DNA of 64,000 nucleotides from Microbacterium oleivorans (GTDB lineage: Bacteria; Actinomycetota; Actinomycetes; Actinomycetales; Microbacteriaceae): NCBI RefSeq assembly GCF_013389665.1, contig NZ_CP058316.1, positions 930,001-994,000 of the forward strand. The letters run 5' to 3'. A program made the position numbers and the translations under genes. Each line of letters begins with the position of its first letter. Within the stretch, counting starts at the first letter, position 1. Shown one piece after another: positions 1 to 64,000 of the stretch. The notes under the pieces were generated by a model. It did not search any database and was not told where the DNA came from. It was given only the letters and a program-made list of their open reading frames with translations.

Positions 1-130
1 GCGCCGTGAAGCCGGCCTCGGTGAGGCGGCGGGCGACCTCGGCCGCCGCGTGGAAGCTCGACGGCGACGCGGCGACGAAATCAGCCAGGTCCTCGGCATG
101 GGCGCGGGCGGCGGCGGTGACGGCAGACAC
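1..130 (-). CDS. M18 family aminopeptidase, N-terminal part (runs off the window)
   Basis: Only the first 43 residues are in the window. Reading the minus strand from a GTG at 130 gives a protein starting MSAVTAAARAHAEDLADFV, followed by a segment containing ASPSSFHA and a helix ending RRLTEAGF. This is the characteristic N-terminus of M18 metallo-aminopeptidases (aspartyl aminopeptidase type): an HA-DL-FV helix and the SPSxFH motif. These are cytosolic zinc enzymes that trim acidic N-terminal residues from peptides. An AGGAG ribosome binding site lies five bases before the GTG, which decides the start. The gene is divergent from the MATE exporter. The catalytic residues lie outside the window, so the call rests on the N-terminal signature only. 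Confidence 0.75.
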   Translation of the reverse strand, partial: MSAVTAAARAHAEDLADFVAASPSSFHAAAEVARRLTEAGFTA

Positions 131-250
131 GGTGACTCCTCGGTTCGCGGGTTCGCTTCGATCGTAGGCGCAGGGCTGAGGGCGCTTTGCCGGGGCATCG
201 TGGGGAGCCGCCTCGTCTGGCGGAGCCCGAATCGATTCGATACACTTCTC

Positions 251-276
251 AACGGCGGTGTCACGGCACCGCCGTT
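251..276 (+). promoter_or_regulatory. Perfect hairpin in the leader of the MATE exporter gene
   Basis: AACGGCGGTG and CACCGCCGTT form a perfect 10-bp stem with a six-base loop, 34 bases before the exporter start codon. A -10-like TACACT sits just upstream (about 241-246), so the hairpin would be at the very 5' end of the transcript. It could be a stability element, a regulatory leader or a weak attenuator. There is no U-tract after it, so it is not a standard intrinsic terminator. Function unknown. Confidence 0.35.
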
Positions 277-310
277 GTCGTGCCCGCCCCCGTTTCGAAA
301 GCACCCCGCG

Positions 311-1798
311 ATGTCCCGCACCCTCACCACCGGCAGCCCCTGGCGCGTCATTCTCGCCTTCTCGGTGCCCCTCCTCATCGGCAACGTGGTGCAGCAGATG
401 TATCACTTCGTCGACGCGATCGTGGTGGGACGCTGGCTGGGCGTCGATTCGCTCGCCGCGGTCGGGGCGACCGGCTCGATGCTGTTCCTGCTCATCGGGT
501 TCGCCTGGGGTCTGACGTCGGGATTCGCGATCCCGACCGCCCAGGCCTTCGGCGCGGGCGACCACGCGGCGGTGCGGCGGTCGGTCGCCGCCGGCACCGT
601 GCTGACCGCGATCACGAGCGTGGTGCTCACGGTCGTCGCGCCGTTCGTGTCGCGACCGCTGCTGGAGCTGCTGCAGACCCCGCCGGAGCTGCTCGACGAG
701 GCGACGACCTTCGCGGTCGTGAGCTTCCTCGGCGCCGGGGCGACGATGTTCTTCAACTACCTCGCCGCCATCATCCGGGCGATCGGCGATTCGCGCACGC
801 CGCTGATCTTCCTCACCGTCGCGTGCGTGTTCAACGTCGTGCTGGTCATCGCGATGGTCGGGCCGCTCGGCTGGGGCGTCGGCGGCGCGGCGCTGGCGAC
901 CGTGGTGTCGCAGGCCCTCTCGGTGCTGCTCTGCCTGGACTACATCCGGCGGCGCATCCCGGTGCTGCAGATGCGACGCAGCGACTGGCGCGCGACGCGC
1001 GCCGACCTCGCCGTGCACCTGCGGCTCGGCCTGCCGATGGGCTTCCAGGCCTCGATCATCGCGATCGGCACCCTCGCGGTGCAGGTGCGCCTGAACGAGC
1101 TCGGTGCCGACGCCGTCGCGGCCTACACGACCGCATCGCGCGTCGACGGACTCGCCGTCGCGCTGCTGCAGTCGCTGGGCCTCGCGGTGTCGATGTTCGT
1201 GGCCCAGAACTACGGCGGCGGTCGCCCCGACCGCATTCGTCAGGGTGTCGCGCAGGCCACGGGGATGGCGGTGATCGGGGCCGTCGGGCTCGGCGTGGTG
1301 CTCATCGCCTTCGGCGCGCCGCTGGTGCGCCTGTTCGTGGGTGACGGCGCCGACGACGTCGTGGCGCTGGCCGCGCTCATGCTCGTGATCAACGGCGCCA
1401 CCTACACCGCGCTCGGTGTGCTCTTCGTGCTGCGCGGGGCCCTCCAAGGGCTCGGCCACACGCTCGTGCCGACGGTCACCGGCATCGTCGAGCTGTTCAT
1501 GCGCATGGGCGCCGCCGTCGTGCTCGGAGCGCTGATCGGGTTCGCGGGCGTCGCGTGGAGCAACCCGCTCGCGTGGCTCGGAGCGGTGGTCATCCTCATC
1601 CCCGCCTACCTGCGCGCGCGCCGCGAGCTCGCCGCGATGCCGATCGCCCGCGAGGACCACATCTCCACCGCCACCACTCCGATCCCGCTCGTCGGCCCCA
1701 CGAGCGGCTCGATGGTCGTGGACGCGGTCGTCACCCAGCCCGTGCCCATCGTGCAGCGGCGCCGCATCCTGCGCCGCACCCGCTCCTCGATCCGCTGA
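311..1798 (+). CDS. MATE family efflux transporter
   Basis: A 495-residue polytopic membrane protein of the multidrug and toxic compound extrusion family, which exports cationic drugs or metabolites in exchange for H+ or Na+. The start at 311 gives the usual family beginning (short N-terminus, LTTGSPWRVI, then TM1 with a VPLLIGNVVQQMY-type segment and VDAIVVGRWLG). The reading frame is open further upstream, but that part has no homology flavour and lies across the leader hairpin. About twelve hydrophobic segments are visible in two similar halves, as expected. A roughly 50-residue hydrophilic C-terminal tail ends in an Arg-rich stretch (QRRRILRRTRSS), likely cytosolic. The family call is firm; substrate and ion coupling cannot be read from the sequence. 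Confidence 0.88.
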   Translation: MSRTLTTGSPWRVILAFSVPLLIGNVVQQMYHFVDAIVVGRWLGVDSLAAVGATGSMLFLLIGFAWGLTSGFAIPTAQAFGAGDHAAVRRSVAAGTVLTAITSVVLTVVAPFVSRPLLELLQTPPELLDEATTFAVVSFLGAGATMFFNYLAAIIRAIGDSRTPLIFLTVACVFNVVLVIAMVGPLGWGVGGAALATVVSQALSVLLCLDYIRRRIPVLQMRRSDWRATRADLAVHLRLGLPMGFQASIIAIGTLAVQVRLNELGADAVAAYTTASRVDGLAVALLQSLGLAVSMFVAQNYGGGRPDRIRQGVAQATGMAVIGAVGLGVVLIAFGAPLVRLFVGDGADDVVALAALMLVINGATYTALGVLFVLRGALQGLGHTLVPTVTGIVELFMRMGAAVVLGALIGFAGVAWSNPLAWLGAVVILIPAYLRARRELAAMPIAREDHISTATTPIPLVGPTSGSMVVDAVVTQPVPIVQRRRILRRTRSSIR

Positions 1799-1956
1799 GC
1801 CCGAGGCTGCACCGTCACGGATCCGAGGACATGACGCGATCCGAGGGCCGCGGCGCGGCATCCGTCCTCAGAAACCGAGGTCTCCTCGAAACGCGCGGCG
1901 CCCCGAGGCGCGACCACGCGCGAGGCCGGGCGCCTCGTCGAGAGCGGATGCGACGG

Positions 1957-3663
1957 TCAGCTCGCGGCGGTGCCCGGGCGCGAGGCCCGGCGCGGCGCGC
2001 GCTTGCGTGCGACGGGTGCCGAACCGTCGCCGTCCACGGGAGCGGAACCGGCGTCAGCGGCACCGGCGTCAGCGGAACCGGCCGAAGCCGAAGCCGAAGC
2101 CGAGCCCGGCGAACCGCTGTCTGCGGGAGCCGTGGACGCGGTGACGGTCGAGGCCGCGCCGGCGGGGGCATCCGGCGCGGTGGACGCGTCGGATGCCGGT
2201 GCCGCGGTGGGCTTCTTGGCCCGTCCCCGCGATGCGCGCTTCGGACGGGTCGCCGCCGATGCGGTGGCCCCGGTCTCGTCGGCACCGGGCGCCGCTGCAC
2301 CCGGTTCGCCTGCCCCCGACTCGGCGTCCGGCGCGGACTCCGCACCATCGGCGGAGACGCTCGCGGCGTTCCCTCGGGCGGCGTTCGAGACGGCGTCGAG
2401 GGCGGCATCCAGCGCCGCGCCGAGCGTGAGCTGCTCGATCGGGCGCCCGGCGCGGCCGCCGCGCGAGCCGGACACCGTGCCGCTCGACGCCCGCGGAGCG
2501 GACGAGTCCGCCGTCACCTCGGCATCGCTCGGGGTGGCATCGGATGCCGGGGCTGCGCCCCCGCTCTCCGCGTCCGCGGCCGAGGGAGCCGCGCCCCGGA
2601 CCGAAGCGCGCTCCGCGGCCGTGGGGCGCGTGGACTTCTTGCGCGGACGGCTCGTCGCACCCGCGTCGCTCGCGGTGGCATCACCCGTGCCGGCCGTGCC
2701 CGCGCTCGCCTCGGCCTCGACCACGGCGCCGTCGGACGAACCCGTCGGATCGGCCGGAGCGGATGCCGCCGCCGTCCCGGTCGCGTCCTGGCGGGCGGCG
2801 TCCGCGCCCTCGTCACCGGAGCCGCGAGGGGTCGCGCGCTTCTTCGGCGCGCGCTTGGACGCGCGCTCGGGCGCCGCGGCATCCGGGGCCGCGTCGTCCT
2901 CGCCGTCGGTGCCCCCGGTGGCGGCCTTGGTGGTCTTCGAGGCTTTCGGGCGCAGCGACATGCCGCCCGGCTTGGACTCGATCGTGAAGAGCCCGACGGC
3001 CTTCAGCAGGTCGGACAGCTTCGCGTACCCCCAGTTGCGGGGGTCGAAGTCGGGCTGCTGCTTGCGCATCAGCTGACCGACGGTGCCGAGATCGGCCCAG
3101 CCGTCGTCGGCCGAGGCGTTCTCGACGCTGCCGCGCAGGAGTGACACGAGCTTCGCGTCTGCTCGGAGCGCGGCCGAGGACCACCGAGCGGATGTCGTGG
3201 AGGGCGCGGCATCCGGTTCGTCGACGACGCCGAGCACCTCGAGGTAGGTGAACTGGTCGCACGCGTTGCGGAAGGCCTCCGGGGTCTTGCGCTCCCCGAA
3301 TCCGTAGACCGTGACGCCCTCTTCGCGGATGCGCGAGGCGAGGCGGGTGAAGTCGCTGTCGCTCGAGACGATGCAGAACCCCTGGAAGCGTCGGGTGTAG
3401 AGCAGGTCCATGGCGTCGATGATGAGCGCACTGTCGGTGGCGTTCTTGCCCGTGGTGTTGTCGAACTGCTGCATGGGCTGGATGACGTGGGCACTGGCGG
3501 CGTCCTTCCATCCGCGCAGCTGCGACTTGGTCCAGTCGCCGTAGACGCGTTTGACCGATGCCGTGCCGTAGGTGGCGATCTCGGCGAGGACGCCGCCGAT
3601 GCGCGACGGGGAGACATTGTCGGCGTCGACGAGGACGGCGAGGAGATCGCTCTGCTGAGACAT
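1957..3663 (-). CDS. NYN domain protein with OST-HTH/LOTUS domain and long basic Ala-rich tail
   Basis: A 568-residue cytosolic protein. Residues about 1-146 are a NYN (PIN-like, LabA/DUF88-type) domain with the acidic residues of that fold: D13 and D15 (LVDADNV), D77 and D83 (ATDSALIID), and D102/D104 (SSDSDF). This predicts a metal-dependent RNase or RNA-binding role. Residues about 165-243 match an OST-HTH/LOTUS RNA-binding module (DLGTVGQLMRKQ, then WGYAKLSDLLKAVG). From 244 to the end the protein is low complexity: Ala, Ser, Thr, Pro and acidic residues broken by short Lys/Arg patches (RPRKKS, KRAPKKRA, RGRAKKP) and ending ARKRAPRRASRPG, reminiscent of histone-H1-like tails. The NYN-LOTUS pair is common in actinobacteria; the long tail is less usual. 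It is divergent from the glycosyltransferase gene. The opposite strand is also open over the tail, which is a high-GC artefact. Confidence 0.88.
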   Translation of the reverse strand: MSQQSDLLAVLVDADNVSPSRIGGVLAEIATYGTASVKRVYGDWTKSQLRGWKDAASAHVIQPMQQFDNTTGKNATDSALIIDAMDLLYTRRFQGFCIVSSDSDFTRLASRIREEGVTVYGFGERKTPEAFRNACDQFTYLEVLGVVDEPDAAPSTTSARWSSAALRADAKLVSLLRGSVENASADDGWADLGTVGQLMRKQQPDFDPRNWGYAKLSDLLKAVGLFTIESKPGGMSLRPKASKTTKAATGGTDGEDDAAPDAAAPERASKRAPKKRATPRGSGDEGADAARQDATGTAAASAPADPTGSSDGAVVEAEASAGTAGTGDATASDAGATSRPRKKSTRPTAAERASVRGAAPSAADAESGGAAPASDATPSDAEVTADSSAPRASSGTVSGSRGGRAGRPIEQLTLGAALDAALDAVSNAARGNAASVSADGAESAPDAESGAGEPGAAAPGADETGATASAATRPKRASRGRAKKPTAAPASDASTAPDAPAGAASTVTASTAPADSGSPGSASASASAGSADAGAADAGSAPVDGDGSAPVARKRAPRRASRPGTAAS

Positions 3664-3746
3664 GTCTCCAGCATGTCACTGCCGACCCCGCATGACGGTG
3701 TCAAGCCGTTCGCCCCCGCCCGATCGCCGACATATCGTCGGCCGGG

Positions 3747-4547
3747 ATGAGTCCTCACCACGCCACGGCACGCGAACGACCGACGGTCTCGGTGGTGATT
3801 CCCGTGAAGGACGACGCCGTCGCGCTGCGCCGCTGTCTGCGCGCACTCTCGTTGCAGCTCGACCCGCCCGATGAGGTCGTCGTCGTCGACAACGCCTCGA
3901 CCGACGACTCCGCCGGCGTCGCCCGTGCCGCCGGAGCGCGCATCGTCACCTGCCCTCAACCGGGCATTCCGGCCGCCGCGGCGGCCGGGTACGACAGCGC
4001 GCGATGCGACCTCATCCTGCGCCTGGATGCCGACTGCATCCCCGCGATCACCTGGGTCGGCGACCTCCGATCCGACTTCGCCCGGCGCCCGGGCGTGGCC
4101 GTGCTCACCGGCGGGGCGCGCTTCGTCGACGGATCGCGGGCGCTGCGCACTCCGCTCGCGGCGGTCTACCTCGGCTGCTACGCGGCCTTCGGCTATCTGG
4201 CCCTCGGCCACCTGCCGCTGTTCGGGTCAAACCTCGCGTTCCGGCGCTCGTCGTGGCGACGGGTGAGCTCGCGCGTCCACCGCGAGGACCCTCGGCTGCA
4301 CGACGACTTCGACCTGGCCTTCCATCTCGGCGAGTACGACGTCATCAGACACACGGCCGCGCCGATGGGGATGTCGATGCGGCCGTTCGACGACCCCCGC
4401 GCGTTCATCCGCCGCGTCGCGGGCGGATTCCGCAGCGTCGTGTCTCACTGGCCCGTCGACCTGCCGCCGATCCGGCTCGTGCGACGATGGCTGCGGCACG
4501 CGCGGCGGCGACGACGCGCGTCGACGAGGACGGGAGACGAAGCATGA
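3747..4547 (+). CDS. Glycosyltransferase family 2
   Basis: A 266-residue GT-A fold enzyme that would move a sugar from a nucleotide-sugar donor to an unknown acceptor. Residues 14-24 (VSVVIPVKDDA) form the first strand and nucleotide-binding loop. VVVDNASTDDSA follows, and LRLDADC carries the acidic metal/donor-binding residues. A hydrophobic stretch around residues 135-155 (VYLGCYAAFGYLALG) suggests membrane association. The C-terminus is Arg-rich. It is the first gene of a three-gene operon: its TGA overlaps the ATG of the next gene (ATGA at 4544-4547). The acceptor and product are unknown; the partners suggest an envelope or lipid-related function. Confidence 0.85.
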   Translation: MSPHHATARERPTVSVVIPVKDDAVALRRCLRALSLQLDPPDEVVVVDNASTDDSAGVARAAGARIVTCPQPGIPAAAAAGYDSARCDLILRLDADCIPAITWVGDLRSDFARRPGVAVLTGGARFVDGSRALRTPLAAVYLGCYAAFGYLALGHLPLFGSNLAFRRSSWRRVSSRVHREDPRLHDDFDLAFHLGEYDVIRHTAAPMGMSMRPFDDPRAFIRRVAGGFRSVVSHWPVDLPPIRLVRRWLRHARRRRRASTRTGDEA

Positions 4548-5422
4548 GCGCGCGATCCGCCACGATGGACCCGGATGCCGCGGTCCGGCCGCTCTTCCCG
4601 GCGTCCACGTCGACCGCGACGACCGCGACCGATCTGCACGTGGCGAGCTGGAACATCCGTCGCCGCATCGATGGTCCGACCTGGCCGCCGAACGACCGGT
4701 GGAGAGTTCGGGCACCCCGCGTGGCGGCCGTGCTGCGGGCGGACCCGCCGGCCATCCTCGGCACGCAGGAGGCCATGCCCGACCAGGCGGACCTCGTGCG
4801 CCGGGCGCTCGGCGACTCCTACCGTTTCGCCGGGCACGGGCGCAACGCGGACGGACGGGGCGAGGGCTGCCCGATCTTCTTCGACGCCGCACGGCTGCGG
4901 CTTACCGGGCACGCCCAGCTGGCGCTCTCGGAGACGCCCGCGGTGCCCGGCTCGACCTCGTGGGGCAACCCGGTGCCGAGGATCGTGGTGCGGGCGGAGT
5001 TCCGCGACCGGGTCACCGGGGCATCGTTGACGGTGTTCAACACGCACCTGGACGTGTTCTCCGCGCGGTCGCGGCTGCGATCCGCCTGGCTGATCCACGA
5101 TCTGGTCGCCGAGGCGAGCGGGCCGGTGGTCGTGATGGGCGATATGAACGCGGGCCCGGGGTCGGCTCCGCTGGCGGCACTGCTGAGCGGCGATCTCGTC
5201 GATGCGTGGCAGGCCGCCGACGAGCGCACCACGCCGCTGTGGGACACATACGCCGGATACCACGAGCCGCGGGTCCGCCGAGGCCCGATCGACTGGCTCG
5301 CCGTCACGCGTGACGTGCGGGTGCGGCGCGCGGCCGTCGACGCGCGCACGGTCGGCGGCGCCGCCCCCTCGGACCACCTCGGGCTGCACGTGCTGCTCGC
5401 CCTCGACGAGGAGACATCATGA
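4544..5422 (+). CDS. Endonuclease/exonuclease/phosphatase family protein
   Basis: A 292-residue metal-dependent hydrolase of the EEP fold (DNase I, exonuclease III, sphingomyelinase and inositol phosphatase relatives). The expected motifs appear in order: SWNIR with N37, GTQEA with E76, FNTHLD with the catalytic His, VMGDMNAG (Asp/Asn pair) and C-terminal PSDHLGLH. There is no signal peptide, so it probably acts in the cytosol. The start is the ATG that overlaps the stop of the glycosyltransferase; its stop in turn overlaps the next start (ATGA at 5419-5422), so the three genes are translationally coupled. The bond cleaved is not predictable. Because the operon contains a glycosyltransferase and a membrane protein, a phosphodiester of a lipid or headgroup is as likely as DNA. 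Confidence 0.85.
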   Translation: MSARSATMDPDAAVRPLFPASTSTATTATDLHVASWNIRRRIDGPTWPPNDRWRVRAPRVAAVLRADPPAILGTQEAMPDQADLVRRALGDSYRFAGHGRNADGRGEGCPIFFDAARLRLTGHAQLALSETPAVPGSTSWGNPVPRIVVRAEFRDRVTGASLTVFNTHLDVFSARSRLRSAWLIHDLVAEASGPVVVMGDMNAGPGSAPLAALLSGDLVDAWQAADERTTPLWDTYAGYHEPRVRRGPIDWLAVTRDVRVRRAAVDARTVGGAAPSDHLGLHVLLALDEETS

Positions 5423-6054
5423 GCCGCCGCCCCGCGATGGTCGAGAACTTCCTACGCCCGGCCCGCTCGCCGAGCGCCGTCGCCGCGGACGCTGTGCGCG
5501 TCGCGGGCCTGCTGAGCGTGGTGGTCGCGGCGGTCTGGTTCGACCTCACCGACGCCGGCATCCTCGCTCTCGCGCTCCCCGCGCTCGTCGTCCCGCGATT
5601 CGTGGGTGTGCGTCCCGCGTTCGACATCGTCTGCGGGCTCACCGTGCTCATCGCCGCGTGGAGCAACGTCGTCGACCTGTACCGGGGCTTGCCCGCCTGG
5701 GACATCCCCATGCACCTCGTCTGCACCGCGGTGCTCGCCGCACTGGGCTACATCGCGGCCGCGCGGCTGGATGTCGTCCCCCTCCCGGAGGCGGAGTCGT
5801 TCCGCCGCCGCACCGCCGTCGTGGTGACGACGATGCTGGGGCTGGCGTTCAGCGCGGTGTGGGAGATGGTCGAGTGGGTCGGCAAGGCCTTCGTCGACAC
5901 CGTCTACGTCACCTACGACGACACGATCGGCGACATGGTCGTGGGCGGTCTGGGTGCCGTGGTCGCCGGCCTGGTCGTCGCACGCGTGCGACTGACCGCC
6001 CTCGACGCGGCCTCCGCGACACCGGAGCGCGTGGGACTCACGCGCGTCCGGTGA
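5419..6054 (+). CDS. Multi-pass membrane protein, YjdF/DUF2238-like
   Basis: A 211-residue protein with about five or six hydrophobic segments. It resembles the DUF2238 (E. coli YjdF) family in the paired motif SAVWEMVEWVGK followed by YDDTIGDMVVGGLGA, where conserved Glu and Asp residues lie at the membrane. The family has no established function. It is the last gene of the glycosyltransferase operon, overlapping its predecessor by four bases. Its end overlaps the end of the convergent SQR-like gene by 17 bases, and I see no terminator between them. Family assignment is moderately sure; function unknown. Confidence 0.72.
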   Translation: MSRRPAMVENFLRPARSPSAVAADAVRVAGLLSVVVAAVWFDLTDAGILALALPALVVPRFVGVRPAFDIVCGLTVLIAAWSNVVDLYRGLPAWDIPMHLVCTAVLAALGYIAAARLDVVPLPEAESFRRRTAVVVTTMLGLAFSAVWEMVEWVGKAFVDTVYVTYDDTIGDMVVGGLGAVVAGLVVARVRLTALDAASATPERVGLTRVR

Positions 6055-7285
6055 GGATGAGGTTCCAGTAGACCCAGGGCAGCACGCGACGGTCGAAGAA
6101 CCATGCCAGGCGGCTCTCGCGGTACATGCGCCGGAGGAACGGGATCGTCGGCATGAGCTCGCCCGACGGTCCGAACTCCGCGAACACCACGCTCGAACGC
6201 GACACCGTCATCGGGCAGACACCGTAGCCGTCGTAGCGCGCCGTCGCCGCGGAACCGGAGAGCACCGCGGTGAGGTTCTCGGCGAGCACGGCGGTCTGCT
6301 TGCGCAGCGCTCCCCCGCTCTTGGAGTTCTCCGTCGCGGCGGCGTCGCCGATCGCCCACACGTTCGCGAACCGTCGGTGCCGAAGCGTCTCGGGATCGAC
6401 CTCGACGAACCCGTCGGCGTCGCCGGCCGCGGCCAGCCCCGACGCGCGGATCCATTCCGGCGCCGACTGCGGGGGAACGACGTTGATCAGGTCGAACGGG
6501 ATGCGTTCGATCCCTGCGGGCGAGGCGATGACGGCCTCGGATGCCGCGACATCGATCTCGATCAGGGCGCTGTCGGTGTGCAGTTCGATGCCGTAGCGGT
6601 CGACCGCGCGCTGGATCTCATCGTCGAAGGCGGGGATGCCGAAGACCGTGCGCTCGGGCACCACGAGCACGACCCGGATGTCGTCGAGAACGCCGATCCG
6701 CTGCCAGTAGTCGCATGCCTGATACATCGGCTTCTGCGCCGCACCGGCGCACGAGGACGGCCCCGCGGGCTGCGTGAACACGACGGTGCCGCCGCGCAGG
6801 TCTCGCAGACGCAACGACGTCCGAGCGGCGAGGTCGCCCTCGTAGTGCGTGCTCACGTCGCCCGTGCCGATCGATTCGGCCAAGCCCGGCACACTGGCCC
6901 AATCCTTCTGCATGCCCGGGCTGAGGACGATCTGGTCGTAGCCGATCTCACCGCCGCCTGCGAGGTGCACGACGGATCGCTCGGGGTCCACGATCGTCAC
7001 GGCATCCCGGATCCAGGTCACCCCGTCGGGGATCACCGAGCGCTGGGGGCGGAGGGTCTCGCTGATGCGGGCCGTTCCTCCGGCCACGTACGAGAAGAGC
7101 GGCTTGTACTCGTGGGTGTCTCGAGGCTCGATGAGCGCGATGTCGGTGACACCCTTGCGCACCAGCCGCGCCGCCGCCGATATCCCGCCGTTGCCACCGC
7201 CGATCACGATCACCCGGTGATGTGCCGCCTGCGGATCGTCCCGCTCCGGGCGCGAGCCCGCGTCTGCCTTAGCCATGGTCTTCAC
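6038..7285 (-). CDS. FAD-dependent oxidoreductase, sulfide:quinone reductase-like
   Basis: A 415-residue flavoprotein of the two-dinucleotide-binding-domain family. The FAD site is VIVIGGGNGG (G29-G34 region). NVWAIGDAA is the second FAD-contacting motif. The cysteines fit sulfide:quinone reductases: C179 in SSCAGAAQKPMYQ and a second in GVCPMTVS near the C-terminus. The SSCAGAxQK segment is the best discriminator from NDH-2. These enzymes oxidise sulfide to polysulfide and pass electrons to quinone at the membrane face. A C-terminal amphipathic stretch (AWFFDRRVLPWVYWNLIL) would be the membrane anchor. The start used is a GTG; an ATG four codons in (MAKAD) is equally possible. No other sulfur genes are adjacent. 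Confidence 0.82.
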   Translation of the reverse strand: MKTMAKADAGSRPERDDPQAAHHRVIVIGGGNGGISAAARLVRKGVTDIALIEPRDTHEYKPLFSYVAGGTARISETLRPQRSVIPDGVTWIRDAVTIVDPERSVVHLAGGGEIGYDQIVLSPGMQKDWASVPGLAESIGTGDVSTHYEGDLAARTSLRLRDLRGGTVVFTQPAGPSSCAGAAQKPMYQACDYWQRIGVLDDIRVVLVVPERTVFGIPAFDDEIQRAVDRYGIELHTDSALIEIDVAASEAVIASPAGIERIPFDLINVVPPQSAPEWIRASGLAAAGDADGFVEVDPETLRHRRFANVWAIGDAAATENSKSGGALRKQTAVLAENLTAVLSGSAATARYDGYGVCPMTVSRSSVVFAEFGPSGELMPTIPFLRRMYRESRLAWFFDRRVLPWVYWNLILTGRA

Positions 7286-7383
7286 GCTAGGCGCGGGTAC
7301 CGGAACAGCCGACCCGCTTGCGCCGGGTGCCGGGGCGGTCTAGCCGCCGACGGATGCGGTACCGGCATCCCCGCCGGTCTGCG

Positions 7384-8214
7384 TCAGGCCGCGTCGGCGA
7401 GAGCGACCATCTCGGCGCTGCGATCCCACAGTTCGCGGGCCAGGCCCGCGTCGGTGGAGTCACGGTGGGAGCGTGTGAGGCGATCGTTCTCGTAATACCC
7501 GCCGGGGACCCAGTCCGTGTTCGGCTCGCCGTCGGCGAGGAACACCAGGCGGGCTCCGCCCTCGTCGGTCGTCGTGAGCAGCCGCTTCGAGAGCGGGTTG
7601 TGATACATCCACCGGAACGGGCCGGGGACGTTCGCAGCGAACTGCGTTGCGACGACGCCCGGGTGGAAGGCGACGGCGGAGATGCCGCGGTCCCCGAACC
7701 GGTTCTGCAGCTCGCGGGTGAAGAGGATGTTCGCGAGCTTCGCGTTGCCGTACGCCACCCGCCCCGAGTACCGCCCCGCCGCATTGAGGTCGGCGATGTC
7801 GAAACGGGAGAAGATCCGCGCCGCGGCACTCGCGGTCTGGACGACCGAGGCGCCGCTGTCGGCGAGACGGTCGCGGAGCAGGTTCGTCAGCAGGAATCCC
7901 GCGAGGTGATTGACCTGGAAGGTCTGCTCGAAGCCGTCGACGGTGAGCTTGCGTGCGCCGAAGATACCACCGGCGTTGTTGGCGAGCACGTCGATGCGGG
8001 GGTAGGCCTCGCGCAGCTCGTCCGCCAGGCGCCGCACCTGGGCGAACTCGGCGTAGTCGGCGACGTGGAACGGTGCCTCGAGCTCGCGCGCAAGCGCACG
8101 GGTCTTCTCCGGTGATCGGCCGACGAGCACGACCCGGTTCCCCTCGCTGGTGAGACGACGCGCTGCGGCCGCCCCGATTCCGTCGCTGGCTCCCGTGATG
8201 ACGATCGTGCGCAT
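7384..8214 (-). CDS. Short-chain dehydrogenase/reductase (SDR)
   Basis: A 276-residue classical/extended-type SDR. The NADP-binding TGASDGIG motif is at residues 7-14, NNAGG marks the central strand, and YGNAK is the catalytic YxxxK. The start at 8214 (MRTIVITG) places the Rossmann motif at the very N-terminus, as usual. Upstream codons in frame have no similarity to the family. The overall look (FQVNHLAGFLLTNLL; a C-terminal EPNTDWVPGGYYEND segment) is that of retinol-dehydrogenase/WW-oxidoreductase-like SDRs of unknown substrate common in actinobacteria. It stands alone between the SQR-like gene and a small TUDOR-like gene on the other strand. Confidence 0.85.
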   Translation of the reverse strand: MRTIVITGASDGIGAAAARRLTSEGNRVVLVGRSPEKTRALARELEAPFHVADYAEFAQVRRLADELREAYPRIDVLANNAGGIFGARKLTVDGFEQTFQVNHLAGFLLTNLLRDRLADSGASVVQTASAAARIFSRFDIADLNAAGRYSGRVAYGNAKLANILFTRELQNRFGDRGISAVAFHPGVVATQFAANVPGPFRWMYHNPLSKRLLTTTDEGGARLVFLADGEPNTDWVPGGYYENDRLTRSHRDSTDAGLARELWDRSAEMVALADAA

Positions 8215-8347
8215 GTTCGCAGTCTCGCAGGCGCCGGACCGTGGACGGGAGCACTGGCGCATCGCGGGCGTCTGTGTCAACGGCTTCTTCCCGATCGGCA
8301 CCGGGCGTCAGGATCGCGACATCCACCAGACAACGGAAGGAGCCGCC

Positions 8348-8563
8348 ATGGCTCAGGAACTGTCGAAGGGCGACCGCGTCAGCTGGGGCACCTCGCAGGG
8401 ACGCACGCAGGGCACGATCGTCGAGAAGAAGGAGAAGGACTTCCAGTTCGACGGTCAGAAGTTCACTGCGTCCTCGGACGACCCGGCTTTCATCGTCGAA
8501 TCGGAGAAGAGCGGCAGCCGGGCGGCGCACAAGGGATCGGCGCTGCGCAAGCTCGCGAGCTGA
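8348..8563 (+). CDS. Small HVA/TUDOR-like domain protein (DUF2945)
   Basis: A 71-residue basic protein. It matches the hypervirulence-associated TUDOR domain family: LSKGDRVSWGTSQGRTQGTIV at the start, a Lys-rich hairpin, then AFIVESEKSG and a conserved HKGSALRKL end. These small SH3-like barrels are widespread in soil bacteria; their molecular role is not known. A clear GGAGCC ribosome binding site (about 8339-8344) precedes the ATG. It is a single-gene unit ending at a strong bidirectional terminator. Confidence 0.8.
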   Translation: MAQELSKGDRVSWGTSQGRTQGTIVEKKEKDFQFDGQKFTASSDDPAFIVESEKSGSRAAHKGSALRKLAS

Positions 8564-8571
8564 TCCCCCGG

Positions 8572-8618
8572 CCACCACGACGGGCCCCTCCGATCATCGG
8601 AGGGGCCCGTCGTGGTGG
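8572..8618. terminator. Bidirectional terminator-like stem, 23-bp perfect arms
   Basis: Positions 8572-8594 and 8596-8618 are perfect inverted repeats (CCACCACGACGGGCCCC and its complement at the outside) around a single central base. It lies between the ends of the convergent TUDOR-like and SRPBCC genes and would fold equally well from either side. There is no strong U-tract, as is common in high-GC actinobacteria. Confidence 0.8.
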
Positions 8619-8630
8619 TTCGGTTCGAGG

Positions 8631-9086
8631 TCAGTTCTCGATGTCGCCGCGCCACTCACCGGTCTCGTGACCGCGCGACTCGATGAACTCCTTGAAGCGG
8701 GTGAGGTCCTTCTTCACCGCGTGGTCGTCGATGCCGATCGCGGCGCCGACCGACTCGACGAAGCCCTCGGGGGTCCAGTCGAGCTGGACGGTGACGCGGG
8801 TCTCGGTGTCACCGAGCTTGTGGAACGTCACGACGCCGGCGTGCTCGTCCTTGCCGCTGACGCTGTTCCAGGCGACACGCTCGTCGGGGTGCTGCTCGGT
8901 GATCTTGGCGGTGAACTCGCGTTCGGCCCCGCCGATCTTCACCTTCCAGTGCGTGAGATCGTCCGCCTGCTGCGTGACCGACTCGACGAAGCTCAGGAAG
9001 TGCGGGAACGACTCGAACTGCGTCCACTGGTTGTACGCGACCGACACGGGCACGTCGACGTCGATGGTCTCGATGATGCGAGCCAT
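8631..9086 (-). CDS. SRPBCC (polyketide cyclase/dehydrase-like) family protein
   Basis: A 151-residue START/SRPBCC-fold protein. The start MARIIETIDVDVPVSVAYNQWT is the typical first strand and helix; FESFPHFLSFVESV, WNSVSGKDEHAGVVTFH and RVTVQLDW follow in family order. These small helix-grip proteins bind a hydrophobic ligand in a deep cavity. No ligand can be predicted. The start at 9086 is chosen because a strong AAAGGAG site lies just before it and because upstream codons look non-coding. It is a single-gene unit ending at the shared terminator. Confidence 0.83.
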   Translation of the reverse strand: MARIIETIDVDVPVSVAYNQWTQFESFPHFLSFVESVTQQADDLTHWKVKIGGAEREFTAKITEQHPDERVAWNSVSGKDEHAGVVTFHKLGDTETRVTVQLDWTPEGFVESVGAAIGIDDHAVKKDLTRFKEFIESRGHETGEWRGDIEN

Positions 9087-9192
9087 GGGCGGCTCCTTTC
9101 GTTTCGATTTCGGGGCTGATCCCATGCTTCGCCGAGTTCCGCACCTCGGCGACCGCCTTGCACCCGCACCTCGCGGCTGATAGACCGCCGGA

Positions 9193-10278
9193 TCAGTCGA
9201 GCCCGCGCACGGTCGCCCCGAGCCACTCGCCGAGGTCGCGGATCTCGGCCGCGACCATCTCGTGTTCCTCGGCCTCCCACGGCACGAGCTCGTGCACCGC
9301 GGTCACGACGAGGTGTTCCTTCGGCTTGTCGAGCGCGGCGTCGAGCAGTCCGATGAAGCGGTCGCCGCAGAGGATCGGGTGCGCGAAGTACCCGTACACA
9401 CGCTGTGGCTTGGGGACGAACTGCTCGAGCTTGTAGGTGAAGTCGAACGCCTCGACGAGGCGGGGCCGGTCGACGAGCATCCCGTCGTAGGGACTCAGGA
9501 TCGCCACGCGGCCTCCCGGATCGTCGTCGAGCGTCTCCAACGCACGCGGGTCGACGCGCCACTTCCAGGCGCTGCCCTCGACGACAGCCGGCTCCCCCGC
9601 CATGCCCACGCCTGACCACGACGACTTCTGACGGGCCAGGCCCGCGCCCTGGAGCCGCCGCTCGTCGAGCAGGGAACCGGCCTCGTCGTAGCCCGGCCCC
9701 TTCGGCTCGGGGCCGCGCGCCCGTTCGGCGATGTCCCACCGCCGCAGCCGGCCGGCCCGGCCGACGACGGCGACCTCGCCGAGCCGCTCGAGCAGGTCGA
9801 GCATGCGTGGCACCTGATTGTCGCTGTACCAGCCGCTGTCGTTGCCCGCCGGCACAGCCGCCGTGTCGGGGATGTCGGCCGCCAACAGCGGGCCGTCCGC
9901 CCGGAGCCGGGCGAGGAGGTCGCTCCGGAAGGCCGCATTAGCCTCGAGCCACGCGGCGGTGCTCTCGCGGACGGGCCGCTCACGCATGCGCACGCGCATC
10001 AACGACAGCATGCTCGCCGGATAGAAGCCACCGGCGTACTCGAACAGCTGCCGGTCGTTCTCGACCGCCTTCGTGAGTTGGCCCGGTTCGTAGCCCCACC
10101 CGATGCGGGTCCACGGGATCGTCTGCTCGCTGGGCACGATGACCGCGGTGGGGTCGATTTTGATGGTGCCGATCTGCTCGGCCACCTCCACGACGTCGCC
10201 GGGGCGATCGGCCTCGAGCAGCTGCGCACGCACGATGATGCGGCGGGCCTGCTCGCGCGTGAGCCGGTGCGGTTCCAT
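9193..10278 (-). CDS. Winged-helix DNA glycosylase-like protein (AlkZ/YcaQ family, HTH_42)
   Basis: A 361-residue protein of the family that includes Streptomyces AlkZ and E. coli YcaQ/AlkX, which unhook interstrand crosslinks and remove bulky alkylated bases. N-terminal LTREQARRIIVRAQLL, central GFYPASMLSLMR, and C-terminal LSPYDGMLVDRPRLVEAFDF, VPKPQRVYGYF and PILCGDRFIGLLDA are all family hallmarks. In characterised members the catalytic motif is Gln-hydrophobic-Asp or Gln-hydrophobic-Gln. Here the corresponding position appears to read K40-I41-D42 (TIKIDPT), so the catalytic Gln looks replaced by Lys. Activity may therefore differ. The gene is divergent from the CmtR-like regulator, with 88 bases between starts. 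Confidence 0.8.
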   Translation of the reverse strand: MEPHRLTREQARRIIVRAQLLEADRPGDVVEVAEQIGTIKIDPTAVIVPSEQTIPWTRIGWGYEPGQLTKAVENDRQLFEYAGGFYPASMLSLMRVRMRERPVRESTAAWLEANAAFRSDLLARLRADGPLLAADIPDTAAVPAGNDSGWYSDNQVPRMLDLLERLGEVAVVGRAGRLRRWDIAERARGPEPKGPGYDEAGSLLDERRLQGAGLARQKSSWSGVGMAGEPAVVEGSAWKWRVDPRALETLDDDPGGRVAILSPYDGMLVDRPRLVEAFDFTYKLEQFVPKPQRVYGYFAHPILCGDRFIGLLDAALDKPKEHLVVTAVHELVPWEAEEHEMVAAEIRDLGEWLGATVRGLD

Positions 10279-10321
10279 GCCACGACGCTATCCCCCGCCT
10301 TCGACACCGGTCGAGAACACT

Positions 10322-10359
10322 CGGTACACGCTTTGCTTTATTCATGATCTGCTGTACCG
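10322..10359. promoter_or_regulatory. Long-spaced inverted repeat, candidate metal-sensor operator
   Basis: CGGTACA (10322-10328) and TGTACCG (10353-10359) are exact inverted copies with centres 31 bases apart, about three helical turns. They lie directly before the CmtR-like gene and in the divergent region shared with the glycosylase-like gene. Autoregulation by the metal sensor is the simplest reading. Confidence 0.45.
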
Positions 10360-10366
10360 TCGACCC

Positions 10367-10711
10367 ATGCCGACCGTCACAGCCACCGCGACCGCCACGC
10401 ACACCGCCGCACTCGCGCGTCTCGGTCACGCCTTGTCGGACGCAACACGCGCCGGCATCCTCCTCGCGCTGCGCGAGGCGCCGGCCCGCCCCTCCGACCT
10501 CGCCGACGCCCTGGGCGTCTCCCGCCAGGTGATGTCGAACCAGCTCGCGTGCCTCCGCGGGTGTGGGCTCGTCGAGGCCGTCCCCGACGGCCGCCGCACC
10601 TGGTACCGACTGGCTGATGCGCACCTGACTCCGGCCCTCGACCATCTGCTGCAGGTCGTGCTGCGCGTCGAGCCCGACTGCTGCACCGGCCCGGACTGCA
10701 CCTGCGCATGA
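10367..10711 (+). CDS. ArsR/SmtB family metal sensor, CmtR-like (Cd/Pb type)
   Basis: A 114-residue winged-helix repressor. ARLGHALSDATRAGILLALR and DLADALGVSRQVMSNQLACLRGCGLV are very close to the DNA-binding region of mycobacterial CmtR. In CmtR, two Cys in the recognition helix plus one C-terminal Cys bind Cd(II) or Pb(II). The same pattern is here: C62 and C66 (ACLRGCG) and C105/C106, with further C111 and C113 in the tail. Metal binding would release the protein from DNA. It is translationally coupled (ATGA overlap) to the CDF exporter, making a two-gene sensor-exporter unit, and an inverted repeat lies before it. Metal specificity is inferred from the cysteines. Confidence 0.88.
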   Translation: MPTVTATATATHTAALARLGHALSDATRAGILLALREAPARPSDLADALGVSRQVMSNQLACLRGCGLVEAVPDGRRTWYRLADAHLTPALDHLLQVVLRVEPDCCTGPDCTCA

Positions 10712-11385
10712 CGACCGCATCCGCCCGCTCGCAAGCCGACCGGAAGCAGGTGCTCCAGCGGCGCATCCGCTGGATCGTCGCCGCCACCATCGCCTACAAC
10801 CTGATCGAAGCCGTCGTCGCGATCACCGCTGGCGCCCTCGCGTCATCCGCCGCGCTCATCGGGTTCGGGCTGGATTCCACCATCGAGGTCCTGTCGGCAG
10901 CGGCTGTGGCGTGGCAGTTCACCCGACGCGACCCGGAGCGCTGGGAGAAGGGCACCCTGCGGGTGATCGCGGTGGCCTTCTTCGCCCTGGCCGCCTACGT
11001 CGCGGTGTCGTCGGTGCTGGCCCTCGTCGCCCGGGTCGAGGTCGACAACTCCCCCCTGGGCATCGTGATCACCGCCGTCAGCGTGGCCGTCATGCCGTTC
11101 CTCTCGTTCGCCGAGCGCCGGGCCGGGCGCGAGCTCGGCTCGGCGACCGCCGTCGCCGACTCGCGGCAGACCCTGATCTGCACGTACCTCTCGGCGGCGG
11201 TGCTCATCGGTCTGGTCGTCAACAGCCTCTTCGGCTGGTGGTGGGCCGACGCGGTCGCCGGGCTCGTCATCGCCGCCTTCGCGCTCCGCGAGGGAGTCGA
11301 GGCCTGGCGCGGCGACGCCTGCGCGACATCGGTCGGGATGCTCTGGGAAGACGAGCACGGCGACGCCGAACACCCCCACGGCTGA
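10708..11385 (+). CDS. Cation diffusion facilitator family metal exporter
   Basis: A 225-residue inner membrane protein with about six transmembrane segments. Segment 2 contains GFGLDSTIE in place of the commoner HxxxD motif. Segment 5 has ADSRQTLICTYLS, a variant site with a Cys, seen in CDF-like exporters that travel with CmtR-type sensors. It lacks the usual C-terminal cytosolic domain; instead there is a short acidic/His tail (EDEHGDAEHPHG) that may bind metal. Its start overlaps the stop of the CmtR-like gene, so the pair is co-translated. It probably exports Cd, Pb or Zn; the ion is inferred from the regulator. Confidence 0.85.
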   Translation: MTTASARSQADRKQVLQRRIRWIVAATIAYNLIEAVVAITAGALASSAALIGFGLDSTIEVLSAAAVAWQFTRRDPERWEKGTLRVIAVAFFALAAYVAVSSVLALVARVEVDNSPLGIVITAVSVAVMPFLSFAERRAGRELGSATAVADSRQTLICTYLSAAVLIGLVVNSLFGWWWADAVAGLVIAAFALREGVEAWRGDACATSVGMLWEDEHGDAEHPHG

Positions 11386-11438
11386 GATCCGCCTGGCGCT
11401 CGTGAGCGCTCCGGGGCGACCGCCCGCGGCACGATGCG

Positions 11439-12128
11439 TCAGAACCGCGCCGCCCAGGCGGGCACCGTCTCGGTCGCACGTCCGAGCACGACCTCGTCGA
11501 ACGAGCTCGTGTCCTCGTGGGCATCGAGGTTGAGCAGCGTGGTGCGAGCGCCCGCCTCCGCCGCCAGGGTGACCAGCGATGCCGCCGGGGTCACCGCTCC
11601 CGAGGTGCCGACGACGCAGAACTCCTCGCAGCGCGAGACGGCGTCGACGATCTCATCGAGCCGATAGACCGGTTCGCCGAACCACACGACGTCGGGGCGC
11701 AGCGCCCGCGCACCGCAGGCCGGACACGACGGCTCGCCCGCGAGGTCGCCGGCCCACCGCGTCCGCTCGTCGCAGACCTCGCATCGCGCGAGATCGAGCT
11801 CGCCGTGGATGTGGACGACGCGCGACGAGCCCGCGCGCTCGTGCAGGGCGTCGATGTTCTGCGTCACCACCACGACGCCGCCCGGATGCCGCGCCTCGAG
11901 CGCCGCGAGCGCGAGGTGGGCCGCGTTCGGCTCGGCCGCGCGGGCGACGCGTCGGCGCTCATCGTAGAAGGCGTGCACCAGGGCCGGGTCGGCCGCGAAG
12001 CCCTCCGGGGTGGCGACATCCTCGATCCGGTGGTCCTCCCACAGCCCGTCGGCGGCGCGGAAGGTGCGGATGCCGGACTCGGCGGAGATGCCCGCGCCGG
12101 TCAGGACGACGATGCGCATCGGTGTCAC
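11439..12128 (-). CDS. NAD-dependent protein deacylase, sirtuin (SIRT5/CobB-like)
   Basis: A 229-residue class III sirtuin. [14 protein letters not shown] (residues 11-24) is the NAD loop, TQNID 89-93 the second NAD motif and HGEL with H108 the catalytic base. Cysteines 116, 119, 135 and 138 form the structural zinc site. Y55 and R58 (HAFYDERRR) match the residues that give SIRT5/CobB enzymes their desuccinylase/demalonylase preference, so removal of acidic acyl groups is likely in addition to deacetylation. The GTG start overlaps the stop of trhO (GTGA), coupling the two genes; an internal ATG three codons later is possible. Confidence 0.92.
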
Positions 12129-12856
12129 GGGCGGGCGGTGAGATCGGGCGCGAGGGCTTCGCGCCCGTCGAAGACGAAGCAGTCGCCGTTCCAGTGCGCC
12201 CCGCCCTCCTGCTCGAAGTAGCCGAGGATGCCTCCCTCGAGCTGGTAGGCGTCGACCCCTTCGTCCCGCAGCACGATCGCCGCCTTCTCGCAGCGGATGC
12301 CACCGGTGCAGAAGCTCACGACGGTCTTGCCCTCGAGCTCGGAGCGGTTCGCAGCGGCTGCGGCGGGAAACTGCGTGAAGCGCTCGATGCGCCAGTCCAC
12401 GGCCCCCGCGAAGGTGCCGTAGTCGACCTCGAACGCGTTCCGGGTGTCGAGCAGCACGACCTCGCGGCCCGCGTCATCGTGACCGCGGTCGAGCCAGCGG
12501 CGCAGCTGGCCGGGGGTCACCGCCGGCGCGCGGCCCGATGCGGGGCGGATGGCAGGGCGGTCCATGCGGATGATCTCGCGCTTGACCTTGACCCGCATGC
12601 GTCCGAACGGCTGTTCGTCCGACCAGCTCTCCTTCGTGGTCAGCTCGGCGAACCGCTCATCGGCACGGATGCCGTCCACGAACGCACGCACGACCGGAGC
12701 GGCCCCGGCGACGAAGAGGTTGATGCCCTCCTCCGCGAGGAGGATCGTGCCTCGCAGCCCGGCGGCCTCGGCCCGCTCGCGCAGGGCGTCGCGCAGCAGC
12801 ACAGGTTCGGCGATGTGCGTGAAGAGGTACGCCGAGACGTTGAGAACGGATGCCAC
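12125..12856 (-). CDS. trhO: tRNA uridine-34 hydroxylase TrhO (rhodanese-related, YceA family)
   Basis: A 243-residue cytosolic protein of the YceA/TrhO family, which hydroxylates U34 of certain tRNAs to 5-hydroxyuridine using O2. An N-terminal acylphosphatase-like segment ([16 protein letters not shown]) is followed by a rhodanese domain ([17 protein letters not shown]) with the active-site loop [10 protein letters not shown] containing the essential Cys. The C-terminal [14 protein letters not shown] is also diagnostic. Length is near the shorter actinobacterial members. It is first in a two-gene unit with the sirtuin. Confidence 0.92.
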
Positions 12857-12909
12857 CCCTCCAGCCTACGAAACGGGCGCGTCGCATCGACCCGTCGGCA
12901 TCCGCGGGA

Positions 12910-12952
12910 ACGGCTCGCGCCCCCACCCGGAACAGGAAGGGGCGCGAGCCGT
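12910..12952 (-). terminator. Rho-independent-like terminator after the aldo-keto reductase gene
   Basis: ACGGCTCGCGCCCC (12910-12923) pairs perfectly with 12939-12952 across a 15-base loop. It lies 18 bases after the stop of the minus-strand aldo-keto reductase gene and before the trhO start. No U-tract is visible. Confidence 0.7.
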
Positions 12953-12970
12953 GTACGACCTGGCGCGAGG

Positions 12971-13828
<858 letters not shown>

Positions 13829-13891
13829 CTACGAGCGCTCACCCGTGGACGCCTCGGGCTTGACGCCGCACGCTGCGAGGGTGACGGCGCC

Positions 13892-14389
13892 TCAGCCGGC
13901 GAGGGCTTCCAGCGCCTCACCGGTGAGGCGCTGAGTGGTCCACTCGTCCATCGGCGTCGCACCGATCGAACGGTAGAACGCGATCGAGGGGGCGTTCCAG
14001 TCGAGCACCGTCCACTCCAGTCGGGAGTAGCCGCGCTCGACGCAGACCGACGCGAGCGATGCGATCAACTGCTTTCCGTAGCCGCGACCGCGCTGGGCCT
14101 CGTCGACGTAGAGGTCCTCGAGCCAGATGCCGTGTCGCCCGGTCCAGGTCGAATAGGTCAGGAACCAGATGGCGATGCCGACGATCGCGCCGTCGCGCTC
14201 CACGACGTGGCAGAACGCGCGGGGTTCACCCCCGAAGAGGGTCTCGCCGATCGCCTCCGTCGTATTGACCACCGCGTCGGGCTCGCGCTCGTAGATCGCC
14301 AGGGCGCGGATGCAGGCGAGGATGCCCGGCTCGTCACCGGGGCGGGCGGCGCGCAGCACGGCGCCGCCGGGAAGGTCGCGGGGAGTCAC
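13892..14389 (-). CDS. GNAT N-acetyltransferase, diamine/spermidine acetyltransferase-like
   Basis: A 165-residue acetyltransferase strongly reminiscent of the SAT1-like group. The N-terminus has LRAARPGDEPGILACIRALA; WLEDLYVDEAQRGRGYGK carries the acetyl-CoA loop (RGRGYGK); LEWTVLDWNAPSIAFYRSIGA and MDEWTTQRLTGEAL are near-signature segments of that group. Known relatives acetylate polyamines or other short amines. The GTG start overlaps the stop of the siderophore ABC ATPase (GTGA), so it is the last gene of the iron-siderophore uptake operon. The context raises the possibility that it acts on an amine-containing siderophore or precursor. That is inference only. Confidence 0.82.
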   Translation of the reverse strand: MTPRDLPGGAVLRAARPGDEPGILACIRALAIYEREPDAVVNTTEAIGETLFGGEPRAFCHVVERDGAIVGIAIWFLTYSTWTGRHGIWLEDLYVDEAQRGRGYGKQLIASLASVCVERGYSRLEWTVLDWNAPSIAFYRSIGATPMDEWTTQRLTGEALEALAG

Positions 14390-15222
14390 CCGCCCAGCGT
14401 ATCGATGCGGTCGCCCCCGGAACGCGGCGCCCGCAGCGGAACCACGAGCGGCCCACCGGTGACCGGGTCCTCGATCACGACGTTCGCGAGCCCGAAGACC
14501 TCGAGCACGCGTTCTCGGGTGATCACCTCGGCGGGTGGGCCCTCCGCGAGCACGCGCCCCTCTCGCATCGCCACGATCCGGGAGGCGTACCGGGCCGCGT
14601 GGTTCAGATCGTGCAGCACCGCCACGACGGTGCGACCGCGCTCGTTGAGCTCGGCGAAGAGCTCCATCAGCTCGACCTGGTGGGCGACGTCCAGGAACGT
14701 CGTCGGCTCGTCGAGCAACAGCAGATCGGTCTGCTGTGCCAGCACCATCGCGACCCAGACCCGCTGGCGCTGGCCACCCGAGAGCGCGTCGACGGCCCGC
14801 GTCGCGAGCGCGGTCGTGCCGGTCGCCGCGAGAGCGTCGGCGACGGCCTCGTCGTCGGCGGCCGACCACTGTCGCAACAGGTTCTGGTGCGGGTAGCGAC
14901 CGCGCGAGACGAGCTCGCGCACCGTGATCCCCTCGGGGGCGACCGCCGTCTGCGGGAGCAGCCCGAGGCGACGCGCGACCTCTTTGGCGGGCATCCCCGC
15001 GATGGCTCGCCCGTCGAGCACGACACGGCCCCGAGCGGGCGCCAGCAGCCGCGACAGACCCCGCAGCAGGGTCGACTTTCCGCAGGCGTTGGGACCGATG
15101 ATGACGGTGAACGAGCCGGGCTCGATCCGAACCGAGAGATCGCGGACGATGTCGACCCCGTCGTACGCGAGGGTCACGGATTCGGCAGCGAGGGTGGCCG
15201 CGGCGGTGGGGACATCAGACAC
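14386..15222 (-). CDS. Fe-siderophore ABC transporter ATP-binding protein (FecE/FepC-like)
   Basis: A 278-residue ABC ATPase. Walker A GPNACGKST (the usual GPNG has Ala here, which is tolerated), Q-loop LPQTAVAPEG, the siderophore-family segment VSRGRYPHQNLL, signature LSGGQRQRVW, Walker B LLLLDEPTTFLD and switch LHDLNHA are all present. RYPHQ and the D-loop FLDVAHQ are typical of FepC/FecE. It energises the two permeases encoded just upstream and overlaps the second by eight bases. It acts at the cytosolic face of the membrane. The siderophore is unknown. Confidence 0.93.
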   Translation of the reverse strand: MSDVPTAAATLAAESVTLAYDGVDIVRDLSVRIEPGSFTVIIGPNACGKSTLLRGLSRLLAPARGRVVLDGRAIAGMPAKEVARRLGLLPQTAVAPEGITVRELVSRGRYPHQNLLRQWSAADDEAVADALAATGTTALATRAVDALSGGQRQRVWVAMVLAQQTDLLLLDEPTTFLDVAHQVELMELFAELNERGRTVVAVLHDLNHAARYASRIVAMREGRVLAEGPPAEVITRERVLEVFGLANVVIEDPVTGGPLVVPLRAPRSGGDRIDTLGG

Positions 15223-16255
15223 GGCGACGGACCTCCAGCACGATCATGAGGACGAGATAGGCGCCGCCGACCGACACGGTCACGACGCCGACGGGGAGCG
15301 GGGCGGGCAGCAGATGCTGGGCGATCAGGTCGGAGGCCACCAGCACCGTCGCGCCCACGAGCGCCGAGACCCCGAGAGAGAGGTGCGGCGTCCGCGCGAG
15401 CAGCCGCCCGATCTGGGGGGCGGCGAGGGCGACGAACGCGATGGGACCGCCGACGGTCGTCGCGGCGGCGACCAGCACGACGCCCACCAGAAGGGCGAGA
15501 CTGCGCACGAGGTGCGGTCGAGCCCCGGTCGCGGCGGCGAGGTCGTCGCCCAGCTCGAGCTGTCGCAGCCGGGGCGCGAGCGAGAAGGCGACGGCCGCGA
15601 ACGGCACCGCGCATACGAGGGCCCCCGCGACCGCCTCGGCGGTGACGCCGTTCAAGCTGCCCGCGCCCCACGCCGAGGCGAACATCGCCGTCTCGAGTTC
15701 GATCTGCAGCAGCATCCAGGTGTTCAGCGACGACAGCATCGCCGACACACCGATCCCCACGACGATGAGACGGAAGCCCTGCAGCCCGTCCTGCCAGGCC
15801 AACAGCCAGATGGCGGCAGCCGTCGCCGACGCGCCGAGCAGCGAACCGGCGACCAGCGCCGGCCAGCTGGCCGAGAACAGCACGAGGGATGCGAGCATGC
15901 CCGTGAACGCTCCGCTGGACAGGCCGAGGATGTCGGGGCTCGCGAGCGGGTTGCGGGTGACGGTCTGGAACAGCGCGCCGGCGATGCCGAGGAGAGCCCC
16001 GACCCCCAGCGCCCCGAGAGCGCGCGGCAGCCGCCATTCCCGCACGACGGTCTGCAGCAGCGGGTCGTCGTTCCACCCGGCGAGCACGCCGACGACCTCC
16101 GCCGGCGCGACCGGGAAGGTGCCCGAGCCGAGGGCGACGACGAGCAGGACGGCCGACGCCCCCGCAGCCAGGCCTCCCACCGCGAGGCTCCGACGGCGCA
16201 CCTGTGCGCGCAGCGGCCCCAGCCTCAGACGCAGCGCCGTCGGTGCGCCCCTCAC
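15215..16255 (-). CDS. Fe-siderophore ABC transporter permease (FepG/FecD-like)
   Basis: A 346-residue FecCD-family permease with about ten transmembrane segments. Family landmarks include GALFQTVTRNPLASPDILGLSSG, WLLAWQDG, a cytoplasmic loop with ELGDDLAAATG (coupling to the ATPase), and PIAFVALAAPQIGRLL near the end. The GTG start overlaps the stop of the first permease (GTGA). With that permease it forms the heterodimeric channel. Operon order is binding protein, permease 1, permease 2, ATPase, acetyltransferase. Confidence 0.92.
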   Translation of the reverse strand: MRGAPTALRLRLGPLRAQVRRRSLAVGGLAAGASAVLLVVALGSGTFPVAPAEVVGVLAGWNDDPLLQTVVREWRLPRALGALGVGALLGIAGALFQTVTRNPLASPDILGLSSGAFTGMLASLVLFSASWPALVAGSLLGASATAAAIWLLAWQDGLQGFRLIVVGIGVSAMLSSLNTWMLLQIELETAMFASAWGAGSLNGVTAEAVAGALVCAVPFAAVAFSLAPRLRQLELGDDLAAATGARPHLVRSLALLVGVVLVAAATTVGGPIAFVALAAPQIGRLLARTPHLSLGVSALVGATVLVASDLIAQHLLPAPLPVGVVTVSVGGAYLVLMIVLEVRRRV

Positions 16256-17253
16256 AGCGCGCTCGCCCGACGTCGGCGCGCGAGCGCGATGAGGACGGGC
16301 GCGCCGACGAACGCGGTGACGATCCCGACCGGCACCTCGGCCGGAGCGATGAGGACACGCCCCATCACGTCGGCGGCGAGGACGACCACCGGGGCCACGA
16401 CGCCGCTGACCAGCAGGATGACCCGCTGATCGGCGCCGAAGATCCACCGTGCGATGTGGGGCACCATCAGTCCCACGAACGAGATCGGTCCGGCGAGGGC
16501 CGTCGCCGCACCGGCGAGCAGCGTCACCGCGGCGATCACCCCGATCCGGATGCCGCCCAGGTTCGCTCCCTGCGCCCGCGCGACGTCGTCGCCGAGCGCG
16601 ACGGAGTTCAGGCCGGGCGCGACCACGGCGGCCAGCACGAGACCGGCCGCGACGAAGGGGGCGACCGGGGCGATCACGTCCCACCCGCGCCCGAGCAACG
16701 ATCCCGCGTTCCAACTGCGCATCGCGTCGAAGGCATCCGGGTCGCTCAGCACGATGCCGGTCGTGATGCCCGAGAGCACCGCCCCCAGGGCCACCCCGGC
16801 CAGCGTGAGTCGGATCGGCCCCGTCGCGCCGCGGCCGCCGGAGCCGATGAGGTACACCGCCACCGTGACCACGAGGGCTCCGGCGAACGCGAACCAGACG
16901 GCGCCCGACACCGCACGGATCCCGAGCACCGTCACGCCGAGGGCGACCGCGAGGGCCGCTCCGGCGTTGACCCCGAGGATGCCGGGATCGGCGAGCGGGT
17001 TGCGCGTGAAGGCCTGCATGAGAGCGCCCGCGACGCCCAGGGCGACTCCCGCGAGCAGACCGACCGCCGTGCGAGGAACGCGCAGCTCCCACACCACGAA
17101 GCTCGCCTCGGTCGAGCCCTCGCCGCGGAACACCGCCGCGACGGTCCCGAGCGGGACCGGGTTCGCGCCGATCGCCAGTGAGAGCGCGACGACGGTGAGG
17201 AGCGCGCCGGCCACCGCGAGTGCGGCGCCGGTGCGCCGGAAGGTGCGGGTCAC
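16252..17253 (-). CDS. Fe-siderophore ABC transporter permease (FepD/FecC-like)
   Basis: A 333-residue FecCD-family permease. Landmarks are ELRVPRTAVGLLAGVALGVAGALMQAFTRNPLADPGILGVNAG, the coupling loop VALGDDVARAQGAN, and GPISFVGLMVPHIARWIFG. About ten membrane segments are visible. The GTG start overlaps the stop of the binding-protein gene (GTGA). It partners with the second permease to move the iron complex across the membrane. Confidence 0.92.
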   Translation of the reverse strand: MTRTFRRTGAALAVAGALLTVVALSLAIGANPVPLGTVAAVFRGEGSTEASFVVWELRVPRTAVGLLAGVALGVAGALMQAFTRNPLADPGILGVNAGAALAVALGVTVLGIRAVSGAVWFAFAGALVVTVAVYLIGSGGRGATGPIRLTLAGVALGAVLSGITTGIVLSDPDAFDAMRSWNAGSLLGRGWDVIAPVAPFVAAGLVLAAVVAPGLNSVALGDDVARAQGANLGGIRIGVIAAVTLLAGAATALAGPISFVGLMVPHIARWIFGADQRVILLVSGVVAPVVVLAADVMGRVLIAPAEVPVGIVTAFVGAPVLIALARRRRASAL

Positions 17254-18182
17254 CGCTGCGCGAGATACCGCTCGATGTCGTCCAGCACGCTCTGCGCGCC
17301 ATGGGGTCCGACACCGGCCACCCACGTGCTGGTGTCGACGAGGGTCACCGCGGGGAAGGCATCCGCGTTCTGCGCGATCGCGGCCGGCACGGCCGCGGCA
17401 TCCGTCACGTCCGAGGCGGTGACGAAGACGGCATCGGCACGGGCGTCGAGGATGTTCTCGGGCGAGATGTCGGCCTGCAGGCCGTCGGCCCAGTCGTGCT
17501 CGGGCGTCGTGAAGCCGACGCATTCGAGGAGGCTGCCCGCGAACGACACCGGCCCGTAGAGGCTGAGGGTGGTCTCGTCGCGCGGTCGGATGACCTGCGC
17601 CGTCTGACCGGCGAGGTCGTACTCCGCGGCGATCTCGGCGCAGCGATCGTCGACGGACGCGATCTTCGCGGCCACCTCGTCCTGGCGACCGAGCGCCTCG
17701 CCGATGAGCTCGGCGTTCTCGCGCCAGGGGTCGGCCTGCGACGCGATGAAGACCGTGGGGGCGATCGCCGACAGCTGCTCGTAGAGCTTCGAGTGGCGGG
17801 CCTCGGTTCCGAGGATCAGGTCGGGCCGCAGTGCTGCGATCGCTTCGAGGTCGGGCTCGGGCACCGTCCCGACCGGCGCGACACCCTCCGCGTCCAGGTA
17901 GGCCGGGATACCCGCGACGTTGCTCGCGACCGCCGCCCCCACGGGGGTGATCCCTACGGCCACGGCCGTGTCGAGCTCGAGCGGCTCGAGCGTGACGATG
18001 CGCTGCGGGTCGTCGGGGATCTCGGTGCTGCCGCGGGCGTGTTCGACCGACCGCGGCGCCGCGCTGGCCTGCGGCGCCGCATCCGCGGAGGTGGGCTCTG
18101 CGGCGCATCCGGCGACGACCAGCACGGCGACGGTCGAGACTGCGGCGGCGCCGAGGGCGCGCCGAAGAAGACGAGTGATCAT
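17250..18182 (-). CDS. Iron-siderophore substrate-binding lipoprotein
   Basis: A 310-residue class III binding protein. The signal peptide ends in a lipobox VVAGC with C26, so it is tethered to the outer face of the membrane. The mature part has the FepB/FhuD pattern: PQRIVTLEPLELDTAVAVGI, PDLILGTEARHSKLYEQLSAIAPTVFI, a long bridging helix, and a second lobe ending WVAGVGPHGAQSVLDDI. The start at 18182 puts the signal peptide at the N-terminus. A DtxR/IdeR-type iron box lies 41 bases upstream, so expression should rise when iron is low. It captures a ferric siderophore whose identity is not readable. Confidence 0.92.
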   Translation of the reverse strand: MITRLLRRALGAAAVSTVAVLVVAGCAAEPTSADAAPQASAAPRSVEHARGSTEIPDDPQRIVTLEPLELDTAVAVGITPVGAAVASNVAGIPAYLDAEGVAPVGTVPEPDLEAIAALRPDLILGTEARHSKLYEQLSAIAPTVFIASQADPWRENAELIGEALGRQDEVAAKIASVDDRCAEIAAEYDLAGQTAQVIRPRDETTLSLYGPVSFAGSLLECVGFTTPEHDWADGLQADISPENILDARADAVFVTASDVTDAAAVPAAIAQNADAFPAVTLVDTSTWVAGVGPHGAQSVLDDIERYLAQR

Positions 18183-18222
18183 GAGGGGCCTTCCCGGGGT
18201 CGATCTCGCGGCTGACCGCGAT

Positions 18223-18241
18223 TGAGGCAAGGCAACCCTAA
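18223..18241 (-). promoter_or_regulatory. DtxR/IdeR-type iron box before the siderophore uptake operon
   Basis: On the minus strand the 19 bases read TTAGGGTTGCCTTGCCTCA, matching the established box TTAGGTTAGGCTAACCTAA at 13 of 19 positions, including TTAGG, the central GxCT and CCT. It lies in the promoter region of the operon. Iron-dependent repression is inferred. Confidence 0.7.
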
Positions 18242-18250
18242 CAAGATCTC

Positions 18251-18898
18251 TCAGACGGTCGTGATCGCCTCCGCGATCGGAGTGTCGCCGCCGGTGAACT
18301 CGAGTGTGCGTCCGATCGTCGCGGGTTCGGCGAGGACGGCCGCGATGACGGCCGCGACATCGCCGCGCGAGACGCTGGCCTCGCCCGAGCCGCCGACCGT
18401 GATCTTGCCGGTCGGCTCATCGAGGGTGAGGCCGCTGGGAGCCACGATCGTCCAGTCCAGCCCGCTCTCGCGCAGATGCGCGTCGGCTTCGGCCTTCGCC
18501 TCGGCGTACGCGTAGAACGAGTCGTCCTCGGGCACTCCGTGATCGGGGCCTGCTCCGAAGTACGAGACCATCACGTACCGACCGACGCCGGCGGCGCGGG
18601 CGGCGTCGATCGAACGGATGGCGGCGTCGCGGTCGACAGCCCAGGTGCGGGCGGCGTCTCCCCCGCCGGCGCCCGCGGACCACACCACCGCGTCGTTGCC
18701 GCTGAGCAGGTCGGTCAGCTGCTCGAGGTCGAACGACTCCAGGTCGGCGACCAGCGGCGTGGCCCCGGTCGCGGAGACCTCGGACTCGTGCTCGGGGTTG
18801 CGGATGACGGCGGTGACGTCGTCCCCCCGCTCGGCGAGGAGGGGCTCGAGCCGCAGTGCGACCTTGCCGTGGCCTCCGATGATCAGGATGCGGGACAT
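18251..18898 (-). CDS. NAD(P)H-binding protein, atypical SDR (NmrA/YwnB-like)
   Basis: A 215-residue Rossmann protein. MSRILIIGGHGKVALRL gives the GGHGKVA nucleotide loop at the N-terminus. VVWSAGAGGG, RYVMVSYFGAG and YAEAKAEADAHLRESGLDWTIVAPSGL follow in the order seen in atypical SDRs. The YxxxK active site is present as YAEAK. Relatives are proposed redox sensors or flavin/quinone-linked oxidoreductases; no specific function is assigned. Its start follows a GGGGGTTCC spacer with an AAAGGAA site about six bases upstream. It ends just before the iron box, without an obvious terminator. Confidence 0.83.
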   Translation of the reverse strand: MSRILIIGGHGKVALRLEPLLAERGDDVTAVIRNPEHESEVSATGATPLVADLESFDLEQLTDLLSGNDAVVWSAGAGGGDAARTWAVDRDAAIRSIDAARAAGVGRYVMVSYFGAGPDHGVPEDDSFYAYAEAKAEADAHLRESGLDWTIVAPSGLTLDEPTGKITVGGSGEASVSRGDVAAVIAAVLAEPATIGRTLEFTGGDTPIAEAITTV

Positions 18899-18939
18899 GG
18901 GGGTTCCTTTCTTCGGGGGGGAGGGAAAGCGGCTGAGGC

Positions 18940-19398
18940 TCAGCCGCGGAAGTCGTCGGGGTCGATGTCGTCGAGGAACTCGCGGAACTCCGCGACCCGC
19001 TGCTCTGCGGCCTCGGGCGTCTCGGCGCCCTCGGGCGCCTCGCTGACGGTGTCGGGGATGCCGGCCTCGGCGAGCACGTCGTCGGCGACAAAGATCGGCG
19101 CGCCGGCACGGGAGGCCAGCGCGATCGCGTCGGACGGCCGTGCGTCGATGACACGCGACCCGGTGAGCGCCGCGACCGTGACCTCGGCATAGAAGGTGCC
19201 GTCGTCGATGCGGGTGACCTCGACCCGGTCCACGCGCGCATCGGTCGCGTCGAGCAGGCGGATCATCAGGTCGTGCGCGAGCGGGCGGGGAGGAGCCACA
19301 CCCTCGACGGCGACGAGGATCGACGTCGCCTCCTGCGCACCGATCCAGACCGGAAGCACGCGGTCCGACAGCGCGTCGACGGGCTTGAGGAGGATCAC
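18940..19398 (-). CDS. Bifunctional nuclease family protein (DUF151), probably frameshifted near its start
   Basis: The open frame (152 residues from a GTG at 19398) is a DUF151 protein: ILLKPVD, RVLPVWIGAQEATSI, GTFYAEVTV and RPSDAIALASRAGAPIFVADDVL. Family members have been reported to act on both RNA and DNA. The intact family start is missing from this frame but is present in another one directly upstream: from an ATG at 19448, with a good GGGAGG ribosome site, it reads MVQVRVLGVALDPAQR and then hits a stop. Adding one base between CAGCG and CACGTG would join both parts into the normal protein (about 168 residues). This is either a real one-base deletion or a sequence error. Translation from the GTG would make a protein lacking its first beta strand. 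Confidence 0.8.
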   Translation of the reverse strand: MILLKPVDALSDRVLPVWIGAQEATSILVAVEGVAPPRPLAHDLMIRLLDATDARVDRVEVTRIDDGTFYAEVTVAALTGSRVIDARPSDAIALASRAGAPIFVADDVLAEAGIPDTVSEAPEGAETPEAAEQRVAEFREFLDDIDPDDFRG

Positions 19399-19523
19399 GT
19401 GCGCTGGGCGGGATCGAGGGCGACCCCGAGAACGCGGACCTGGACCATGACACCTCCCGGGTCGGTTTCGCCCAGCCTACGCACGGGGGAATGCGGGAGG
19501 GGCCGTCGTCGTTGCCGCTTGAC

Positions 19524-20561
19524 ATGCAGCGTTTCGGCACTCTCTCGTTCGGTCACTACGGTCCGCTCGGCGGCGGTCGCGAACTCACCGCCGGCGATTC
19601 GATGCGCCAGGCGATCGACCTCGCGCAGGGCATGGACGACCTCGGAGCCGTCGGCGTCTACTTCCGCGTCCACCACTTCGCCCGCCAGCAGGCCTCGCCC
19701 ATGCCGCTGCTCGCGGCGATCGCCGCGACGACGAAGAACGTCGAGATCGGCACCGGCGTCATCGACATGCGGTACGAGAACCCCCTGTACCTGGCCGAGG
19801 AGGCCGCCGCCGTCGACCTGATCTCGGACGGCCGTCTCGCGCTCGGCGTCAGCCGTGGTTCACCCGAGACCGTCGTGCGCGGCTACGAGGCCTTCGGGTA
19901 CACCGGTTCGCAGGACCCTCGCGGGGCTGACCTCGCACGCGAGCACTTCGACACGTTCCTCCGCGCCATCGAGGGCGAGGGAATCGCCGAGCGCGACCCG
20001 AACAGCCCGTTCGGCGGCGGGAGCGGGATGCAGCGCATCGAGCCGCACTCCCCGGGACTGCGCTCGCGCATCTGGTGGGGCGCCGGCAACAGCGACTCCG
20101 CCGAGTGGGCGGGCCGGATGGGTGTCAACCTGATGTCGTCGACGCTGCTCACCCAGGCGGACGGCACCCCCTTCGACATCCTGCAGGCCCAGCAGATCGA
20201 CGCGTTCCGCACGGCGTGGCGCGAGGCCGGTCACGCCGGCGAGCCCCGCACCTCCGTCAGCCGCTCGATCTTCCCGATCACGACCGCCGAGGACGAGCTG
20301 TACTTCGGCGGCGGCAACGAGCAGGACGGCATCGGCTACATCGACGGGATGCGCTCGACCTTCGGCAAGACCTACGCCGCGGCGCCCGACGTGCTCGTCG
20401 AGCAGCTGCTGCAGGATGCCGCGGTACAGACCGCCGACACCCTGATGCTGACCATCCCCAGCCAGCTGGGCGTCGAGTTCAACCTGCGCATCGTCGAGTC
20501 GTTCGCGAAGTATGTAGCCCCCTCGCTCGGCTGGGAGAGCGAAGCGCTGCAGCCGCGATGA
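19524..20561 (+). CDS. LLM class flavin-dependent oxidoreductase (luciferase-like monooxygenase)
   Basis: A 345-residue TIM-barrel enzyme of the bacterial luciferase-like superfamily, which uses reduced flavin (FMNH2 or F420) and often O2. Typical segments are FGTLSFGHYG, VYFRVHHFARQQASPMPLLAAIAATTKNVEIGTGVIDMRYENPLYLAEEAAAVDLISDGR and LALGVSRGSPE. The start MQRFGTLS is chosen by family resemblance; an ATG 33 bases earlier is in frame and no strong ribosome site is visible for either. The stop overlaps the next start (ATGA), so it is coupled to an alpha/beta hydrolase. Substrate unknown. Confidence 0.85.
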   Translation: MQRFGTLSFGHYGPLGGGRELTAGDSMRQAIDLAQGMDDLGAVGVYFRVHHFARQQASPMPLLAAIAATTKNVEIGTGVIDMRYENPLYLAEEAAAVDLISDGRLALGVSRGSPETVVRGYEAFGYTGSQDPRGADLAREHFDTFLRAIEGEGIAERDPNSPFGGGSGMQRIEPHSPGLRSRIWWGAGNSDSAEWAGRMGVNLMSSTLLTQADGTPFDILQAQQIDAFRTAWREAGHAGEPRTSVSRSIFPITTAEDELYFGGGNEQDGIGYIDGMRSTFGKTYAAAPDVLVEQLLQDAAVQTADTLMLTIPSQLGVEFNLRIVESFAKYVAPSLGWESEALQPR

Positions 20562-21340
20562 TAGCGGCGGAGCACGGCTCCGGCGTCCCGCTGATCGCCA
20601 TACACGGGTTCGGCGTCGACCATCGCATCCTCCTTCCCCTGGAGGACTGGGTGGCCGATCGGCCGTGGCGGCGCGTGTATCTCGACCTCCCCTGGGCGGA
20701 GCGCGCGATCGACCGGGGCCTCGGCACACCCCGGGAGGTCGCCGACGCTGTCCGCGAAGAGGTCGAGACGATCACCGCGGGCGGGCCCTTCGCCATCATC
20801 GGCAACTCGTTCGGCGCGATGGTCGCACGCCATGTGGCGCATGCGCTCCGGCCTCGATGCCGGGGGCTGGCGACCCTCGCCGGTGTGTTCGAGCTCGACC
20901 ACGACAAGCGGCGACTGCCGCCTCGCGAGGTCGTCGTGACGGACCAGTCCGTGCTCGATCGGGCCGGGTCCTTCCGCGACGACTTCGCCGAGATGGCCGT
21001 GGTGCAGACCGCCGACGCTCTCGCCGCATTCGAGGAGTTCGTGTTGCCGGGGCTCCGGGGCGCTGACGCGGATGTCCTCGACCGGATCAGCTCGTCGTAC
21101 TCCGCCGGATACGCGCCTGAGCACACGGAGGCCGCGTTCACCGCGCCGAGCCTGCACGTCTTCGGGCGGCAGGACAATGTCGTCGGTTTCGAGGACGGGC
21201 TCGGCACCGCCGACCACTACGTCCGCGGCACATTCGTCGTCCTCGACGGGGCCGGGCACAACGTGCATCTGGAACGCCCGGACGCCGTGGCACCGCTCGT
21301 CCGCGACTGGCTCCTGCGAGCGGAACAGCAGATCCTCTGA
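20558..21340 (+). CDS. Alpha/beta fold hydrolase
   Basis: A 260-residue hydrolase. The oxyanion loop is IHGFGVDH, the nucleophile elbow GNSFGAM has S84, the acid is probably the Asp of FGRQDNVV, and the His lies in GAGHNVHLE. The cap region between is short. Translational coupling to the flavin-dependent monooxygenase suggests a two-step degradation in which the oxygenase product, for example an ester, is hydrolysed. That is inference from context. Confidence 0.85.
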   Translation: MIAAEHGSGVPLIAIHGFGVDHRILLPLEDWVADRPWRRVYLDLPWAERAIDRGLGTPREVADAVREEVETITAGGPFAIIGNSFGAMVARHVAHALRPRCRGLATLAGVFELDHDKRRLPPREVVVTDQSVLDRAGSFRDDFAEMAVVQTADALAAFEEFVLPGLRGADADVLDRISSSYSAGYAPEHTEAAFTAPSLHVFGRQDNVVGFEDGLGTADHYVRGTFVVLDGAGHNVHLERPDAVAPLVRDWLLRAEQQIL

Positions 21341-21370
21341 CTGCGAGCGGTCAAGCCCCGTTCCGTTAGC

Positions 21371-21970
21371 GTGGACCGGGTGCACGACGAAGACGAACCC
21401 AGCCCTGCGGCATCCGGGACCGCCCGTCGAAGGGGCTCCATCCAGCTCGTCCGCCTCGACCCGACGGGAGCCGACCGCGAGCAACTGATCGCGTTCATGA
21501 CCGGCGAGGTGTTCCCTTTTCACGTCGGCGCTCGGCCCACGCGCGAGCACGTCGAGGAGGGCATCGCCGCCGGGCGGTACCGAGACGAGGACAACGACTC
21601 GTTCTGGATCGACCACAGTGAGCACGGTCGCATCGGCTTCTTCCGCCTCGAGGACCTCAGCGACGGCGCTCCCCTCTTCGATCTCCGACTGGCATCGGCC
21701 TGGCGCGGTCGCGGTCTCGCGAGGGAGGTCGTGCGCGCCGCCGCCGATCGCGTCTTCTCGACGATGCCGGAGGTTCAGCGGTTCGAGGGGCAGACCCGTG
21801 AGGACAACCGCGCGATGCGTCGGGTATTCGAGACGAGCGGCTGGGTGCAGGAGGCCTACTACCGCGAGGGCTGGCCCGTCGCCGCCGGTGAGCCGCTGGG
21901 GTCGGTGGCGTACAGCATCCTGCGCCGCGACTGGGAGACGGGCGAGGTCACTCCGCTGCGCTGGTCGTAG
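21371..21970 (+). CDS. GNAT family N-acetyltransferase (RimJ/RimL-like)
   Basis: A 199-residue acetyltransferase. The acetyl-CoA loop is WRGRGLAREV, followed by the fold's typical TREDNRAMRRVFETSGWVQEAYYREGWP with the NxxMxxxxExxGW pattern of RimJ/RimL-like enzymes. The N-terminal 25 residues are poorly conserved-looking. The GTG at 21371 is used, but a GTG nine bases later is possible. It follows the hydrolase gene by 30 bases and may be co-transcribed. Substrate unknown. Confidence 0.8.
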   Translation: MDRVHDEDEPSPAASGTARRRGSIQLVRLDPTGADREQLIAFMTGEVFPFHVGARPTREHVEEGIAAGRYRDEDNDSFWIDHSEHGRIGFFRLEDLSDGAPLFDLRLASAWRGRGLAREVVRAAADRVFSTMPEVQRFEGQTREDNRAMRRVFETSGWVQEAYYREGWPVAAGEPLGSVAYSILRRDWETGEVTPLRWS

Positions 21971-22014
21971 CTCGTTCTCGCGTTCTGAGGGTCGATGCCC
22001 GCGAGAATGACGTC

Positions 22015-22836
22015 ATGGCGGTTGAGCGGCGCACGACGGTGGAGCGCGAGGGTGTCGTCCTGGCCGTGACCGACGCCGGGGGTTCCGGCCCCACGGTGCT
22101 GCTGCTCCACGGGCTCGCCGGCAGCTCGCGCAAACTGCTGCCGACGGCCGGCGCACTCACCGACCGCTTCCACGTGCTGCTGCTCGATCAGCGCGGTCAC
22201 GGGCACAGCACCCGCCGTCCCGACGATCTGTCGCGCGATGCGTTCGTCGACGACGTCGTCGCGGTGATCGAGCGCTGCGCTCCCGGCGAGCGCGTCTCGC
22301 TCGTGGGGCAGTCGATGGGCGCCCATACGGCGTTCCTCACGGCCGCCCGGCGACCCGACCTCGTCGACCGGCTCGTGATGCTCGAGGGACACGTCGCGGG
22401 CAGCGACCGCGCCGCGGACGCACGGGAGCTCGGCGCATTCTTCGCGTCGTGGCCCGTCCCGTTCGCCGACGTGGCGCAGGCTCGTTCCTTCTTCGGCGAC
22501 TCACCGCTCACCGAGGCCTGGGTCGCCGATCTGGCGGCGACGGCGTCGGGCCTGCGGCCCCGGTTCGAAGCCGACGTCATGGAGCAGGTGATCGTCGCAG
22601 TGCACGAGTCGCGGTGGCACGAATGGGAGACGCTGCCGGTGCCGACGACGGTCGTGTTCGCCGAGCACGGGATGTTCACGGCCGAACAGCAGGACGAACT
22701 CACCGCGCGCCGCCCGGGCACCTCCCGCCGCGACATCCTCGGCGGGAGCCACGACGCCCACCTCGACGCCTTCGACGCCTGGGTCGACGTTCTGCGCAGT
22801 GCGCTCGACGCGGCATCCACCGACGATCCCCGCTGA
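22015..22836 (+). CDS. Alpha/beta fold hydrolase
   Basis: A 273-residue hydrolase. The oxyanion loop is LLHGLAGSSR, DQRGHGHSTRR is the conserved second-strand loop, and the nucleophile S100 lies in VGQSMGAHTA. The His is likely in GGSHDAHLDAF. The acid position reads FAEHGMF, so a Glu may replace Asp. It is a member of the broad haloalkane dehalogenase/epoxide hydrolase-like group with no specific substrate signal. ATG at 22015 follows a GACGTC spacer with weak ribosome binding. Confidence 0.83.
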   Translation: MAVERRTTVEREGVVLAVTDAGGSGPTVLLLHGLAGSSRKLLPTAGALTDRFHVLLLDQRGHGHSTRRPDDLSRDAFVDDVVAVIERCAPGERVSLVGQSMGAHTAFLTAARRPDLVDRLVMLEGHVAGSDRAADARELGAFFASWPVPFADVAQARSFFGDSPLTEAWVADLAATASGLRPRFEADVMEQVIVAVHESRWHEWETLPVPTTVVFAEHGMFTAEQQDELTARRPGTSRRDILGGSHDAHLDAFDAWVDVLRSALDAASTDDPR

Positions 22837-22971
22837 TCGGACGCCAGAACAGTACAGGCCAGCCGCGGCGCGCTCAAGGTCGTCGAAACACCGACGCCGG
22901 CTCACCTACTCTCGGCTCGGTACCTCACCCGGCGCCGCACCGCGCTGTTTCATACAGAGAAGAGAAGCACC

Positions 22972-23253
22972 ATGCTGTGGACGATCCTCGGCCTCATCCT
23001 CGTCGGCCTCATCGCCGGCTTCATCGCCCGCGCCGTCATCCCCGGAAAGCAGAGCATGAGCATCCTCATGACCATCCTGCTCGGCATCGTCGGCTCGTTC
23101 GTCGGCGGCTTCCTCGGCTTCCTGATCTTCAACAGCAGCCCGGAAGGCGGATTCCTCCAGCCCGCCGGCATCATCGGCTCGATCATCGGCGCCATCATCG
23201 TCCTCGGCATCTACGTGGCGGTCTCGCGCCGCGGCTCCGCGCGCAGGAGCTGA
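22972..23253 (+). CDS. GlsB/YeaQ/YmgE family stress membrane protein
   Basis: A 93-residue protein of three hydrophobic segments with Gly-rich packing. MLWTILGLILVGLIAGFIARAVIPG, then LLGIVGSFVGGFLGF, then GIIGSIIGAIIVLGIYVAV is the exact family pattern (transglycosylase-associated protein). It sits in the cytoplasmic membrane; relatives are induced by general stress and help anchor Asp23-type proteins in Firmicutes. The C-terminus is Arg-rich. A purine-rich AGAGAAGAGAAG site precedes the ATG. It is a single gene. Confidence 0.9.
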   Translation: MLWTILGLILVGLIAGFIARAVIPGKQSMSILMTILLGIVGSFVGGFLGFLIFNSSPEGGFLQPAGIIGSIIGAIIVLGIYVAVSRRGSARRS

Positions 23254-23315
23254 GACCGAGTCGACTCCGCGGCGGCGCGAGGCTCCACCGCGGAGTCGTC
23301 AGTAGGCTCCTGCCC

Positions 23316-23621
23316 ATGTCCATGTCCAGCGACCGCGACCCCACCGGCGAGGGCTGGGTCTACGTGCCGAGCGCGGCGCTCCCCGACCCCGACAGCTATA
23401 CCGATCTCGGGCCCATCGCCGTCGACGGTGAGACCTTCACCGCCCGCAGGCGCGACGGCGACGGGTCCATCCACTACGCCTGGACGTCGGGTCCGAACCC
23501 GGGCTACGGCTTCAGCGCGTTCCGCGGCCCGGGACCCGTGCGCCCGCACGAGCACGAGACCGCCATCCGCGACTTCCTCTCGGGCATCGATCCCGAGACC
23601 GGCTACCTCTCCTACCCGTGA
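23316..23621 (+). CDS. Small hypothetical protein
   Basis: A 101-residue acidic protein I do not recognise. It is rich in Asp, Pro and Gly (LPDPDSYTDLGPIAVDG, DGSIHYAWTSGPNPGYGF) and has no membrane segment or signal peptide. Its codon pattern fits the surrounding coding sequence and no better frame exists here. Two close ATGs (23316 and 23322) are candidate starts. Its stop codon overlaps a GTG that is in frame with the following aldo/keto reductase, suggesting they may be co-transcribed. Confidence 0.6.
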   Translation: MSMSSDRDPTGEGWVYVPSAALPDPDSYTDLGPIAVDGETFTARRRDGDGSIHYAWTSGPNPGYGFSAFRGPGPVRPHEHETAIRDFLSGIDPETGYLSYP

Positions 23622-23662
23622 ACGACCGGAATACCCACGGCCGACCGTGCCTTGGACCGAAC

Positions 23663-24613
23663 ATGAGCACGATCGGAAACAGCGACCTGTCCGTCTTCCC
23701 CCTCGCCCTCGGCGGCAACGTGTTCGGCTGGACCGCCGACCGCGACGCGTCGTTCGCGATCCTCGACGCGTTCGTCGAAGGCGGCGGCAACTTCGTCGAC
23801 ACCGCCGACGCCTACAGCGCCTGGGTTCCCGGCCACAGCGGCGGCGAGAGCGAGACGATCATCGGCGAGTGGCTCGCCGCACGCAGCCGTCCCGAGGTCG
23901 TCGTGGCCACGAAGGTCAGCCAGCATCCCGACTTCCCGGGCCTGTCGGCCGCCAATGTCCGCGCGGCCGCCGAGGCGTCGCTGGGGCGACTGGGCGTCGA
24001 GACCATCGACCTCTACTACGCGCACTTCGACGATGAGGCGACCCCGCTCGAAGAGACCGTCTCGGCCTTCGGGCAGCTCGTCTCCGATGGCCTCGTGCGT
24101 CACGTCGCGGTGTCGAACTACACCGCCGATCGCGTCGCCGAGTGGCTTCGCATCGCCGACGAGACCGGCGTCGCCCGTCCCGTCGCCATCCAGCCGCACT
24201 ACAACCTCGTGCACCGCAACGAGGTCGAAGAGACGATCGTGCCGCTCGCCGAGCGCGAGAACCTGAGCCTCGTCCCCTACTTCGCCCTGGCCAAGGGGTT
24301 CCTCACCGGCAAGTACCGCTCGACGGACGCCACCGGTCACGACTCGCCCCGGGCCGAGGGAGCGGCCGTCTACGCGACCCCGCAGGGCTTGCAGATCATC
24401 GGCACCCTCGAGCGCATCGGCGCCGCGCACGACGTCTCGATCGCGTCGACCGCGCTGGCCTGGCTGCGTGCGCAGCCGACCGTCGTCGCGCCGATCGCGA
24501 GCGCCTCGCGCCTCGAGCAGGTGCAGGGTCTGCTCGACGGCGGCCGCGTCGAGCTCACGGCCGACGAGGTGGCCGAGCTCACCCGCGTCTCGACCTGGTC
24601 ACCGGAGGCCTGA
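23663..24613 (+). CDS. Aldo/keto reductase
   Basis: A 316-residue NADPH-dependent barrel enzyme of the AKR11/YajO-like type. LALGGNVFGW, NFVDTADAYSAW (catalytic Asp and Tyr), VVVATKV (Lys) and LYYAHFDDE (His) provide the tetrad; VAPIASASRLEQVQGLL is the cofactor end. The ATG at 23663 gives the expected MSTIGNSDLSVFPLALGGN start. An upstream GTG at 23618 overlapping the previous stop is the alternative. It is distinct from the DkgA-like enzyme at 12971-13819. It ends before a strong terminator shared with the convergent regulator. Confidence 0.88.
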   Translation: MSTIGNSDLSVFPLALGGNVFGWTADRDASFAILDAFVEGGGNFVDTADAYSAWVPGHSGGESETIIGEWLAARSRPEVVVATKVSQHPDFPGLSAANVRAAAEASLGRLGVETIDLYYAHFDDEATPLEETVSAFGQLVSDGLVRHVAVSNYTADRVAEWLRIADETGVARPVAIQPHYNLVHRNEVEETIVPLAERENLSLVPYFALAKGFLTGKYRSTDATGHDSPRAEGAAVYATPQGLQIIGTLERIGAAHDVSIASTALAWLRAQPTVVAPIASASRLEQVQGLLDGGRVELTADEVAELTRVSTWSPEA

Positions 24614-24631
24614 GCCGCGACGTCGGATCGC

Positions 24632-24678
24632 CGCGCGTGGCTCGGACGATTCCGCGGTTCTCGTCCGAGCCACGCGCG
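24632..24678. terminator. Bidirectional terminator-like stem, 18-bp perfect arms
   Basis: CGCGCGTGGCTCGGACGA (24632-24649) pairs exactly with 24661-24678 around an 11-base loop. It lies between the convergent ends of the aldo/keto reductase and the sugar regulator. Confidence 0.8.
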
Positions 24679-24722
24679 ATTCTCCGATCCCGGATCTCGC
24701 ATGCCGGATGCCGCGCCGTCCG

Positions 24723-25832
24723 TCAGCGGCGGAGGTCGAAGGCCGTCGACTCGCGTGCGTGCAGCGACGGCAGCACGTGCGTTCGCTGCACCGGGCGCTT
24801 CGGGCCGTCGACGAGGCGCGCGATGAGAGCCTCGACCGCGAGCCGGCCGATGTGCTGCTTCGGCGGACGCAGGGCCGTGATCGCCGGCTCGGCGCTGGCA
24901 GCCACCTCGTCGTCATAGGCGATGATCGCGAGGTCGTCGGGGATGGACCACCCGAGATCGCGCGCCTGCTGCTGCACGAGCACGGCCTGCGGGTCGGAGT
25001 GGACGAGCAGCGCGGTGGTGCCGGTGGCGCGACACTCCCCCAGCAGGTCGGCCACGGCGCGTTCGCGGGCTTCGGCGTCGAGCTCGTCGAGTGAGATGTC
25101 GCGGTCGATCGTGGCCACCAGACCGTCGTCCTCGACCGCGCGCCGCCACCCCTGCCGCAGCTGCGGCGAGGTCGGCGACCCCGCGGAGGTGACGAAGCCG
25201 ACGCGCACGTGCCCGCGTGCCGACAGGTGCGCCGCGGCGAGCGAGCCGCCGAAGACGTGGTCCGTCGTGACCCACTCGAGCCGTGTCAGCGTGAGGTGCG
25301 ACGGCGCGCTGCGCTCAGCCAGCACGACCGGCAGCGGGAGCCCGTCGAGCCAGTGCAGGAGCGCCGATCCGTCGGCCCCGAGCGTCTCGGGCGCGACGAT
25401 GAGACCGTGCAGATTGCCCGCGTCCAGCAGCGAGGAGATCTGGCGGCGCTGGTCCTCGACCGAGTAGCTCGCCCCGCGGAGCACCAGCTGGACGCCGCCG
25501 TCCGTCGCCGCCGCGCGGGCCCCGATCACGATCTGCGGCCAGTAATAGGTCAGCGACGGGACCACCATTCCGACGCGGAAGAGCGGTGGCCGGATGCCGC
25601 CGACGCCGAGCGGCACGGAGGTGTCGAGTCGGCTGCGCAGGGTCGCGCCGCCGTGGACGCGCGTGAGCAGTCCGCGGTCGGCGAGATAGCCGATGTCGCG
25701 GCGGATGGTGAGCTCGGCCACCCCGAGGCGGCGCGCCAGATCGGCCACCCGCACCGAGCCCGCGTGGCGCAGCTCGTCGAGGATGCGTTCGCGGCGCGAC
25801 ACCGCGAATCCGGCCGTCGTTGGCTCATCCAC
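24723..25832 (-). CDS. DeoR-type HTH regulator with LacI-like sugar-binding domain
   Basis: A 369-residue transcription factor. Residues about 11-70 are a DeoR winged helix (RRERILDELRHAGSVRVADLARRLGVAELTIRRDI, then LLTRVHGGA). The rest is a periplasmic-binding-protein-like effector domain as in LacI/GalR (LIVAPETLGADGS, WVTTDHVFGGSLAAAHL, GHVRVGFVTS, LAIIAYDDEVAASAEPAITALRPP). This hybrid layout is known in actinobacterial sugar regulators. It is divergent from the GH59-type gene 128 bases away. Three direct repeats spaced ten bases apart lie between them and are likely its operator. The GTG start fits the HTH position. The effector is presumably a sugar released by the neighbouring hydrolase. 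Confidence 0.86.
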   Translation of the reverse strand: MDEPTTAGFAVSRRERILDELRHAGSVRVADLARRLGVAELTIRRDIGYLADRGLLTRVHGGATLRSRLDTSVPLGVGGIRPPLFRVGMVVPSLTYYWPQIVIGARAAATDGGVQLVLRGASYSVEDQRRQISSLLDAGNLHGLIVAPETLGADGSALLHWLDGLPLPVVLAERSAPSHLTLTRLEWVTTDHVFGGSLAAAHLSARGHVRVGFVTSAGSPTSPQLRQGWRRAVEDDGLVATIDRDISLDELDAEARERAVADLLGECRATGTTALLVHSDPQAVLVQQQARDLGWSIPDDLAIIAYDDEVAASAEPAITALRPPKQHIGRLAVEALIARLVDGPKRPVQRTHVLPSLHARESTAFDLRR

Positions 25833-25855
25833 CCTGTCAGAGTACTGATCGGTGG

Positions 25856-25882
25856 TGTTCGAGTGTGTTCGATCGCGTTCGG
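25856..25882. promoter_or_regulatory. Three direct repeats of TGTTCGA at exact 10-bp spacing, candidate operator
   Basis: TGTTCGA at 25856-25862 and 25866-25872 and CGTTCGG at 25876-25882 repeat with one-helical-turn phasing, in the 128-base divergent region between the DeoR-type regulator and the GH59-type gene. DeoR proteins are known to bind short direct repeats of TTCG-like sequences. Assignment to this regulator is inference. Confidence 0.55.
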
Positions 25883-25960
25883 ATACCTCGCTCCGCAGCC
25901 GGCTCAGTGGTTCCCTCGGAGCACCCCCTACTGGACCTTCACCGACGAGGAATCCACCGA

Positions 25961-28900
25961 ATGGCAAAGATGTCATGGGCCCGGGCGTTCGCGCCCGTCG
26001 CCGCCGCCCTGATCGCGACCACCGGCCTGGTCGTCCCGGCAACCGCGGCGAACGCCGCGTCCCCGCTCGCCCCCGCTGCCGCGGCGGCGTCCGCGTCCGA
26101 CGAGCTGCCCACCCTCACCTACGACGATGTGGCCGGATGGGCCGAGCTGCTCGTCGACGGCGAGGACGTCGAGCGGGCCGCCGACGGCTCACCCTTCAAC
26201 ACCTTCGGCGGGTTCGGCTCGGTCTCGTGCAACAACACCTCGAACCTGCTGCTGGACTACAAGGAGGAGCATCCCGAGGTCTACTGGCGCATCCTCCGCA
26301 TGCTGTTCGACCCGGTGGAGGGCGCGGGTCTGAAGCACATCAAGGTCGAGCTCGGCGCCGACAACAACACCTCGTCGGGCACCGAGCCCGCGACCAAGCG
26401 CTCGGCCGACGAGCCCGCCAACGTGCTGCGCGGGGCCGGCTTCCATTTCATCGCCGACGCGAAGTCCATCAACCCGGACATCGAGGTCGAGGCGCTCCGC
26501 TGGGGCGAGCCGTCGTGGACGCAGGCCCAGCCCGACCTGCGCTACCAGTGGTACAAGGAGACGATCGACGCGGCCTACGACACCTACGGCGTCGAGTTCG
26601 ACTACCTCAGCCCCTCGCAGAACGAGGTGCACGCGAACTACATCAACGCCGAGCTCGCGTGGACCGTCGACTTCGCCGAACGGCTCGAGGCCGACGCGCA
26701 GTCCGGCGACGCGCGCTACGACTACTCGAAGATCAAGATCGTGGCGCTGGACTCCTACCGCAACGTCGGTCAGGTCTCGCGGGCGATCCTCGCCAGCCCC
26801 GCCGCGCTCGAGCAGGTGGATGCGGTCGGCTACCACTACGACATCGCCGGGGACCCCGCCCTCACGCGTCTGAACAAGGAGTTCGGCATGGAGGTGCTGT
26901 ACTCCGAGGGCGTCGCCCCGATGATCGACCCGGAGTATCGCGTGCAGGCCGACCCCGCCCGAGGCGGCATCGGCGGAACGGTGGGAGCGGTCGACATCGC
27001 CGACCGGTTCATCAACGCCTACCGCTGGAGCGGCTCGAACGCCGACCCGGGTCACATGACGACCTTCCTCTTCCAACCCGCCGTCAGCGCGCTGTACGAA
27101 GGTGCGCAGTACTCGCCCAAGCACCTGGTCCGCGCGTCCGACCCCTGGTCGGGCTACTACGAGGGCGGTGTGGGCATCGCGCTCGTCCGCCACTTCACCC
27201 AGTTCATCGACGAGGGCTGGGAGTACGTCGAAGGCGCCTCGGGCGGCGACGGCCAGAAGGGCGACGGCGGAACCGTCGTCGACACCTCCACCCGCACCGC
27301 GCTCACCCTCCGCACCCCGGCGGCGGATGTCGCCGCCGGCGAGGAGCTGGAGTTCAGCCAGGTCCACGCCAACAACACGCGCACGGTGCGCAACTTCGAG
27401 GTGAAGGTGGCGAACCTCGACACCGACGACGACACCCCGCTGTACGTGTGGGAGACGACCGGACCGGATGCCGGCGACGCGTTCGATGCCGACTGGTTCC
27501 AGAACACCGGCAAGGTCGTCCCCGTCCGCACCGAGACGAAGGACGGCGTCGAGTACGACGTCTACCGGGTGCAGGTGCAGCCCTACTCGATCCTGACGCT
27601 GTCGACGCAGCACCACGGCATCCACGACGCCGCCACCGACTACGAGAGCGGCCAGTACGCCGCCACGGCGACCGACGACGTGCTGCCCCTGCCCTACACC
27701 GACGACTTCGAGTACGCCGACTACGCGGCGCAGGAGATCAACGGCGTGTCCATGGACTACGTCACCCGCCGCGGCGGCTCGCCCCGGTACACCGCCGACC
27801 AGAACGGCGCGTTCGAGGTGATCGCCACCGACGACGGCAACGTCATGCACCAGGCCATCCACGCCGACAACCGCGGCTACACCTGGAACGTCTGGGGCGA
27901 CGGGTCGCAGAAGAACCCGTCGACCTCGACGCCGGCCACCGTGCTCGGCGACCACACCTGGACGAACTACACCGCGAAGGTCGACTTCCGCCTCGACGGT
28001 GTCGTCCGCGACGGCGCGCTCGAGAACTTCGCCGGGCTCGGCGTGCGTCAGACGACGACCGAGGGGACGGGAGCAGACCTCGCCACCTACACCGCCCGCG
28101 TGCACGACGACGGCACGTGGGAACTCCGCAAGCTCGGTCAGAGCGTCGCCTCGGGGACGGTCTTCATGTTCGATGCCGACGCGTGGCACACCCTCGAGGT
28201 CGAGGCACGCGAGAACGTCATCGCGGTGCGGCTGGACGGGCAGCAGCTCGGCGCCTACGCCGACACGACGGCTAATCCGACGATGGCGGGGCGCGTCTCG
28301 ATCGTCAGCGGGTACTACAACACGCAGTTCGACGATCTGGCGGTCACTCCCATCGACGATCTGTCGTGGCACGCCGTGAAGGTCGACGACGCCGATGCGC
28401 GCATCTCCTACCCGCAGGGCTTCTCGTTCACCCAGGCCGGGTACGCCCACTTCAACCGGACCCAGCACGTCGTCGCTGCGGGGCGCTCCTTCGCCTTCGA
28501 CCTCGACGGCACCGGGTTCAACCTCAACGGCGCCACCGGAACCGCGGTCCTCTCCATCACCGTCGACGATCAGCCCGCGCGCACGGTGAACGTCGCCGCG
28601 GTCGGCAACCGTCAGACCTCGGCCTGGATCCGCGGCCTCGAGGACGCACCGCACGCCGTCCGGGTGCAAGTCGTCTCGGGAACCTTCAGCCTCGACAGCG
28701 TCGACCTGCTCGTGGGCGGGTCGAGCGGCGGCACGGCGGACCCCGAGGTCAGACCGGTCGAGGTGCTCGACACGCTGCCCCGGCTGACCACGGCACCGGC
28801 CTCGTCGCCGGAGCTCCCCGCGACGGTTCGGGCACGCAGCGAAGCCGGCGGCGAGATCGATGCGCCGGTGTCGTGGACGACGACGCCGGCGCAGTTCGCC

Positions 28901-31357
28901 ACCGCCTACGCGATGGTGAAGGTCGACGGGGTGTTCCGCGACAACCCCTCGCTGCCGGTGAGCGCCTACGTCGAGGTGGTGCCCCGCGGCATCCGCTACT
29001 TCGTCGACGCCAACGCTCCCACCGGCGCGCCGGTGCACCCCGCGATCGCCGCTTCCGGCGACACGCTGCGCAACCCGACACCGGATGCCGCCTACTCCGC
29101 GGCTGCGGGCTGGGGCCGCGTCGGGACGGCGACGGCGAAGGGACGGCTGAACCAGTCCCCGTACGACAAGACACGCGAGACCGGCTGGTACAGCGCGAAC
29201 GCCGCGACTCCGCTCGTCTACCGCTTCACGCTGGATGCCGGCGAGTACGACATCGCCACCGGCCACACCGAGTGGTGGAACCCGGGCACCGGCCGGAGCA
29301 GGAACGTCACCGGGACGGTCGAGTTCACCGCGGGCGGCGAGGCGCGACGGGTCGCGATCGGCTCCCACACCTTCGCCAACGGCAGCATCGGGACCTCCGC
29401 GGTGCTCCGCGGCGGGTTCGCCCTCGACGCGACGACCGAGGTCACGGTGCGCATCGCCGGGACCGGTGGTACCGAGGCGCCCGCCCTCAGCTGGATCGGC
29501 ATCGCCGACCACGCCGAGACCGCCGACCGCGCCGAGCTCGCGGCCCTCCTGGCCGACGCCACGACGGCACCGCGTCAGGCCTACACGCCCGAGACGTGGC
29601 AGGCGCTGCGCGAGGAGGGTCTCGCGGCGAAGGCCGTGCACGATGACCCGACCGCGTCGCAGGAGCGGGTGGATGCCGCATCCGCCGCCCTGCGGGCCGC
29701 GCTGGACGCGCTCGTCGAGGTCGCCTACCTCGCACTGCCCGACTATCGCGTCGCGGTCGTCGCGGGCGAGGAGCTCGAGCTGCCTGACACGGTGCGGCTC
29801 GCCACGCGGAGCGGCGCGACCGAGGACGTCGCCGTTCAGTGGCAGGCCGCCCCGGCGACGGACACCCCGTACGCGACCGCGTCGGTGACCGGTCGCGCGG
29901 GTCAGACCCCGGTCACGCTGCAGCTCGAGGTGGTCCCGACGGGGATCGTGTACTTCGTCGATGCGGCTGCGACGCAGGGCTCCGCGGATCCGGCGGCGGC
30001 GGGACTGTCGCCGACCTTCGACGCTGTCGACACGCTCCGCGGCGATCTCCTGCGCAACGACACCCCCGACGGGGCGTTCGGCGACGAGACCGGCTGGGGT
30101 CTGCGCAATCCGATCGGCTCGGGCGACGGCTACGTCGGCGTGCGGGCGCGCGGCGCCGGGGGCTACGACAAGTCCCGCACGACCGGATGGTGGGCGAGCT
30201 CCGGCGGCTCGGTGGACTACGCGTTCACCCTCCCCGCGGGAGACTACGAGCTCACCAGCGGATACCAGGAGTGGTGGGGCGTCACCCGGCAGGTCTCGCC
30301 CAGCGTCGAGATCGACGGCGAGCTCACCACGGGCGACCCGGTGAACCTGTCGAGCTCGTCACCACAGGGCACCTCGACGATCGGGGTCTCGCTCGATCGC
30401 GAGACGGTCGTGGAGTTCCGCGCGGCGCGGGGCGCCGGCTCGGCCGACCCCGTCCTCAGCTGGATCGCCGTCGCCGACGTCACCTCCCCCGCGGCGCCCG
30501 GGTCGTTCTCGGTCGAGGCGGCCTCGACGACGTCGGCCACGGCGACGTGGACGGCTCCGAGCGGCGCAGGAACGCGGTACGACGCGTTCGAGGTGTTCAT
30601 GGGCGATGCCGCCGAACCGGCGTGCACGGTCGCCTCGGACGTCACGTCGTGCGAGCTCGTCGGCCTCACCGCCGGCGGAGAGTACGAGGTGTCGGTCCGG
30701 GCCGCCGGCCTCGGCCGCGAGGGCGAGCGCGCCGTGGCGCAGCTCCGACTGCCGGAGGTGCCCGAGGACGGCTCGCGCACCGTTCCCGGTGTGGGAGTGC
30801 TCAGCTCGGACGACGGGTGGGACACCGGCCTGAAGGACGGCACGTTCCGCGTGACCATGAACCTGTGGTGGGGGCAGACCGGCTCGCTGTTCAAGCTCTT
30901 CCGAGACGGTGAGCTGGTCGGGTCGGTTCCGCTGACGGTGGCCGCGGGGCCCGGCGCCCAGAAGGCGGTGGTCGATGTCTCGGGCCTGCCCGACGGCACG
31001 TACCGTTTCACCGGCGAGCTCGTCAACGCTCGGGGCACGACCGAGACCCAGCCCCTCACCGTGCGGGTGACGGATGCCGCTCCCGCGGCGCCCATGCTCT
31101 CTCACGACAACGGGGACGGCGACGGCTCGTTCACGGTGCGTGCCGACCTGTGGTGGGGCACGAACGCGACGTCGTACCGGATGCTCGAGAACGATGCCGA
31201 GATCGCCGCGGGCGACCTCGTCGCATCCAGCCCCGCAGCGCAGGCCGTCGGCGTGCCGGTGACGGGCAAGGAGCCCGGGCAGTACCGCTACGTCGTGGAG
31301 TTCCGCAACGCGGCGGGGGTGACCACCAGCAAGCCGCTCGTCGTGACGGTGAGATGA
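25961..31357 (+). CDS. Secreted multidomain GH59-type glycosidase (galactocerebrosidase-like)
   Basis: A 1,798-residue secreted enzyme. A Sec signal peptide (about 1-33) ends ANA-A. Residues about 50-545 resemble GH59 beta-galactosidase/galactocerebrosidase: FGGFGSVSCNNTSNLL, LKHIKVELGADNNTSSGTEP, acid/base E222 (SPSQNEVHANY) and likely nucleophile E316 (VLYSEGVAP). About 576-800 is a concanavalin-like module like the GALC lectin domain, then a galactose-binding-like module (about 802-925). Two copies of an Ig-like domain plus a YFVD...YDK...GWY carbohydrate module (about 930-1185 and 1255-1505) enclose a FIVAR segment (about 1186-1250). An Fn3 domain (about 1510-1600) and two C-terminal WWG-type chitinase-associated modules (DGTFRVTMNLWWG and DGSFTVRADLWWG) finish it. 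There is no LPXTG anchor. Substrate probably a beta-galactoside or galactan; exact bond unknown. Confidence 0.85.
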   Translation: MAKMSWARAFAPVAAALIATTGLVVPATAANAASPLAPAAAAASASDELPTLTYDDVAGWAELLVDGEDVERAADGSPFNTFGGFGSVSCNNTSNLLLDYKEEHPEVYWRILRMLFDPVEGAGLKHIKVELGADNNTSSGTEPATKRSADEPANVLRGAGFHFIADAKSINPDIEVEALRWGEPSWTQAQPDLRYQWYKETIDAAYDTYGVEFDYLSPSQNEVHANYINAELAWTVDFAERLEADAQSGDARYDYSKIKIVALDSYRNVGQVSRAILASPAALEQVDAVGYHYDIAGDPALTRLNKEFGMEVLYSEGVAPMIDPEYRVQADPARGGIGGTVGAVDIADRFINAYRWSGSNADPGHMTTFLFQPAVSALYEGAQYSPKHLVRASDPWSGYYEGGVGIALVRHFTQFIDEGWEYVEGASGGDGQKGDGGTVVDTSTRTALTLRTPAADVAAGEELEFSQVHANNTRTVRNFEVKVANLDTDDDTPLYVWETTGPDAGDAFDADWFQNTGKVVPVRTETKDGVEYDVYRVQVQPYSILTLSTQHHGIHDAATDYESGQYAATATDDVLPLPYTDDFEYADYAAQEINGVSMDYVTRRGGSPRYTADQNGAFEVIATDDGNVMHQAIHADNRGYTWNVWGDGSQKNPSTSTPATVLGDHTWTNYTAKVDFRLDGVVRDGALENFAGLGVRQTTTEGTGADLATYTARVHDDGTWELRKLGQSVASGTVFMFDADAWHTLEVEARENVIAVRLDGQQLGAYADTTANPTMAGRVSIVSGYYNTQFDDLAVTPIDDLSWHAVKVDDADARISYPQGFSFTQAGYAHFNRTQHVVAAGRSFAFDLDGTGFNLNGATGTAVLSITVDDQPARTVNVAAVGNRQTSAWIRGLEDAPHAVRVQVVSGTFSLDSVDLLVGGSSGGTADPEVRPVEVLDTLPRLTTAPASSPELPATVRARSEAGGEIDAPVSWTTTPAQFATAYAMVKVDGVFRDNPSLPVSAYVEVVPRGIRYFVDANAPTGAPVHPAIAASGDTLRNPTPDAAYSAAAGWGRVGTATAKGRLNQSPYDKTRETGWYSANAATPLVYRFTLDAGEYDIATGHTEWWNPGTGRSRNVTGTVEFTAGGEARRVAIGSHTFANGSIGTSAVLRGGFALDATTEVTVRIAGTGGTEAPALSWIGIADHAETADRAELAALLADATTAPRQAYTPETWQALREEGLAAKAVHDDPTASQERVDAASAALRAALDALVEVAYLALPDYRVAVVAGEELELPDTVRLATRSGATEDVAVQWQAAPATDTPYATASVTGRAGQTPVTLQLEVVPTGIVYFVDAAATQGSADPAAAGLSPTFDAVDTLRGDLLRNDTPDGAFGDETGWGLRNPIGSGDGYVGVRARGAGGYDKSRTTGWWASSGGSVDYAFTLPAGDYELTSGYQEWWGVTRQVSPSVEIDGELTTGDPVNLSSSSPQGTSTIGVSLDRETVVEFRAARGAGSADPVLSWIAVADVTSPAAPGSFSVEAASTTSATATWTAPSGAGTRYDAFEVFMGDAAEPACTVASDVTSCELVGLTAGGEYEVSVRAAGLGREGERAVAQLRLPEVPEDGSRTVPGVGVLSSDDGWDTGLKDGTFRVTMNLWWGQTGSLFKLFRDGELVGSVPLTVAAGPGAQKAVVDVSGLPDGTYRFTGELVNARGTTETQPLTVRVTDAAPAAPMLSHDNGDGDGSFTVRADLWWGTNATSYRMLENDAEIAAGDLVASSPAAQAVGVPVTGKEPGQYRYVVEFRNAAGVTTSKPLVVTVR

Positions 31358-31416
31358 GGCGAGGGGGTCGGGCGCCGCGGCATCCGTTCCCCTCAGCCCG
31401 TTCTCGGACGATGACG

Positions 31417-31454
31417 CGAACCTCGGAGCCGGCGGCCGCCGGCTCCGAGGTTCG
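31417..31454 (+). terminator. Terminator-like palindrome after the GH59-type gene
   Basis: A perfect 38-base palindrome (CGAACCTCGGAGCCGGCGG and its complement) lies 59 bases after the stop, followed by a pyrimidine-rich TCGCTTCCTCC. In RNA the central bases form the loop. Confidence 0.7.
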
Positions 31455-31514
31455 TCGCTTCCTCCGATTCCGAGCGTGCTCCGAGGCCCCGCGCAGGGCC
31501 GATCCCACAAAATA

Positions 31515-31541
31515 TCCCGTGTGGTATGACCACAGCGGGAT
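31515..31541. promoter_or_regulatory. Palindromic operator of the SufR-like regulator (TGTGGT-N3-ACCACA)
   Basis: TCCCG TGTGGT ATG ACCACA g CGGGA forms a nearly perfect dyad; the core TGTGGT-N3-ACCACA is 31520-31534. It overlaps the region where a -35 would lie relative to a -10-like TTTAAT at 31549-31554, so a bound protein would block transcription of the regulator. The same core appears twice before cydA. Confidence 0.65.
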
Positions 31542-31561
31542 TTCCGTGTTTAATGGGTTCC

Positions 31562-32188
31562 ATGAGCACCGCGACCGTCGGATACAGCGCCATCTCGAGC
31601 TATTCCCGCGTGGAGATCCTGCACCTGATCCAGGAGCAGCCGCGCCGGACGATCCTCGAGCTGCAGGAGGCGACGGACCTGCACCCGAACACGATCCGCG
31701 AGCACCTCGGGCGCCTGATCTCGGACGGTTTCATCGTCGCCGAGAAGGAACTGCGGACGACGCGCGGACGCCCGCGCGTGCTCTACAGCGCGGCCGACGG
31801 CGCTGCCACCCGGAGCGCAGTGCAGCGCCGCAAGGTGCGAGACGCCGCACAGCGCGGCGACCTCATGCGTCGCGTTCTCACCCTCGACGTGCCGGATGCG
31901 CTCGAGACCGCGGCGGTCCATCAGATCGACGCGCTGGTCGAGGAGCTCGAAGACGAGGGGTTCGACCCCGTCATCGACGACACCGCCCTCACGGTCGACC
32001 TCACCCCCTGCGCCCACGCCACCGCGCAGGCAGACCATCGCGAGGTGCTGTGCAGCGTCCACCTCAGCCTGCTGCAGGGCGTGCTCACCGAAGCGGGCGG
32101 ACCGCTCGCCGTCGACGGGATGCGGTCATCGTGCGACCCCTCGGTGTGCATCATCCAGCTCCTGCACGCCGCCAAGACCCACGACTGA
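31562..32188 (+). CDS. Winged-helix regulator with C-terminal cysteine cluster (SufR-like)
   Basis: A 208-residue transcription factor. Residues about 14-75 are an ArsR/DeoR-like winged helix (SRVEILHLIQEQPRRTILELQEATDLHPNTIREHLGRLISDGFIV, wing RTTRGRPRVLY). The C-terminal half carries C150, C164, C191 and C196 in the context CAHATAQADHREVLCSVHLSLLQG and CDPSVCIIQL. This is the layout of SufR-type regulators, where such cysteines hold an Fe-S cluster. There are no suf genes nearby. Instead its own promoter and the cydA promoter 3.5 kb away share one palindrome, so I infer control of cytochrome bd in response to oxygen, iron or NO. The ATG at 31562 is chosen because the earlier in-frame ATG lies inside the operator. 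Confidence 0.8.
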   Translation: MSTATVGYSAISSYSRVEILHLIQEQPRRTILELQEATDLHPNTIREHLGRLISDGFIVAEKELRTTRGRPRVLYSAADGAATRSAVQRRKVRDAAQRGDLMRRVLTLDVPDALETAAVHQIDALVEELEDEGFDPVIDDTALTVDLTPCAHATAQADHREVLCSVHLSLLQGVLTEAGGPLAVDGMRSSCDPSVCIIQLLHAAKTHD

Positions 32189-32203
32189 GCCCGACGACGA
32201 CGG

Positions 32204-32770
32204 TCAGCGCGACGTCGCGGCCACGAGGATCGCAGCGGTCGAGCGTGCGACGTCGACGCGGTGCGCCGGTTCGCGCAGTCGCATCGCCAGGTCGCCGCTG
32301 ACGACGAGGAGCAGACGCTCCGCGAGCTCGGAGGCGCGCTCCCCGGCGACGGGGCGAGCGAGGTCGATCAGACGCCCGCGCATGCCCTCGGTGTCGGCAC
32401 GGACGGCGGATGCCACCTCCGGCGGCGGATCGGCGTATTCGGCCGCGGCCCCCAGAAACGCGCACCACCGCGACCCCCGCGGTTCGCCTCGGAAGTCCTC
32501 GAGCGCGTCGAACACCGCCAGCAGTCGCCCCTCGGCGTCGCCTTTCCGAGCCACGGCTGCGTCCCAGGTCTCGCGCCACGCGCCCTGTCGCCGGTCGAGA
32601 GCGGCGGCGAGCAGAAGCTCCTTGCTGGGATAGCCGCGATACAGCGTGGCCGCCGACACCCCGGCGCGCTCGATGACCGCATCGATCGGGGTGGCCGCGA
32701 TGCCCCGGGTGAAGAAGAGATCCTCGGCGGCATCGAGGATGCGCGTCTCGGTCGCCGGCCGCAATCCCAT
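32204..32770 (-). CDS. TetR family transcriptional regulator
   Basis: A 188-residue TetR protein. The N-terminal HTH is complete (RILDAAEDLFFTRGIAATPIDAVIERAGVSAATLYRGYPSKELLLAAAL), and the C-terminal ligand domain is variable (ALEDFRGEPRGSRWCAFLGAAAEYADP). It is divergent from an MFS gene with only 11 bases between start codons, the classical arrangement of a TetR repressor and the exporter it controls. A short dyad CACTCTA-N7-TAAAGTG (32776-32796) covers both starts and could be the operator. The ligand is unknown. Confidence 0.88.
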   Translation of the reverse strand: MGLRPATETRILDAAEDLFFTRGIAATPIDAVIERAGVSAATLYRGYPSKELLLAAALDRRQGAWRETWDAAVARKGDAEGRLLAVFDALEDFRGEPRGSRWCAFLGAAAEYADPPPEVASAVRADTEGMRGRLIDLARPVAGERASELAERLLLVVSGDLAMRLREPAHRVDVARSTAAILVAATSR

Positions 32771-32781
32771 GTCAGCACTCT

Positions 32782-33984
32782 ATGCTCGATAAAGTGAAAC
32801 GCTCGTTTTTGTTTTCTCGGTGGGCGACCGTGGCCTCCGGCGTCGCCCTGATCGCGGCGACGTACGGCCTCGTGCGCCTGGCGTTCGGGCTGCACCTGCC
32901 CGACATCAGCGCCGACCTCGCACTCGAGACCGCCGCGGCCGGTGTCGTCTCGGCGGCGGGGTCCATCGTCTACGCGGTGGCGGCCGTCGTGGGATTCCTC
33001 GCCGGCGAGCGCCGTCCGCGCGCGCTCGTCATCGCGGCGACGGCCACGGCGGCCGGCGGGGCGATCGGCGTCGCCCTCGCACCGGATGCCGCGACGTTCG
33101 CCGTCGCCTCGGCGATCGCATCCGCCGGCGCCGGCCTGGCGTCGCCGGCGCTGGTGAGCATCATCGGACGGACCTTCGCGGGCGGCCCCGCCGGCACGGC
33201 GCAGGCGGTCGTGAACGCCGGAACCGGACCCGGTCTCGTCGCGGCCGGCCTGATCACCCTGGCCCTCGCCCCCGACTGGCGGCTGTGCTGGGCCATCGCC
33301 GCCGCCACCACGCTGGCCGCGGGCGTCGCCGTCCTGGTCACCGGCCGCGCGCGCGCCGACGACCGGACCCACGTCGACGGCGCAGCGCGGAGGCGCCGCC
33401 CGCTGCTGCCGCCGCGACCGTGGTGGCGATCGCACCGAGCACCGATCGCCGCCGCTCTCCTGCTCGGCGTCGGAGCCGCCGCCACCTGGAACTACGGGCG
33501 CGTGATCCTCGTCGACACCGGTGCGTCCGCGGCGCAGTCGGTGATGACGTGGGTGCTGCTCGGATGCGGCGGAGCAGCCGTCATCGCCACCTCGCCCGTC
33601 GTCCGGCGCCTCTCGCCACCGCGGCTGCTGCTGGTCTCGGCGGTGACGATGGCGCTGGCGACCGTCATCCTGGGGGCGGGAGCGGCGCATCCGATCATCG
33701 CCGGAGCCGCGTGCGCAGCGTTCGGCTGGGCCTACGTCACGGCCACGGGTGCGCTCATCGGCTGCACGGCAGCGATCGACCCCGCCCACGCGGCGGCAGG
33801 CACCGCGATGCTGTTCGTGATCTTCATGGTGGGCCAGGCGGCGGGCGCGGCGACCCTCGGCGCGATCCTGCCGCTGATCGGTCCGGTCGCCGCCTTCGCC
33901 GCGGCTGCCGCGGCGGCCGCCGTCGCCGGCCTCATCGCCGGGACGCGGAGCAGCTCGCTCGCGCCCGAGGCGGTCGGAGCCTGA
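32782..33984 (+). CDS. MFS transporter
   Basis: A 400-residue major facilitator superfamily protein with twelve hydrophobic segments in two halves. FGLHLPDISADLALETAAAGVVSAAGSIVYAVAAVVGFLAGERRPR contains the TM1-TM3 region with a degenerate loop 2-3 motif. The central cytosolic loop is Arg-rich (RRRRPLLPPRPWWRSHRAP). It is probably an exporter controlled by the divergent TetR regulator. The ATG at 32782 is used; a GTG at 32794 (VKRSFLFSRWATVASG) is an equally good start and would leave room for the intergenic dyad. Its end is 10 bases from the convergent moaA end. Confidence 0.85.
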   Translation: MLDKVKRSFLFSRWATVASGVALIAATYGLVRLAFGLHLPDISADLALETAAAGVVSAAGSIVYAVAAVVGFLAGERRPRALVIAATATAAGGAIGVALAPDAATFAVASAIASAGAGLASPALVSIIGRTFAGGPAGTAQAVVNAGTGPGLVAAGLITLALAPDWRLCWAIAAATTLAAGVAVLVTGRARADDRTHVDGAARRRRPLLPPRPWWRSHRAPIAAALLLGVGAAATWNYGRVILVDTGASAAQSVMTWVLLGCGGAAVIATSPVVRRLSPPRLLLVSAVTMALATVILGAGAAHPIIAGAACAAFGWAYVTATGALIGCTAAIDPAHAAAGTAMLFVIFMVGQAAGAATLGAILPLIGPVAAFAAAAAAAAVAGLIAGTRSSSLAPEAVGA

Positions 33985-33994
33985 CGGGGGCGGG

Positions 33995-35008
33995 TCAGCC
34001 GCCGATCGCGTTCATCCCGCGCGCGGGCTGGAGGAAGGACGGATCGTCGATCGCGTGGCCCGCCTTCTTTCCGGCGATGCAGTTGCGGAGGATCCGGTCG
34101 ACGTCGGCGGCGCGCTCCGAAGGCGCCACCTCCGAGCGCAGCACCGGCAGCAGGTCGTACTCGTCGATCGAGAACAGACAGTTGCGCAGCTGCCCGTCGG
34201 CAGTCAGGCGCATCCGATCGCAGGCGCCGCAGAAGGGAGCCGTCACCGAGGCGATGACACCCACCACGTGCGGCCCGTCGTCGAGCCGCCACTGCTCTGC
34301 GGGAGCGCCGCCGCGGCCGGGCACAGGGGTCAGCGCCCACCGCTCCGACAGCGCCGCAAGGATCTCCTCGCGGGTGACCATGGTGGATCGGTCCCAGGTG
34401 TGACCGGCGTCGAGCGGCATCTGCTCGATGAAACGCATCTGGGCGTCGTGCGCGATGGCGAAGGCCACGAGGTCGGCGAGCTCGCCGTCGTTCACCCCGC
34501 GCATCGCCACGGCGTTGATCTTCAGGGGACGCAGGCCCGCGAGCTGCGCGGCGCGCACACCCGCCAGCACGTCGTCGAGTCGGTCGCGACGGGTGAGGGC
34601 GTGGAAGCGTTCGCGGTCGATCGTGTCGAGCGAGATGTTCAGGCGGGCGAGGCCCGCATCGACGAGATCCGGCAGCACCTCGGGCAGGCGGATGCCGTTG
34701 GTCGTCATCGCGATCTCGATGGGGCCCGCGGGCGACTCGAGCGCGGCGAGGCGGCGGACGATCTCGACGATGTCGGTGCGCAGCAGCGGCTCGCCGCCGG
34801 TGAGTCGGAACGTCGTGATGCCGGATGCCGCGGCGACGCGGGCGACCTCGACGATCTCGTCGAGGGTGAGGATGCTCTGCCGCGCCAGCCACTCGTTGCC
34901 CTGCTCGGGCATGCAGTACGTGCAGCGCAGCGAGCAGCGGTCGGTCAGCGAGATGCGCAGGTCGCGGTGGACCCGGGCGAATCGGTCGACGAGTGGCTGC
35001 CCCATCAT
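33995..35008 (-). CDS. moaA: GTP 3',8-cyclase MoaA (molybdenum cofactor biosynthesis)
   Basis: A 337-residue radical SAM enzyme that converts GTP to 3',8-cH2GTP, the first step of molybdopterin synthesis. The N-terminal [4Fe-4S] site is C25, C29 and C32 (DRCSLRCTYCMPEQ). FRLTGGEPLLR is the SAM-binding GGE motif and RLNISLDT is conserved. The second cluster is held by CGACDRMRLTADGQLRNC. The terminal Gly-Gly tail required for activity is present (MNAIGG). Two adjacent ATGs at 35008 and 35005 are candidate starts. It is separated by about 10 kb from the rest of the cofactor genes and is divergent from cydA. Confidence 0.95.
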   Translation of the reverse strand: MMGQPLVDRFARVHRDLRISLTDRCSLRCTYCMPEQGNEWLARQSILTLDEIVEVARVAAASGITTFRLTGGEPLLRTDIVEIVRRLAALESPAGPIEIAMTTNGIRLPEVLPDLVDAGLARLNISLDTIDRERFHALTRRDRLDDVLAGVRAAQLAGLRPLKINAVAMRGVNDGELADLVAFAIAHDAQMRFIEQMPLDAGHTWDRSTMVTREEILAALSERWALTPVPGRGGAPAEQWRLDDGPHVVGVIASVTAPFCGACDRMRLTADGQLRNCLFSIDEYDLLPVLRSEVAPSERAADVDRILRNCIAGKKAGHAIDDPSFLQPARGMNAIGG

Positions 35009-35066
35009 GCGAGCGTATCCGCCCGTGAGCCCGAAGGGGCCGGCGTTGCGCATTGCGGGCCGCGTC

Positions 35067-35112
35067 TGTGGTCTGACACCACCTTGATTTGTGGTCAGAC
35101 CACGCTTAGCAT
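35067..35112 (+). promoter_or_regulatory. cydA promoter with two TGTGGT...ACCAC operators
   Basis: TTGATT (35084-35089) and TAGCAT (35107-35112) form a -35/-10 pair with a 17-base spacer. Operator 2, TGTGGTCAGACCACG (35090-35104), fills that spacer almost completely. Operator 1, TGTGGT-CTGAC-ACCACC (35067-35083), lies upstream with its centre 22 bases away, about two helical turns. Operator 2 has the same TGTGGT-N3-ACCAC core as the SufR-like gene's own operator. Confidence 0.65.
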
Positions 35113-35200
35113 TATTCCCGGCCCCCACCCGTACCCGGGAAAAACCCGCTCGATACCTTCAGCCTGACGAAACCTTCGCCTCCCCGAAAGGCACCGCCCG

Positions 35201-36628
35201 ATGGACTTCCTCGATCCGCTCCTGCTGGCCCGCTGGCAGTTCGGCCTGACGACGCTCTACCACTACCTGTTCGTCCCGCTGACCCTCGGCATGGCCCTGG
35301 TGGTGGCGATCTTCCAGTCGGTGTGGCACCGCACGGGCGATGTGAAGTGGCTGCACCTGACGCGCCTGTTCGGCAAGATCTTCCTGATCAACTTCGCCAT
35401 GGGTGTGGTGACCGGCATCGTGCAGGAGTTCCAGTTCGGCATGAACTGGTCGGCGTACTCGCGATTCGTCGGCGACGTCTTCGGCGCCCCCCTGGCGTTC
35501 GAGGGGCTCCTGGCCTTCTTCTTCGAGGCGACCTTCATCGGCCTGTGGATCTTCGGTTGGGACAAGCTCCCGCGAGCGCTCCACCTGCTGTCGATCTGGA
35601 TGGTGGTGCTCGGGTCGACGCTTTCGGCGTACTTCATCCTCGCCGCCAACGCGTTCATGCAGAATCCCGTCGGCTACCAGATGGCCGCCGACGGCGGGCG
35701 GGCGGAGCTCATCGACTTCGGCGCGGTGCTGACGAACCCGATCGTGCTCGCGGCGTTCCCGCACACCATCTTCGCCGCGTGGATGTTCGCCGCGGCCGTG
35801 GTCATCGCCGTCGCCGCGTGGCACCTCTCGCGCGCTCAGCACATCGAGACCATGCGTCCGGCTCTCCGCTTCGGCATGTGGGGCATGATCGTGTCGTTCG
35901 TCGGCGTCGCCCTCTCGGGCGACCAGCTCAGCCTCGTGATGGTCGCGACGCAGCCGATGAAGATGGCCGCCGCCGAGGCGATGTGGAACAGCGCGTGCGG
36001 TGCGGACGCGTCGTTCTCGATCTTCTCCATCGGCACACCCGACGGCACCGAGGAGGTGTGGTCGCTGCGGGTGCCCTACCTGCTGTCGTTCCTGTCGACC
36101 CACAGCTTCGACGGCTGCGTGGAGGGTCTGAACGACCTGCAGGCGCAGTACACCGAGACCTTCGGCGCGGGCGTCGACTACCGCCCGATCGTCTGGGTCA
36201 CCTACTGGTCGTTCCGCTGGATGATCGGCCTGGGCGGCGCCGCCACCCTGATCTCGGTCGCGGGCCTGTGGGTCACCCGCAAGAAGGCTCAGCGCCCGGT
36301 GGCCCGCTGGATGTGGAAGGTGGCCATCTGGTCGGCCCCCCTCCCCCTCCTCGGCAGCCTGGTCGGCTGGGTGTTCACCGAGATGGGCCGCCAGCCCTGG
36401 ATCGTGTTCGGCCTCATGCTGACCGAGGACGGCGTCTCCCCCAACGTCCCCGGCTGGACCGTGCTCATCTCGGTCATCGCCTTCACCGCCGTGTACGCCT
36501 CCCTCGCCGTCGTCGAGTTCGGGCTCATCCGCAAGGCCGCACAGCAGGGTCCGGATCCCCTGCCCGAACCGGGCTCGCCCGAGGCCGAGGATCCGGCGGC
36601 CTCCCACACCCAGACCACCGTCTACTGA
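35201..36628 (+). CDS. cydA: Cytochrome bd ubiquinol oxidase subunit I
   Basis: A 475-residue membrane subunit of the bd-type terminal oxidase, which oxidises quinol and reduces O2 with high affinity. H21 near the end of TM1 (GLTTLYHYLFVPLTLG) is the haem-ligand position. QEFQFGMNWSAYSRFVGDVFGAPLAFEGLLAFFFE is a near-invariant block, and GRQPWIVFG is the signature after the quinol loop. The quinol-binding loop is short, as in actinobacteria. A good GAAAGGCACC ribosome site precedes the ATG. It is first in the cydAB unit, with cydDC following. Confidence 0.97.
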   Translation: MDFLDPLLLARWQFGLTTLYHYLFVPLTLGMALVVAIFQSVWHRTGDVKWLHLTRLFGKIFLINFAMGVVTGIVQEFQFGMNWSAYSRFVGDVFGAPLAFEGLLAFFFEATFIGLWIFGWDKLPRALHLLSIWMVVLGSTLSAYFILAANAFMQNPVGYQMAADGGRAELIDFGAVLTNPIVLAAFPHTIFAAWMFAAAVVIAVAAWHLSRAQHIETMRPALRFGMWGMIVSFVGVALSGDQLSLVMVATQPMKMAAAEAMWNSACGADASFSIFSIGTPDGTEEVWSLRVPYLLSFLSTHSFDGCVEGLNDLQAQYTETFGAGVDYRPIVWVTYWSFRWMIGLGGAATLISVAGLWVTRKKAQRPVARWMWKVAIWSAPLPLLGSLVGWVFTEMGRQPWIVFGLMLTEDGVSPNVPGWTVLISVIAFTAVYASLAVVEFGLIRKAAQQGPDPLPEPGSPEAEDPAASHTQTTVY

Positions 36629-36639
36629 GGAGCACGACC

Positions 36640-37671
36640 ATGGATCTCGCATACGTCTGGTTCTTCATCGTCGGCATCCTGTTCGTCGGCTACTTCGTCC
36701 TGGACGGCTTCGACTTCGGCGTCGGGATGTCGTTGCCCTTCCTCGGCCGCGACAACGTCTCGCGCCGTCAGATCATCAACACGATCGGACCGGTCTGGGA
36801 CCTCAACGAGACCTGGGTCATCGTCGCCGGCGCCTGCCTGTTCGCGGCCTTCCCCGAGTGGTACGCGACCCTCTTCAGCGGGTTCTACCTGCCGCTGCTG
36901 CTCATCCTCATCGCGCTCATCCTGCGCGGGGTGTCCTTCGAGTACCGCCACCAGCGCGACGACGCCACCTGGCGTCGTCGCTTCGACCTCATGATCGTCG
37001 TCGGCTCGGCGCTCCCGGCCTTCCTCTGGGGTGTCGCCGTGGCCAACATCGTGCAGGGAGTGCCGATCGACGCCGACAAGGAGTTCACCGGCACGCTCCT
37101 GACCCTGCTCAATCCCTACGGTCTGCTCGGCGGTGTCGTGACCCTCCTGCTCTTCTTCACCCATGGCGTGTACTTCGTCGCGCTCAAGACCGACGGTGAC
37201 GTGCGCACCCGGGCGCGGAGCCTGGCGAACCGATCGGGACTGCTGACTCTCGTGGCGGCGGCGGTCTTCCTGGCGTGGACGGTGATGTCGGCGATGGGGG
37301 CGAACGCCCCGCTGCTGCCGTTGGTATTCATCGCGGCATCCCTGGCCGCCGTGCTGCTGATCGGGGCGATCATCGCGAACCTCCGCGGGCGCGAGGGCTG
37401 GGCGTTCGCCGCGGGAGCGGGCACCGTGATGTTCGCGGTGCTGACGCTCTGGCTCTCGCTGTTCCCCAACGTGATGCCCTCCTCGACCGACCCGGCGTGG
37501 AACCTCACGATCGAGAACGCGTCGTCGACCGACTACACGCTCACGATCATGACGTGGGCTGCCGTGATCTTCCTCCCGCTCGTGCTCCTCTACCAGGGCT
37601 GGACGTACTGGGTCTTCCGCAAGCGCGTCACCCGCGCGCGCATCGAGGAGGCCGAGCTCGTCGCACATTGA
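36640..37671 (+). CDS. cydB: Cytochrome bd ubiquinol oxidase subunit II
   Basis: A 343-residue partner of CydA with about eight or nine membrane segments. VGYFVLDGFDFGVGMSLPF at the start, IGPVWDLNETWVIVAGACLFAAFPEWYATLFSGFYLPLLLIL and RGVSFEYR are conserved landmarks. The Asp/Glu pair in DLNETW lies along the proton path. It starts 11 bases after cydA, with a GAGGAGC site overlapping the cydA stop. A 254-base gap follows before cydD. Confidence 0.96.
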   Translation: MDLAYVWFFIVGILFVGYFVLDGFDFGVGMSLPFLGRDNVSRRQIINTIGPVWDLNETWVIVAGACLFAAFPEWYATLFSGFYLPLLLILIALILRGVSFEYRHQRDDATWRRRFDLMIVVGSALPAFLWGVAVANIVQGVPIDADKEFTGTLLTLLNPYGLLGGVVTLLLFFTHGVYFVALKTDGDVRTRARSLANRSGLLTLVAAAVFLAWTVMSAMGANAPLLPLVFIAASLAAVLLIGAIIANLRGREGWAFAAGAGTVMFAVLTLWLSLFPNVMPSSTDPAWNLTIENASSTDYTLTIMTWAAVIFLPLVLLYQGWTYWVFRKRVTRARIEEAELVAH

Positions 37672-37925
37672 GCATCGGAGGTCCCCGCCACGGCGACGAT
37701 CACCGGCGCGGGGTCGTTCGAGGGTTCGAGGCGCCGGTTTCCGGCATCCGCTGTTCGGGGCGCCGCATTCCCGGACTGGGGCGCTTCGTGCCCCTTGGGG
37801 CGGGATCCACACGCCCCAAGGTGAACGACGCACCCCGAACACGAGGAACGATCGCAGGCGAACAGGCGCAGCCACGCTCGGGCGGGCCGGCGACGCCGCG
37901 GGTAAGGCAGGATCGAGGAGTGAGC
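37672..37925 (+). other. 254-base gap between cydB and cydD with a perfect stem
   Basis: There is no convincing gene here. CCTTGGGGCG (37793-37802) pairs exactly with CGCCCCAAGG (37812-37821) around a nine-base loop. A wider GTTCGGGG...CCCCGAAC pair encloses it. It could be an intra-operon processing or termination element or a separate promoter region for cydDC. Confidence 0.4.
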
Positions 37926-39644
37926 ATGGACGAGCCCGAGACGCCCGCGCGCTCGAGCGGCCGGCCCGTAGACCCGCGCCTGCTCCGCTACGCACGGACC
38001 TCGCGGCTGTTCTTCGTCGCCATCGGGGCGATCGGTCTCGCGCAGACCGTCGTCGTGGCCGCCTTCGCCTGGCTGCTGACCCGAGCGATCGTCGGAGCCG
38101 TCGAGGGCATCCCGGCGTCCGAGCTCGCGAGCGTGCTCGCCGCTCTCGGGGGCGTCGTCGCAGCGCGCGCGGGACTGCTCTGGCTGCGCGAGTCGATCTC
38201 CGCCCGCGCCGCAGCCCGGGTACGCAGCGAACTGCGCGATGCGCTCACCACGGCCGTCGGCCGCCTCGGACCGGGCTGGCTCGCCGGACGGAACTCGGCC
38301 CAGCTCGCGGTCACCGCCGGGCGCGGTCTCGACGCCCTCGACGCCTATTTCGGGCGCTATCTGCCCCAGCTCGTGCTCACCGCGGTCGCGACGCCGCTGC
38401 TCATCGCCGTGATCTGGTGGAACGACGCCATCTCGGGACTGACGGTGCTCCTGACGATGCCGCTCATCCCCCTCTTCATGGTGCTCATCGGCCTCGCCAC
38501 CCGCACGGTGCAGCGGGCCCAGTGGCAGACCCTGCGCCAGCTCGCCGCTCGCTTCGCCGACACCGTGCGCGGGCTCGCGACCCTGACCGTCTTCGGCCGC
38601 CAGCACCGCGCGGCGACGTCGATCGAGCGCGTGACCGAGACCTATCGGGCCGAGACGATGCGGGTGCTCCGTGTGTCGTTCCTCTCGGGCTTCGCCCTGG
38701 AGTTCCTCGCCTCGATCTCGGTGGCAATCGTCGCCGTCTCGATCGGGTTCCGACTCATCGACGGATCCCTCGGGCTGGCCGTCGGCCTCTTCGTCCTGCT
38801 GCTGGCACCCGAGGCCTATCTCCCGCTCCGGCAGGTCGGCGTGCAGTTCCACGCCGCCGCCGAGGGCGTCGCGGCCACCGACGACGTCTTCGAGGTGCTC
38901 GACGCCGCCCGTGAGCTGCCCTCCGCCCCCGCCCCCGCGGGCGCCGGTGCTCCGGCTGCGGCATCGGGCTCGGCGCGGGCCGCAGCCGGAGGGGGGCGGG
39001 TCGTCCGGGCCGACGGCCTGCGGGTCCGCCGCGGCGATGCGCTGCTCGAGCCGGTGTCGTTCGCGGCACAGCCGGGTACGGTCACGCTGCTGTCGGGGCC
39101 GAGTGGTTCCGGCAAGTCGAGTGTCTTCGCCGCGCTGCGCGGAGTGGCCGAGGCCGAGGGCACCGTGACGCTCGACGGCTCCTCGCTTCCCCCGGCATCC
39201 ACGTGGCTCGCGTGGGCGGGGCAGGAGCCCGGCCTCATCGCGGGGACGGTCGCCGACAACGTCGTCCTGGGCTCCCCCGCCGAGACCCTCGCGCAGCCCG
39301 AGGGCCGCCGGATGCTCCGACGCGCGCTCGATCTCGCCGGGGCGTGCTCGATCGATCCCGCTCTCGAACTGGGCGTCCGCGGTTCGGGGCTGTCGGGCGG
39401 ACAGGCCCAGCGCGTCGCGGTGGCGCGCGCGCTGTTCCGGCACCTTTGCGGCTCGGCGGGCGTCATCGCCCTCGACGAGCCCAGCGCCGCGCTCGACGCC
39501 GAGACCGAGGCCGCGCTGTGGCGGAGCCTCCGCGGCCTGGCCGACGGCGGCGCGACGGTGCTGCTGATCTCGCACCGCGCATCCGCACGCTCGATCGCCG
39601 ACCTGCAGGTCCCGGTGCGCGCCCGGCAGGCGGTGACCGCGTGA
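37926..39644 (+). CDS. cydD: Thiol reductant ABC exporter subunit CydD
   Basis: A 572-residue fused membrane-ATPase half transporter. With CydC it exports glutathione- or cysteine-like thiols and is needed for assembly of cytochrome bd. Six membrane segments occupy about 1-330, including GRYLPQLVLTAVATPLLIAVIWWNDAISGL typical of CydD. An Ala/Gly-rich linker follows. The ATPase has Walker A GPSGSGKSS, signature LSGGQAQRVAVARAL, Walker B IALDEPSAALD and LISHR. The ATG at 37926 is favoured by GAGGAG five bases before it over the GTG two codons earlier. It is coupled to cydC by a GTGA overlap. Confidence 0.94.
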   Translation: MDEPETPARSSGRPVDPRLLRYARTSRLFFVAIGAIGLAQTVVVAAFAWLLTRAIVGAVEGIPASELASVLAALGGVVAARAGLLWLRESISARAAARVRSELRDALTTAVGRLGPGWLAGRNSAQLAVTAGRGLDALDAYFGRYLPQLVLTAVATPLLIAVIWWNDAISGLTVLLTMPLIPLFMVLIGLATRTVQRAQWQTLRQLAARFADTVRGLATLTVFGRQHRAATSIERVTETYRAETMRVLRVSFLSGFALEFLASISVAIVAVSIGFRLIDGSLGLAVGLFVLLLAPEAYLPLRQVGVQFHAAAEGVAATDDVFEVLDAARELPSAPAPAGAGAPAAASGSARAAAGGGRVVRADGLRVRRGDALLEPVSFAAQPGTVTLLSGPSGSGKSSVFAALRGVAEAEGTVTLDGSSLPPASTWLAWAGQEPGLIAGTVADNVVLGSPAETLAQPEGRRMLRRALDLAGACSIDPALELGVRGSGLSGGQAQRVAVARALFRHLCGSAGVIALDEPSAALDAETEAALWRSLRGLADGGATVLLISHRASARSIADLQVPVRARQAVTA

Positions 39645-41305
39645 CGACGACGACCGACGTGCTGAGGGGTGCGATGCCCACCCCTCGCCGCTTCTGGCCC
39701 GCGCTGGCGACGGGCTTCGCCACCGAGGCCTCGGCCATCGCCCTGCTCGCGTGCAGCGCCTGGCTGATCGTCCGCGCGAGCGAGCAGCCCGCGGTCATGT
39801 ACGTCATGGCGGCCGTCGTCGGTGTCCGCGCGTTCGCGATCAGCCGCGCCGTCTTCCGCTACCTCGAGCGGCTCACCTCCCACGACGCGGCGCTGCGCCA
39901 GCTCGCGGTCACGCGCACCGACCTCGTGCGCCGGCTCATCCCGCTCGCCCCCGACGGCCTCGGCCGCATCCGCCGGGGCTCCGCGCTCTCGGCTCTGGTC
40001 GACGATGTCGACGACCTCCAGAATCTTCCGCTGCGGGTCGTGGAGCCCCTCGTCGCGTCGGCGACCGTCGCCCTGGCATCGGTCGTCTTCGTCGCGATCG
40101 TCTCGTGGCCGGCGGCGCTGACGCTGCTCGGGTGTCTCGTGGTCGCGGCGATCGCGGCGACCGGGTGGGGCTGGATCGCCGGCGCCCGCGCGGAGCGGAC
40201 CATCGCCCCGCTGCGCGCTCGCCTCGCCGACGCCGTGGCCGACCATCTCGGCAGCCTCGACGTCCTCCTCGCGTACGGCGCCGAGGCCGACAGCCGGGCG
40301 CGCATCGGCGCCGCCGACCGCGACCTGCGCCGGGCCGTCGTGCGCCGGGCCGGCGCACAGGCGGGCAGCACGGCCATCGTCTCGCTGGCGGCCGGCGCGG
40401 CCTCGATCCTCGCGGTGGCGGTGACGGCACCCCAGGTGTCGTCGCTCGGCGGCCCGTGGCTGGCGGTCGCGGCGCTGGTTCCCCTGGCCGTGTTCGAGGT
40501 CTTCACCACCGTGCCTCTGGCCGCGGCCTCCTGGCGGCAGGTCCGCGCCTCGGCGCAACGCATCGCCGAGACGGTTCCGAGCGACATTCCCGACGGCCTC
40601 GTCGAGAACGCGGTGGCGCCGACCGGGCAACCTCCGCAGCTGGGTGACGGCCTGCACCTGCGGGGCGTCTCGGTGTCGTGGCCCGGCGCCGATCGTCCCG
40701 CGCTGACCGAGGTCGACCTCGACGTCCGCCCCGGCGAGCGTCTGCTCGTGGTGGGATCGAGCGGCGCCGGCAAGTCCACCCTCGCCCACGCGCTCGTCCG
40801 GTTCCTCGAGGTCGAGGGAACCTATCGCCTCGGAGACGCCGACATGCGGCACCTCGCCCCGGACGACGTCCGCTCGACGGTCGGCCTGTGCGAGCAGCAG
40901 CCGATGCTCTTCGACGAGGACATCCGTCAGAACCTCCTGTTCGCCCGCGACACCGCCACCGACGCCGAGCTGGAGGCCGTATTGGAACGGGTGGGCCTCG
41001 GCACGTGGCTGCGGGAGCGCGGCGGGCTCGACGCCCGGGTGGGCGAGCACGGCGCACTCGTGTCGGGCGGCCAGGCCCAGCGCATCGCGCTGGCCCGCGC
41101 GCTGCTGCACGGCTTTCCGGTGCTCGTGCTCGACGAGCCGACGGCCGGCGTCGACCCCGCGGCTTCCGACGCGCTGCTGCACGACCTGCTGATGGCCGTG
41201 GACGACGATCGCGCCGTCGTGCTCATCTCCCACGTGCGCGTGCCGGACGCCCTGATCGACCGCACCGTGCGGATCGAAGCCGGTCGTATCGTCGGATCCG
41301 GTTGA
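39641..41305 (+). CDS. cydC: Thiol reductant ABC exporter subunit CydC
   Basis: A 554-residue half transporter. The membrane domain starts ATGFATEASAIALLACSAWLIVRASEQP and contains RAVFRYLERLTSHDAALR, both characteristic of CydC. The ATPase has GSSGAGKST, VSGGQAQRIALARAL, VLVLDEPTAGVD and LISHVR. The GTG start overlaps the stop of cydD. With CydD it forms the periplasmic thiol exporter that supports haem insertion into cytochrome bd. It ends four bases from the end of the convergent GNAT gene. Confidence 0.94.
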   Translation: MTTTTDVLRGAMPTPRRFWPALATGFATEASAIALLACSAWLIVRASEQPAVMYVMAAVVGVRAFAISRAVFRYLERLTSHDAALRQLAVTRTDLVRRLIPLAPDGLGRIRRGSALSALVDDVDDLQNLPLRVVEPLVASATVALASVVFVAIVSWPAALTLLGCLVVAAIAATGWGWIAGARAERTIAPLRARLADAVADHLGSLDVLLAYGAEADSRARIGAADRDLRRAVVRRAGAQAGSTAIVSLAAGAASILAVAVTAPQVSSLGGPWLAVAALVPLAVFEVFTTVPLAAASWRQVRASAQRIAETVPSDIPDGLVENAVAPTGQPPQLGDGLHLRGVSVSWPGADRPALTEVDLDVRPGERLLVVGSSGAGKSTLAHALVRFLEVEGTYRLGDADMRHLAPDDVRSTVGLCEQQPMLFDEDIRQNLLFARDTATDAELEAVLERVGLGTWLRERGGLDARVGEHGALVSGGQAQRIALARALLHGFPVLVLDEPTAGVDPAASDALLHDLLMAVDDDRAVVLISHVRVPDALIDRTVRIEAGRIVGSG

Positions 41306-41308
41306 GCG

Positions 41309-41914
41309 CTATACGGTGAGGCGCCTGCCGAAGGCCTGCGTTCCCGGGGCGGAGACGAGCCGCTCGAGGCCGAGCCGGTCGTAGAAGGCCACCGCGCCGG
41401 TGTTGTCGGCCGACGCCACCAGGTGCAGCCCCGCCACCCCCGCACTGCGCAGCTCCGCCGACAGCCGCTCCACGAGGCGGCGCCCCCACCCCTGGCCCTG
41501 CGCGGCCGGAAGAAGGTCGATGTGCAGATGCGCGGGGTGGGACGCGGCGAGCGCCTCGACGCCGGCAGCCCGGGAGTATGCGTACCGCAGCGTGCGCGCC
41601 TGCCGCGAGTCGTCGTCCGAGGCGGGGCGGGGCCAGCGGCCGGCGAAACGCGGCCACCAGTCGGTGCGGAACCACTCCTCGAACGCATCGGTGTCGGATG
41701 TCGCGACGATGTAGCCCACCGGGTCGTCGGCATCGTCGGCGACGACGAACGCGAGCTCGGGATGCCGTTCGGCGTAGGGCAGGACGAACACCGCGGCCCA
41801 GATGTCGTCGTCGGCGAACAGTCCGGTCGCATCGGCGCCGTGATCGGCGGTGCGCAGGCAGATCCGGGCGAGGGCGTTCTCGTCGCCCGGCCGGGCGGAG
41901 CGCAGGTGGAGCAT
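41309..41914 (-). CDS. GNAT family N-acetyltransferase
   Basis: A 201-residue acetyltransferase. MLHLRSARPGDENALARICLRTADHG is a standard first strand and helix. HLHIDLLPAAQGQGWGRRLVERL carries the acetyl-CoA loop (QGQGWG), and ASADNTGAVAFYDRLGLERL the C-terminal fold. A central ADHGADATGLF...FVLPYAERHPELAFVV block matches OGT-like/GNAT proteins of unknown substrate. It lies between the convergent cydC end and the modC end on the same strand. Confidence 0.83.
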   Translation of the reverse strand: MLHLRSARPGDENALARICLRTADHGADATGLFADDDIWAAVFVLPYAERHPELAFVVADDADDPVGYIVATSDTDAFEEWFRTDWWPRFAGRWPRPASDDDSRQARTLRYAYSRAAGVEALAASHPAHLHIDLLPAAQGQGWGRRLVERLSAELRSAGVAGLHLVASADNTGAVAFYDRLGLERLVSAPGTQAFGRRLTV

Positions 41915-41961
41915 CCCCTCATCGTGGCATTCGGAGCGCGCGTGCGCACGCACCGACGACC

Positions 41962-43011
41962 TCAGGCCCAGGTGACCGCGGACGCGGCGACGCCGAGCGC
42001 CACGCGCGCTCCGGGCCGCACCTCCGCCGCACGCGCGACGGAGAGGTCGACGGCGACGGCGGGGTCGCGCACGAACACCCGCACGCCGCCGACGGTGGGC
42101 TCGAGCCGGTCGACGATCGCGTGCCAGACGATCTCCGCGGCGGGGCGGCCCGCCGGGGCGTCGGGCAGGTCCCCGATCCAGAGGCGGACGTCGGCGGGAC
42201 GGAAGAGCGCCACGCGGCCCTCCTCGGAGCCACGACCGGCGACGGTGAGGGCGCCGGCCCGCCAGCTCCCCCGCTCTCCGGCGCCGACGACCCGGTTCAG
42301 CCCCGCGATCGCAGCACCGAACGCGGTCGCCGGGGCGCCGAGCACCGCGCGCACGTCGCCACTCTGGGTCACCTCGCCGGCTTCGAGGATGACGAGCCGA
42401 TCGGCGACGGTGGCGGCGTCGAGCGCGTCGTGCGTGACCAGCACGGCCGTCGCCCCCGCCGACCGCAACTGCTCGGCGAGCATCGTGCGCAGCGCCGCGA
42501 CGGTCTCGGGATCGAGCGCGGTGAACGGCTCGTCGAGCAGCACGAGCCGCGGCGCAGCGGCGAGCGCCCGGGCGAGGGCGACGCGCTGCTGCTGCCCGCC
42601 CGACAGCTCGCGCGGCGCGCGGGGGCCGGCGGCGGCGAGGCCCACGCGGTCGAGCCAGTCGTCGGCCTCCGCCCGCGCCCGCCGCGCCGCCACCCCGCGC
42701 GAGCGGAGACCGAACGCGACGTTCTCGCGCGCCGAGAGGTGCGGGAACAGACAGGGGTCCTGGCGCAGCAGCACGGTGCCGCGACGCTGCGGGGCGACCT
42801 GGACGCCGGGAGCCGCGACCACCTCGTCGTCGATGCGCACCGATCCCGCATCGATCGGGCACAGGCCCGCGATCGCCTCGACCGTCGTGGTCTTCCCCGC
42901 ACCGCTCGGGCCCATGACCGCGACGATCTCGCCGGTCTCGGCCGTCAGGTCGACCGAGACGGCGAGATCGCGACGTCGCACGCGCAGGTGCGCGCTCAGC
43001 CGCGCGCTCAT
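41962..43011 (-). CDS. modC: Molybdate ABC transporter ATP-binding protein ModC
   Basis: A 349-residue ABC ATPase with a C-terminal TOBE/molybdate-binding region. Walker A GPSGAGKTT, LLRQDPCLFPHLSARENVAFGLRSRG, signature LSGGQQQRVALARAL and Walker B LVLLDEPFTALD are standard for ModC-type importers. The C-terminal about 100 residues (FRPADVRLWIG, then VRDPAVAVDLSVARAAEVRPGARVAL) form the regulatory TOBE part that can bind molybdate and inhibit transport. Its start overlaps the modB stop (ATGA). Confidence 0.92.
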   Translation of the reverse strand: MSARLSAHLRVRRRDLAVSVDLTAETGEIVAVMGPSGAGKTTTVEAIAGLCPIDAGSVRIDDEVVAAPGVQVAPQRRGTVLLRQDPCLFPHLSARENVAFGLRSRGVAARRARAEADDWLDRVGLAAAGPRAPRELSGGQQQRVALARALAAAPRLVLLDEPFTALDPETVAALRTMLAEQLRSAGATAVLVTHDALDAATVADRLVILEAGEVTQSGDVRAVLGAPATAFGAAIAGLNRVVGAGERGSWRAGALTVAGRGSEEGRVALFRPADVRLWIGDLPDAPAGRPAAEIVWHAIVDRLEPTVGGVRVFVRDPAVAVDLSVARAAEVRPGARVALGVAASAVTWA

Positions 43012-43895
43012 CGCGACGTCCCGGGACGCCAGCCGCGGACGAGCAGCAGCACCGCGACGGCGGTCACCAGCAGCAGCAGCGAGAGGGCGACGGCCGTCCC
43101 CTGAGACACTCCGGCGCCGTTGAAGGCCGTGTAGATCGCCAGTGGCATCGTCTGGGTCGAACCCGGGGCGTTCCCCGCGAACAGCGCGGTCGCACCGAAC
43201 TCCCCGAGCGCACGGGCGAAGCAGAGCACGATGCCCGCGACGAGCCCGGGGGCCGCCAGCGGCATCGTCACGCGCCAGAGGATGCGCCACCGGCCCGCCC
43301 CCAGCGCGGCGGCAGCCTGCTCGTACCGCACGCCGGCCCCCCGCAGCGCCCCTTCGAGAGCGAGCACGAGGAAGGGCAGCGCGACGAAGGTCTGCGCCAG
43401 CACGACGGCTGCGGCGGTGAAGGGGATCCGGATGCCCACGCCCTCGAGCGCGACCCCGAGCCAGCCGTTGCGCCCGAAGAGGAACAGCAGTGCGACCCCG
43501 CCGACCATGGGCGGCAGGACGAGCGGCACGGTCACCGCAGCACGCAGCACCGCCGCCACGCGGGCGCCCGACCGGGCGATGGTCAGCGCGAGCGGGACGC
43601 CCAGCACGATGCACGCCGCCGTCGCGGCGAGGGCGGTCTGCATCGAGAGGATCAGCGCCGAGACGGCCTCCGGCGAGGTGATGTCCCGCCACAGCGTGGA
43701 CAGGTCGACGCGTGCGACGAGCGCGGCCAGGGGGACCACGAGCAGGGCGAGGCCGATGACCGCCGGCAGCAGCACGATCCGGGGCAGGTAGCCTCGCGCC
43801 GCCGCACCGGTCTCGCCGGTCCCGGCCACGCGCCGCGAGGGGAACGGGCGGCCGGCGTCGGCGGCCCGCGTCCGGTCATCGGCAGCGGGGATCAC
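43008..43895 (-). CDS. modB: Molybdate ABC transporter permease ModB
   Basis: A 295-residue permease with about six membrane segments. LRAAVTVPLVLPPMVGGVALLFLFGRNGWLG is a ModB signature. EQAAAALGAGRWRILWRVTMPLAAPGLVAG is the EAA loop that contacts ModC, and ALGEFGATALFAGNAPGSTQTMPLAIY is also diagnostic. The N-terminal 35 residues are hydrophilic and cytosolic. The GTG start overlaps the modA stop (GTGA). Confidence 0.93.
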   Translation of the reverse strand: MIPAADDRTRAADAGRPFPSRRVAGTGETGAAARGYLPRIVLLPAVIGLALLVVPLAALVARVDLSTLWRDITSPEAVSALILSMQTALAATAACIVLGVPLALTIARSGARVAAVLRAAVTVPLVLPPMVGGVALLFLFGRNGWLGVALEGVGIRIPFTAAAVVLAQTFVALPFLVLALEGALRGAGVRYEQAAAALGAGRWRILWRVTMPLAAPGLVAGIVLCFARALGEFGATALFAGNAPGSTQTMPLAIYTAFNGAGVSQGTAVALSLLLLVTAVAVLLLVRGWRPGTSR

Positions 43896-44716
43896 GGGAC
43901 GCCGAATCCCAGATCCCCGAGCACCGCTCGACCCGCATCCGACACCACGAAGTCGACGAAGGCGGCAGCCGCCGCCGGGGACGCGGCCGTCGAGAGCGCG
44001 GCGATCGGATAGCGGTTCACGACCGTCTCGGCGCCGGCGGTCGCCACCGCCTCGACGTCACCGGTGGTCGCGGCATCCGTGATGTAGACCAGGCCGGCAT
44101 CGGCTTCGCCCGTGGCGACCTTGGTCAGCACCGCGGTGACGTTCTGCTCGTAGCTGTCGACATCCGCGACGACCCCGGCGGCCTCGAGGAGCGTCACGGA
44201 CGCCGCGCCGCACGGCACGGCGTCTGCGCACAGCACGACCACGCGATCGGGATCGGCCAGGTCGGCCAGTCCGGTCACCTGGCCCGGATTGCCCGCGGGC
44301 ACGACGATCGTGAGGCGGTTCGAGGCGAACAGAAGCGGCGACGATGCCAGCCCCGCGTCGACGACCCGCTGCATGTTCGCCTCGTCGGCCGAGGCGAACA
44401 CGTCCGCCGGCGCCCCCTCGACGATCTGCGTCGCCAAGGTCGACGACCCGTCGTAGCTGATCGGACGGACCTCGACACTCGGATGCCGCTGCTCGAACTG
44501 CTCCGCGAGGGTGTCGAAGCCGGCCTTCAACGAGGCGGCGGCGAAGACGGTCACCTCGCCCGAGACCTCGCGCGTCACCTCGCCCGGTGACGCGGCGGCT
44601 CCGCTCGCCTCCGGGTCCACGTCGGGACCTCCGCCGGCGGCGCAGCCCGCCAGCGTCAGCATCACGGCGGCGAGCGCCGCGAGCGGTGTCCGGTTCGTGC
44701 GCATCATCGCCCTCAC
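43892..44716 (-). CDS. modA: Molybdate-binding lipoprotein ModA
   Basis: A 274-residue periplasmic-binding protein with lipobox TLAGC (C25). The mature sequence has TVFAAASLKAGFDTLAEQFEQRHP and SYDGSSTLATQIVEGAPADVFASADEANMQ, the oxyanion-binding blocks of ModA (Ser of AAAS and SS), and DAGLVYITDA. It captures molybdate or tungstate outside the cell. The GTG start overlaps the stop of the HTH-TOBE gene; ATGs three and four codons later would also leave a usable signal peptide. Gene order is regulator, modA, modB, modC. Confidence 0.94.
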   Translation of the reverse strand: MRAMMRTNRTPLAALAAVMLTLAGCAAGGGPDVDPEASGAAASPGEVTREVSGEVTVFAAASLKAGFDTLAEQFEQRHPSVEVRPISYDGSSTLATQIVEGAPADVFASADEANMQRVVDAGLASSPLLFASNRLTIVVPAGNPGQVTGLADLADPDRVVVLCADAVPCGAASVTLLEAAGVVADVDSYEQNVTAVLTKVATGEADAGLVYITDAATTGDVEAVATAGAETVVNRYPIAALSTAASPAAAAAFVDFVVSDAGRAVLGDLGFGVP

Positions 44717-45105
44717 TGCTTCGGGATCTCGACGACGACGGTGGTGGCCTTCACGACCGCGACGGCGAGCGATCCGGGCTCGAGGGCGAGCTCGCGCACC
44801 GCTTCGGCCGACATCAACGACACGACCCGGTGCGACCCCGCCTGGATGTCGACCTGGGCCATCACACCGTCCACCTGCACGCGCGTGACCAGGCCGACGA
44901 AGCGGTTGCGGGCGCTGGTGAGCTGATCGAGGGGATCGGATGCGGCGGTCGCGAGCTCAGCGGCGTGGGCCGCGAGGGCGTCGCCGGGGATGCGAACCGG
45001 GCTCTCATCGGTGGCCGGAAGCGTGCCGTGATCGATCCAACGGCGCACGGTGTCGTCGCTGACGCCGAGCAGGCGCGCTGCTTCGGAGATTCGGTAGGCG
45101 GTCAT
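44713..45105 (-). CDS. Small HTH-TOBE molybdate-responsive protein
   Basis: A 130-residue protein combining an excisionase/MerR-like helix-turn-helix (TAYRISEAARLLGVSDDTVRRWIDHGTLP) with a single molbindin/TOBE domain (SARNRFVGLVTRVQVDGVMAQVDIQAGSHRVVSLMSAEAVRELALEPGS). Classical ModE has a larger winged helix and two TOBE domains, so this is a compact alternative known in actinobacteria and some other bacteria. TOBE domains oligomerise to bind molybdate, so it is probably the molybdate sensor of this island, or a storage molbindin with DNA binding. It is the first gene of the mod operon and is divergent from moeB. Confidence 0.85.
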   Translation of the reverse strand: MTAYRISEAARLLGVSDDTVRRWIDHGTLPATDESPVRIPGDALAAHAAELATAASDPLDQLTSARNRFVGLVTRVQVDGVMAQVDIQAGSHRVVSLMSAEAVRELALEPGSLAVAVVKATTVVVEIPKQ

Positions 45106-45224
45106 ATCGCTGAAGATACCCGCATCAGCGGCATCGGAGCCGATATTCTGCCGCATCCGCGGATCTCGAGGCGGGCTCGCCCGAGACGACCCGTCGGGCT
45201 CGAGAGCGCGTCTAGCCTGATGCC

Positions 45225-46343
45225 ATGGCCTTCCCGCCCCTCGTCGACCCCGCTCCCCGGCTCTCGGATACCGAACTCCGCCGCACCGCGAGACACCGCG
45301 TGCTCGCGGGTCTCGGTGATTCCGGGCAGCGGCGCCTGGCCGCCGCCCACGTCGGCATCGTGGGGGTGGGCGGCCTGGGGTCACCCGTCATCCTCGCCCT
45401 CGCCGCCGCCGGAGTGGGGACGATCACCGTCATCGACGACGACGACGTCGAGCACGCGAACCTGCAACGACAGGTCATCCACCGCATCGACGACGTGGGC
45501 TCCCCGAAGGTCGAATCCGCCGTCCGCGCGGTCGCCGCGCTCTCCCCCGAGACCCGGGTCGTGGTGCGCCGCGAGCGTCTCGACGCCGGGAACGCCGCCC
45601 GCCTGCTGGACGGGTGCCATCTCGTCATCGACGGCACCGACACCTTCGAGACCCGCACGGTCGTCGCCGCGGCGTGCGCCGATCGGGGGCTGCCGCTGGT
45701 GTGGGGGGTGATCCAGGAGTTCCACGCCCAGGTCACCGTCTTCTGGTCGGCGCCGCCCGGCGGAGCCCCCGGCATCGACCTCGCCGATCTCTACCCGCCC
45801 GGAAGCGCGGGCGAGCTGCCCACCTGCGCCGAGGTCGGCGTCCTCGGATCGCTCTGCATGACGGTCGGCGGCATGCTCGCCACCGAGGCGATCAAACTCG
45901 TGACCGGCATCGGCGAGCCGCTCTTCGGCCGGCTCGTCGTCGTCGACGGGCTCAGCGGATCGCAACGCGAGGTGCCGCTGCGGCCCGCTCGGGGGCCCCG
46001 GGTGACGGCGCCCGCCGGCCACGGCGCGGCGTCACCCGCGGCCGGGACCGCAGCAGAACCGGCCGCCCCCGAGGTCGACCTCGAGGGCTTGCGCTCCGCA
46101 CAGCGGGCCGGCGCGATCGTCGTGGACGTGCGAGAGCCGCACGAGACGGCGGACGGCACGCTTCCCGGGTCGGTCCTCGTCCCCCTCGCCGATCTCCTCG
46201 CCCGTCCCGAGCAGATCGAGGCGGAGCGGGTCGTGGTCGTCTGCGCCCGCGGCATCCGAGCCCACCGGGCGGCCGATGCGCTGCGCTCCCGAGGCGTCGA
46301 TGCGACCGTGCTCGCCGGTGGACTGGCAGAGTGGGCAGGATGA
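45225..46343 (+). CDS. moeB: Adenylyltransferase/sulfurtransferase MoeB-rhodanese fusion (MoeZ-like)
   Basis: A 372-residue ThiF/E1-type enzyme fused to a rhodanese domain. VGIVGVGGLGSPVILALAAAGVGTITVIDDDDVEHANLQRQVIH is the ATP-binding E1 core. CAEVGVLG contains the E1 cysteine. This protein lacks the usual CxxC zinc pairs of classical MoeB. Residues about 285-372 are the rhodanese part (VVDVREPHETADGTLPGS, active Cys in VVVCARGIRAHRAADAL). It adenylates the C-terminal Gly of MoaD and loads it with sulfur. It is first in moeB-moeA-moaC-moaD, with ATGA overlap to moeA. Confidence 0.92.
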   Translation: MAFPPLVDPAPRLSDTELRRTARHRVLAGLGDSGQRRLAAAHVGIVGVGGLGSPVILALAAAGVGTITVIDDDDVEHANLQRQVIHRIDDVGSPKVESAVRAVAALSPETRVVVRRERLDAGNAARLLDGCHLVIDGTDTFETRTVVAAACADRGLPLVWGVIQEFHAQVTVFWSAPPGGAPGIDLADLYPPGSAGELPTCAEVGVLGSLCMTVGGMLATEAIKLVTGIGEPLFGRLVVVDGLSGSQREVPLRPARGPRVTAPAGHGAASPAAGTAAEPAAPEVDLEGLRSAQRAGAIVVDVREPHETADGTLPGSVLVPLADLLARPEQIEAERVVVVCARGIRAHRAADALRSRGVDATVLAGGLAEWAG

Positions 46344-47602
46344 GCGAGACGAACACCCCGGGTCTGCGCACCGTCGAGCAGCAGCTCGACGAGGTCCTCG
46401 CCGCCGTGACCCCGTTGCCCACGCGCGTCGCCCGGCTGCACGACGCCGGCGGAGCCACTCTGCGGGAGCCCGCCGTCGCCCGCGGCGGCATCCCCGCGTT
46501 CGACAACTCGGCCATGGACGGGTTCGCGGTTCGCTTCGACGACGTCGCCGGGGCGGGGGCCGAGCGTCCGGTGGTGCTCGAGGTCGTCGCCGACCTGCCG
46601 GCGGGCACCGCCGACGACCCCGCGCTGCGGCCGGGACAGGCGGCGCGCATCATGACCGGCGCGCCGGTCCCCGCCGACGCCGACGCGATCGTGCCGTTCG
46701 AGGACACCCGCGGCGGCCTCGCGGACTCGCTCGGCGTCGTGCACGTGGAGCGCACCCCCTCGGGTCGCGGTGCGTTCATCCGACGTGCGCACGACGACAT
46801 CCGCCCCGGCGACACGGTGCTCGAGGCGGGCGTGGTGCTGGGACCGTTGCAGCTGGCCGCCGCCGCGGCCGCCGACATCCCCGAGCTCACCGTCTCGGAG
46901 CGTCCGCGCGTCGTCATCGTCTCGACCGGAAGCGAGCTGGTCGAGACGGGCCGCCCCCGCGAGCGCGGGCAGATCCCGGAGTCCAACGGGCTCCTCCTCG
47001 CAGGGCTCGTCGAGGCCGGCGGCGCGACGGTCATCGGCCGCGAGCGCGTCGACGACGACGGAGCAAGTCTGCGCCGCGTGATCGAGGAGCTCGCGACGGG
47101 GCCCGGGCGCGCCGACGTCCTCATCACGTCGGGGGGCGTGAGCGCAGGGGCCTACGAGGTCGTCAAGAGCGAGCTGGCCGATGCGCTGCGGTTCTCGCGC
47201 GTCGCCATGCAGCCGGGCAAGCCCCAGGCGTTCGGTGTGCTGCCGTCGGGGACGATCGTGTTCGGGCTGCCGGGTAACCCGGTCAGCGCGGCGGTGTCGT
47301 TCGAGGTGTTCGTCCGCCCAGCCCTTCTCGCTCTGCAGGGACGCACGCTCGTGCGGCGTCCCGCACTGCGACTGCCGGCATCGGCGGCGTGGCGGACCCC
47401 GCCGGGCCGTCGCCAGTACCTGCCCGCAGCGATCGACCGCAGCGATCCCGCGCGCTGGACCGTGCGGCCGGCCACCCACGGAGGCTCGGGGTCCCATCTG
47501 GCGGGCGGGCTCGCCCTCGCCGAGGCGTACGCCGTCGTCCCCGCCGAGGTGGCATCCGTCGCGGCGGGCGACCTCGTCGACGTGCTGCTGCTGGGAGGAT
47601 GA
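46340..47602 (+). CDS. moeA: Molybdopterin molybdotransferase MoeA
   Basis: A 420-residue enzyme that inserts molybdate into adenylylated molybdopterin. FDNSAMDGFAVR, ARIMTGAPVPADADAIVPFEDT, ESNGLLLAGLVEAGG, LITSGGVSAGAYEVVK, MQPGKPQAFG and VFGLPGNPVSA are all family signatures in the right order. Length is normal. The start overlaps the moeB stop; moaC follows after four bases. Confidence 0.96.
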   Translation: MSETNTPGLRTVEQQLDEVLAAVTPLPTRVARLHDAGGATLREPAVARGGIPAFDNSAMDGFAVRFDDVAGAGAERPVVLEVVADLPAGTADDPALRPGQAARIMTGAPVPADADAIVPFEDTRGGLADSLGVVHVERTPSGRGAFIRRAHDDIRPGDTVLEAGVVLGPLQLAAAAAADIPELTVSERPRVVIVSTGSELVETGRPRERGQIPESNGLLLAGLVEAGGATVIGRERVDDDGASLRRVIEELATGPGRADVLITSGGVSAGAYEVVKSELADALRFSRVAMQPGKPQAFGVLPSGTIVFGLPGNPVSAAVSFEVFVRPALLALQGRTLVRRPALRLPASAAWRTPPGRRQYLPAAIDRSDPARWTVRPATHGGSGSHLAGGLALAEAYAVVPAEVASVAAGDLVDVLLLGG

Positions 47603-47606
47603 GTCC

Positions 47607-48086
47607 ATGTCCTTCACACACCTGGATGACGCCGGGCACGCCCGGATGGTCGACGTCACGGCCAAGCAGCCCACCGTCCGCTCCGCGACCGCCCGCGGGC
47701 TGGTCCGGTGCTCGGCCGCCGTCGTCGACGCGCTGCGCGACGGTGCGGTCCCCAAGGGCGACGTGCTCGCCGTCGCCCGTGTCGCGGGGATCCAGGCGGC
47801 CAAACGCACGCCCGAACTCCTGCCCCTCGCTCACGTCATCGGTGTGCACGGGGTCGTCCTCGACCTGGTCATCACCGACGACGGCGTCGAGGTGGAGGCC
47901 ACCGTCCGCACCGCCGACCGTACCGGGGTCGAGATGGAGGCGCTCACCGCCGTCTCGGTCGCCGCGCTCGCGATCGTCGACATGGTGAAGGGACTCGACA
48001 AGGCCACCTCGATGGACGACATCCGCATCGTCGCCAAGTCGGGCGGCCGCAGTGGCGACTGGCGCCGGCCGGGCGAGGCCGACTGA
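47607..48086 (+). CDS. moaC: Cyclic pyranopterin monophosphate synthase MoaC
   Basis: A 159-residue enzyme that turns the MoaA product into cyclic pyranopterin monophosphate. LDDAGHARMVDVTAKQPTVRSATA at the start, AGIQAAKRTPELLPLAH and TGVEMEALTAVSVAALAIVDMVKGLDK are invariant blocks, and the active-site Lys and His are in TPELLPLAH and KGLDK contexts. It overlaps moaD (TGATG). Confidence 0.97.
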   Translation: MSFTHLDDAGHARMVDVTAKQPTVRSATARGLVRCSAAVVDALRDGAVPKGDVLAVARVAGIQAAKRTPELLPLAHVIGVHGVVLDLVITDDGVEVEATVRTADRTGVEMEALTAVSVAALAIVDMVKGLDKATSMDDIRIVAKSGGRSGDWRRPGEAD

Positions 48087-48322
48087 TGGCGAACGTACGC
48101 TTCTTCGCGGCGGCCGCCGAGCGGGCGGGTGTGCCCGAGGAACGTCGCGACGAGACGACGCTCGGCGCCCTGCTCGGCGCCCTGGCCACGGAGCGCCCCG
48201 GCCTCGGCGCGATCCTGCCGCGGTGCGCGGTGCTGGTCGACGGTTCGCGGATCGACGACGACGACGCACCGCTGGGCGTCGATGCGACCGTCGACGTGCT
48301 GCCGCCGTTCGCCGGCGGCTGA
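48086..48322 (+). CDS. moaD: Molybdopterin synthase sulfur carrier subunit MoaD
   Basis: A 78-residue beta-grasp protein ending in the obligatory Gly-Gly (PPFAGG), which is thiocarboxylated by MoeB and gives its sulfur to the pterin together with MoaE. VRFFAAAAERAG and VLVDGSRIDDDDAPLGVDATVDVLPP are typical. Its ATG overlaps the moaC stop by one base. Confidence 0.94.
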   Translation: MANVRFFAAAAERAGVPEERRDETTLGALLGALATERPGLGAILPRCAVLVDGSRIDDDDAPLGVDATVDVLPPFAGG

Positions 48323-48355
48323 GCGGGGCCACCCGATCGCGGCTCTCAGCCGCCG
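48313..48355. terminator. Stem formed by the ends of moaD and moaE
   Basis: CGGCGGCTGAG (48313-48323) pairs exactly with 48345-48355 across a 21-base loop. Each arm contains one of the two convergent stop codons, because both proteins end in Gly-Gly. It may serve as a weak two-way terminator. Confidence 0.45.
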
Positions 48356-48771
48356 ATGCCCTTCCACGCCGTCGTGCCGTCGCTCTGCACCTGCTGCTTC
48401 CAGATGGGCAGTTCGCGTTTGATCGCCTCGATGAGCTCCCGGCACACCTCGAACGCCTCCGCCCGGTGCGCCGTGCCCACCGCGATGACGACGGCCGCGT
48501 CTCCCACGCTTAGGTCGCCGATGCGGTGGCTCACCGCGACGTCGCCCTCCCGGCCGCCCAGCGCCTCGTCGGCGATGCGGCGGAGCGTCGCCTCGGCATC
48601 GGGATGCGCCTCGTAGTGCAGCCCGGTCACCGGTGCGGCGGCATCCGGGTCGTGGTCACGGACGGTTCCGATGAAGCTCGTCACGGCACCGGCCGTCGCC
48701 GACCCCACCGCTGACAGATGTGCGGCGACGTCGAGGGGTTCGGCCGTGATGCGCGCGATCCGCACCGGCAT
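48346..48771 (-). CDS. moaE: Molybdopterin synthase catalytic subunit MoaE
   Basis: A 141-residue subunit that with MoaD inserts the two dithiolene sulfurs of molybdopterin. FIGTVRDHD, GLHYEAHPDAEATLRRIADEA, VSHRIGDLSVGDAAVVIAVGTAHRAEAFEVCRELIEAIKRELPIWKQQ and WKG are diagnostic, including the active-site Lys residues. It overlaps mog by a single base (TGATG) and is convergent with moaD. Confidence 0.97.
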   Translation of the reverse strand: MPVRIARITAEPLDVAAHLSAVGSATAGAVTSFIGTVRDHDPDAAAPVTGLHYEAHPDAEATLRRIADEALGGREGDVAVSHRIGDLSVGDAAVVIAVGTAHRAEAFEVCRELIEAIKRELPIWKQQVQSDGTTAWKGIGG

Positions 48772-49247
48772 CAGTGATCGTGCCCGTCGAGCTGCGAGAG
48801 GACGTGTCCGGCGATGCCGGTCACGACCGCGATGCCGGACGCGACGGCCCCGGGAGAGCCGGGCAGGTTGACGATCAGCGTCCGCCCCGACACCCCCGCG
48901 ATCCCACGCGAGAGCACCGCCGTCGGAGTCTCGCCGACGCCACGGCGACGCAGTTCCTCGGCGACGCCGGGGAGTTCGCGCTCGATGACGACCGCGGTCC
49001 CTTCCGGGGTCTGGTCGCGCGGTGCCACCCCGGTGCCGCCCGTGGTCACGACGAGCCGCGCTCCGCCGTCGATGGCCGTGCGCAGCGCTTGGGCGACGAC
49101 CTCCGCACCGTCGGTCACGACGATCGCGTCACCGCAGTCGAACCCGGCCTCGCGCAACGCCGACACCGCTGCGGGGCCGGCGGTGTCGGCGCGATCGCCG
49201 CGCGCCGATCGGTCGGAGACGGTCAGGACGACGGCGGTGCGGCTCAT
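48771..49247 (-). CDS. mog: Molybdopterin adenylyltransferase (Mog/MoaB family)
   Basis: A 158-residue MogA/MoaB fold protein that adenylylates molybdopterin before MoeA acts. VVLTVSDRSARGDRADTAGP and VVTTGGTGVAPRDQTPEGT are the nucleotide/pterin-binding loops; GRTLIVNLPGSPGAVASGI completes the site. It is co-transcribed with moaE, opposite to the moeB-moaD unit, completing the pathway in this island apart from moaA. Confidence 0.93.
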   Translation of the reverse strand: MSRTAVVLTVSDRSARGDRADTAGPAAVSALREAGFDCGDAIVVTDGAEVVAQALRTAIDGGARLVVTTGGTGVAPRDQTPEGTAVVIERELPGVAEELRRRGVGETPTAVLSRGIAGVSGRTLIVNLPGSPGAVASGIAVVTGIAGHVLSQLDGHDH

Positions 49248-49256
49248 GCTCTCACC

Positions 49257-50876
49257 CTAGACACGCTCGGCGGCCGCCGCGCCCTCGGAGTGGTCGGCCG
49301 GACCGGCGTCGCCGTCGTCCTGGGCTGATCCGACGGTGGGGCCGGTCTCGACGCGCCCCTCGGCCATCTCGGTGATACGGGTGGCCATCGCGGTGAAGAT
49401 CAGGCCGTGGAAGGGCAGCACGCCGAGCCAGTACAGCCGCCCGGCGAGCCCCTTGGGGAAGAAGATGGCCCGCTGCTCGTAGCGTGCCCCCTCGGCCCGG
49501 GGCGCGACCTTCAGCTCGAGCCAGGCCTCGCCCGGAACGCGCATCTCAGCCCGCAGGCGAAGCAGCCGCCCCTCCTCGACGGCCTCCACCCGCCAGAAGT
49601 CGATCGCGTCACCGACCCGCACCTTGCCGCGACTGCGCCGGCCGCGCGCCAGACCGATCCCGCCGACGAGCCGGTCCATCCAGCCGCGGATCTCCCACAG
49701 CGCCCGGGCCGAGTACCAGCCGTTGGTGCCGCCGATGCCCGAGATGACCGTCCACAGCCGCTCCGGCGAGGCTGTCGTGTCGGCGCTGCGCTCGTCGGTG
49801 AAGACCGTGCGCCCGGCCCAGTCGGGGTCGCTCGGCAGCGGGTCGCTGGGGGCGCCGAGCACGTCGGCGTCCTGCCAGCTGGTCTCGACCTCGTCGGCGT
49901 CGACGCGATGCAGCGCCAGGTGCACCGCCTTGCGATACGGCGTCAGTCCCCCCTCCGGCGGCGGGATGATCGCGTCGATGTCGTGATCGTCCATGACGCA
50001 CTCGTTCTGCAGCGAGGCGATCAGCGGCCGGGCGATCGACCGCGGCACCGGGGTCACGAGATTGACCCAGTGCGAGGCCAGCCCGGGGGTCAGCACCGGC
50101 AGAGCCGCGATCGCGCGCTGACGCAACCCGGCCTCGAGTGCGTAGCCGTTCATCATCTGCCCGTAGCGCAGGACGTCCGGTCCGCCGATGTCGACGGCGC
50201 GGTTGACGTCGCCGTCGACGCGGGCCGCGCCAAGCAGGTAGTAGAGCACGTCGCGCACCGCGATCGGCTGGATGCGGTTGCGCACCCACCGCGGCGCGGG
50301 CATGTACGGCAGCACGTCGGTCAGGTGACGCACCATCTCGAACGAGGCCGACCCCGAACCGATGACGACACCGGCCTGGAGCACCAGGGTCGGCACGCTC
50401 GATGCGAGCAGGATCTCGCCCACCTCGACGCGCGAGCGCAGGTGCGGCGACAGCGGGGCGTCCGAGGGGTGGAGGCCGCCGAGGTAGACGATGCGGCGCA
50501 CGGATGCCGTCGCGGCAGCATCCGCCACGGTGCGGGCGGCGCGTTCGTCGGCCTCCTCGAAACCGGCACCCGCCCCCATCGAGTGGATGAGGTAGTACAG
50601 CACATCGACGTCGCGCGCCGCCTCGGCGACGGCATCCGCGTCGTCCGCCGATCCGCCGACGACCTCGACGTCAGCGCCCCAGGGGAAGCTCGCGACGCGC
50701 TCGGGCGTGCGCGCGAGGACGCGGACCCGGTAGCCCGCCGCGACCAGACGCGGCACCAGGCGTCCGCCGATGTATCCCGTGGCACCGAGCACGAGCGCCC
50801 GCGGCGCCGACCCGTCGGTCCTCGGATCGGCCTGCAGCTCGGGTTCGCGTCCAGTGGGTGCGGTCAGCTCGCTCAT
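49257..50876 (-). CDS. NAD(P)-binding Rossmann protein fused to a DUF2867 (SRPBCC-like) domain
   Basis: A 539-residue two-domain protein. Residues about 25-310 are an atypical SDR with LVLGATGYIGGRLVPRLV as nucleotide loop, YYLIHSMGAGAGFEEAD and RIVYLGGLHP. Residues about 360-500 are DUF2867: TASPERLWTVISGIGGTNGWYSARALWEIRGWMDRLVGG, VGDAIDFWRVEA, and AIFFPKGLAGRLYWLGVLPFHGLIFTAMATRI at the membrane-like end. The fusion is common in high-GC Gram-positives and its substrate is unknown. It lies next to mog with 9 bases between and may share a transcript, but no molybdenum role is implied. Confidence 0.85.
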   Translation of the reverse strand: MSELTAPTGREPELQADPRTDGSAPRALVLGATGYIGGRLVPRLVAAGYRVRVLARTPERVASFPWGADVEVVGGSADDADAVAEAARDVDVLYYLIHSMGAGAGFEEADERAARTVADAAATASVRRIVYLGGLHPSDAPLSPHLRSRVEVGEILLASSVPTLVLQAGVVIGSGSASFEMVRHLTDVLPYMPAPRWVRNRIQPIAVRDVLYYLLGAARVDGDVNRAVDIGGPDVLRYGQMMNGYALEAGLRQRAIAALPVLTPGLASHWVNLVTPVPRSIARPLIASLQNECVMDDHDIDAIIPPPEGGLTPYRKAVHLALHRVDADEVETSWQDADVLGAPSDPLPSDPDWAGRTVFTDERSADTTASPERLWTVISGIGGTNGWYSARALWEIRGWMDRLVGGIGLARGRRSRGKVRVGDAIDFWRVEAVEEGRLLRLRAEMRVPGEAWLELKVAPRAEGARYEQRAIFFPKGLAGRLYWLGVLPFHGLIFTAMATRITEMAEGRVETGPTVGSAQDDGDAGPADHSEGAAAAERV

Positions 50877-50950
50877 GCTCCGACGCTAGGCCGGACGGCC
50901 GCGTGCCGACACGACTTGACAGCGGGCCTCACCCACCCCGTCCAGGCCGG

Positions 50951-50972
50951 GGCTCGGCGGCGACCCCGAGCC
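50951..50972 (-). terminator. Short stem after the HerA-like gene
   Basis: GGCTCGG (50951-50957) pairs with CCGAGCC (50966-50972) just one base past the stop of the minus-strand HerA-like gene. The stem is only seven pairs, so the call is tentative. Confidence 0.4.
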
Positions 50973-50973
50973 G

Positions 50974-52872
50974 TCACCGACGCCCGGTGCCGAAGATGCC
51001 GCGCACGACGCCGGTGAGAACGTCGCGCGCCGCGCGCGACCCGAGGATCTGCTCCACCGGCGTCGCGCGTCGGGAGCGTGAGCTCCCGCTCGAGCCGCGC
51101 AGCAGCCGGTCGTGCTCGCGCCTCTCCTTCGCCTCCTCGGCCGCGGCCTGCTTTCGGATCGCCGCGAGCTGCTTGGCGTACTCGGCATCGGCTCTGGCAC
51201 GGAGCTTCGCCGCATCCTGCTCTGCCGTGCGACGCGCCGCCTCGGCCTCGGCGGCATCGAGGGCGGCCCGCGCGGCGTTCATGCGGGCGGTCAGGATCTC
51301 GCGCGCCGATTCCCTGTCGATCGCGATTCCGTAGGTTCGCTGCAGGGGGGAGGAAGCGATGTGCGCGTCGAGGCGCGCGGCGGGCGTCGGCGCCATCAGC
51401 GCCTGCGGTGCGCGCAAACGGGTCCACGCCACCGGGGTCGGCACCCCGCGCTCGTCGATCACGGTCACGATGGCCTCTCCGGTGCCGAGCTCCTGCAACA
51501 CGCGCTCGAGGTCGTACCCCGACGTCGGATAGGTACCGACGGTCGCCCGCAGCGCCTTGGCGTCATCGGGGGTGAACGCGCGCAGGGCGTGCTGAACGCG
51601 CGAACCGAGCTGCGCGAGCACGTCGGCGGGAACGTCCTTCGGGGTCTGGGTGATGAAGAAAACCCCGACGCCCTTCGACCGGATCAGCCGCACGGTCTGG
51701 ACGACGGCTGCGAGGAAGTCCTGGGAGGCACCGCGGAACAGAAGATGCGCCTCGTCGAAGAAGAACACGAGCTTGGGCGCATCGAGGTCGCCGACCTCGG
51801 GCAGCACCTCGAACAGCTCGGCGAGCAGGTACATCAGAAAGGACGAGAAGAGCACGGGCTGATCGGCCACCCCGGGAACCTCGAGCAGGCTGACGATCCC
51901 CTCGCCGCCCTCTGCCGTGCGCATCAGGTCGCGCACGTCGAATTCCGGCTCGCCGAAGAAGACGTCGGCACCGGCATCGGCGAACGTGATGAGCTCGCGC
52001 AGGATGACGCCGGCGGTGGCCTTCGAGAGACCGCCGAGCTCGCGGAGCTCCTCCTTGCCCTCGTCGCCGGTGAGGTAGCCGAGCACCGCCCGCAGATCGG
52101 CGAGATCGACCAGGGCCAGACCGTTGCGGTCGGCGTAGTGGAAGACGAGACCGAGGCTGGACTCCTGGGTGGCGTTCAATCCGAGCACACGACTGAGCAG
52201 GAGCGGCCCGAACCCCGACACCGTGGCTCGCACCGGCACTCCGGCCCCGACACCGCCCAGCGCGAAGAAGTCCGTCGGATAGGCGTGCGGCACCCAGTCC
52301 TGCCCGATGGCGCTCGTGCGCGCGATGAGCTTGTCGCTGTGTTCGCCCGGTGTGGCGATGCCCGAGAGATCGCCCTTGATATCGGCCGCGAAGACCGGAA
52401 CGCCGTGTGCCGAGAGCTGCTCGAGGAGCACCTGCAGAGTGCGGGTCTTGCCGGTTCCCGTGGCCCCCGCGACGAGGCCGTGCCGATTGACCATTGCCAG
52501 CGGGATGCGGACCGGGGCGGTCGGCTCGGGTACGCCGTTCACGAGCGCCCCCAGCTCGAGCACGGGGCCCGCGAACGCATAGCCGCGACGGACCGCATCG
52601 ACCTCGTCCACACCGAGCGGGCCGGACGGCGCGGCGATGCGCGCGGATTCGGGTTCGGGCCGGGGTGGCGCCTCGGGGGCCTCCCCCGGTGCGGCGGCAG
52701 CGCGGGCCGCTTCCGCCTCGGCCGCGGCGAGCGCCGCCCGGGCTCGCGCTGCCGCGAGTGCGGCGTCCGCCGCCGCGGCCTCGGCGCGCAGGCGCGCCAG
52801 CTCGGCGCGGGCTGCGGCGGCCGCCCGGTCGTCGGCGGCGGGAGGGTCGGAAGCCGGCGGCGGGGCGCTCAT
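50974..52872 (-). CDS. HerA-like helicase/ATPase (DUF853)
   Basis: A 632-residue FtsK/HerA-superfamily ATPase. An Ala-rich N-terminal coiled-coil-like segment (about 1-75) is followed by the DUF853 core: Walker A GATGTGKTRTLQVLLEQL, FAADIKGDLSGIATPG, and Walker B LVFFFDEAHLLF. FITQTPKDVPADVLAQLGSRVQHALRAFTPDDAKAL and EAIVTVIDERGVPTPVAWTRLRAP are strong DUF853 marks. A second Ala/Arg/Lys-rich helical region lies near the C-terminus. Relatives are widespread, cytosolic and of unclear role, possibly DNA processing. The ATG at 52872 is chosen over an upstream ATG because the latter adds Arg-rich codons without similarity. Confidence 0.88.
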   Translation of the reverse strand: MSAPPPASDPPAADDRAAAAARAELARLRAEAAAADAALAAARARAALAAAEAEAARAAAAPGEAPEAPPRPEPESARIAAPSGPLGVDEVDAVRRGYAFAGPVLELGALVNGVPEPTAPVRIPLAMVNRHGLVAGATGTGKTRTLQVLLEQLSAHGVPVFAADIKGDLSGIATPGEHSDKLIARTSAIGQDWVPHAYPTDFFALGGVGAGVPVRATVSGFGPLLLSRVLGLNATQESSLGLVFHYADRNGLALVDLADLRAVLGYLTGDEGKEELRELGGLSKATAGVILRELITFADAGADVFFGEPEFDVRDLMRTAEGGEGIVSLLEVPGVADQPVLFSSFLMYLLAELFEVLPEVGDLDAPKLVFFFDEAHLLFRGASQDFLAAVVQTVRLIRSKGVGVFFITQTPKDVPADVLAQLGSRVQHALRAFTPDDAKALRATVGTYPTSGYDLERVLQELGTGEAIVTVIDERGVPTPVAWTRLRAPQALMAPTPAARLDAHIASSPLQRTYGIAIDRESAREILTARMNAARAALDAAEAEAARRTAEQDAAKLRARADAEYAKQLAAIRKQAAAEEAKERREHDRLLRGSSGSSRSRRATPVEQILGSRAARDVLTGVVRGIFGTGRR

Positions 52873-52933
52873 GGCGGTGAGCCTAGTCCGGGCGCCGGTC
52901 CGCCGCACCCGCTCCGTGGTGCGGGCGGCGGGG

Positions 52934-54370
52934 TCAGGGCGAGAGCTGCGGCACCGTGCGCGGACGCACGACGAGCCAGAGCGAGAGCACCGCCACCACC
53001 GCGCATCCGGCCATGACCGAGGCCATCGTCGTCGCGGTGATGCCGCCGTCGCCCGAGATCCAGGCGGCGAGGGGCGAGATGAAGCCCGCGACGCCGAAGT
53101 TGACGGCCCCGATGAGCGAGGCCGCGGTGCCGGCGGCGCGACCGTGGCGGTCGAGGGCGAGCACCTGAACGCACGGGAAGGTGAAGCCGCAGGCCGTGAT
53201 GAAGAAGAACAGCGGTACGACCGTCCCCCACAGCCCCAGTCCGAGCTGGTCGGTGACGATGATCGCGGCGCCCGCGACGACGAGTACCGCCGTCGAGACC
53301 GCCATGACCCACTGGGGCCCGAAGCGGGCCGCGAGCCGCGAGGCGGTCTGCACTCCCAGCACGACTCCGAGCGAGTTGACCGCGAAGAGGACGCCGTATT
53401 GCTGCGGGTCGAAGCCGTAGGTCTGCTGGAACAGGAACGACGACGACGACAGATACGAGAACAGACCGCTGAAGGTCATGCCGCCGATGATGAGCACGCC
53501 GATGAAGATGCGGTCGCTCAACACGCTGCGGTAGCGCTGCCACACCGTCGCCGAACCGCTGTCGGTGCGTCGCGCCTTCGGGAGCGTCTCGGGCACGAGG
53601 AACAGCGACGCGATGAGCATCACCGCGCCGTAGGCGGCCAGCACGACGAAGATGCCGCGCCAGGGCATGACCACCAGGAGGCCCGATCCGATCAGCGGTG
53701 CGGCGACGGGGGCGACGCCCGAGACGAGCGCCAGCCGGCTGAGCATCACGACGAGGCGGCGACCGCCGAACAGGTCGCGCACGATGGCCATCGCCACCAC
53801 GCCTCCCGCGGCCGCCCCGATGCCCATGAACACGCGGGCGGCGCTCAGCAGCTCGAGGGTGGGGGCGATCGCCGCCGCGGTGCTGGCGAGCACGTGCAGT
53901 GCGGTCACGCACAGCAGCGGCACGCGGCGGCCGAGCTTGTCGCTGAGCGGGCCGACGACCAGCTGCCCGAGCGCGAAGCCCACCATCGTCCCGGTGAGGG
54001 TCAGCTGGATCGCGGCGGCCGTGGTCTGGAAATCGGCCTCCAGGGCCGGGAACGCCGGCAGGTAGAGGTCGATCGTGAACGGGCCGAGGGCTGTCAGCGC
54101 CCCCAGCAGGATGATGTAGATGACACGCCGCGACGTCGGGAGCGCGTCGCCGGGGTGCAGCATGATCGGGGCCGTGGCGGGGTTCGGTCCGAGAGTGCGG
54201 ATCGCACCCGTCGAGGTCCGGGGGGCGCCTGTGGAGGTGCGGAGCGAACCGGTCGCGGTCCGGACGGTGTCTGTGGAGGTGTGCGGTGCGGTGGGGGAAG
54301 GATTCGATGGGATGTCTTCGGGCACGTCTTCTTCGTTTCGTGGCAACTGCGCGGGAGAGCGACCTGCCAT
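52934..54370 (-). CDS. Bcr/CflA family multidrug efflux MFS transporter
   Basis: A 478-residue MFS exporter with twelve membrane segments. ALTALGPFTIDLYLPAFPALEADFQTTAAAIQLTLTGTMVGFALGQLVVGPLSDKLGRR is the Bcr/CflA signature (TM1, TM2 and the GPLSDKLGRR loop). RVFMGIGAAAGGVVAMAIVRDLF and GLFSYLSSSSFLFQQTYG are also typical. The N-terminal about 65 residues are hydrophilic, with a 7-residue repeat (RTATGSL, RTSTGAP, RTSTGAI) encoded by 21-base DNA repeats. The start at 54370 is chosen because GAGGAG lies six bases before it. A perfect 16-base palindrome lies just upstream and is a candidate operator. Confidence 0.88.
   Translation of the reverse strand: MAGRSPAQLPRNEEDVPEDIPSNPSPTAPHTSTDTVRTATGSLRTSTGAPRTSTGAIRTLGPNPATAPIMLHPGDALPTSRRVIYIILLGALTALGPFTIDLYLPAFPALEADFQTTAAAIQLTLTGTMVGFALGQLVVGPLSDKLGRRVPLLCVTALHVLASTAAAIAPTLELLSAARVFMGIGAAAGGVVAMAIVRDLFGGRRLVVMLSRLALVSGVAPVAAPLIGSGLLVVMPWRGIFVVLAAYGAVMLIASLFLVPETLPKARRTDSGSATVWQRYRSVLSDRIFIGVLIIGGMTFSGLFSYLSSSSFLFQQTYGFDPQQYGVLFAVNSLGVVLGVQTASRLAARFGPQWVMAVSTAVLVVAGAAIIVTDQLGLGLWGTVVPLFFFITACGFTFPCVQVLALDRHGRAAGTAASLIGAVNFGVAGFISPLAAWISGDGGITATTMASVMAGCAVVAVLSLWLVVRPRTVPQLSP
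54195..54278 (-). repeat. Four degenerate 21-base tandem repeats inside the exporter gene
   Basis: Units at 54195-54215, 54216-54236, 54237-54257 and 54258-54278 begin GTGCGG, GTCCGG, GTGCGG and GTCCGG on the plus strand. They encode the heptad-like RTxTGxx repeats of the exporter's cytosolic N-terminal extension. The length being a multiple of three keeps the frame open. Confidence 0.6.
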
Positions 54371-54384
54371 CGTATCTCCTCGGC

Positions 54385-54400
54385 GGTACATCGATGTACC
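54385..54400. promoter_or_regulatory. Perfect 16-base palindrome between the divergent exporter and DUF3105 genes
   Basis: GGTACATCGATGTACC is a perfect palindrome 15 bases upstream of the exporter start, in the 118-base divergent region. It probably binds a dimeric regulator. No regulator gene is adjacent. Confidence 0.5.
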
Positions 54401-54488
54401 CGCTTCCCAGCCGATTCACCATTCACCCGCATAGGCTGGAGCGGCGCTGCACGCGCCCCTTCCTTGCCCCCGAACCGAGGTCACAGCA

Positions 54489-55193
54489 ATGACTCCGTCC
54501 GACGACAAGCGCACGAGCGGCAATCCGGCCGCACAGGCCAAGATCGCCCTCACCGTCAAGCAGCAGCGCGAGCAGCAGAAGCAGGCGAAGCTCGCCGAAT
54601 ATCAGAAGCAGCTCGCCAAGCGCCGCCGCAGCAAACTCGTCTGGTGGGTCGTCGGCTCCACCGCCGGTGTCGCCGTGATCGGGCTCATCGTGGCCTCGGT
54701 GGTCTTCGCGCCCAAGCCCGTCACCTACGAGGCGGGCAACAGCACCGGCCGTGAGATCGCCGGCGTCGAGACCTTCGAGAACATCACCACCCACGTGGAG
54801 GGCACGGTCGAGTACCCGCAGACGCCGCCCGCCGGTGGCGAGCACAACCCTTACTGGCTCAATTGCGGCGTCTACACCGAGCCGCAGGCCAACGAGAACG
54901 CGGTGCATTCGATGGAGCACGGCGCGGTGTGGGTCACGTACGACCCCGCTCAGGTCAGCGAAGCCGACATCGAGACGCTCGAGGGCTACATGCCGAGCAC
55001 CTACGCGCTGCTCTCGCCCTACCCCGACATGGACACCCCCATCGCCGTCAGCGCATGGAACGCGCAGCTGAAGGTGGACTCCGCCGACGACGAGCGCATC
55101 GAAGAGTTCTTCACGGAGTACTGGCGCAGCCAGAACGTCCCCGAGCCGAACGCGATCTGCTCCGGCGCCATCGACGGGCCCGGCAAGGCGTGA
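54489..55193 (+). CDS. DUF3105 domain membrane protein
   Basis: A 234-residue protein. A Lys/Gln-rich cytosolic N-terminus (about 1-48, KQQREQQKQAKLAEYQKQLAKRRR) precedes one membrane segment (about 49-72). An extracellular DUF3105 domain follows, with TPPAGGEHNPYWLNCGVYTEP and ENAVHSMEHGAVWVTYDP. The conserved His and Cys residues could bind metal. The family has no proven function. It is translationally coupled (GTGA) to a DUF305 gene, a pairing seen in actinobacteria. Confidence 0.88.
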   Translation: MTPSDDKRTSGNPAAQAKIALTVKQQREQQKQAKLAEYQKQLAKRRRSKLVWWVVGSTAGVAVIGLIVASVVFAPKPVTYEAGNSTGREIAGVETFENITTHVEGTVEYPQTPPAGGEHNPYWLNCGVYTEPQANENAVHSMEHGAVWVTYDPAQVSEADIETLEGYMPSTYALLSPYPDMDTPIAVSAWNAQLKVDSADDERIEEFFTEYWRSQNVPEPNAICSGAIDGPGKA

Positions 55194-55885
55194 GCGGGGC
55201 GCCCGCGGCGGGGTACGTCGGCGCCGACGAGCGGCCGCCGGCACGTGGGCTCCGCTGGTGGGCGGTCCTGCTCGTCGTGATCGCCGTGGCCGGCGTCGCC
55301 TTCGCCGTCGGCCGCTTCTCGGCGTTCGGCACATCGCCCGCGGTGCCGGGAGACGCCTCGCCCGAGGCAGGCTTCGCCCGCGACATGCAGGTGCATCACA
55401 CCCAGGCCATCGAGATGGCCATGACCATCTATCGCAAGACCGATGACGAGGGTGTCCGGACGCTCGCCTTCGACATCGCCACGGCGCAGGCCGGTCAGCG
55501 CGGCGAGTTCTTCGACTGGCTCGTGCAGTGGGGTCTCCCCCAGGCCTCCACGGCACCCCTCATGCAATGGATGGCGGGGCTGCCCGAGCACAGCCACGGC
55601 GGGGGCGCCGAGCGGCCGAGCGACGACGAGCTGCGCGACGAGATGGGCATGGCCACGCCCGCCCAGCTCGCCGAACTCGACAGCGCGACCGGGTCGGCGG
55701 CCGACTGCCTCTTCCTGGGTCTCATGATCCGGCACCACCAGGGCGCGATCCCGATGGCGCAGGCACTGGTCGAGCTCGGCAGCGATCCGCGTGCCCTCCA
55801 GGTCGCCGGGGGCATCGTGCAGACCCAGAGCGCGGAGATCGACCTCATGCGCTCCCTGCAGCAGCAACTGGGGTGCGAGGGCTGA
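55190..55885 (+). CDS. DUF305 domain membrane protein
   Basis: A 231-residue protein with one N-terminal membrane segment (about residues 21-40) and an extracellular ferritin-like DUF305 domain. Two copies of the family's His-rich motif are clear: FARDMQVHHTQAIEMA and LGLMIRHHQGAIPMA. Some DUF305 proteins are linked to copper or other metal handling. The GTG start overlaps the DUF3105 stop. The end lies inside a terminator-like stem. Confidence 0.88.
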   Translation: MSGAPAAGYVGADERPPARGLRWWAVLLVVIAVAGVAFAVGRFSAFGTSPAVPGDASPEAGFARDMQVHHTQAIEMAMTIYRKTDDEGVRTLAFDIATAQAGQRGEFFDWLVQWGLPQASTAPLMQWMAGLPEHSHGGGAERPSDDELRDEMGMATPAQLAELDSATGSAADCLFLGLMIRHHQGAIPMAQALVELGSDPRALQVAGGIVQTQSAEIDLMRSLQQQLGCEG

Positions 55886-55899
55886 CAGCCCCCGCACCC
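55869..55899 (+). terminator. Terminator-like stem overlapping the DUF305 stop codon
   Basis: GGGGTGCGAGGGCT pairs with AGCCCCCGCACCCC with one mismatch and a three-base loop (55883-55885) that is the TGA itself. It separates the gene from the convergent sugar permease gene. Confidence 0.6.
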
Positions 55900-55921
55900 C
55901 AGCGGCATCCGATCTGCTGAC

Positions 55922-56893
55922 TCAGCCCTTCGTGGCGCCCGCCAGCAGGCCGCGGACGAAGAAGCGCTGCAGGGCGAAGAACACGATGAGCGGCACGATG
56001 ATCGAGATGAACGTACCGGCCGACTGCAGGAACCACCGGTTGCCCCAGGTGCCCGACAGCGAGTTCAGCGCCTGTGTGATCGGCAGCGCACCCGGCGAGG
56101 CGAAGATCGTCGCGACGAGCAGATCATTCCAGACCCAGAGGAACTGGAAGATGCCGAACGACGCGATGGCGGGGGCCGCGAGCGGGAGGATGATGCGGAA
56201 GAACACCTGTCCGTGTCCGGCGCCGTCGACGCGGGCCGCCTCGATGATCTCGCCCGGGATCTCGGCGATGAAGTTGTGCAGCATGAACGTCGCCAGCGGC
56301 AGCGCGAAGATCGCGTGCGCGATCCACACCCGCGCGAAGCTGTACTGAACCTCGTTCAGACCGAATCCGGGGAAGATGGGCACGTCGCCGATCGTGAGCC
56401 CCTCGGAGAAGAGGCTCAGCAACGGCACGAGTGCCATCTGCAGCGGGACGATCTGCAGCGCGAAGACGAAGATGAAAAGCGCGCTGCGCCCCTTGAAGTC
56501 GATCCACGCGAACGCGTACGCCGCCAATGCCGCCATGACGATCGGGAAGACCGTCGCGGGGATGGTGATCGCCAGCGAGTTCACGAAGGCCGAGGCCAGG
56601 GTCGTCGACGTCCCGCCCGCGGTGAATGCCTCGGCGTAGTTGTCGAGGGTGAACTCGGGGTTGGTGAACACGGTCCACCACCCGGTGGACTGCGTGTCGG
56701 CTCCCGGACGGAACGACGTCACGAAGAGGCCGAACGTCGGGATCGTCCAGAAGATCGCGATGATGACGGCCGCGATCGTCGCTCCCTTCGACGTCAGCTT
56801 CTTGTGGGCGATGGCCTCGTTGCGGCGGGTGTCGCGCGCGACCTGGCGCTTGGTGCGGGTGTCGACGGGCGCGGCCGGAGCGGTAACGGTCAT
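55922..56893 (-). CDS. Sugar ABC transporter permease, MalG/AglG-like
   Basis: A 323-residue permease with six membrane segments. IIEAARVDGAGHGQVFFRIILPLAAPAIASFGIFQFLWVWND is the EAA loop and following helix of carbohydrate permeases. WTIPTFGLFVTSFRPGADTQSTGWWTVF and AIPTTVF-like segments resemble alpha-glucoside AglG. The N-terminal about 30 residues are Arg/Lys-rich and cytosolic. It overlaps the first permease (TGATG). No ATPase gene is present, so a shared MsiK-type ATPase encoded elsewhere is likely. Confidence 0.9.
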   Translation of the reverse strand: MTVTAPAAPVDTRTKRQVARDTRRNEAIAHKKLTSKGATIAAVIIAIFWTIPTFGLFVTSFRPGADTQSTGWWTVFTNPEFTLDNYAEAFTAGGTSTTLASAFVNSLAITIPATVFPIVMAALAAYAFAWIDFKGRSALFIFVFALQIVPLQMALVPLLSLFSEGLTIGDVPIFPGFGLNEVQYSFARVWIAHAIFALPLATFMLHNFIAEIPGEIIEAARVDGAGHGQVFFRIILPLAAPAIASFGIFQFLWVWNDLLVATIFASPGALPITQALNSLSGTWGNRWFLQSAGTFISIIVPLIVFFALQRFFVRGLLAGATKG

Positions 56894-58230
56894 CAGCGGA
56901 TCTCCCTCTGCTTGGCCAGCGATCGGGCGTTGTAGATGATCAGCGGCAGGACGAACAGGAACAGCACGACGGCGAGAGCGGACGAGTGGCCGTAGCTCTG
57001 GAACCGCTGCTGCTGGTTGACCATCTCGAAGCCGAGGACGGTCGTCTCGTCTCGACCGCCGGTCATGACGGCGACGATGTCGTACACCTTCAGCGAGGCG
57101 ATCGTGATCGTGGTGAGCACGACGATCAGCGACGACCGGATGCCGGGGACCGTGACGTTGCGGAAGCGCTGCCAGGCGTTGGTGCCGTCGAGCTGAGCGG
57201 CCTCCAGCTGCTCGGTGGGCACCGCCTTGATCGCCGCCGAGAGGATCACCATGGCGAAGCCGGTCTGCGTCCAGATGAACACCACGAGCAGCATGAGCGT
57301 GTTGATGACGGGCTTGATGGCCAGCCACTGCACCGGATCCGCCCCGAACGCGGTGACGATCGCGTTGAGCAGACCGACCTGCTCGCCCTGGCGGGCGTCG
57401 TACATGAACTTCCAGATGATGCCGGCGCCGACGAACGAGATCGCGACGGGCATGAAGACGAGCACCTTCAGGATCTTCTCGCCGCGTGCACGGTCGATGA
57501 ACACCGCGTAGGCCAGGCCGATGACGACCGAGATCGTGGGTGCGAGAACCGCCCAGAGGATCGTGTTCACGACCGAGGCCGTGCCCGTCGGGTTGGTGAA
57601 GACCCAGAAGTAGTTCTCCAGCCCCACGAACTGCTCGCCGGTCTTGTCGTAGAACGACTTGAAGATGGTGGCGATCGCCGGGTAGATCAGGCCGAGGGCC
57701 AGCATGATGCTGGCCGGGGCCATGAACAGGATGAGCTGGAAGAGGTATCCCGCTCCCTGACGCGAACGGAAGTCGGCGAAGAAGAGCAGCGCGCCCACCA
57801 GAAGTGCGATCGCGACGACGTACAGGACGGCGTTCGCGTACGGCCGGAGCAGCAGGAAGGCCAGGACCGGGATGACCAGGCACGCGACCAGTCGCATGAT
57901 GAAGTAGCCGCGGCCCGGGCGCGGTGCGTACTCGATGAGCACCAGGATGATGCCGACCACAAGTCCGAAGACCGCGAGGATCACGGGGATCTGGACGAGC
58001 GGGTTCATCGCGCCCAGCCAGAGGAAGAAGCTGTTGAGCGAGAACCCGATCGTGATCCGCGCGGACTCCTCGCTGGAGCCGGTGAAGACCAGCAGGAGCA
58101 GGACGGCGACGATCAGGACGAAGCCCGTGGCGACGACGATCCGGGTGATCGATCGGCCCTTCGGGTCCGTGGCGTGGGTGGTGACGGGAGGTTCGGTGTC
58201 GACGGGCCTGTCGACGGTCGTCTGCGACAT
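56893..58230 (-). CDS. Sugar ABC transporter permease, MalF/AglF-like with extended N-terminus
   Basis: A 445-residue permease. The C-terminal about 290 residues are a standard permease: LFMAPASIMLALGLIYPAIATIFKSFYD, PTEQLEAAQLDGTNAWQRFRNVTVPGIRSSLIVVLTTITIASLKVYDIVAVMTGG, the latter close to AglF. Before it there are about four additional hydrophobic segments (about 28-50, 68-98, 108-128, 134-150), making the protein longer than typical MalF-like subunits outside enterics. It sits between the binding-protein gene and the second permease, behind a stable stem. Confidence 0.9.
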   Translation of the reverse strand: MSQTTVDRPVDTEPPVTTHATDPKGRSITRIVVATGFVLIVAVLLLLVFTGSSEESARITIGFSLNSFFLWLGAMNPLVQIPVILAVFGLVVGIILVLIEYAPRPGRGYFIMRLVACLVIPVLAFLLLRPYANAVLYVVAIALLVGALLFFADFRSRQGAGYLFQLILFMAPASIMLALGLIYPAIATIFKSFYDKTGEQFVGLENYFWVFTNPTGTASVVNTILWAVLAPTISVVIGLAYAVFIDRARGEKILKVLVFMPVAISFVGAGIIWKFMYDARQGEQVGLLNAIVTAFGADPVQWLAIKPVINTLMLLVVFIWTQTGFAMVILSAAIKAVPTEQLEAAQLDGTNAWQRFRNVTVPGIRSSLIVVLTTITIASLKVYDIVAVMTGGRDETTVLGFEMVNQQQRFQSYGHSSALAVVLFLFVLPLIIYNARSLAKQREIR

Positions 58231-58280
58231 GTGGATCCCCTTCTGAGTACAGCGGCGTACCAGGGCGGTACGGATGGGAG

Positions 58281-58315
58281 GAGCGGGGCCGGGCTTGTGC
58301 AGCCCGGCCCCGCTC
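58281..58315 (-). terminator. Stable stem between binding-protein and permease genes
   Basis: GAGCGGGGCCGGGC (58281-58294) pairs perfectly with 58302-58315 around a seven-base loop. It lies 25 bases after the binding-protein stop. Such intergenic stems usually protect or partially terminate the transcript, giving more binding protein than permease. Confidence 0.7.
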
Positions 58316-58340
58316 GGCTCAGCCGATCGTCAAGCGACGA

Positions 58341-59669
58341 TCAGTTCTCGTAACCGGCCTGGATGTCGGACAGGACCGTCTCGGTGTCCTTGCCGTCGAT
58401 CCAGTCGACCATGCCCTTCCAGAACGAGCCCTGGCCCACCGTGGAGGGCATCAGGTCGGACGCGTCGAAGCGGAAGACCGTGGTCTCGTCCTGCAGCGTG
58501 GTCATCGCTTCCTGGAGGAACTCGCTCGAGGCGAGCGAGGGGTCGGCGTTCTTGTTCGCCGAGATGACGCCGCCCAGCTCGACGCGCGCGTCGGCGAACT
58601 CGGGCGAAGCCATGAACTCCAGCACCTGCTGGGTCGACTCGTCGTCGGAGAAGGCCGCGACGAACTCGCCGCCGCCCTCGATCTGGAGCTCGCCCTCGGT
58701 GTAACCCGGGGTGAGGAACGCGTACACGTCACCGTCGGGTGCGACCTCGGGGGTCGCGCCGTCCGCGGTCTGCACGTCGAGGAAGTTCGCCGAGAGGAAC
58801 GAGGCCTGGTGGGTGAGGGCGCAGTCGCCGCTCGCCACGGCCGCCGCGACATCACCGAAGGCCGTCGCGTTGATGCTCTTGACGTCGCCGTATCCGGCGT
58901 TGACGTACTCCGGGTTCAGCAGGATCTCGCCGACGGCGTCGAACGCCTCCTTGATCTCGGGGTCGGTGAACTTCACGTCGCCCGCGACCCACTGGTCGTA
59001 GACCTCGGGCCCGGACTGGCGCAGGACGAGGTCCTCGATCCAGTCGGTGCCCGGCCAGCCCGACGCGGCGTCGGAGGCGAAGCCGGCGCACCACGCGGGG
59101 CCGCCGGTGGTCTCGACGATCGTGTTGGTGAGGGCGATCATCTCGTCCCACGTCTTGGGGACCTCGACACCCCACTCGGCGAACTGCTTGGGCGAGTACC
59201 AGACGTAGCCCTTCAGGTTCGCGAGCATCGGGGCCGCGTAGAAGGTGTCGTCGAAGGTGCCGTACTGCTTCCAGTCGGGCGACCAGTTCTCGTCGACGGC
59301 GGTCTCGACGGCCTCGGGCGCGGGAAGCACCTTGCCGGTCTCGACGAGCGTCTTGAGCAGGCCGGGCTGGGGGACGATCGCGATGTCGGGAGCGTCGCCA
59401 CCGGTCACCTTCGTGACGATGTTGCCCTCGAACGCCTTGTCTCCGGTGTACTCGACGGTGATGCCGGTGTCTTCGGTGAACTGCGCGAACGACTCGTTCA
59501 GCGCGTCGGCCTCGCCGCCGGTGATGCCGCCCGAGATGCGGACGGTCGTCTTCGCCTCGCCGCCGCCGTCGCCTTCGGTGCCGCCTTCCGCGCACCCTGC
59601 CAGCACCAGTGCTGCCGCGCCCATGAGGGCGACCGGGGCAAGAAGGCGGTATCGCTGTGACAATGCCAT
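58341..59669 (-). CDS. Extracellular sugar-binding lipoprotein (AglE-like)
   Basis: A 442-residue family 1 solute-binding protein. A lipobox VLAGC with C26 follows the signal peptide. TTVRISGGITGGEADALNESFAQFTEDTGITVEY and GDAPDIAIVPQPGLLKTLVETGKVLP are typical of binding proteins for oligosaccharides. GYVWYSPKQFAEWGVEVPKTWDEMIALT and the tail EVLSDIQAGYEN support an alpha-glucoside-type assignment together with the permeases. A strong GAGGAG site precedes the ATG. The promoter and LacI-like operators lie upstream. Confidence 0.9.
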   Translation of the reverse strand: MALSQRYRLLAPVALMGAAALVLAGCAEGGTEGDGGGEAKTTVRISGGITGGEADALNESFAQFTEDTGITVEYTGDKAFEGNIVTKVTGGDAPDIAIVPQPGLLKTLVETGKVLPAPEAVETAVDENWSPDWKQYGTFDDTFYAAPMLANLKGYVWYSPKQFAEWGVEVPKTWDEMIALTNTIVETTGGPAWCAGFASDAASGWPGTDWIEDLVLRQSGPEVYDQWVAGDVKFTDPEIKEAFDAVGEILLNPEYVNAGYGDVKSINATAFGDVAAAVASGDCALTHQASFLSANFLDVQTADGATPEVAPDGDVYAFLTPGYTEGELQIEGGGEFVAAFSDDESTQQVLEFMASPEFADARVELGGVISANKNADPSLASSEFLQEAMTTLQDETTVFRFDASDLMPSTVGQGSFWKGMVDWIDGKDTETVLSDIQAGYEN

Positions 59670-59728
59670 GTACTTCTCCTCTTTCGGGATCATCGTCCGC
59701 CCAGAGGAGCCTTGTCCGCATCCATTGG

Positions 59729-59740
59729 GGAACCGATTCC
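59729..59740. promoter_or_regulatory. LacI-type operator 1 at the binding-protein promoter
   Basis: GGAACCGATTCC is a near-perfect 12-base palindrome (one mismatched central pair), placed right after the predicted -10 of the binding-protein promoter, where a repressor would block initiation. Confidence 0.6.
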
Positions 59741-59745
59741 AGGAC

Positions 59746-59775
59746 AACTTACTGGCCGCGATGCCCCGCGCACAA
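59746..59775 (-). promoter_or_regulatory. Predicted promoter of the sugar importer operon
   Basis: On the minus strand TTGTGC (59770-59775) and TAAGTT (59746-59751) make a -35/-10 pair with an 18-base spacer. The start site would fall in or near operator 1. Confidence 0.45.
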
Positions 59776-59827
59776 CAGCCGAACATCACGAGATGACAAC
59801 CATCTGATCCGAATCGCCCCATTCTCG

Positions 59828-59841
59828 TGGGAGCGCTCACA
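59828..59841. promoter_or_regulatory. LacI-type operator 2
   Basis: TGGGAGCGCTCACA contains the palindrome GAGCGCTC and differs by one base from TGTGAGCGCTCACA, the classical LacI/GalR-family operator form. It lies in the divergent region. Confidence 0.65.
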
Positions 59842-59853
59842 TTCTCGACGCCT

Positions 59854-59865
59854 GGAACCGGTTCC
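59854..59865. promoter_or_regulatory. LacI-type operator 3
   Basis: GGAACCGGTTCC is a perfect 12-base palindrome and the symmetric version of operator 1. It is 79 bases before the LacI start, so it could serve autoregulation or looping with operator 1. Confidence 0.65.
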
Positions 59866-59944
59866 TCGTCGACGTGAAAAACGCTACGATCTCGGGGAGA
59901 GCCGCGGGCAGTGCCCTCCGTGCCCGAGCGGACGAGGAGGTCCC

Positions 59945-60994
59945 ATGAGCACCATCACCGACGTCGCCCGTCGTGCCGGGGTATCGAAGGCGACGGCGAG
60001 TCGAGCGCTGTCCGGGCGGGGCTACGTCTCGGAGGAGACGCGCGTGCGCGTGGTCGCCGCGGCGCGCGAGCTGACCTACGTGGCCCACTCCTCGGCGATG
60101 AGTCTCGCGACCGGTCGCACCCAGACGGTCGGCGTGGTCATGCCGCATGTCAGCCGGTGGTTCTTCGGCGAGGTGCTCGAAGGCATCCAGGCCGCCCTGC
60201 TCGAACACGGGCTCGACCTCACCCTCTACGACGCGAACCCCGGTACCGACACGCGCCGGCGGGTGTTCGAGGACTTCCTCGCCCGCCGTCGTTTCGACGG
60301 GGTGATCGCGGTGGGCCTCGAGCCGGCCGAGAGCGAGCTGGACGCCCTCCTCGCCCTGGGCAAGCCGGTGGTCAGCGTCATCGGCACCGAGGGCGCGACG
60401 AGTGTCGTGACCCTCGACGACTCCCACGCCACGGCGCTGGCGACGGCGCACCTCCTCGAGCTCGGTCACCGCCGTATCGCCTTCCTCGGCGGCACCGAGT
60501 CGACGCACTGGCCGCACGTCGAGTCCGAGCGCTACGCCGGCTACGCCTCCGAGATGCGTCGCGCCGGACTCGACGACGAGATCTCCCGCACGCCCGCCGA
60601 GCTCTCGATGCCCGCGGGCTACGCCGCAGCCGTCGACATGCTGAGCGACGCCTCGTCGCGGCCGACCGGGATCGTGGCGGCGTGCGACGAGGTCGCGATC
60701 GGTGCGATCATCGCGGCCCGTCGCCTCGGCATCCTCGTCCCGTCCTCGCTCAGCGTCGTCGGCATCGACGATCACGTCAACGCCGAGATGTTCGCCCTCA
60801 CGACGTTGCGGCAGGTTCCGCGCGAGCAGGGCCGCGCCGCCGTCGACCTCCTCCTGCGCCACTTCGACGAGCCCGACGCCGAGACGGTGACCATCCGCAT
60901 CAAGCCCCGCATGGTCGTCCGCGGCTCCACCGCAGGGGCCCCGGGGCACAGCTCGGTGGCGGTTCGCGACTCGGGGCTCTCGTCGCGGGAGTGA
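59945..60994 (+). CDS. LacI family transcriptional regulator of the sugar importer
   Basis: A 349-residue repressor. Residues 1-55 are the LacI HTH and hinge (TITDVARRAGVSKATASRALSGRGYVSEETRVRVVAAARELTYVAHSSAMSLATGRT). The effector domain follows (VGVVMPHVSRWFFGEVLEGIQ, GVIAVGLEP, LLELGHRRIAFLGG, GIVAACDEVAIGAIIAARRLGILVPSSLSVVGIDDH, LTTLRQVPREQGRAAVDLL). It is divergent from the importer, and three operator-like palindromes lie between. Likely released by an alpha-glucoside or related sugar. The ATG follows a good GAGGAGGTCCC site. Confidence 0.93.
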   Translation: MSTITDVARRAGVSKATASRALSGRGYVSEETRVRVVAAARELTYVAHSSAMSLATGRTQTVGVVMPHVSRWFFGEVLEGIQAALLEHGLDLTLYDANPGTDTRRRVFEDFLARRRFDGVIAVGLEPAESELDALLALGKPVVSVIGTEGATSVVTLDDSHATALATAHLLELGHRRIAFLGGTESTHWPHVESERYAGYASEMRRAGLDDEISRTPAELSMPAGYAAAVDMLSDASSRPTGIVAACDEVAIGAIIAARRLGILVPSSLSVVGIDDHVNAEMFALTTLRQVPREQGRAAVDLLLRHFDEPDAETVTIRIKPRMVVRGSTAGAPGHSSVAVRDSGLSSRE

Positions 60995-61019
60995 GCACCG
61001 GTACGCCGCGCGAACACGA

Positions 61020-61052
61020 CGACGGCCCCGGATGCAGCATCCGGGGCCGTCG
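61020..61052. terminator. Bidirectional terminator-like stem between lacI-type and rplL genes
   Basis: CGACGGCCCCGGATGC (61020-61035) pairs exactly with 61037-61052 around a single base, giving a 16-bp stem between two convergent gene ends. Confidence 0.8.
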
Positions 61053-61078
61053 CACTGCTCTCGAGTGAGAGCGGGGAA

Positions 61079-61462
61079 TTACTTGAGGGTGACCGTGGCG
61101 CCGGCGGCCTCGAGGGCCTCCTTCGCCTTCTCGGCGGTCTCCTTGTTCGCGCCCTCGAGCACGGCCTTGGGAGCACCGTCGACGACGGCCTTGGCCTCGC
61201 CGAGGCCCAGCGAGGTGAGCTCGCGGACCGTCTTGATGACCTGGATCTTCTTGTCGCCGGCAGCCTCGAGGATGACGTCGAACGAGTCCTTCTCCTCCTC
61301 GGCCTCAGCGGCACCCGCGCCACCGGCAGCACCGGCAACGGCGGCGGGGGCGGCGGCGGTGACGTCGAACTTCTCCTCGAACGCCTTCACGAAATCGCTC
61401 AGCTCGACGAGGGTCAGGCCAGCGAACTGCTCGAGCAGCTCCTCAGTGGAAAGCTTCGCCAT
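61079..61462 (-). CDS. rplL: 50S ribosomal protein L7/L12
   Basis: A 127-residue ribosomal stalk protein. The N-terminal dimerisation part ([33 protein letters not shown]), the Ala/Gly hinge and the C-terminal domain ([73 protein letters not shown]) are complete and standard. It recruits translation factors. A strong AGGAGATACATC site precedes the ATG. It follows rplJ by 48 bases. Confidence 0.98.
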
Positions 61463-61510
61463 GATGTATCTCCTAGATAGATGGGGTTGGTGTAAGAGCT
61501 CGCCTGTCGC

Positions 61511-61999
61511 TCACGCGGCGTCGGCGGTCTCCAGCTTTTCGCGAAGCGCGTCGATGGTGGCGGCAGCCTTGCCCATCGTCGCCTTCATCATGCCCGCGGC
61601 CTTGGCCAGCAGAACCTCGCGGCTCTCGAGCGAGGCGTACTTGTCGACCTCGTCGGCGCTGAGGGCGTTGCCCTCGAAGATGCCGCCCTTGATGACGAGA
61701 AGCGGGTTGGCCTTGGCGAAGTCACGCAGAGCCTTGGCGGTGGCGACGAAGTCGCCGTGCACGAACGCCACGGCCGAGGGACCCTTGAGGTCCTCGTCGA
61801 GCGCCGTGATCCCCGCGTTGTTGGCGGCGATCTTGGTCAGCGTGTTCTTCACCACGGCGTAGTTCGCGTCCTGACGGATGTTGTTGCGCAGCTGCTTGAG
61901 CTGGGCGACCGTCAGACCGCGGTACTCGGTCAGCAGTACGGCAGTCGAGTCCTCGAATGACTTCGTGAGCTCGGCGACCGATGCGTCCTTCTGCACCAT
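61511..61999 (-). CDS. rplJ: 50S ribosomal protein L10
   Basis: A 162-residue stalk-base protein that holds L7/L12 dimers. [52 protein letters not shown] and [27 protein letters not shown] are family hallmarks; the C-terminal helix ends IDALREKLE. The ATG at 61999 follows AAGGAGTGACC; a GTG six bases earlier is also in frame. A leader RNA with an attenuator-like stem precedes it. Confidence 0.97.
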
Positions 62000-62205
62000 G
62001 GTCACTCCTTGATGTGTGCCTGACGCGCCGCGGTGGCGGAGCGCCGGCCTCGACCAGCCCCGGACATGACAAAAGCTCCGGCGCAGAGGCACGGAGCTCG
62101 GTTCCCGAAGGAGAAGTTCAGTGTCACCTGCGCGGGCCCCTGCTGTGCAGAGCTTCGATCACCCGCATGCTTACGCACACGACGATGACCAGCGGTCTTT
62201 GGCTT
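62000..62205 (-). ncRNA. L10 leader of the rplJ-rplL transcript
   Basis: The about 200-base untranslated leader before rplJ occupies the place of the known L10 leader, where L10-L12 binds to repress its own synthesis. On the minus strand GAGCTCCG (62092-62099) pairs with CGGAGC followed by TTTT (62071-62080), an intrinsic-terminator-like element inside the leader. Boundaries are estimated from the promoter; the fold was not computed. Confidence 0.6.
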
Positions 62206-62211
62206 ACCCCC

Positions 62212-62240
62212 ACCATACCCCCTCCTCCCTCCTGTCCCAA
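62212..62240 (-). promoter_or_regulatory. Predicted rplJ promoter
   Basis: On the minus strand TTGGGA (62235-62240) and TATGGT (62212-62217) form a -35/-10 pair with a 17-base, purine-rich spacer. Transcription would begin near 62205 and give a leader of about 205 bases. Confidence 0.55.
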
Positions 62241-62263
62241 ATCCCCTCACCGACCCGCCGCGC

Positions 62264-62363
62264 GAGTGCACGGCCTACTGCCGAGCGCACGGCCTGCTGC
62301 CGAGCGCACGGTCTCCACACGTGCGGTTGCCGTGCACCGGACGCGAAGCCGTGCACTCGCGCC
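62264..62363. repeat. Cluster of GTGCACGG-type short repeats upstream of the AbiEi-like gene
   Basis: Three units read in one direction (GAGTGCACGGCCTACTGCC, GAGCGCACGGCCTGCTGCC, GAGCGCACGGTCTCC), then two in the other (GTTGCCGTGCACCGGACGC and GAAGCCGTGCACTCGCGCC). The last closely resembles the units on the far side of the gene (63509-63565). The remaining bases to 62460 show nothing recognisable. Confidence 0.6.
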
Positions 62364-62460
62364 CAGCGGTGCCTCCTCCCCAGGGAAGGCTTGGGGGGTG
62401 AGATGGCACCGCGGAGGCGACGCGGCTCGGGGGTGGGGATCGGGCGAGGATGCTGGCCGC

Positions 62461-63444
62461 ATGCGGACACGGCGAGAACCGGATGCGGTCGAGGCGCTCC
62501 TCCTCCGCCGGCGCGATCTCCTCGAAGCGGGCCGGAGCGAGCGAGAGATCGCCGACGGCGTTGGCCGCGGCATCCTCCATCGGGTGCGACGGGGCTGGTT
62601 CGTGCTCCGGTCTGAGTACGACCGCCTGTTCGCCGAGGACCGGCATCTGCTGCATGTGCTGGCCGTCTCGCGCGACGTGCGCGGCGGCGGGGTCGTCTCG
62701 CACGAGTCCGCGGCCGTGCTGCACGGACTCGACCTCTATCGGCGTCATCCCCGCCGCGTGCACCTGACGACCTCGACGGCGGCTCGCATCTCGAGCAACT
62801 CCGACGTGTTCCGCCACTGCACCGACCTCGACGAGGACGACATCACCCACGTGCGCGGCATCCGGTGCACGACACTCGCCCGCACCGTCTTCGACGTCGC
62901 GCGGACCCTGCCGCCGGAACCCGCGCTCGTCATCGCCGACGGCGCCGAACGGCAGTCGGCCGGTCGCACCGGGGGTGCGACGCCCCACGACGTCGCGGCG
63001 TGGCGAGACGCGATGGCCGAACGCATCGCGCGCGCCGCGGGCGCCCGCGGCATCCGGCGTGCCCGCTGGGTGACGGCATTCGCCGACGGACTCGCCGAGA
63101 CGACACTCGAGAGCGTGAGCCGCTTCCGCCTGCATCAGATCGGCTTCCGGCGGGTCCGCCTCCAGGTGGCCGTCCCGGCGCCGCGCGGCACCGAGTACCG
63201 CGTCGACTTCGGCCTCGACGACGTCGACGCGTGGGGCGAGTGCGACGGCACCCGCAAGTACGTCGACGCGGGGCTGCGATCGGGCCGGAGCGCCGAGGAC
63301 GTGGTGCTCGACGAGAAGCGGCGCGAGGACTGGATCCGCGGGACGACCGGCCGCCGCCTGGTCCGCTGGGAGGATGCCCACGTGACCGACGCCGCCACCC
63401 TCGCCGCGCGTCTGACCGCGTTCGGCATCCGCCCGCCACGGTGA
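62461..63444 (+). CDS. AbiEi-like antitoxin-domain protein with C-terminal nuclease-like (DUF559-type) domain
   Basis: A 327-residue protein. The N-terminal about 60 residues resemble the winged helix of type IV AbiEi antitoxins (LLLRRRDLLEAGRSEREIADGVGRGILHRVRRGWFV). The middle (VVSHESAAVLHGLDLYRRHPRRVHLTT, ITHVRGIRCTTLARTVFDVART) is shared with many actinobacterial relatives. The last about 90 residues (YRVDFGLDDVDAWGECDGTRKYVD, VVLDEKRREDWIRGTTGRRLVRWEDAHV) look like a Vsr/DUF559 restriction-endonuclease fold with D...E-x-D...K-like residues. There is no AbiEii-type toxin partner nearby. Short repeats flank both sides. Function is not established; an orphan defence-related or selfish element is possible. 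Confidence 0.78.
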   Translation: MRTRREPDAVEALLLRRRDLLEAGRSEREIADGVGRGILHRVRRGWFVLRSEYDRLFAEDRHLLHVLAVSRDVRGGGVVSHESAAVLHGLDLYRRHPRRVHLTTSTAARISSNSDVFRHCTDLDEDDITHVRGIRCTTLARTVFDVARTLPPEPALVIADGAERQSAGRTGGATPHDVAAWRDAMAERIARAAGARGIRRARWVTAFADGLAETTLESVSRFRLHQIGFRRVRLQVAVPAPRGTEYRVDFGLDDVDAWGECDGTRKYVDAGLRSGRSAEDVVLDEKRREDWIRGTTGRRLVRWEDAHVTDAATLAARLTAFGIRPPR

Positions 63445-63508
63445 CGCCTCTCTGTCGACGCTCGCCGACCGCACGACTTGGCGTCGAGTGCACGCGAAGA
63501 GCGCGCAC

Positions 63509-63565
63509 GAAAGCCGTGCATCCGGCGCGAAACCGTGCATCCGGTGCGAAGCCGTGCGTCGGCGC
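63509..63565. repeat. Three tandem units of GAARCCGTGCRYYCGGYGC downstream of the AbiEi-like gene
   Basis: GAAAGCCGTGCATCCGGCGC (63509-63528), GAAACCGTGCATCCGGTGC (63529-63547) and GAAGCCGTGCGTCGGCGC (63548-63565) follow one another directly. They are imperfect copies of each other and of GAAGCCGTGCACTCGCGCC before the gene. A degenerate GAGTGCACGC lies at 63485-63494. There are no spacers, so this is not a CRISPR array. Confidence 0.65.
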
Positions 63566-63641
63566 GCGAGCCGGCGGGAGCGGCCGGGCGACACGGCGCG
63601 TTCGACGAAGGATGCCGGAGACCCGGGTTATGGTCGATTGC

Positions 63642-64000
63642 GTGACTCCCGAACTCACCGCTCGCATCGTCGCGGACTCCCGCGACCGCGTGGCCTGGAT
63701 CCGGGCCCGCTCCCGCGGGATCACCGCGACGGACGTCGCCGCCCTCACCAGCCCCAAGGCGATCGCCCGCGCGGCGGACTCCAAGCTCATGGGCTCGGGA
63801 TTCTCGGGCAACGCCTACACCGATCACGGTCGTCGTCGTGAGCCGGAGATCGCCGCGTGGGTCGCTGCGACGCACGGCATCCAGCCGTCGTCCGCGCTCT
63901 TCCACGCCGTGGTCGAGAAGCGGCACCTGGCCACCCCCGACGGCGTGGGCCTCGACGCGGACGGGCGCGTCGTCCTGGCCGAGATCAAGACGACGAACAA
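63642..64000 (+). CDS. YqaJ-type viral recombinase/exonuclease family protein, N-terminal part
   Basis: The window ends inside this gene; 119 residues are visible. DRVAWIRARSRGITATDVAAL, FSGNAYTDHGRRREPEIAAWVA and the LATPDG...LAEIKTTN end fit the YqaJ/lambda-exonuclease fold, where the Glu of REPE and the E-x-K of AEIK help bind the catalytic metals. Phage members act in recombination, but chromosomal actinobacterial copies are common. The GTG at 63642 is used by family resemblance; in-frame ATGs at 63630 and 63612 are possible, the former with a GGAG nine bases before it. It follows the repeat cluster by 76 bases. Confidence 0.75.
   Translation, partial: MTPELTARIVADSRDRVAWIRARSRGITATDVAALTSPKAIARAADSKLMGSGFSGNAYTDHGRRREPEIAAWVAATHGIQPSSALFHAVVEKRHLATPDGVGLDADGRVVLAEIKTTN

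Follow-up and report, generated by a model that had tools for sequence, protein, structure and literature searches.

The 64 000-nt window from Microbacterium oleivorans (the whole stretch of DNA that was analysed) contains a forward-strand gene for a 208-residue winged-helix regulator (31562..32188), which we call REG, and further along the same strand the cytochrome bd genes cydA (35201..36628; PF01654, 533 bits), cydB (36640..37671; TIGR00203), cydD (37926..39644; TIGR02857) and cydC (39674..41305; TIGR02868), the last three scoring above the cut-offs of their models. Between REG and cydA lie a TetR-family regulator (32204..32770, reverse strand) and an MFS transporter (32782..33984, forward strand), both assigned from profile matches, and moaA (33995..35008, reverse strand; TIGR02666, above cut-off), which is divergent from cydA and whose start is inferred, the longest frame reaching 35128. 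No suf linkage is seen in this interval. The REG start at 31562 is not certain, because an alternative in-frame ATG at 31526 falls inside the palindrome described below and, judged by eye, the start codon of a number of relatives seems to fall within the palindrome as well.

The sequence-only reading of this locus tied the regulator to cydA, and the positional link is borne out: in 104 of 106 genomes the two genes have the same orientation and lie within 5 kb of each other. Genomes were scored as REG+ at E at most 1e-10 (127 of 198, leaving 71 REG−), a set that includes four (G250, G310, G315 and G338) with only a paralog of 30–35% identity. A cydA gene is listed at 106 of 123 REG places, and these are the 106 genomes compared; of the other 17 loci, 9 were examined, and only 1 of these has cydA within the piece read. 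The cydA upstream regions come from the 150 genomes with a listed place, of 185 with a cydA match, second matches per genome being dropped. Family and genus of the compared genomes were inferred from named relatives.

Two promoters of the locus share a palindrome, TGTGGT-N3-ACCACR, just as had been claimed: TGTGGTATGACCACA (31520..31534) precedes REG, where it is a probable LldR-type operator, and TGTGGTCAGACCACG (35090..35104), a putative one, precedes cydA. The looser copy reported beside the latter is also present (TGTGGTCTGACACCA, 35067..35081) and may be a second LldR-type site. When the window is aligned with seven relatives, TGTGGTANGACCACA is found at the REG palindrome in all eight genomes, and the left part of the looser copy, TGTGGTCTGA, is likewise retained in 8/8. 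The REG-promoter palindrome has an A in place of the C found at other sites. Chance would supply 0.00 matches to TGTGGTNNNACCACR in the window (100 shuffles), and the genome-wide scan that had been proposed returned six places in 3.35 Mb, against none for the pattern written backwards. Four of the six precede REG, cydA, adhE and the gene of a membrane protein that matches no family; the remaining two, one within a dapE-like frame and one in the leader of rpsL (both genes named by eye), were taken as unrelated.

The earlier proposal was that REG itself binds this palindrome and in this way represses both its own gene and cydAB. The palindrome does occupy both promoters in the window and in seven relatives, and palindromes recur, at differing positions, in the REG promoters of close relatives. 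The wider distribution nevertheless tracks lldR instead. Among 28 palindrome loci sampled from other genera of the family, 20 are followed within 300 bp by an lldR homolog, and for 18 of these no REG homolog was detected in the genome; in Microbacterium, 31 palindrome loci include 11 before lldR, 3 before cydA and 1 before lldD. Upstream of cydA (≤1 mismatch, 300 bp), LldR+ genomes carry the palindrome in 35/42 cases where REG is absent, 26/31 where REG is 1–5 kb away, 2/54 where REG is adjacent to cydA and 1/2 where it is far; genomes without a close LldR carry it in 0/19 cases with REG and 1/2 without. The LldR− class comprises 16 genomes with no match at 1e-35, those whose only match is weaker than 1e-50 (G183, G202, G226, G238, G252, G283 and G311) and the fragmented G192. 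Before REG (≤2 mismatches), the palindrome is present in 22 of 87 LldR+ genomes and in one of 19 (G226) without a close LldR. Promoters of adhE carry it in 20 of 24 cases (≤1 mismatch; one upstream region, from G194, spans only 89 bp) and those of nrdD, more loosely, in 18 of 27 (≤2 mismatches), compared with 0 of 1020 single-letter shuffles at the looser cut-off.

The compared genomes are related, and the number of independent pairs with good support in the tree is only 1 to 5 per comparison; most of the LldR pairs show no difference in the site, and a few random pairings run in the opposite direction. Shared ancestry thus leaves too few independent pairs for pair tests to be significant. Since the distribution of the palindrome follows lldR also where REG is absent, the shared palindrome is most likely an LldR operator. 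The contrast between 35/42 genomes without REG and 0/19 with REG and without a close LldR led us to reject REG as the palindrome binder, and we consider it very unlikely that REG acts through this sequence. It had been stated beforehand that such a role would be contradicted if REG-bearing genomes lacked the palindrome upstream of cydA, and this largely proved to be the case: only 29 of 106 have it (≤1 mismatch). The locus illustrates how a motif that was rightly spotted can be credited to the wrong protein as long as a single genome is considered.

The lldR gene of this genome lies outside the window (genome position 816551-817246), with an lldD-like gene next to it and two degenerate copies of the palindrome upstream. 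Its product has the GntR and FCD domains (PF00392, PF07729). It does not pass the NCBIfam model PRK10421 (87.6 bits against 311), a model of the enterobacterial protein, and a NanR subfamily model scores higher, likewise below cut-off. The FMN dehydrogenase that follows lldR has an L-lactate dehydrogenase as its best NCBIfam model, also below cut-off. The LldR operator consensus is TNTGGTCNNACCANA. The closest solved structure to the LldR homolog of another Microbacterium (G106), which is 69% identical to the protein of this genome, is 2di3 (E 2.9e-45), the LldR of Corynebacterium glutamicum (PMC4494728). LldR-type sites of the FadR subfamily are described as a TKGT box and an ACMA box whose GT and AC are separated by 3 nt (PMC4494728). 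In C. glutamicum, LldR represses cg3226-lldD, with relief by L-lactate (PMC7874156), and also the fermentative ldhA (PMC7999487). The system considered here resembles that of C. glutamicum in protein sequence, in the adjoining lldD-like gene and in a FadR-type site with 3-nt spacing, but differs in that the site type precedes cydA, adhE, nrdD and REG. No link between LldR and cyd in Actinobacteria appears among the literature matches listed or in the available portions of PMC7999487 and PMC7874156.

A second motif, which the sequence-only reading overlooked, tracks REG. WTTATTCACGGC has 91 exact matches, found in 80 of 127 REG+ genomes and in none of the 71 REG− genomes; 51 are located before REG, 24 before cydA and 16 elsewhere. 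With up to one mismatch, TTATTCACGG precedes cydA in 64/106 REG+ versus 1/44 REG− genomes (shuffle controls here were single-letter). At the same cut-off it precedes REG in 64/103 REG+ genomes and one or other of the two genes in 95/103, the REG-promoter counts leaving out G232, G249 and G286. Conversely, the motif is missing before cydA in 42 of 106 REG+ genomes and before both genes in 8 of 103. The exact 12-mer is absent from this genome and the sites in the window are variants: ATTATTCCCGGC (35111..35122, forward strand), with one difference and conserved in seven relatives, lies before cydA, and CCGTGTTTAAT (31544..31554, reverse strand; ATTAAACACGG in reverse), a probable ATTATTCACGG variant with two differences, lies in the REG promoter and is unchanged in the eight aligned genomes. 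The idea that the regulator and cydA promoters share conserved motifs thus survives, but not the choice of the palindrome as the site for REG. The REG motif is not palindromic, which is unusual for a dimeric winged-helix protein; a search for a second arm gave 2.66 of 8 matches versus 2.28 in shuffled sequence, and a palindromic form was dropped. We also set aside the idea that nrdD is a conserved target of REG: this genome has a match that looked striking, yet only 1 of 27 nrdD promoters has one.

Rex controls cytochrome bd genes in Actinobacteria. Its consensus is given as TTGTGAA-N4-TTCACAA (PMC2883068) and that of GlxR/Crp as TGTGA-N6-TCACA (PMC7999487), and Crp is described as controlling the cytochrome bd genes of M. 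smegmatis (PMC7739888). Both are known controllers of such genes in other bacteria, but neither consensus is found at this cydA promoter. The window has no Rex-type site within 3 mismatches, its four Crp-type matches within 2 mismatches all lie away from the cydA promoter, and the SufR-type site CAAC-N6-GTTG has 0 matches, so that consensus scans of the window rule out Rex, Crp and SufR sites at this promoter. These scans also bear on whether some third factor, distinct from LldR and REG, is what binds the palindrome or ATTATTCACGGC, the associations being mere co-occurrence. Co-inheritance would be able to mimic both motif–gene associations, and the binding of both motifs is inferred from sequence only. 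However, the gene that each motif tracks has that motif in its own promoter, and with Rex-type sites absent from the window and the Crp-type matches elsewhere we regard a third factor as improbable.

REG matches HTH_24 and HTH_5 (Pfam) and falls below every NCBIfam cut-off. It has exactly four cysteines, C150, C164, C191 and C196, as had been noted. Among distinct homologs, drawn from the 120 best database matches and from loci matches covering >170 residues and hence over-representing closer relatives, C150, C164 and C196 are invariant (245/245) and C191 is conserved in only 184/244. The cysteine layout does resemble that of Fe–S regulators, but REG does not pass the SufR model: TIGR02702, a cyanobacterial model passed by only 1 of 14 control genomes, gives REG 29.4 bits, from the HTH part only (28.1 in a second run), against a cut-off of 178.8. 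SufR has been described in cyanobacteria, M. tuberculosis (Rv1460), Streptomyces avermitilis and C. glutamicum (PMC8593673, PMC11995493), and Rv1460 is reported to require C203, C216 and C244, or C-x12-C-x27-C (PMC6034842). The C150-x13-C164-x31-C196 spacing of REG is similar, not equal. REG is like SufR in having a DNA-binding N-terminal half and similarly spaced C-terminal cysteines, but it is linked to cyd, with no suf gene among those between REG and cydA.

Fe–S cluster sensing by REG is plausible from its three invariant cysteines. It is also possible, if somewhat unlikely, that REG senses through thiol chemistry (for example responding to sulfide, as is reported for ArsR-type YgaV/SqrR) or through a metal ion, with no cluster. 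Its cysteines could pair, and E. coli YgaV, which is described as controlling anaerobic respiratory genes (PMC9774250), is a weak sequence match (E 0.78); the 99-residue YgaV chain, however, lacks the C-terminal part that in REG bears the three invariant cysteines and H167, invariant in a 47-row alignment, and the cysteine spacing of REG is near that of Rv1460.

No cytochrome bd regulator is named for Microbacterium and its relatives among the literature matches listed. An LldR-type site and a REG motif both occur at cydA, and the cytochrome bd switch may therefore read two signals. We favor, with moderate confidence, a model in which two regulators meet at the cydABDC promoter, LldR on the palindrome and REG on the second motif. 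LldR, as an L-lactate-responsive GntR/FadR repressor, would bind TGTGGTCNGACCACA before cydA, REG and adhE, and in relatives nrdD, and lactate accumulating at oxygen shortage would release it. REG would bind ATTATTCACGGC (ATTATTCMCGGC sites), represented here by the variants before cydA and before its own gene, and so control both genes, by repression or activation; it may answer to O2, NO or redox state, with its three invariant cysteines probably holding an Fe–S cluster. A more tentative extension, which we think possible rather than probable, is that lactate serves as a proxy for oxygen shortage, with LldR recruited over cydABDC, adhE, nrdD and REG, that REG represents a new class of cyd-linked Fe–S regulator whose asymmetric operator, ATTATTCACGGC, adds O2/NO as a second input to these promoters, and that the LldR site is dispensed with where REG adjoins cydA. 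If correct, the two-regulator model would give Microbacterium and its relatives a two-signal scheme for cytochrome bd with two short operators and a set of predicted targets.

The palindromes that the sequence-only reading had described before the gene for a cysteine-rich winged-helix regulator (31562–32188, plus strand, 208 aa; hereafter REG) and before cydA (35201–36628, plus strand) were found at 31520–31534 and 35090–35104, as was the looser copy at 35067–35081. Shuffling gives an expectation of 0.00 matches to TGTGGTNNNACCACR in the window (100 shuffles). A scan of the whole Microbacterium oleivorans genome, which that reading had proposed, returned TGTGGTNNNACCACR at six places, including the two in the window, and the reversed pattern at none. 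A third place lies ~100 bp upstream of adhE (NCBIfam PRK13805, 1356 bits), and two others fall in a dapE-like frame and in an rpsL leader, both named by eye. The remaining one, a perfect site of this type, stands upstream of a DoxX-like membrane protein, again named by eye (5063–5653 of genomic piece L001), which had no match in searches of Pfam and NCBIfam. At the apparent rpsL leader TGTGGTGAAACCACG is kept in several Microbacterium genomes (pieces L004, L088, L099 and L106) and is perhaps an RNA hairpin.

The wider distribution of the palindrome points to a different owner. The perfect form, TGTGGTNNNACCACA, occurs in 56 of 150 genomes drawn from the family, and a REG homolog in just 15 of the 150. 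Of the 28 site loci in other genera, 20 have the site ≤300 bp upstream of homologs of a single GntR/FadR-type gene. The genomes of 18 of these 20 loci lack REG, and an lldD homolog is present in the piece read at all 20. The 31 Microbacterium loci (one per genome, among the matches listed) include 11 before the GntR/FadR-type (lldR) gene, three before cydA and one before lldD; the remainder are elsewhere and nearly all represent other forms of the pattern. The nearest solved structure to the palindrome-linked protein is 2di3 (E 2.9e-45), identified in PMC4494728 as LldR of C. glutamicum; the same paper describes LldR-type sites as TKGT/ACMA boxes with 3 nt separating GT from AC. The NCBIfam LldR model is not passed by this protein. 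In M. oleivorans an lldR-type gene (816551–817246 of the genome) has two degenerate site copies upstream and an L-lactate-dehydrogenase-like gene downstream.

Ownership was examined by scoring the 300 bp upstream of cydA for the palindrome, allowing one mismatch, in 150 Microbacterium genomes. Where LldR is encoded, the site is present in 35 of 42 genomes lacking REG, 26 of 31 with REG 1–5 kb away, 2 of 54 with REG adjoining cydA and 1 of 2 with REG far off. Where no close LldR is found (a class including genomes with only a distant match), it is present in 0 of 10 genomes with REG adjacent, 0 of 9 with REG near and 1 of 2 lacking REG, that one being a fragmented assembly. Based on these counts, for which Fisher tests treat the genomes as unrelated, the cydA palindrome has no need of REG and seems to need LldR. 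Two findings speak against the earlier assignment of the palindrome to REG: the REG-lacking genomes that keep the site and its absence from all 19 REG-encoding genomes without a close LldR.

REG is instead tracked by a second motif. Screening all 8-mers in the cydA upstream regions of genomes with versus without REG, combined with the REG upstreams, ranked ATTCACGG first; it precedes cydA in 46/106 genomes with REG and 0/44 without, and is found in 59/106 REG upstreams. Allowing one mismatch, TTATTCACGG precedes cydA in 64/106 versus 1/44 genomes (single-letter shuffles, 1/530), REG in 64/103 and one or the other in 95/103. Exact WTTATTCACGGC occurs 91 times genus-wide, in 80 of the 127 genomes with REG and none of the 71 without, and its reversed control once. 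Trees support two independent pairs for REG and this motif and one, among genomes in which REG does not adjoin cydA, for LldR and its site; differing pairs nearly always go in the expected direction and are too few for any test to reach significance.

The exact 12-mer WTTATTCACGGC is absent from the entire M. oleivorans genome. Variants are found beside the LldR site in the cydA promoter (ATTATTCCCGGC, 35111–35122) and in the REG promoter (CCGTGTTTAAT, 31544–31554). When both promoters are aligned with those of seven close Microbacterium relatives, few blocks are as well conserved as the palindromes and these variants; 2 of the 8 aligned genomes have ATTATTTCCGGC. A genome scan places TTATTCMCGG upstream of cydA and of nrdD, one match each, and its reversed control at no place; the nrdD match is not conserved, and nrdD was rejected as a conserved REG target.

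By place, the 91 exact occurrences divide into 51 before REG, 24 before cydA and 16 elsewhere. Three of the 16 precede pyruvate formate-lyase genes (G283, called by Pfam; G183 and G202, by eye). In G283 (piece L353, ~1480–1512) and G183 (L352), neither with a close LldR, ATTATTCACGGC adjoins a decayed LldR-type site in this promoter. Two more lie in the promoter of one protein family without a Pfam match (L343:1607–2377 of G284; L346:1598–2362 of G288), relatives of which, identified by eye, stand beside REG in G106, G182, G184 and G223 (L301, L307, L309 and L310). Another two precede a further protein in G214 and G266, the latter copy without a Pfam match. The others, such as one within a coding frame, look like chance.

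The proposed tie between regulator and cydA is borne out by position: among 106 genomes with REG and a listed cydA, 104 have the two on the same strand within 4.6 kb. REG lies directly upstream (20–305 bp) in 64, 1.2–4.6 kb away in 40, and farther off or on another contig in two. In the window, which falls into the 1.2–4.6 kb group, REG and cydA are separated by genes for a TetR regulator and an MFS transporter and by moaA. The link to cytochrome bd is strong among these genomes and weaker outside them, cydA being in the piece read at just 1 of 9 further REG loci. In genomes with no cydA nearby, a MoaB/Mog-type molybdopterin-biosynthesis gene adjoins REG (L307:32–550 of G184; named by eye in L306, L308 and L310); in the window it is moaA that adjoins cydA.

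All 245 distinct REG homologs compared retain C150, C164 and C196, and 184 of 244 retain C191; H167 does not vary across an alignment of 47 rows. The cysteine spacing of REG (x13/x31) is close but not equal to the x12/x27 of Rv1460, which requires C203, C216 and C244 according to PMC6034842. REG falls below the cut-off of the NCBIfam SufR model, a cyanobacterial one that no other protein of the genome passes either. A divergent REG paralog in G315 (L357, ~33% identity) adjoins a flavohemoglobin-like (NO detoxification) gene, which would fit sensing of NO or redox state. Cysteines, spacing, model and neighboring gene fall short of showing the putative Fe–S cluster.

Among the matches listed in the open-access literature, the accessible text describes no actinobacterial case of LldR at cyd or of a SufR-like regulator of cyd, and the papers listed under the letters of the REG motif deal with other subjects; two C. 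glutamicum papers naming both LldR and cyd draw no link between them in the text available. This absence is weak evidence because subscription journals are mostly outside the coverage.

LldR-type sites also precede other genes. Of 198 genomes, 24 encode adhE, with a site (≤1 mismatch) upstream in 20, and 27 encode nrdD, all with REG, with a site (≤2 mismatches) upstream in 18; at the looser cut-off, shuffling single letters gave 0/540 and 0/480. These sites suggest that LldR governs a low-oxygen gene set.
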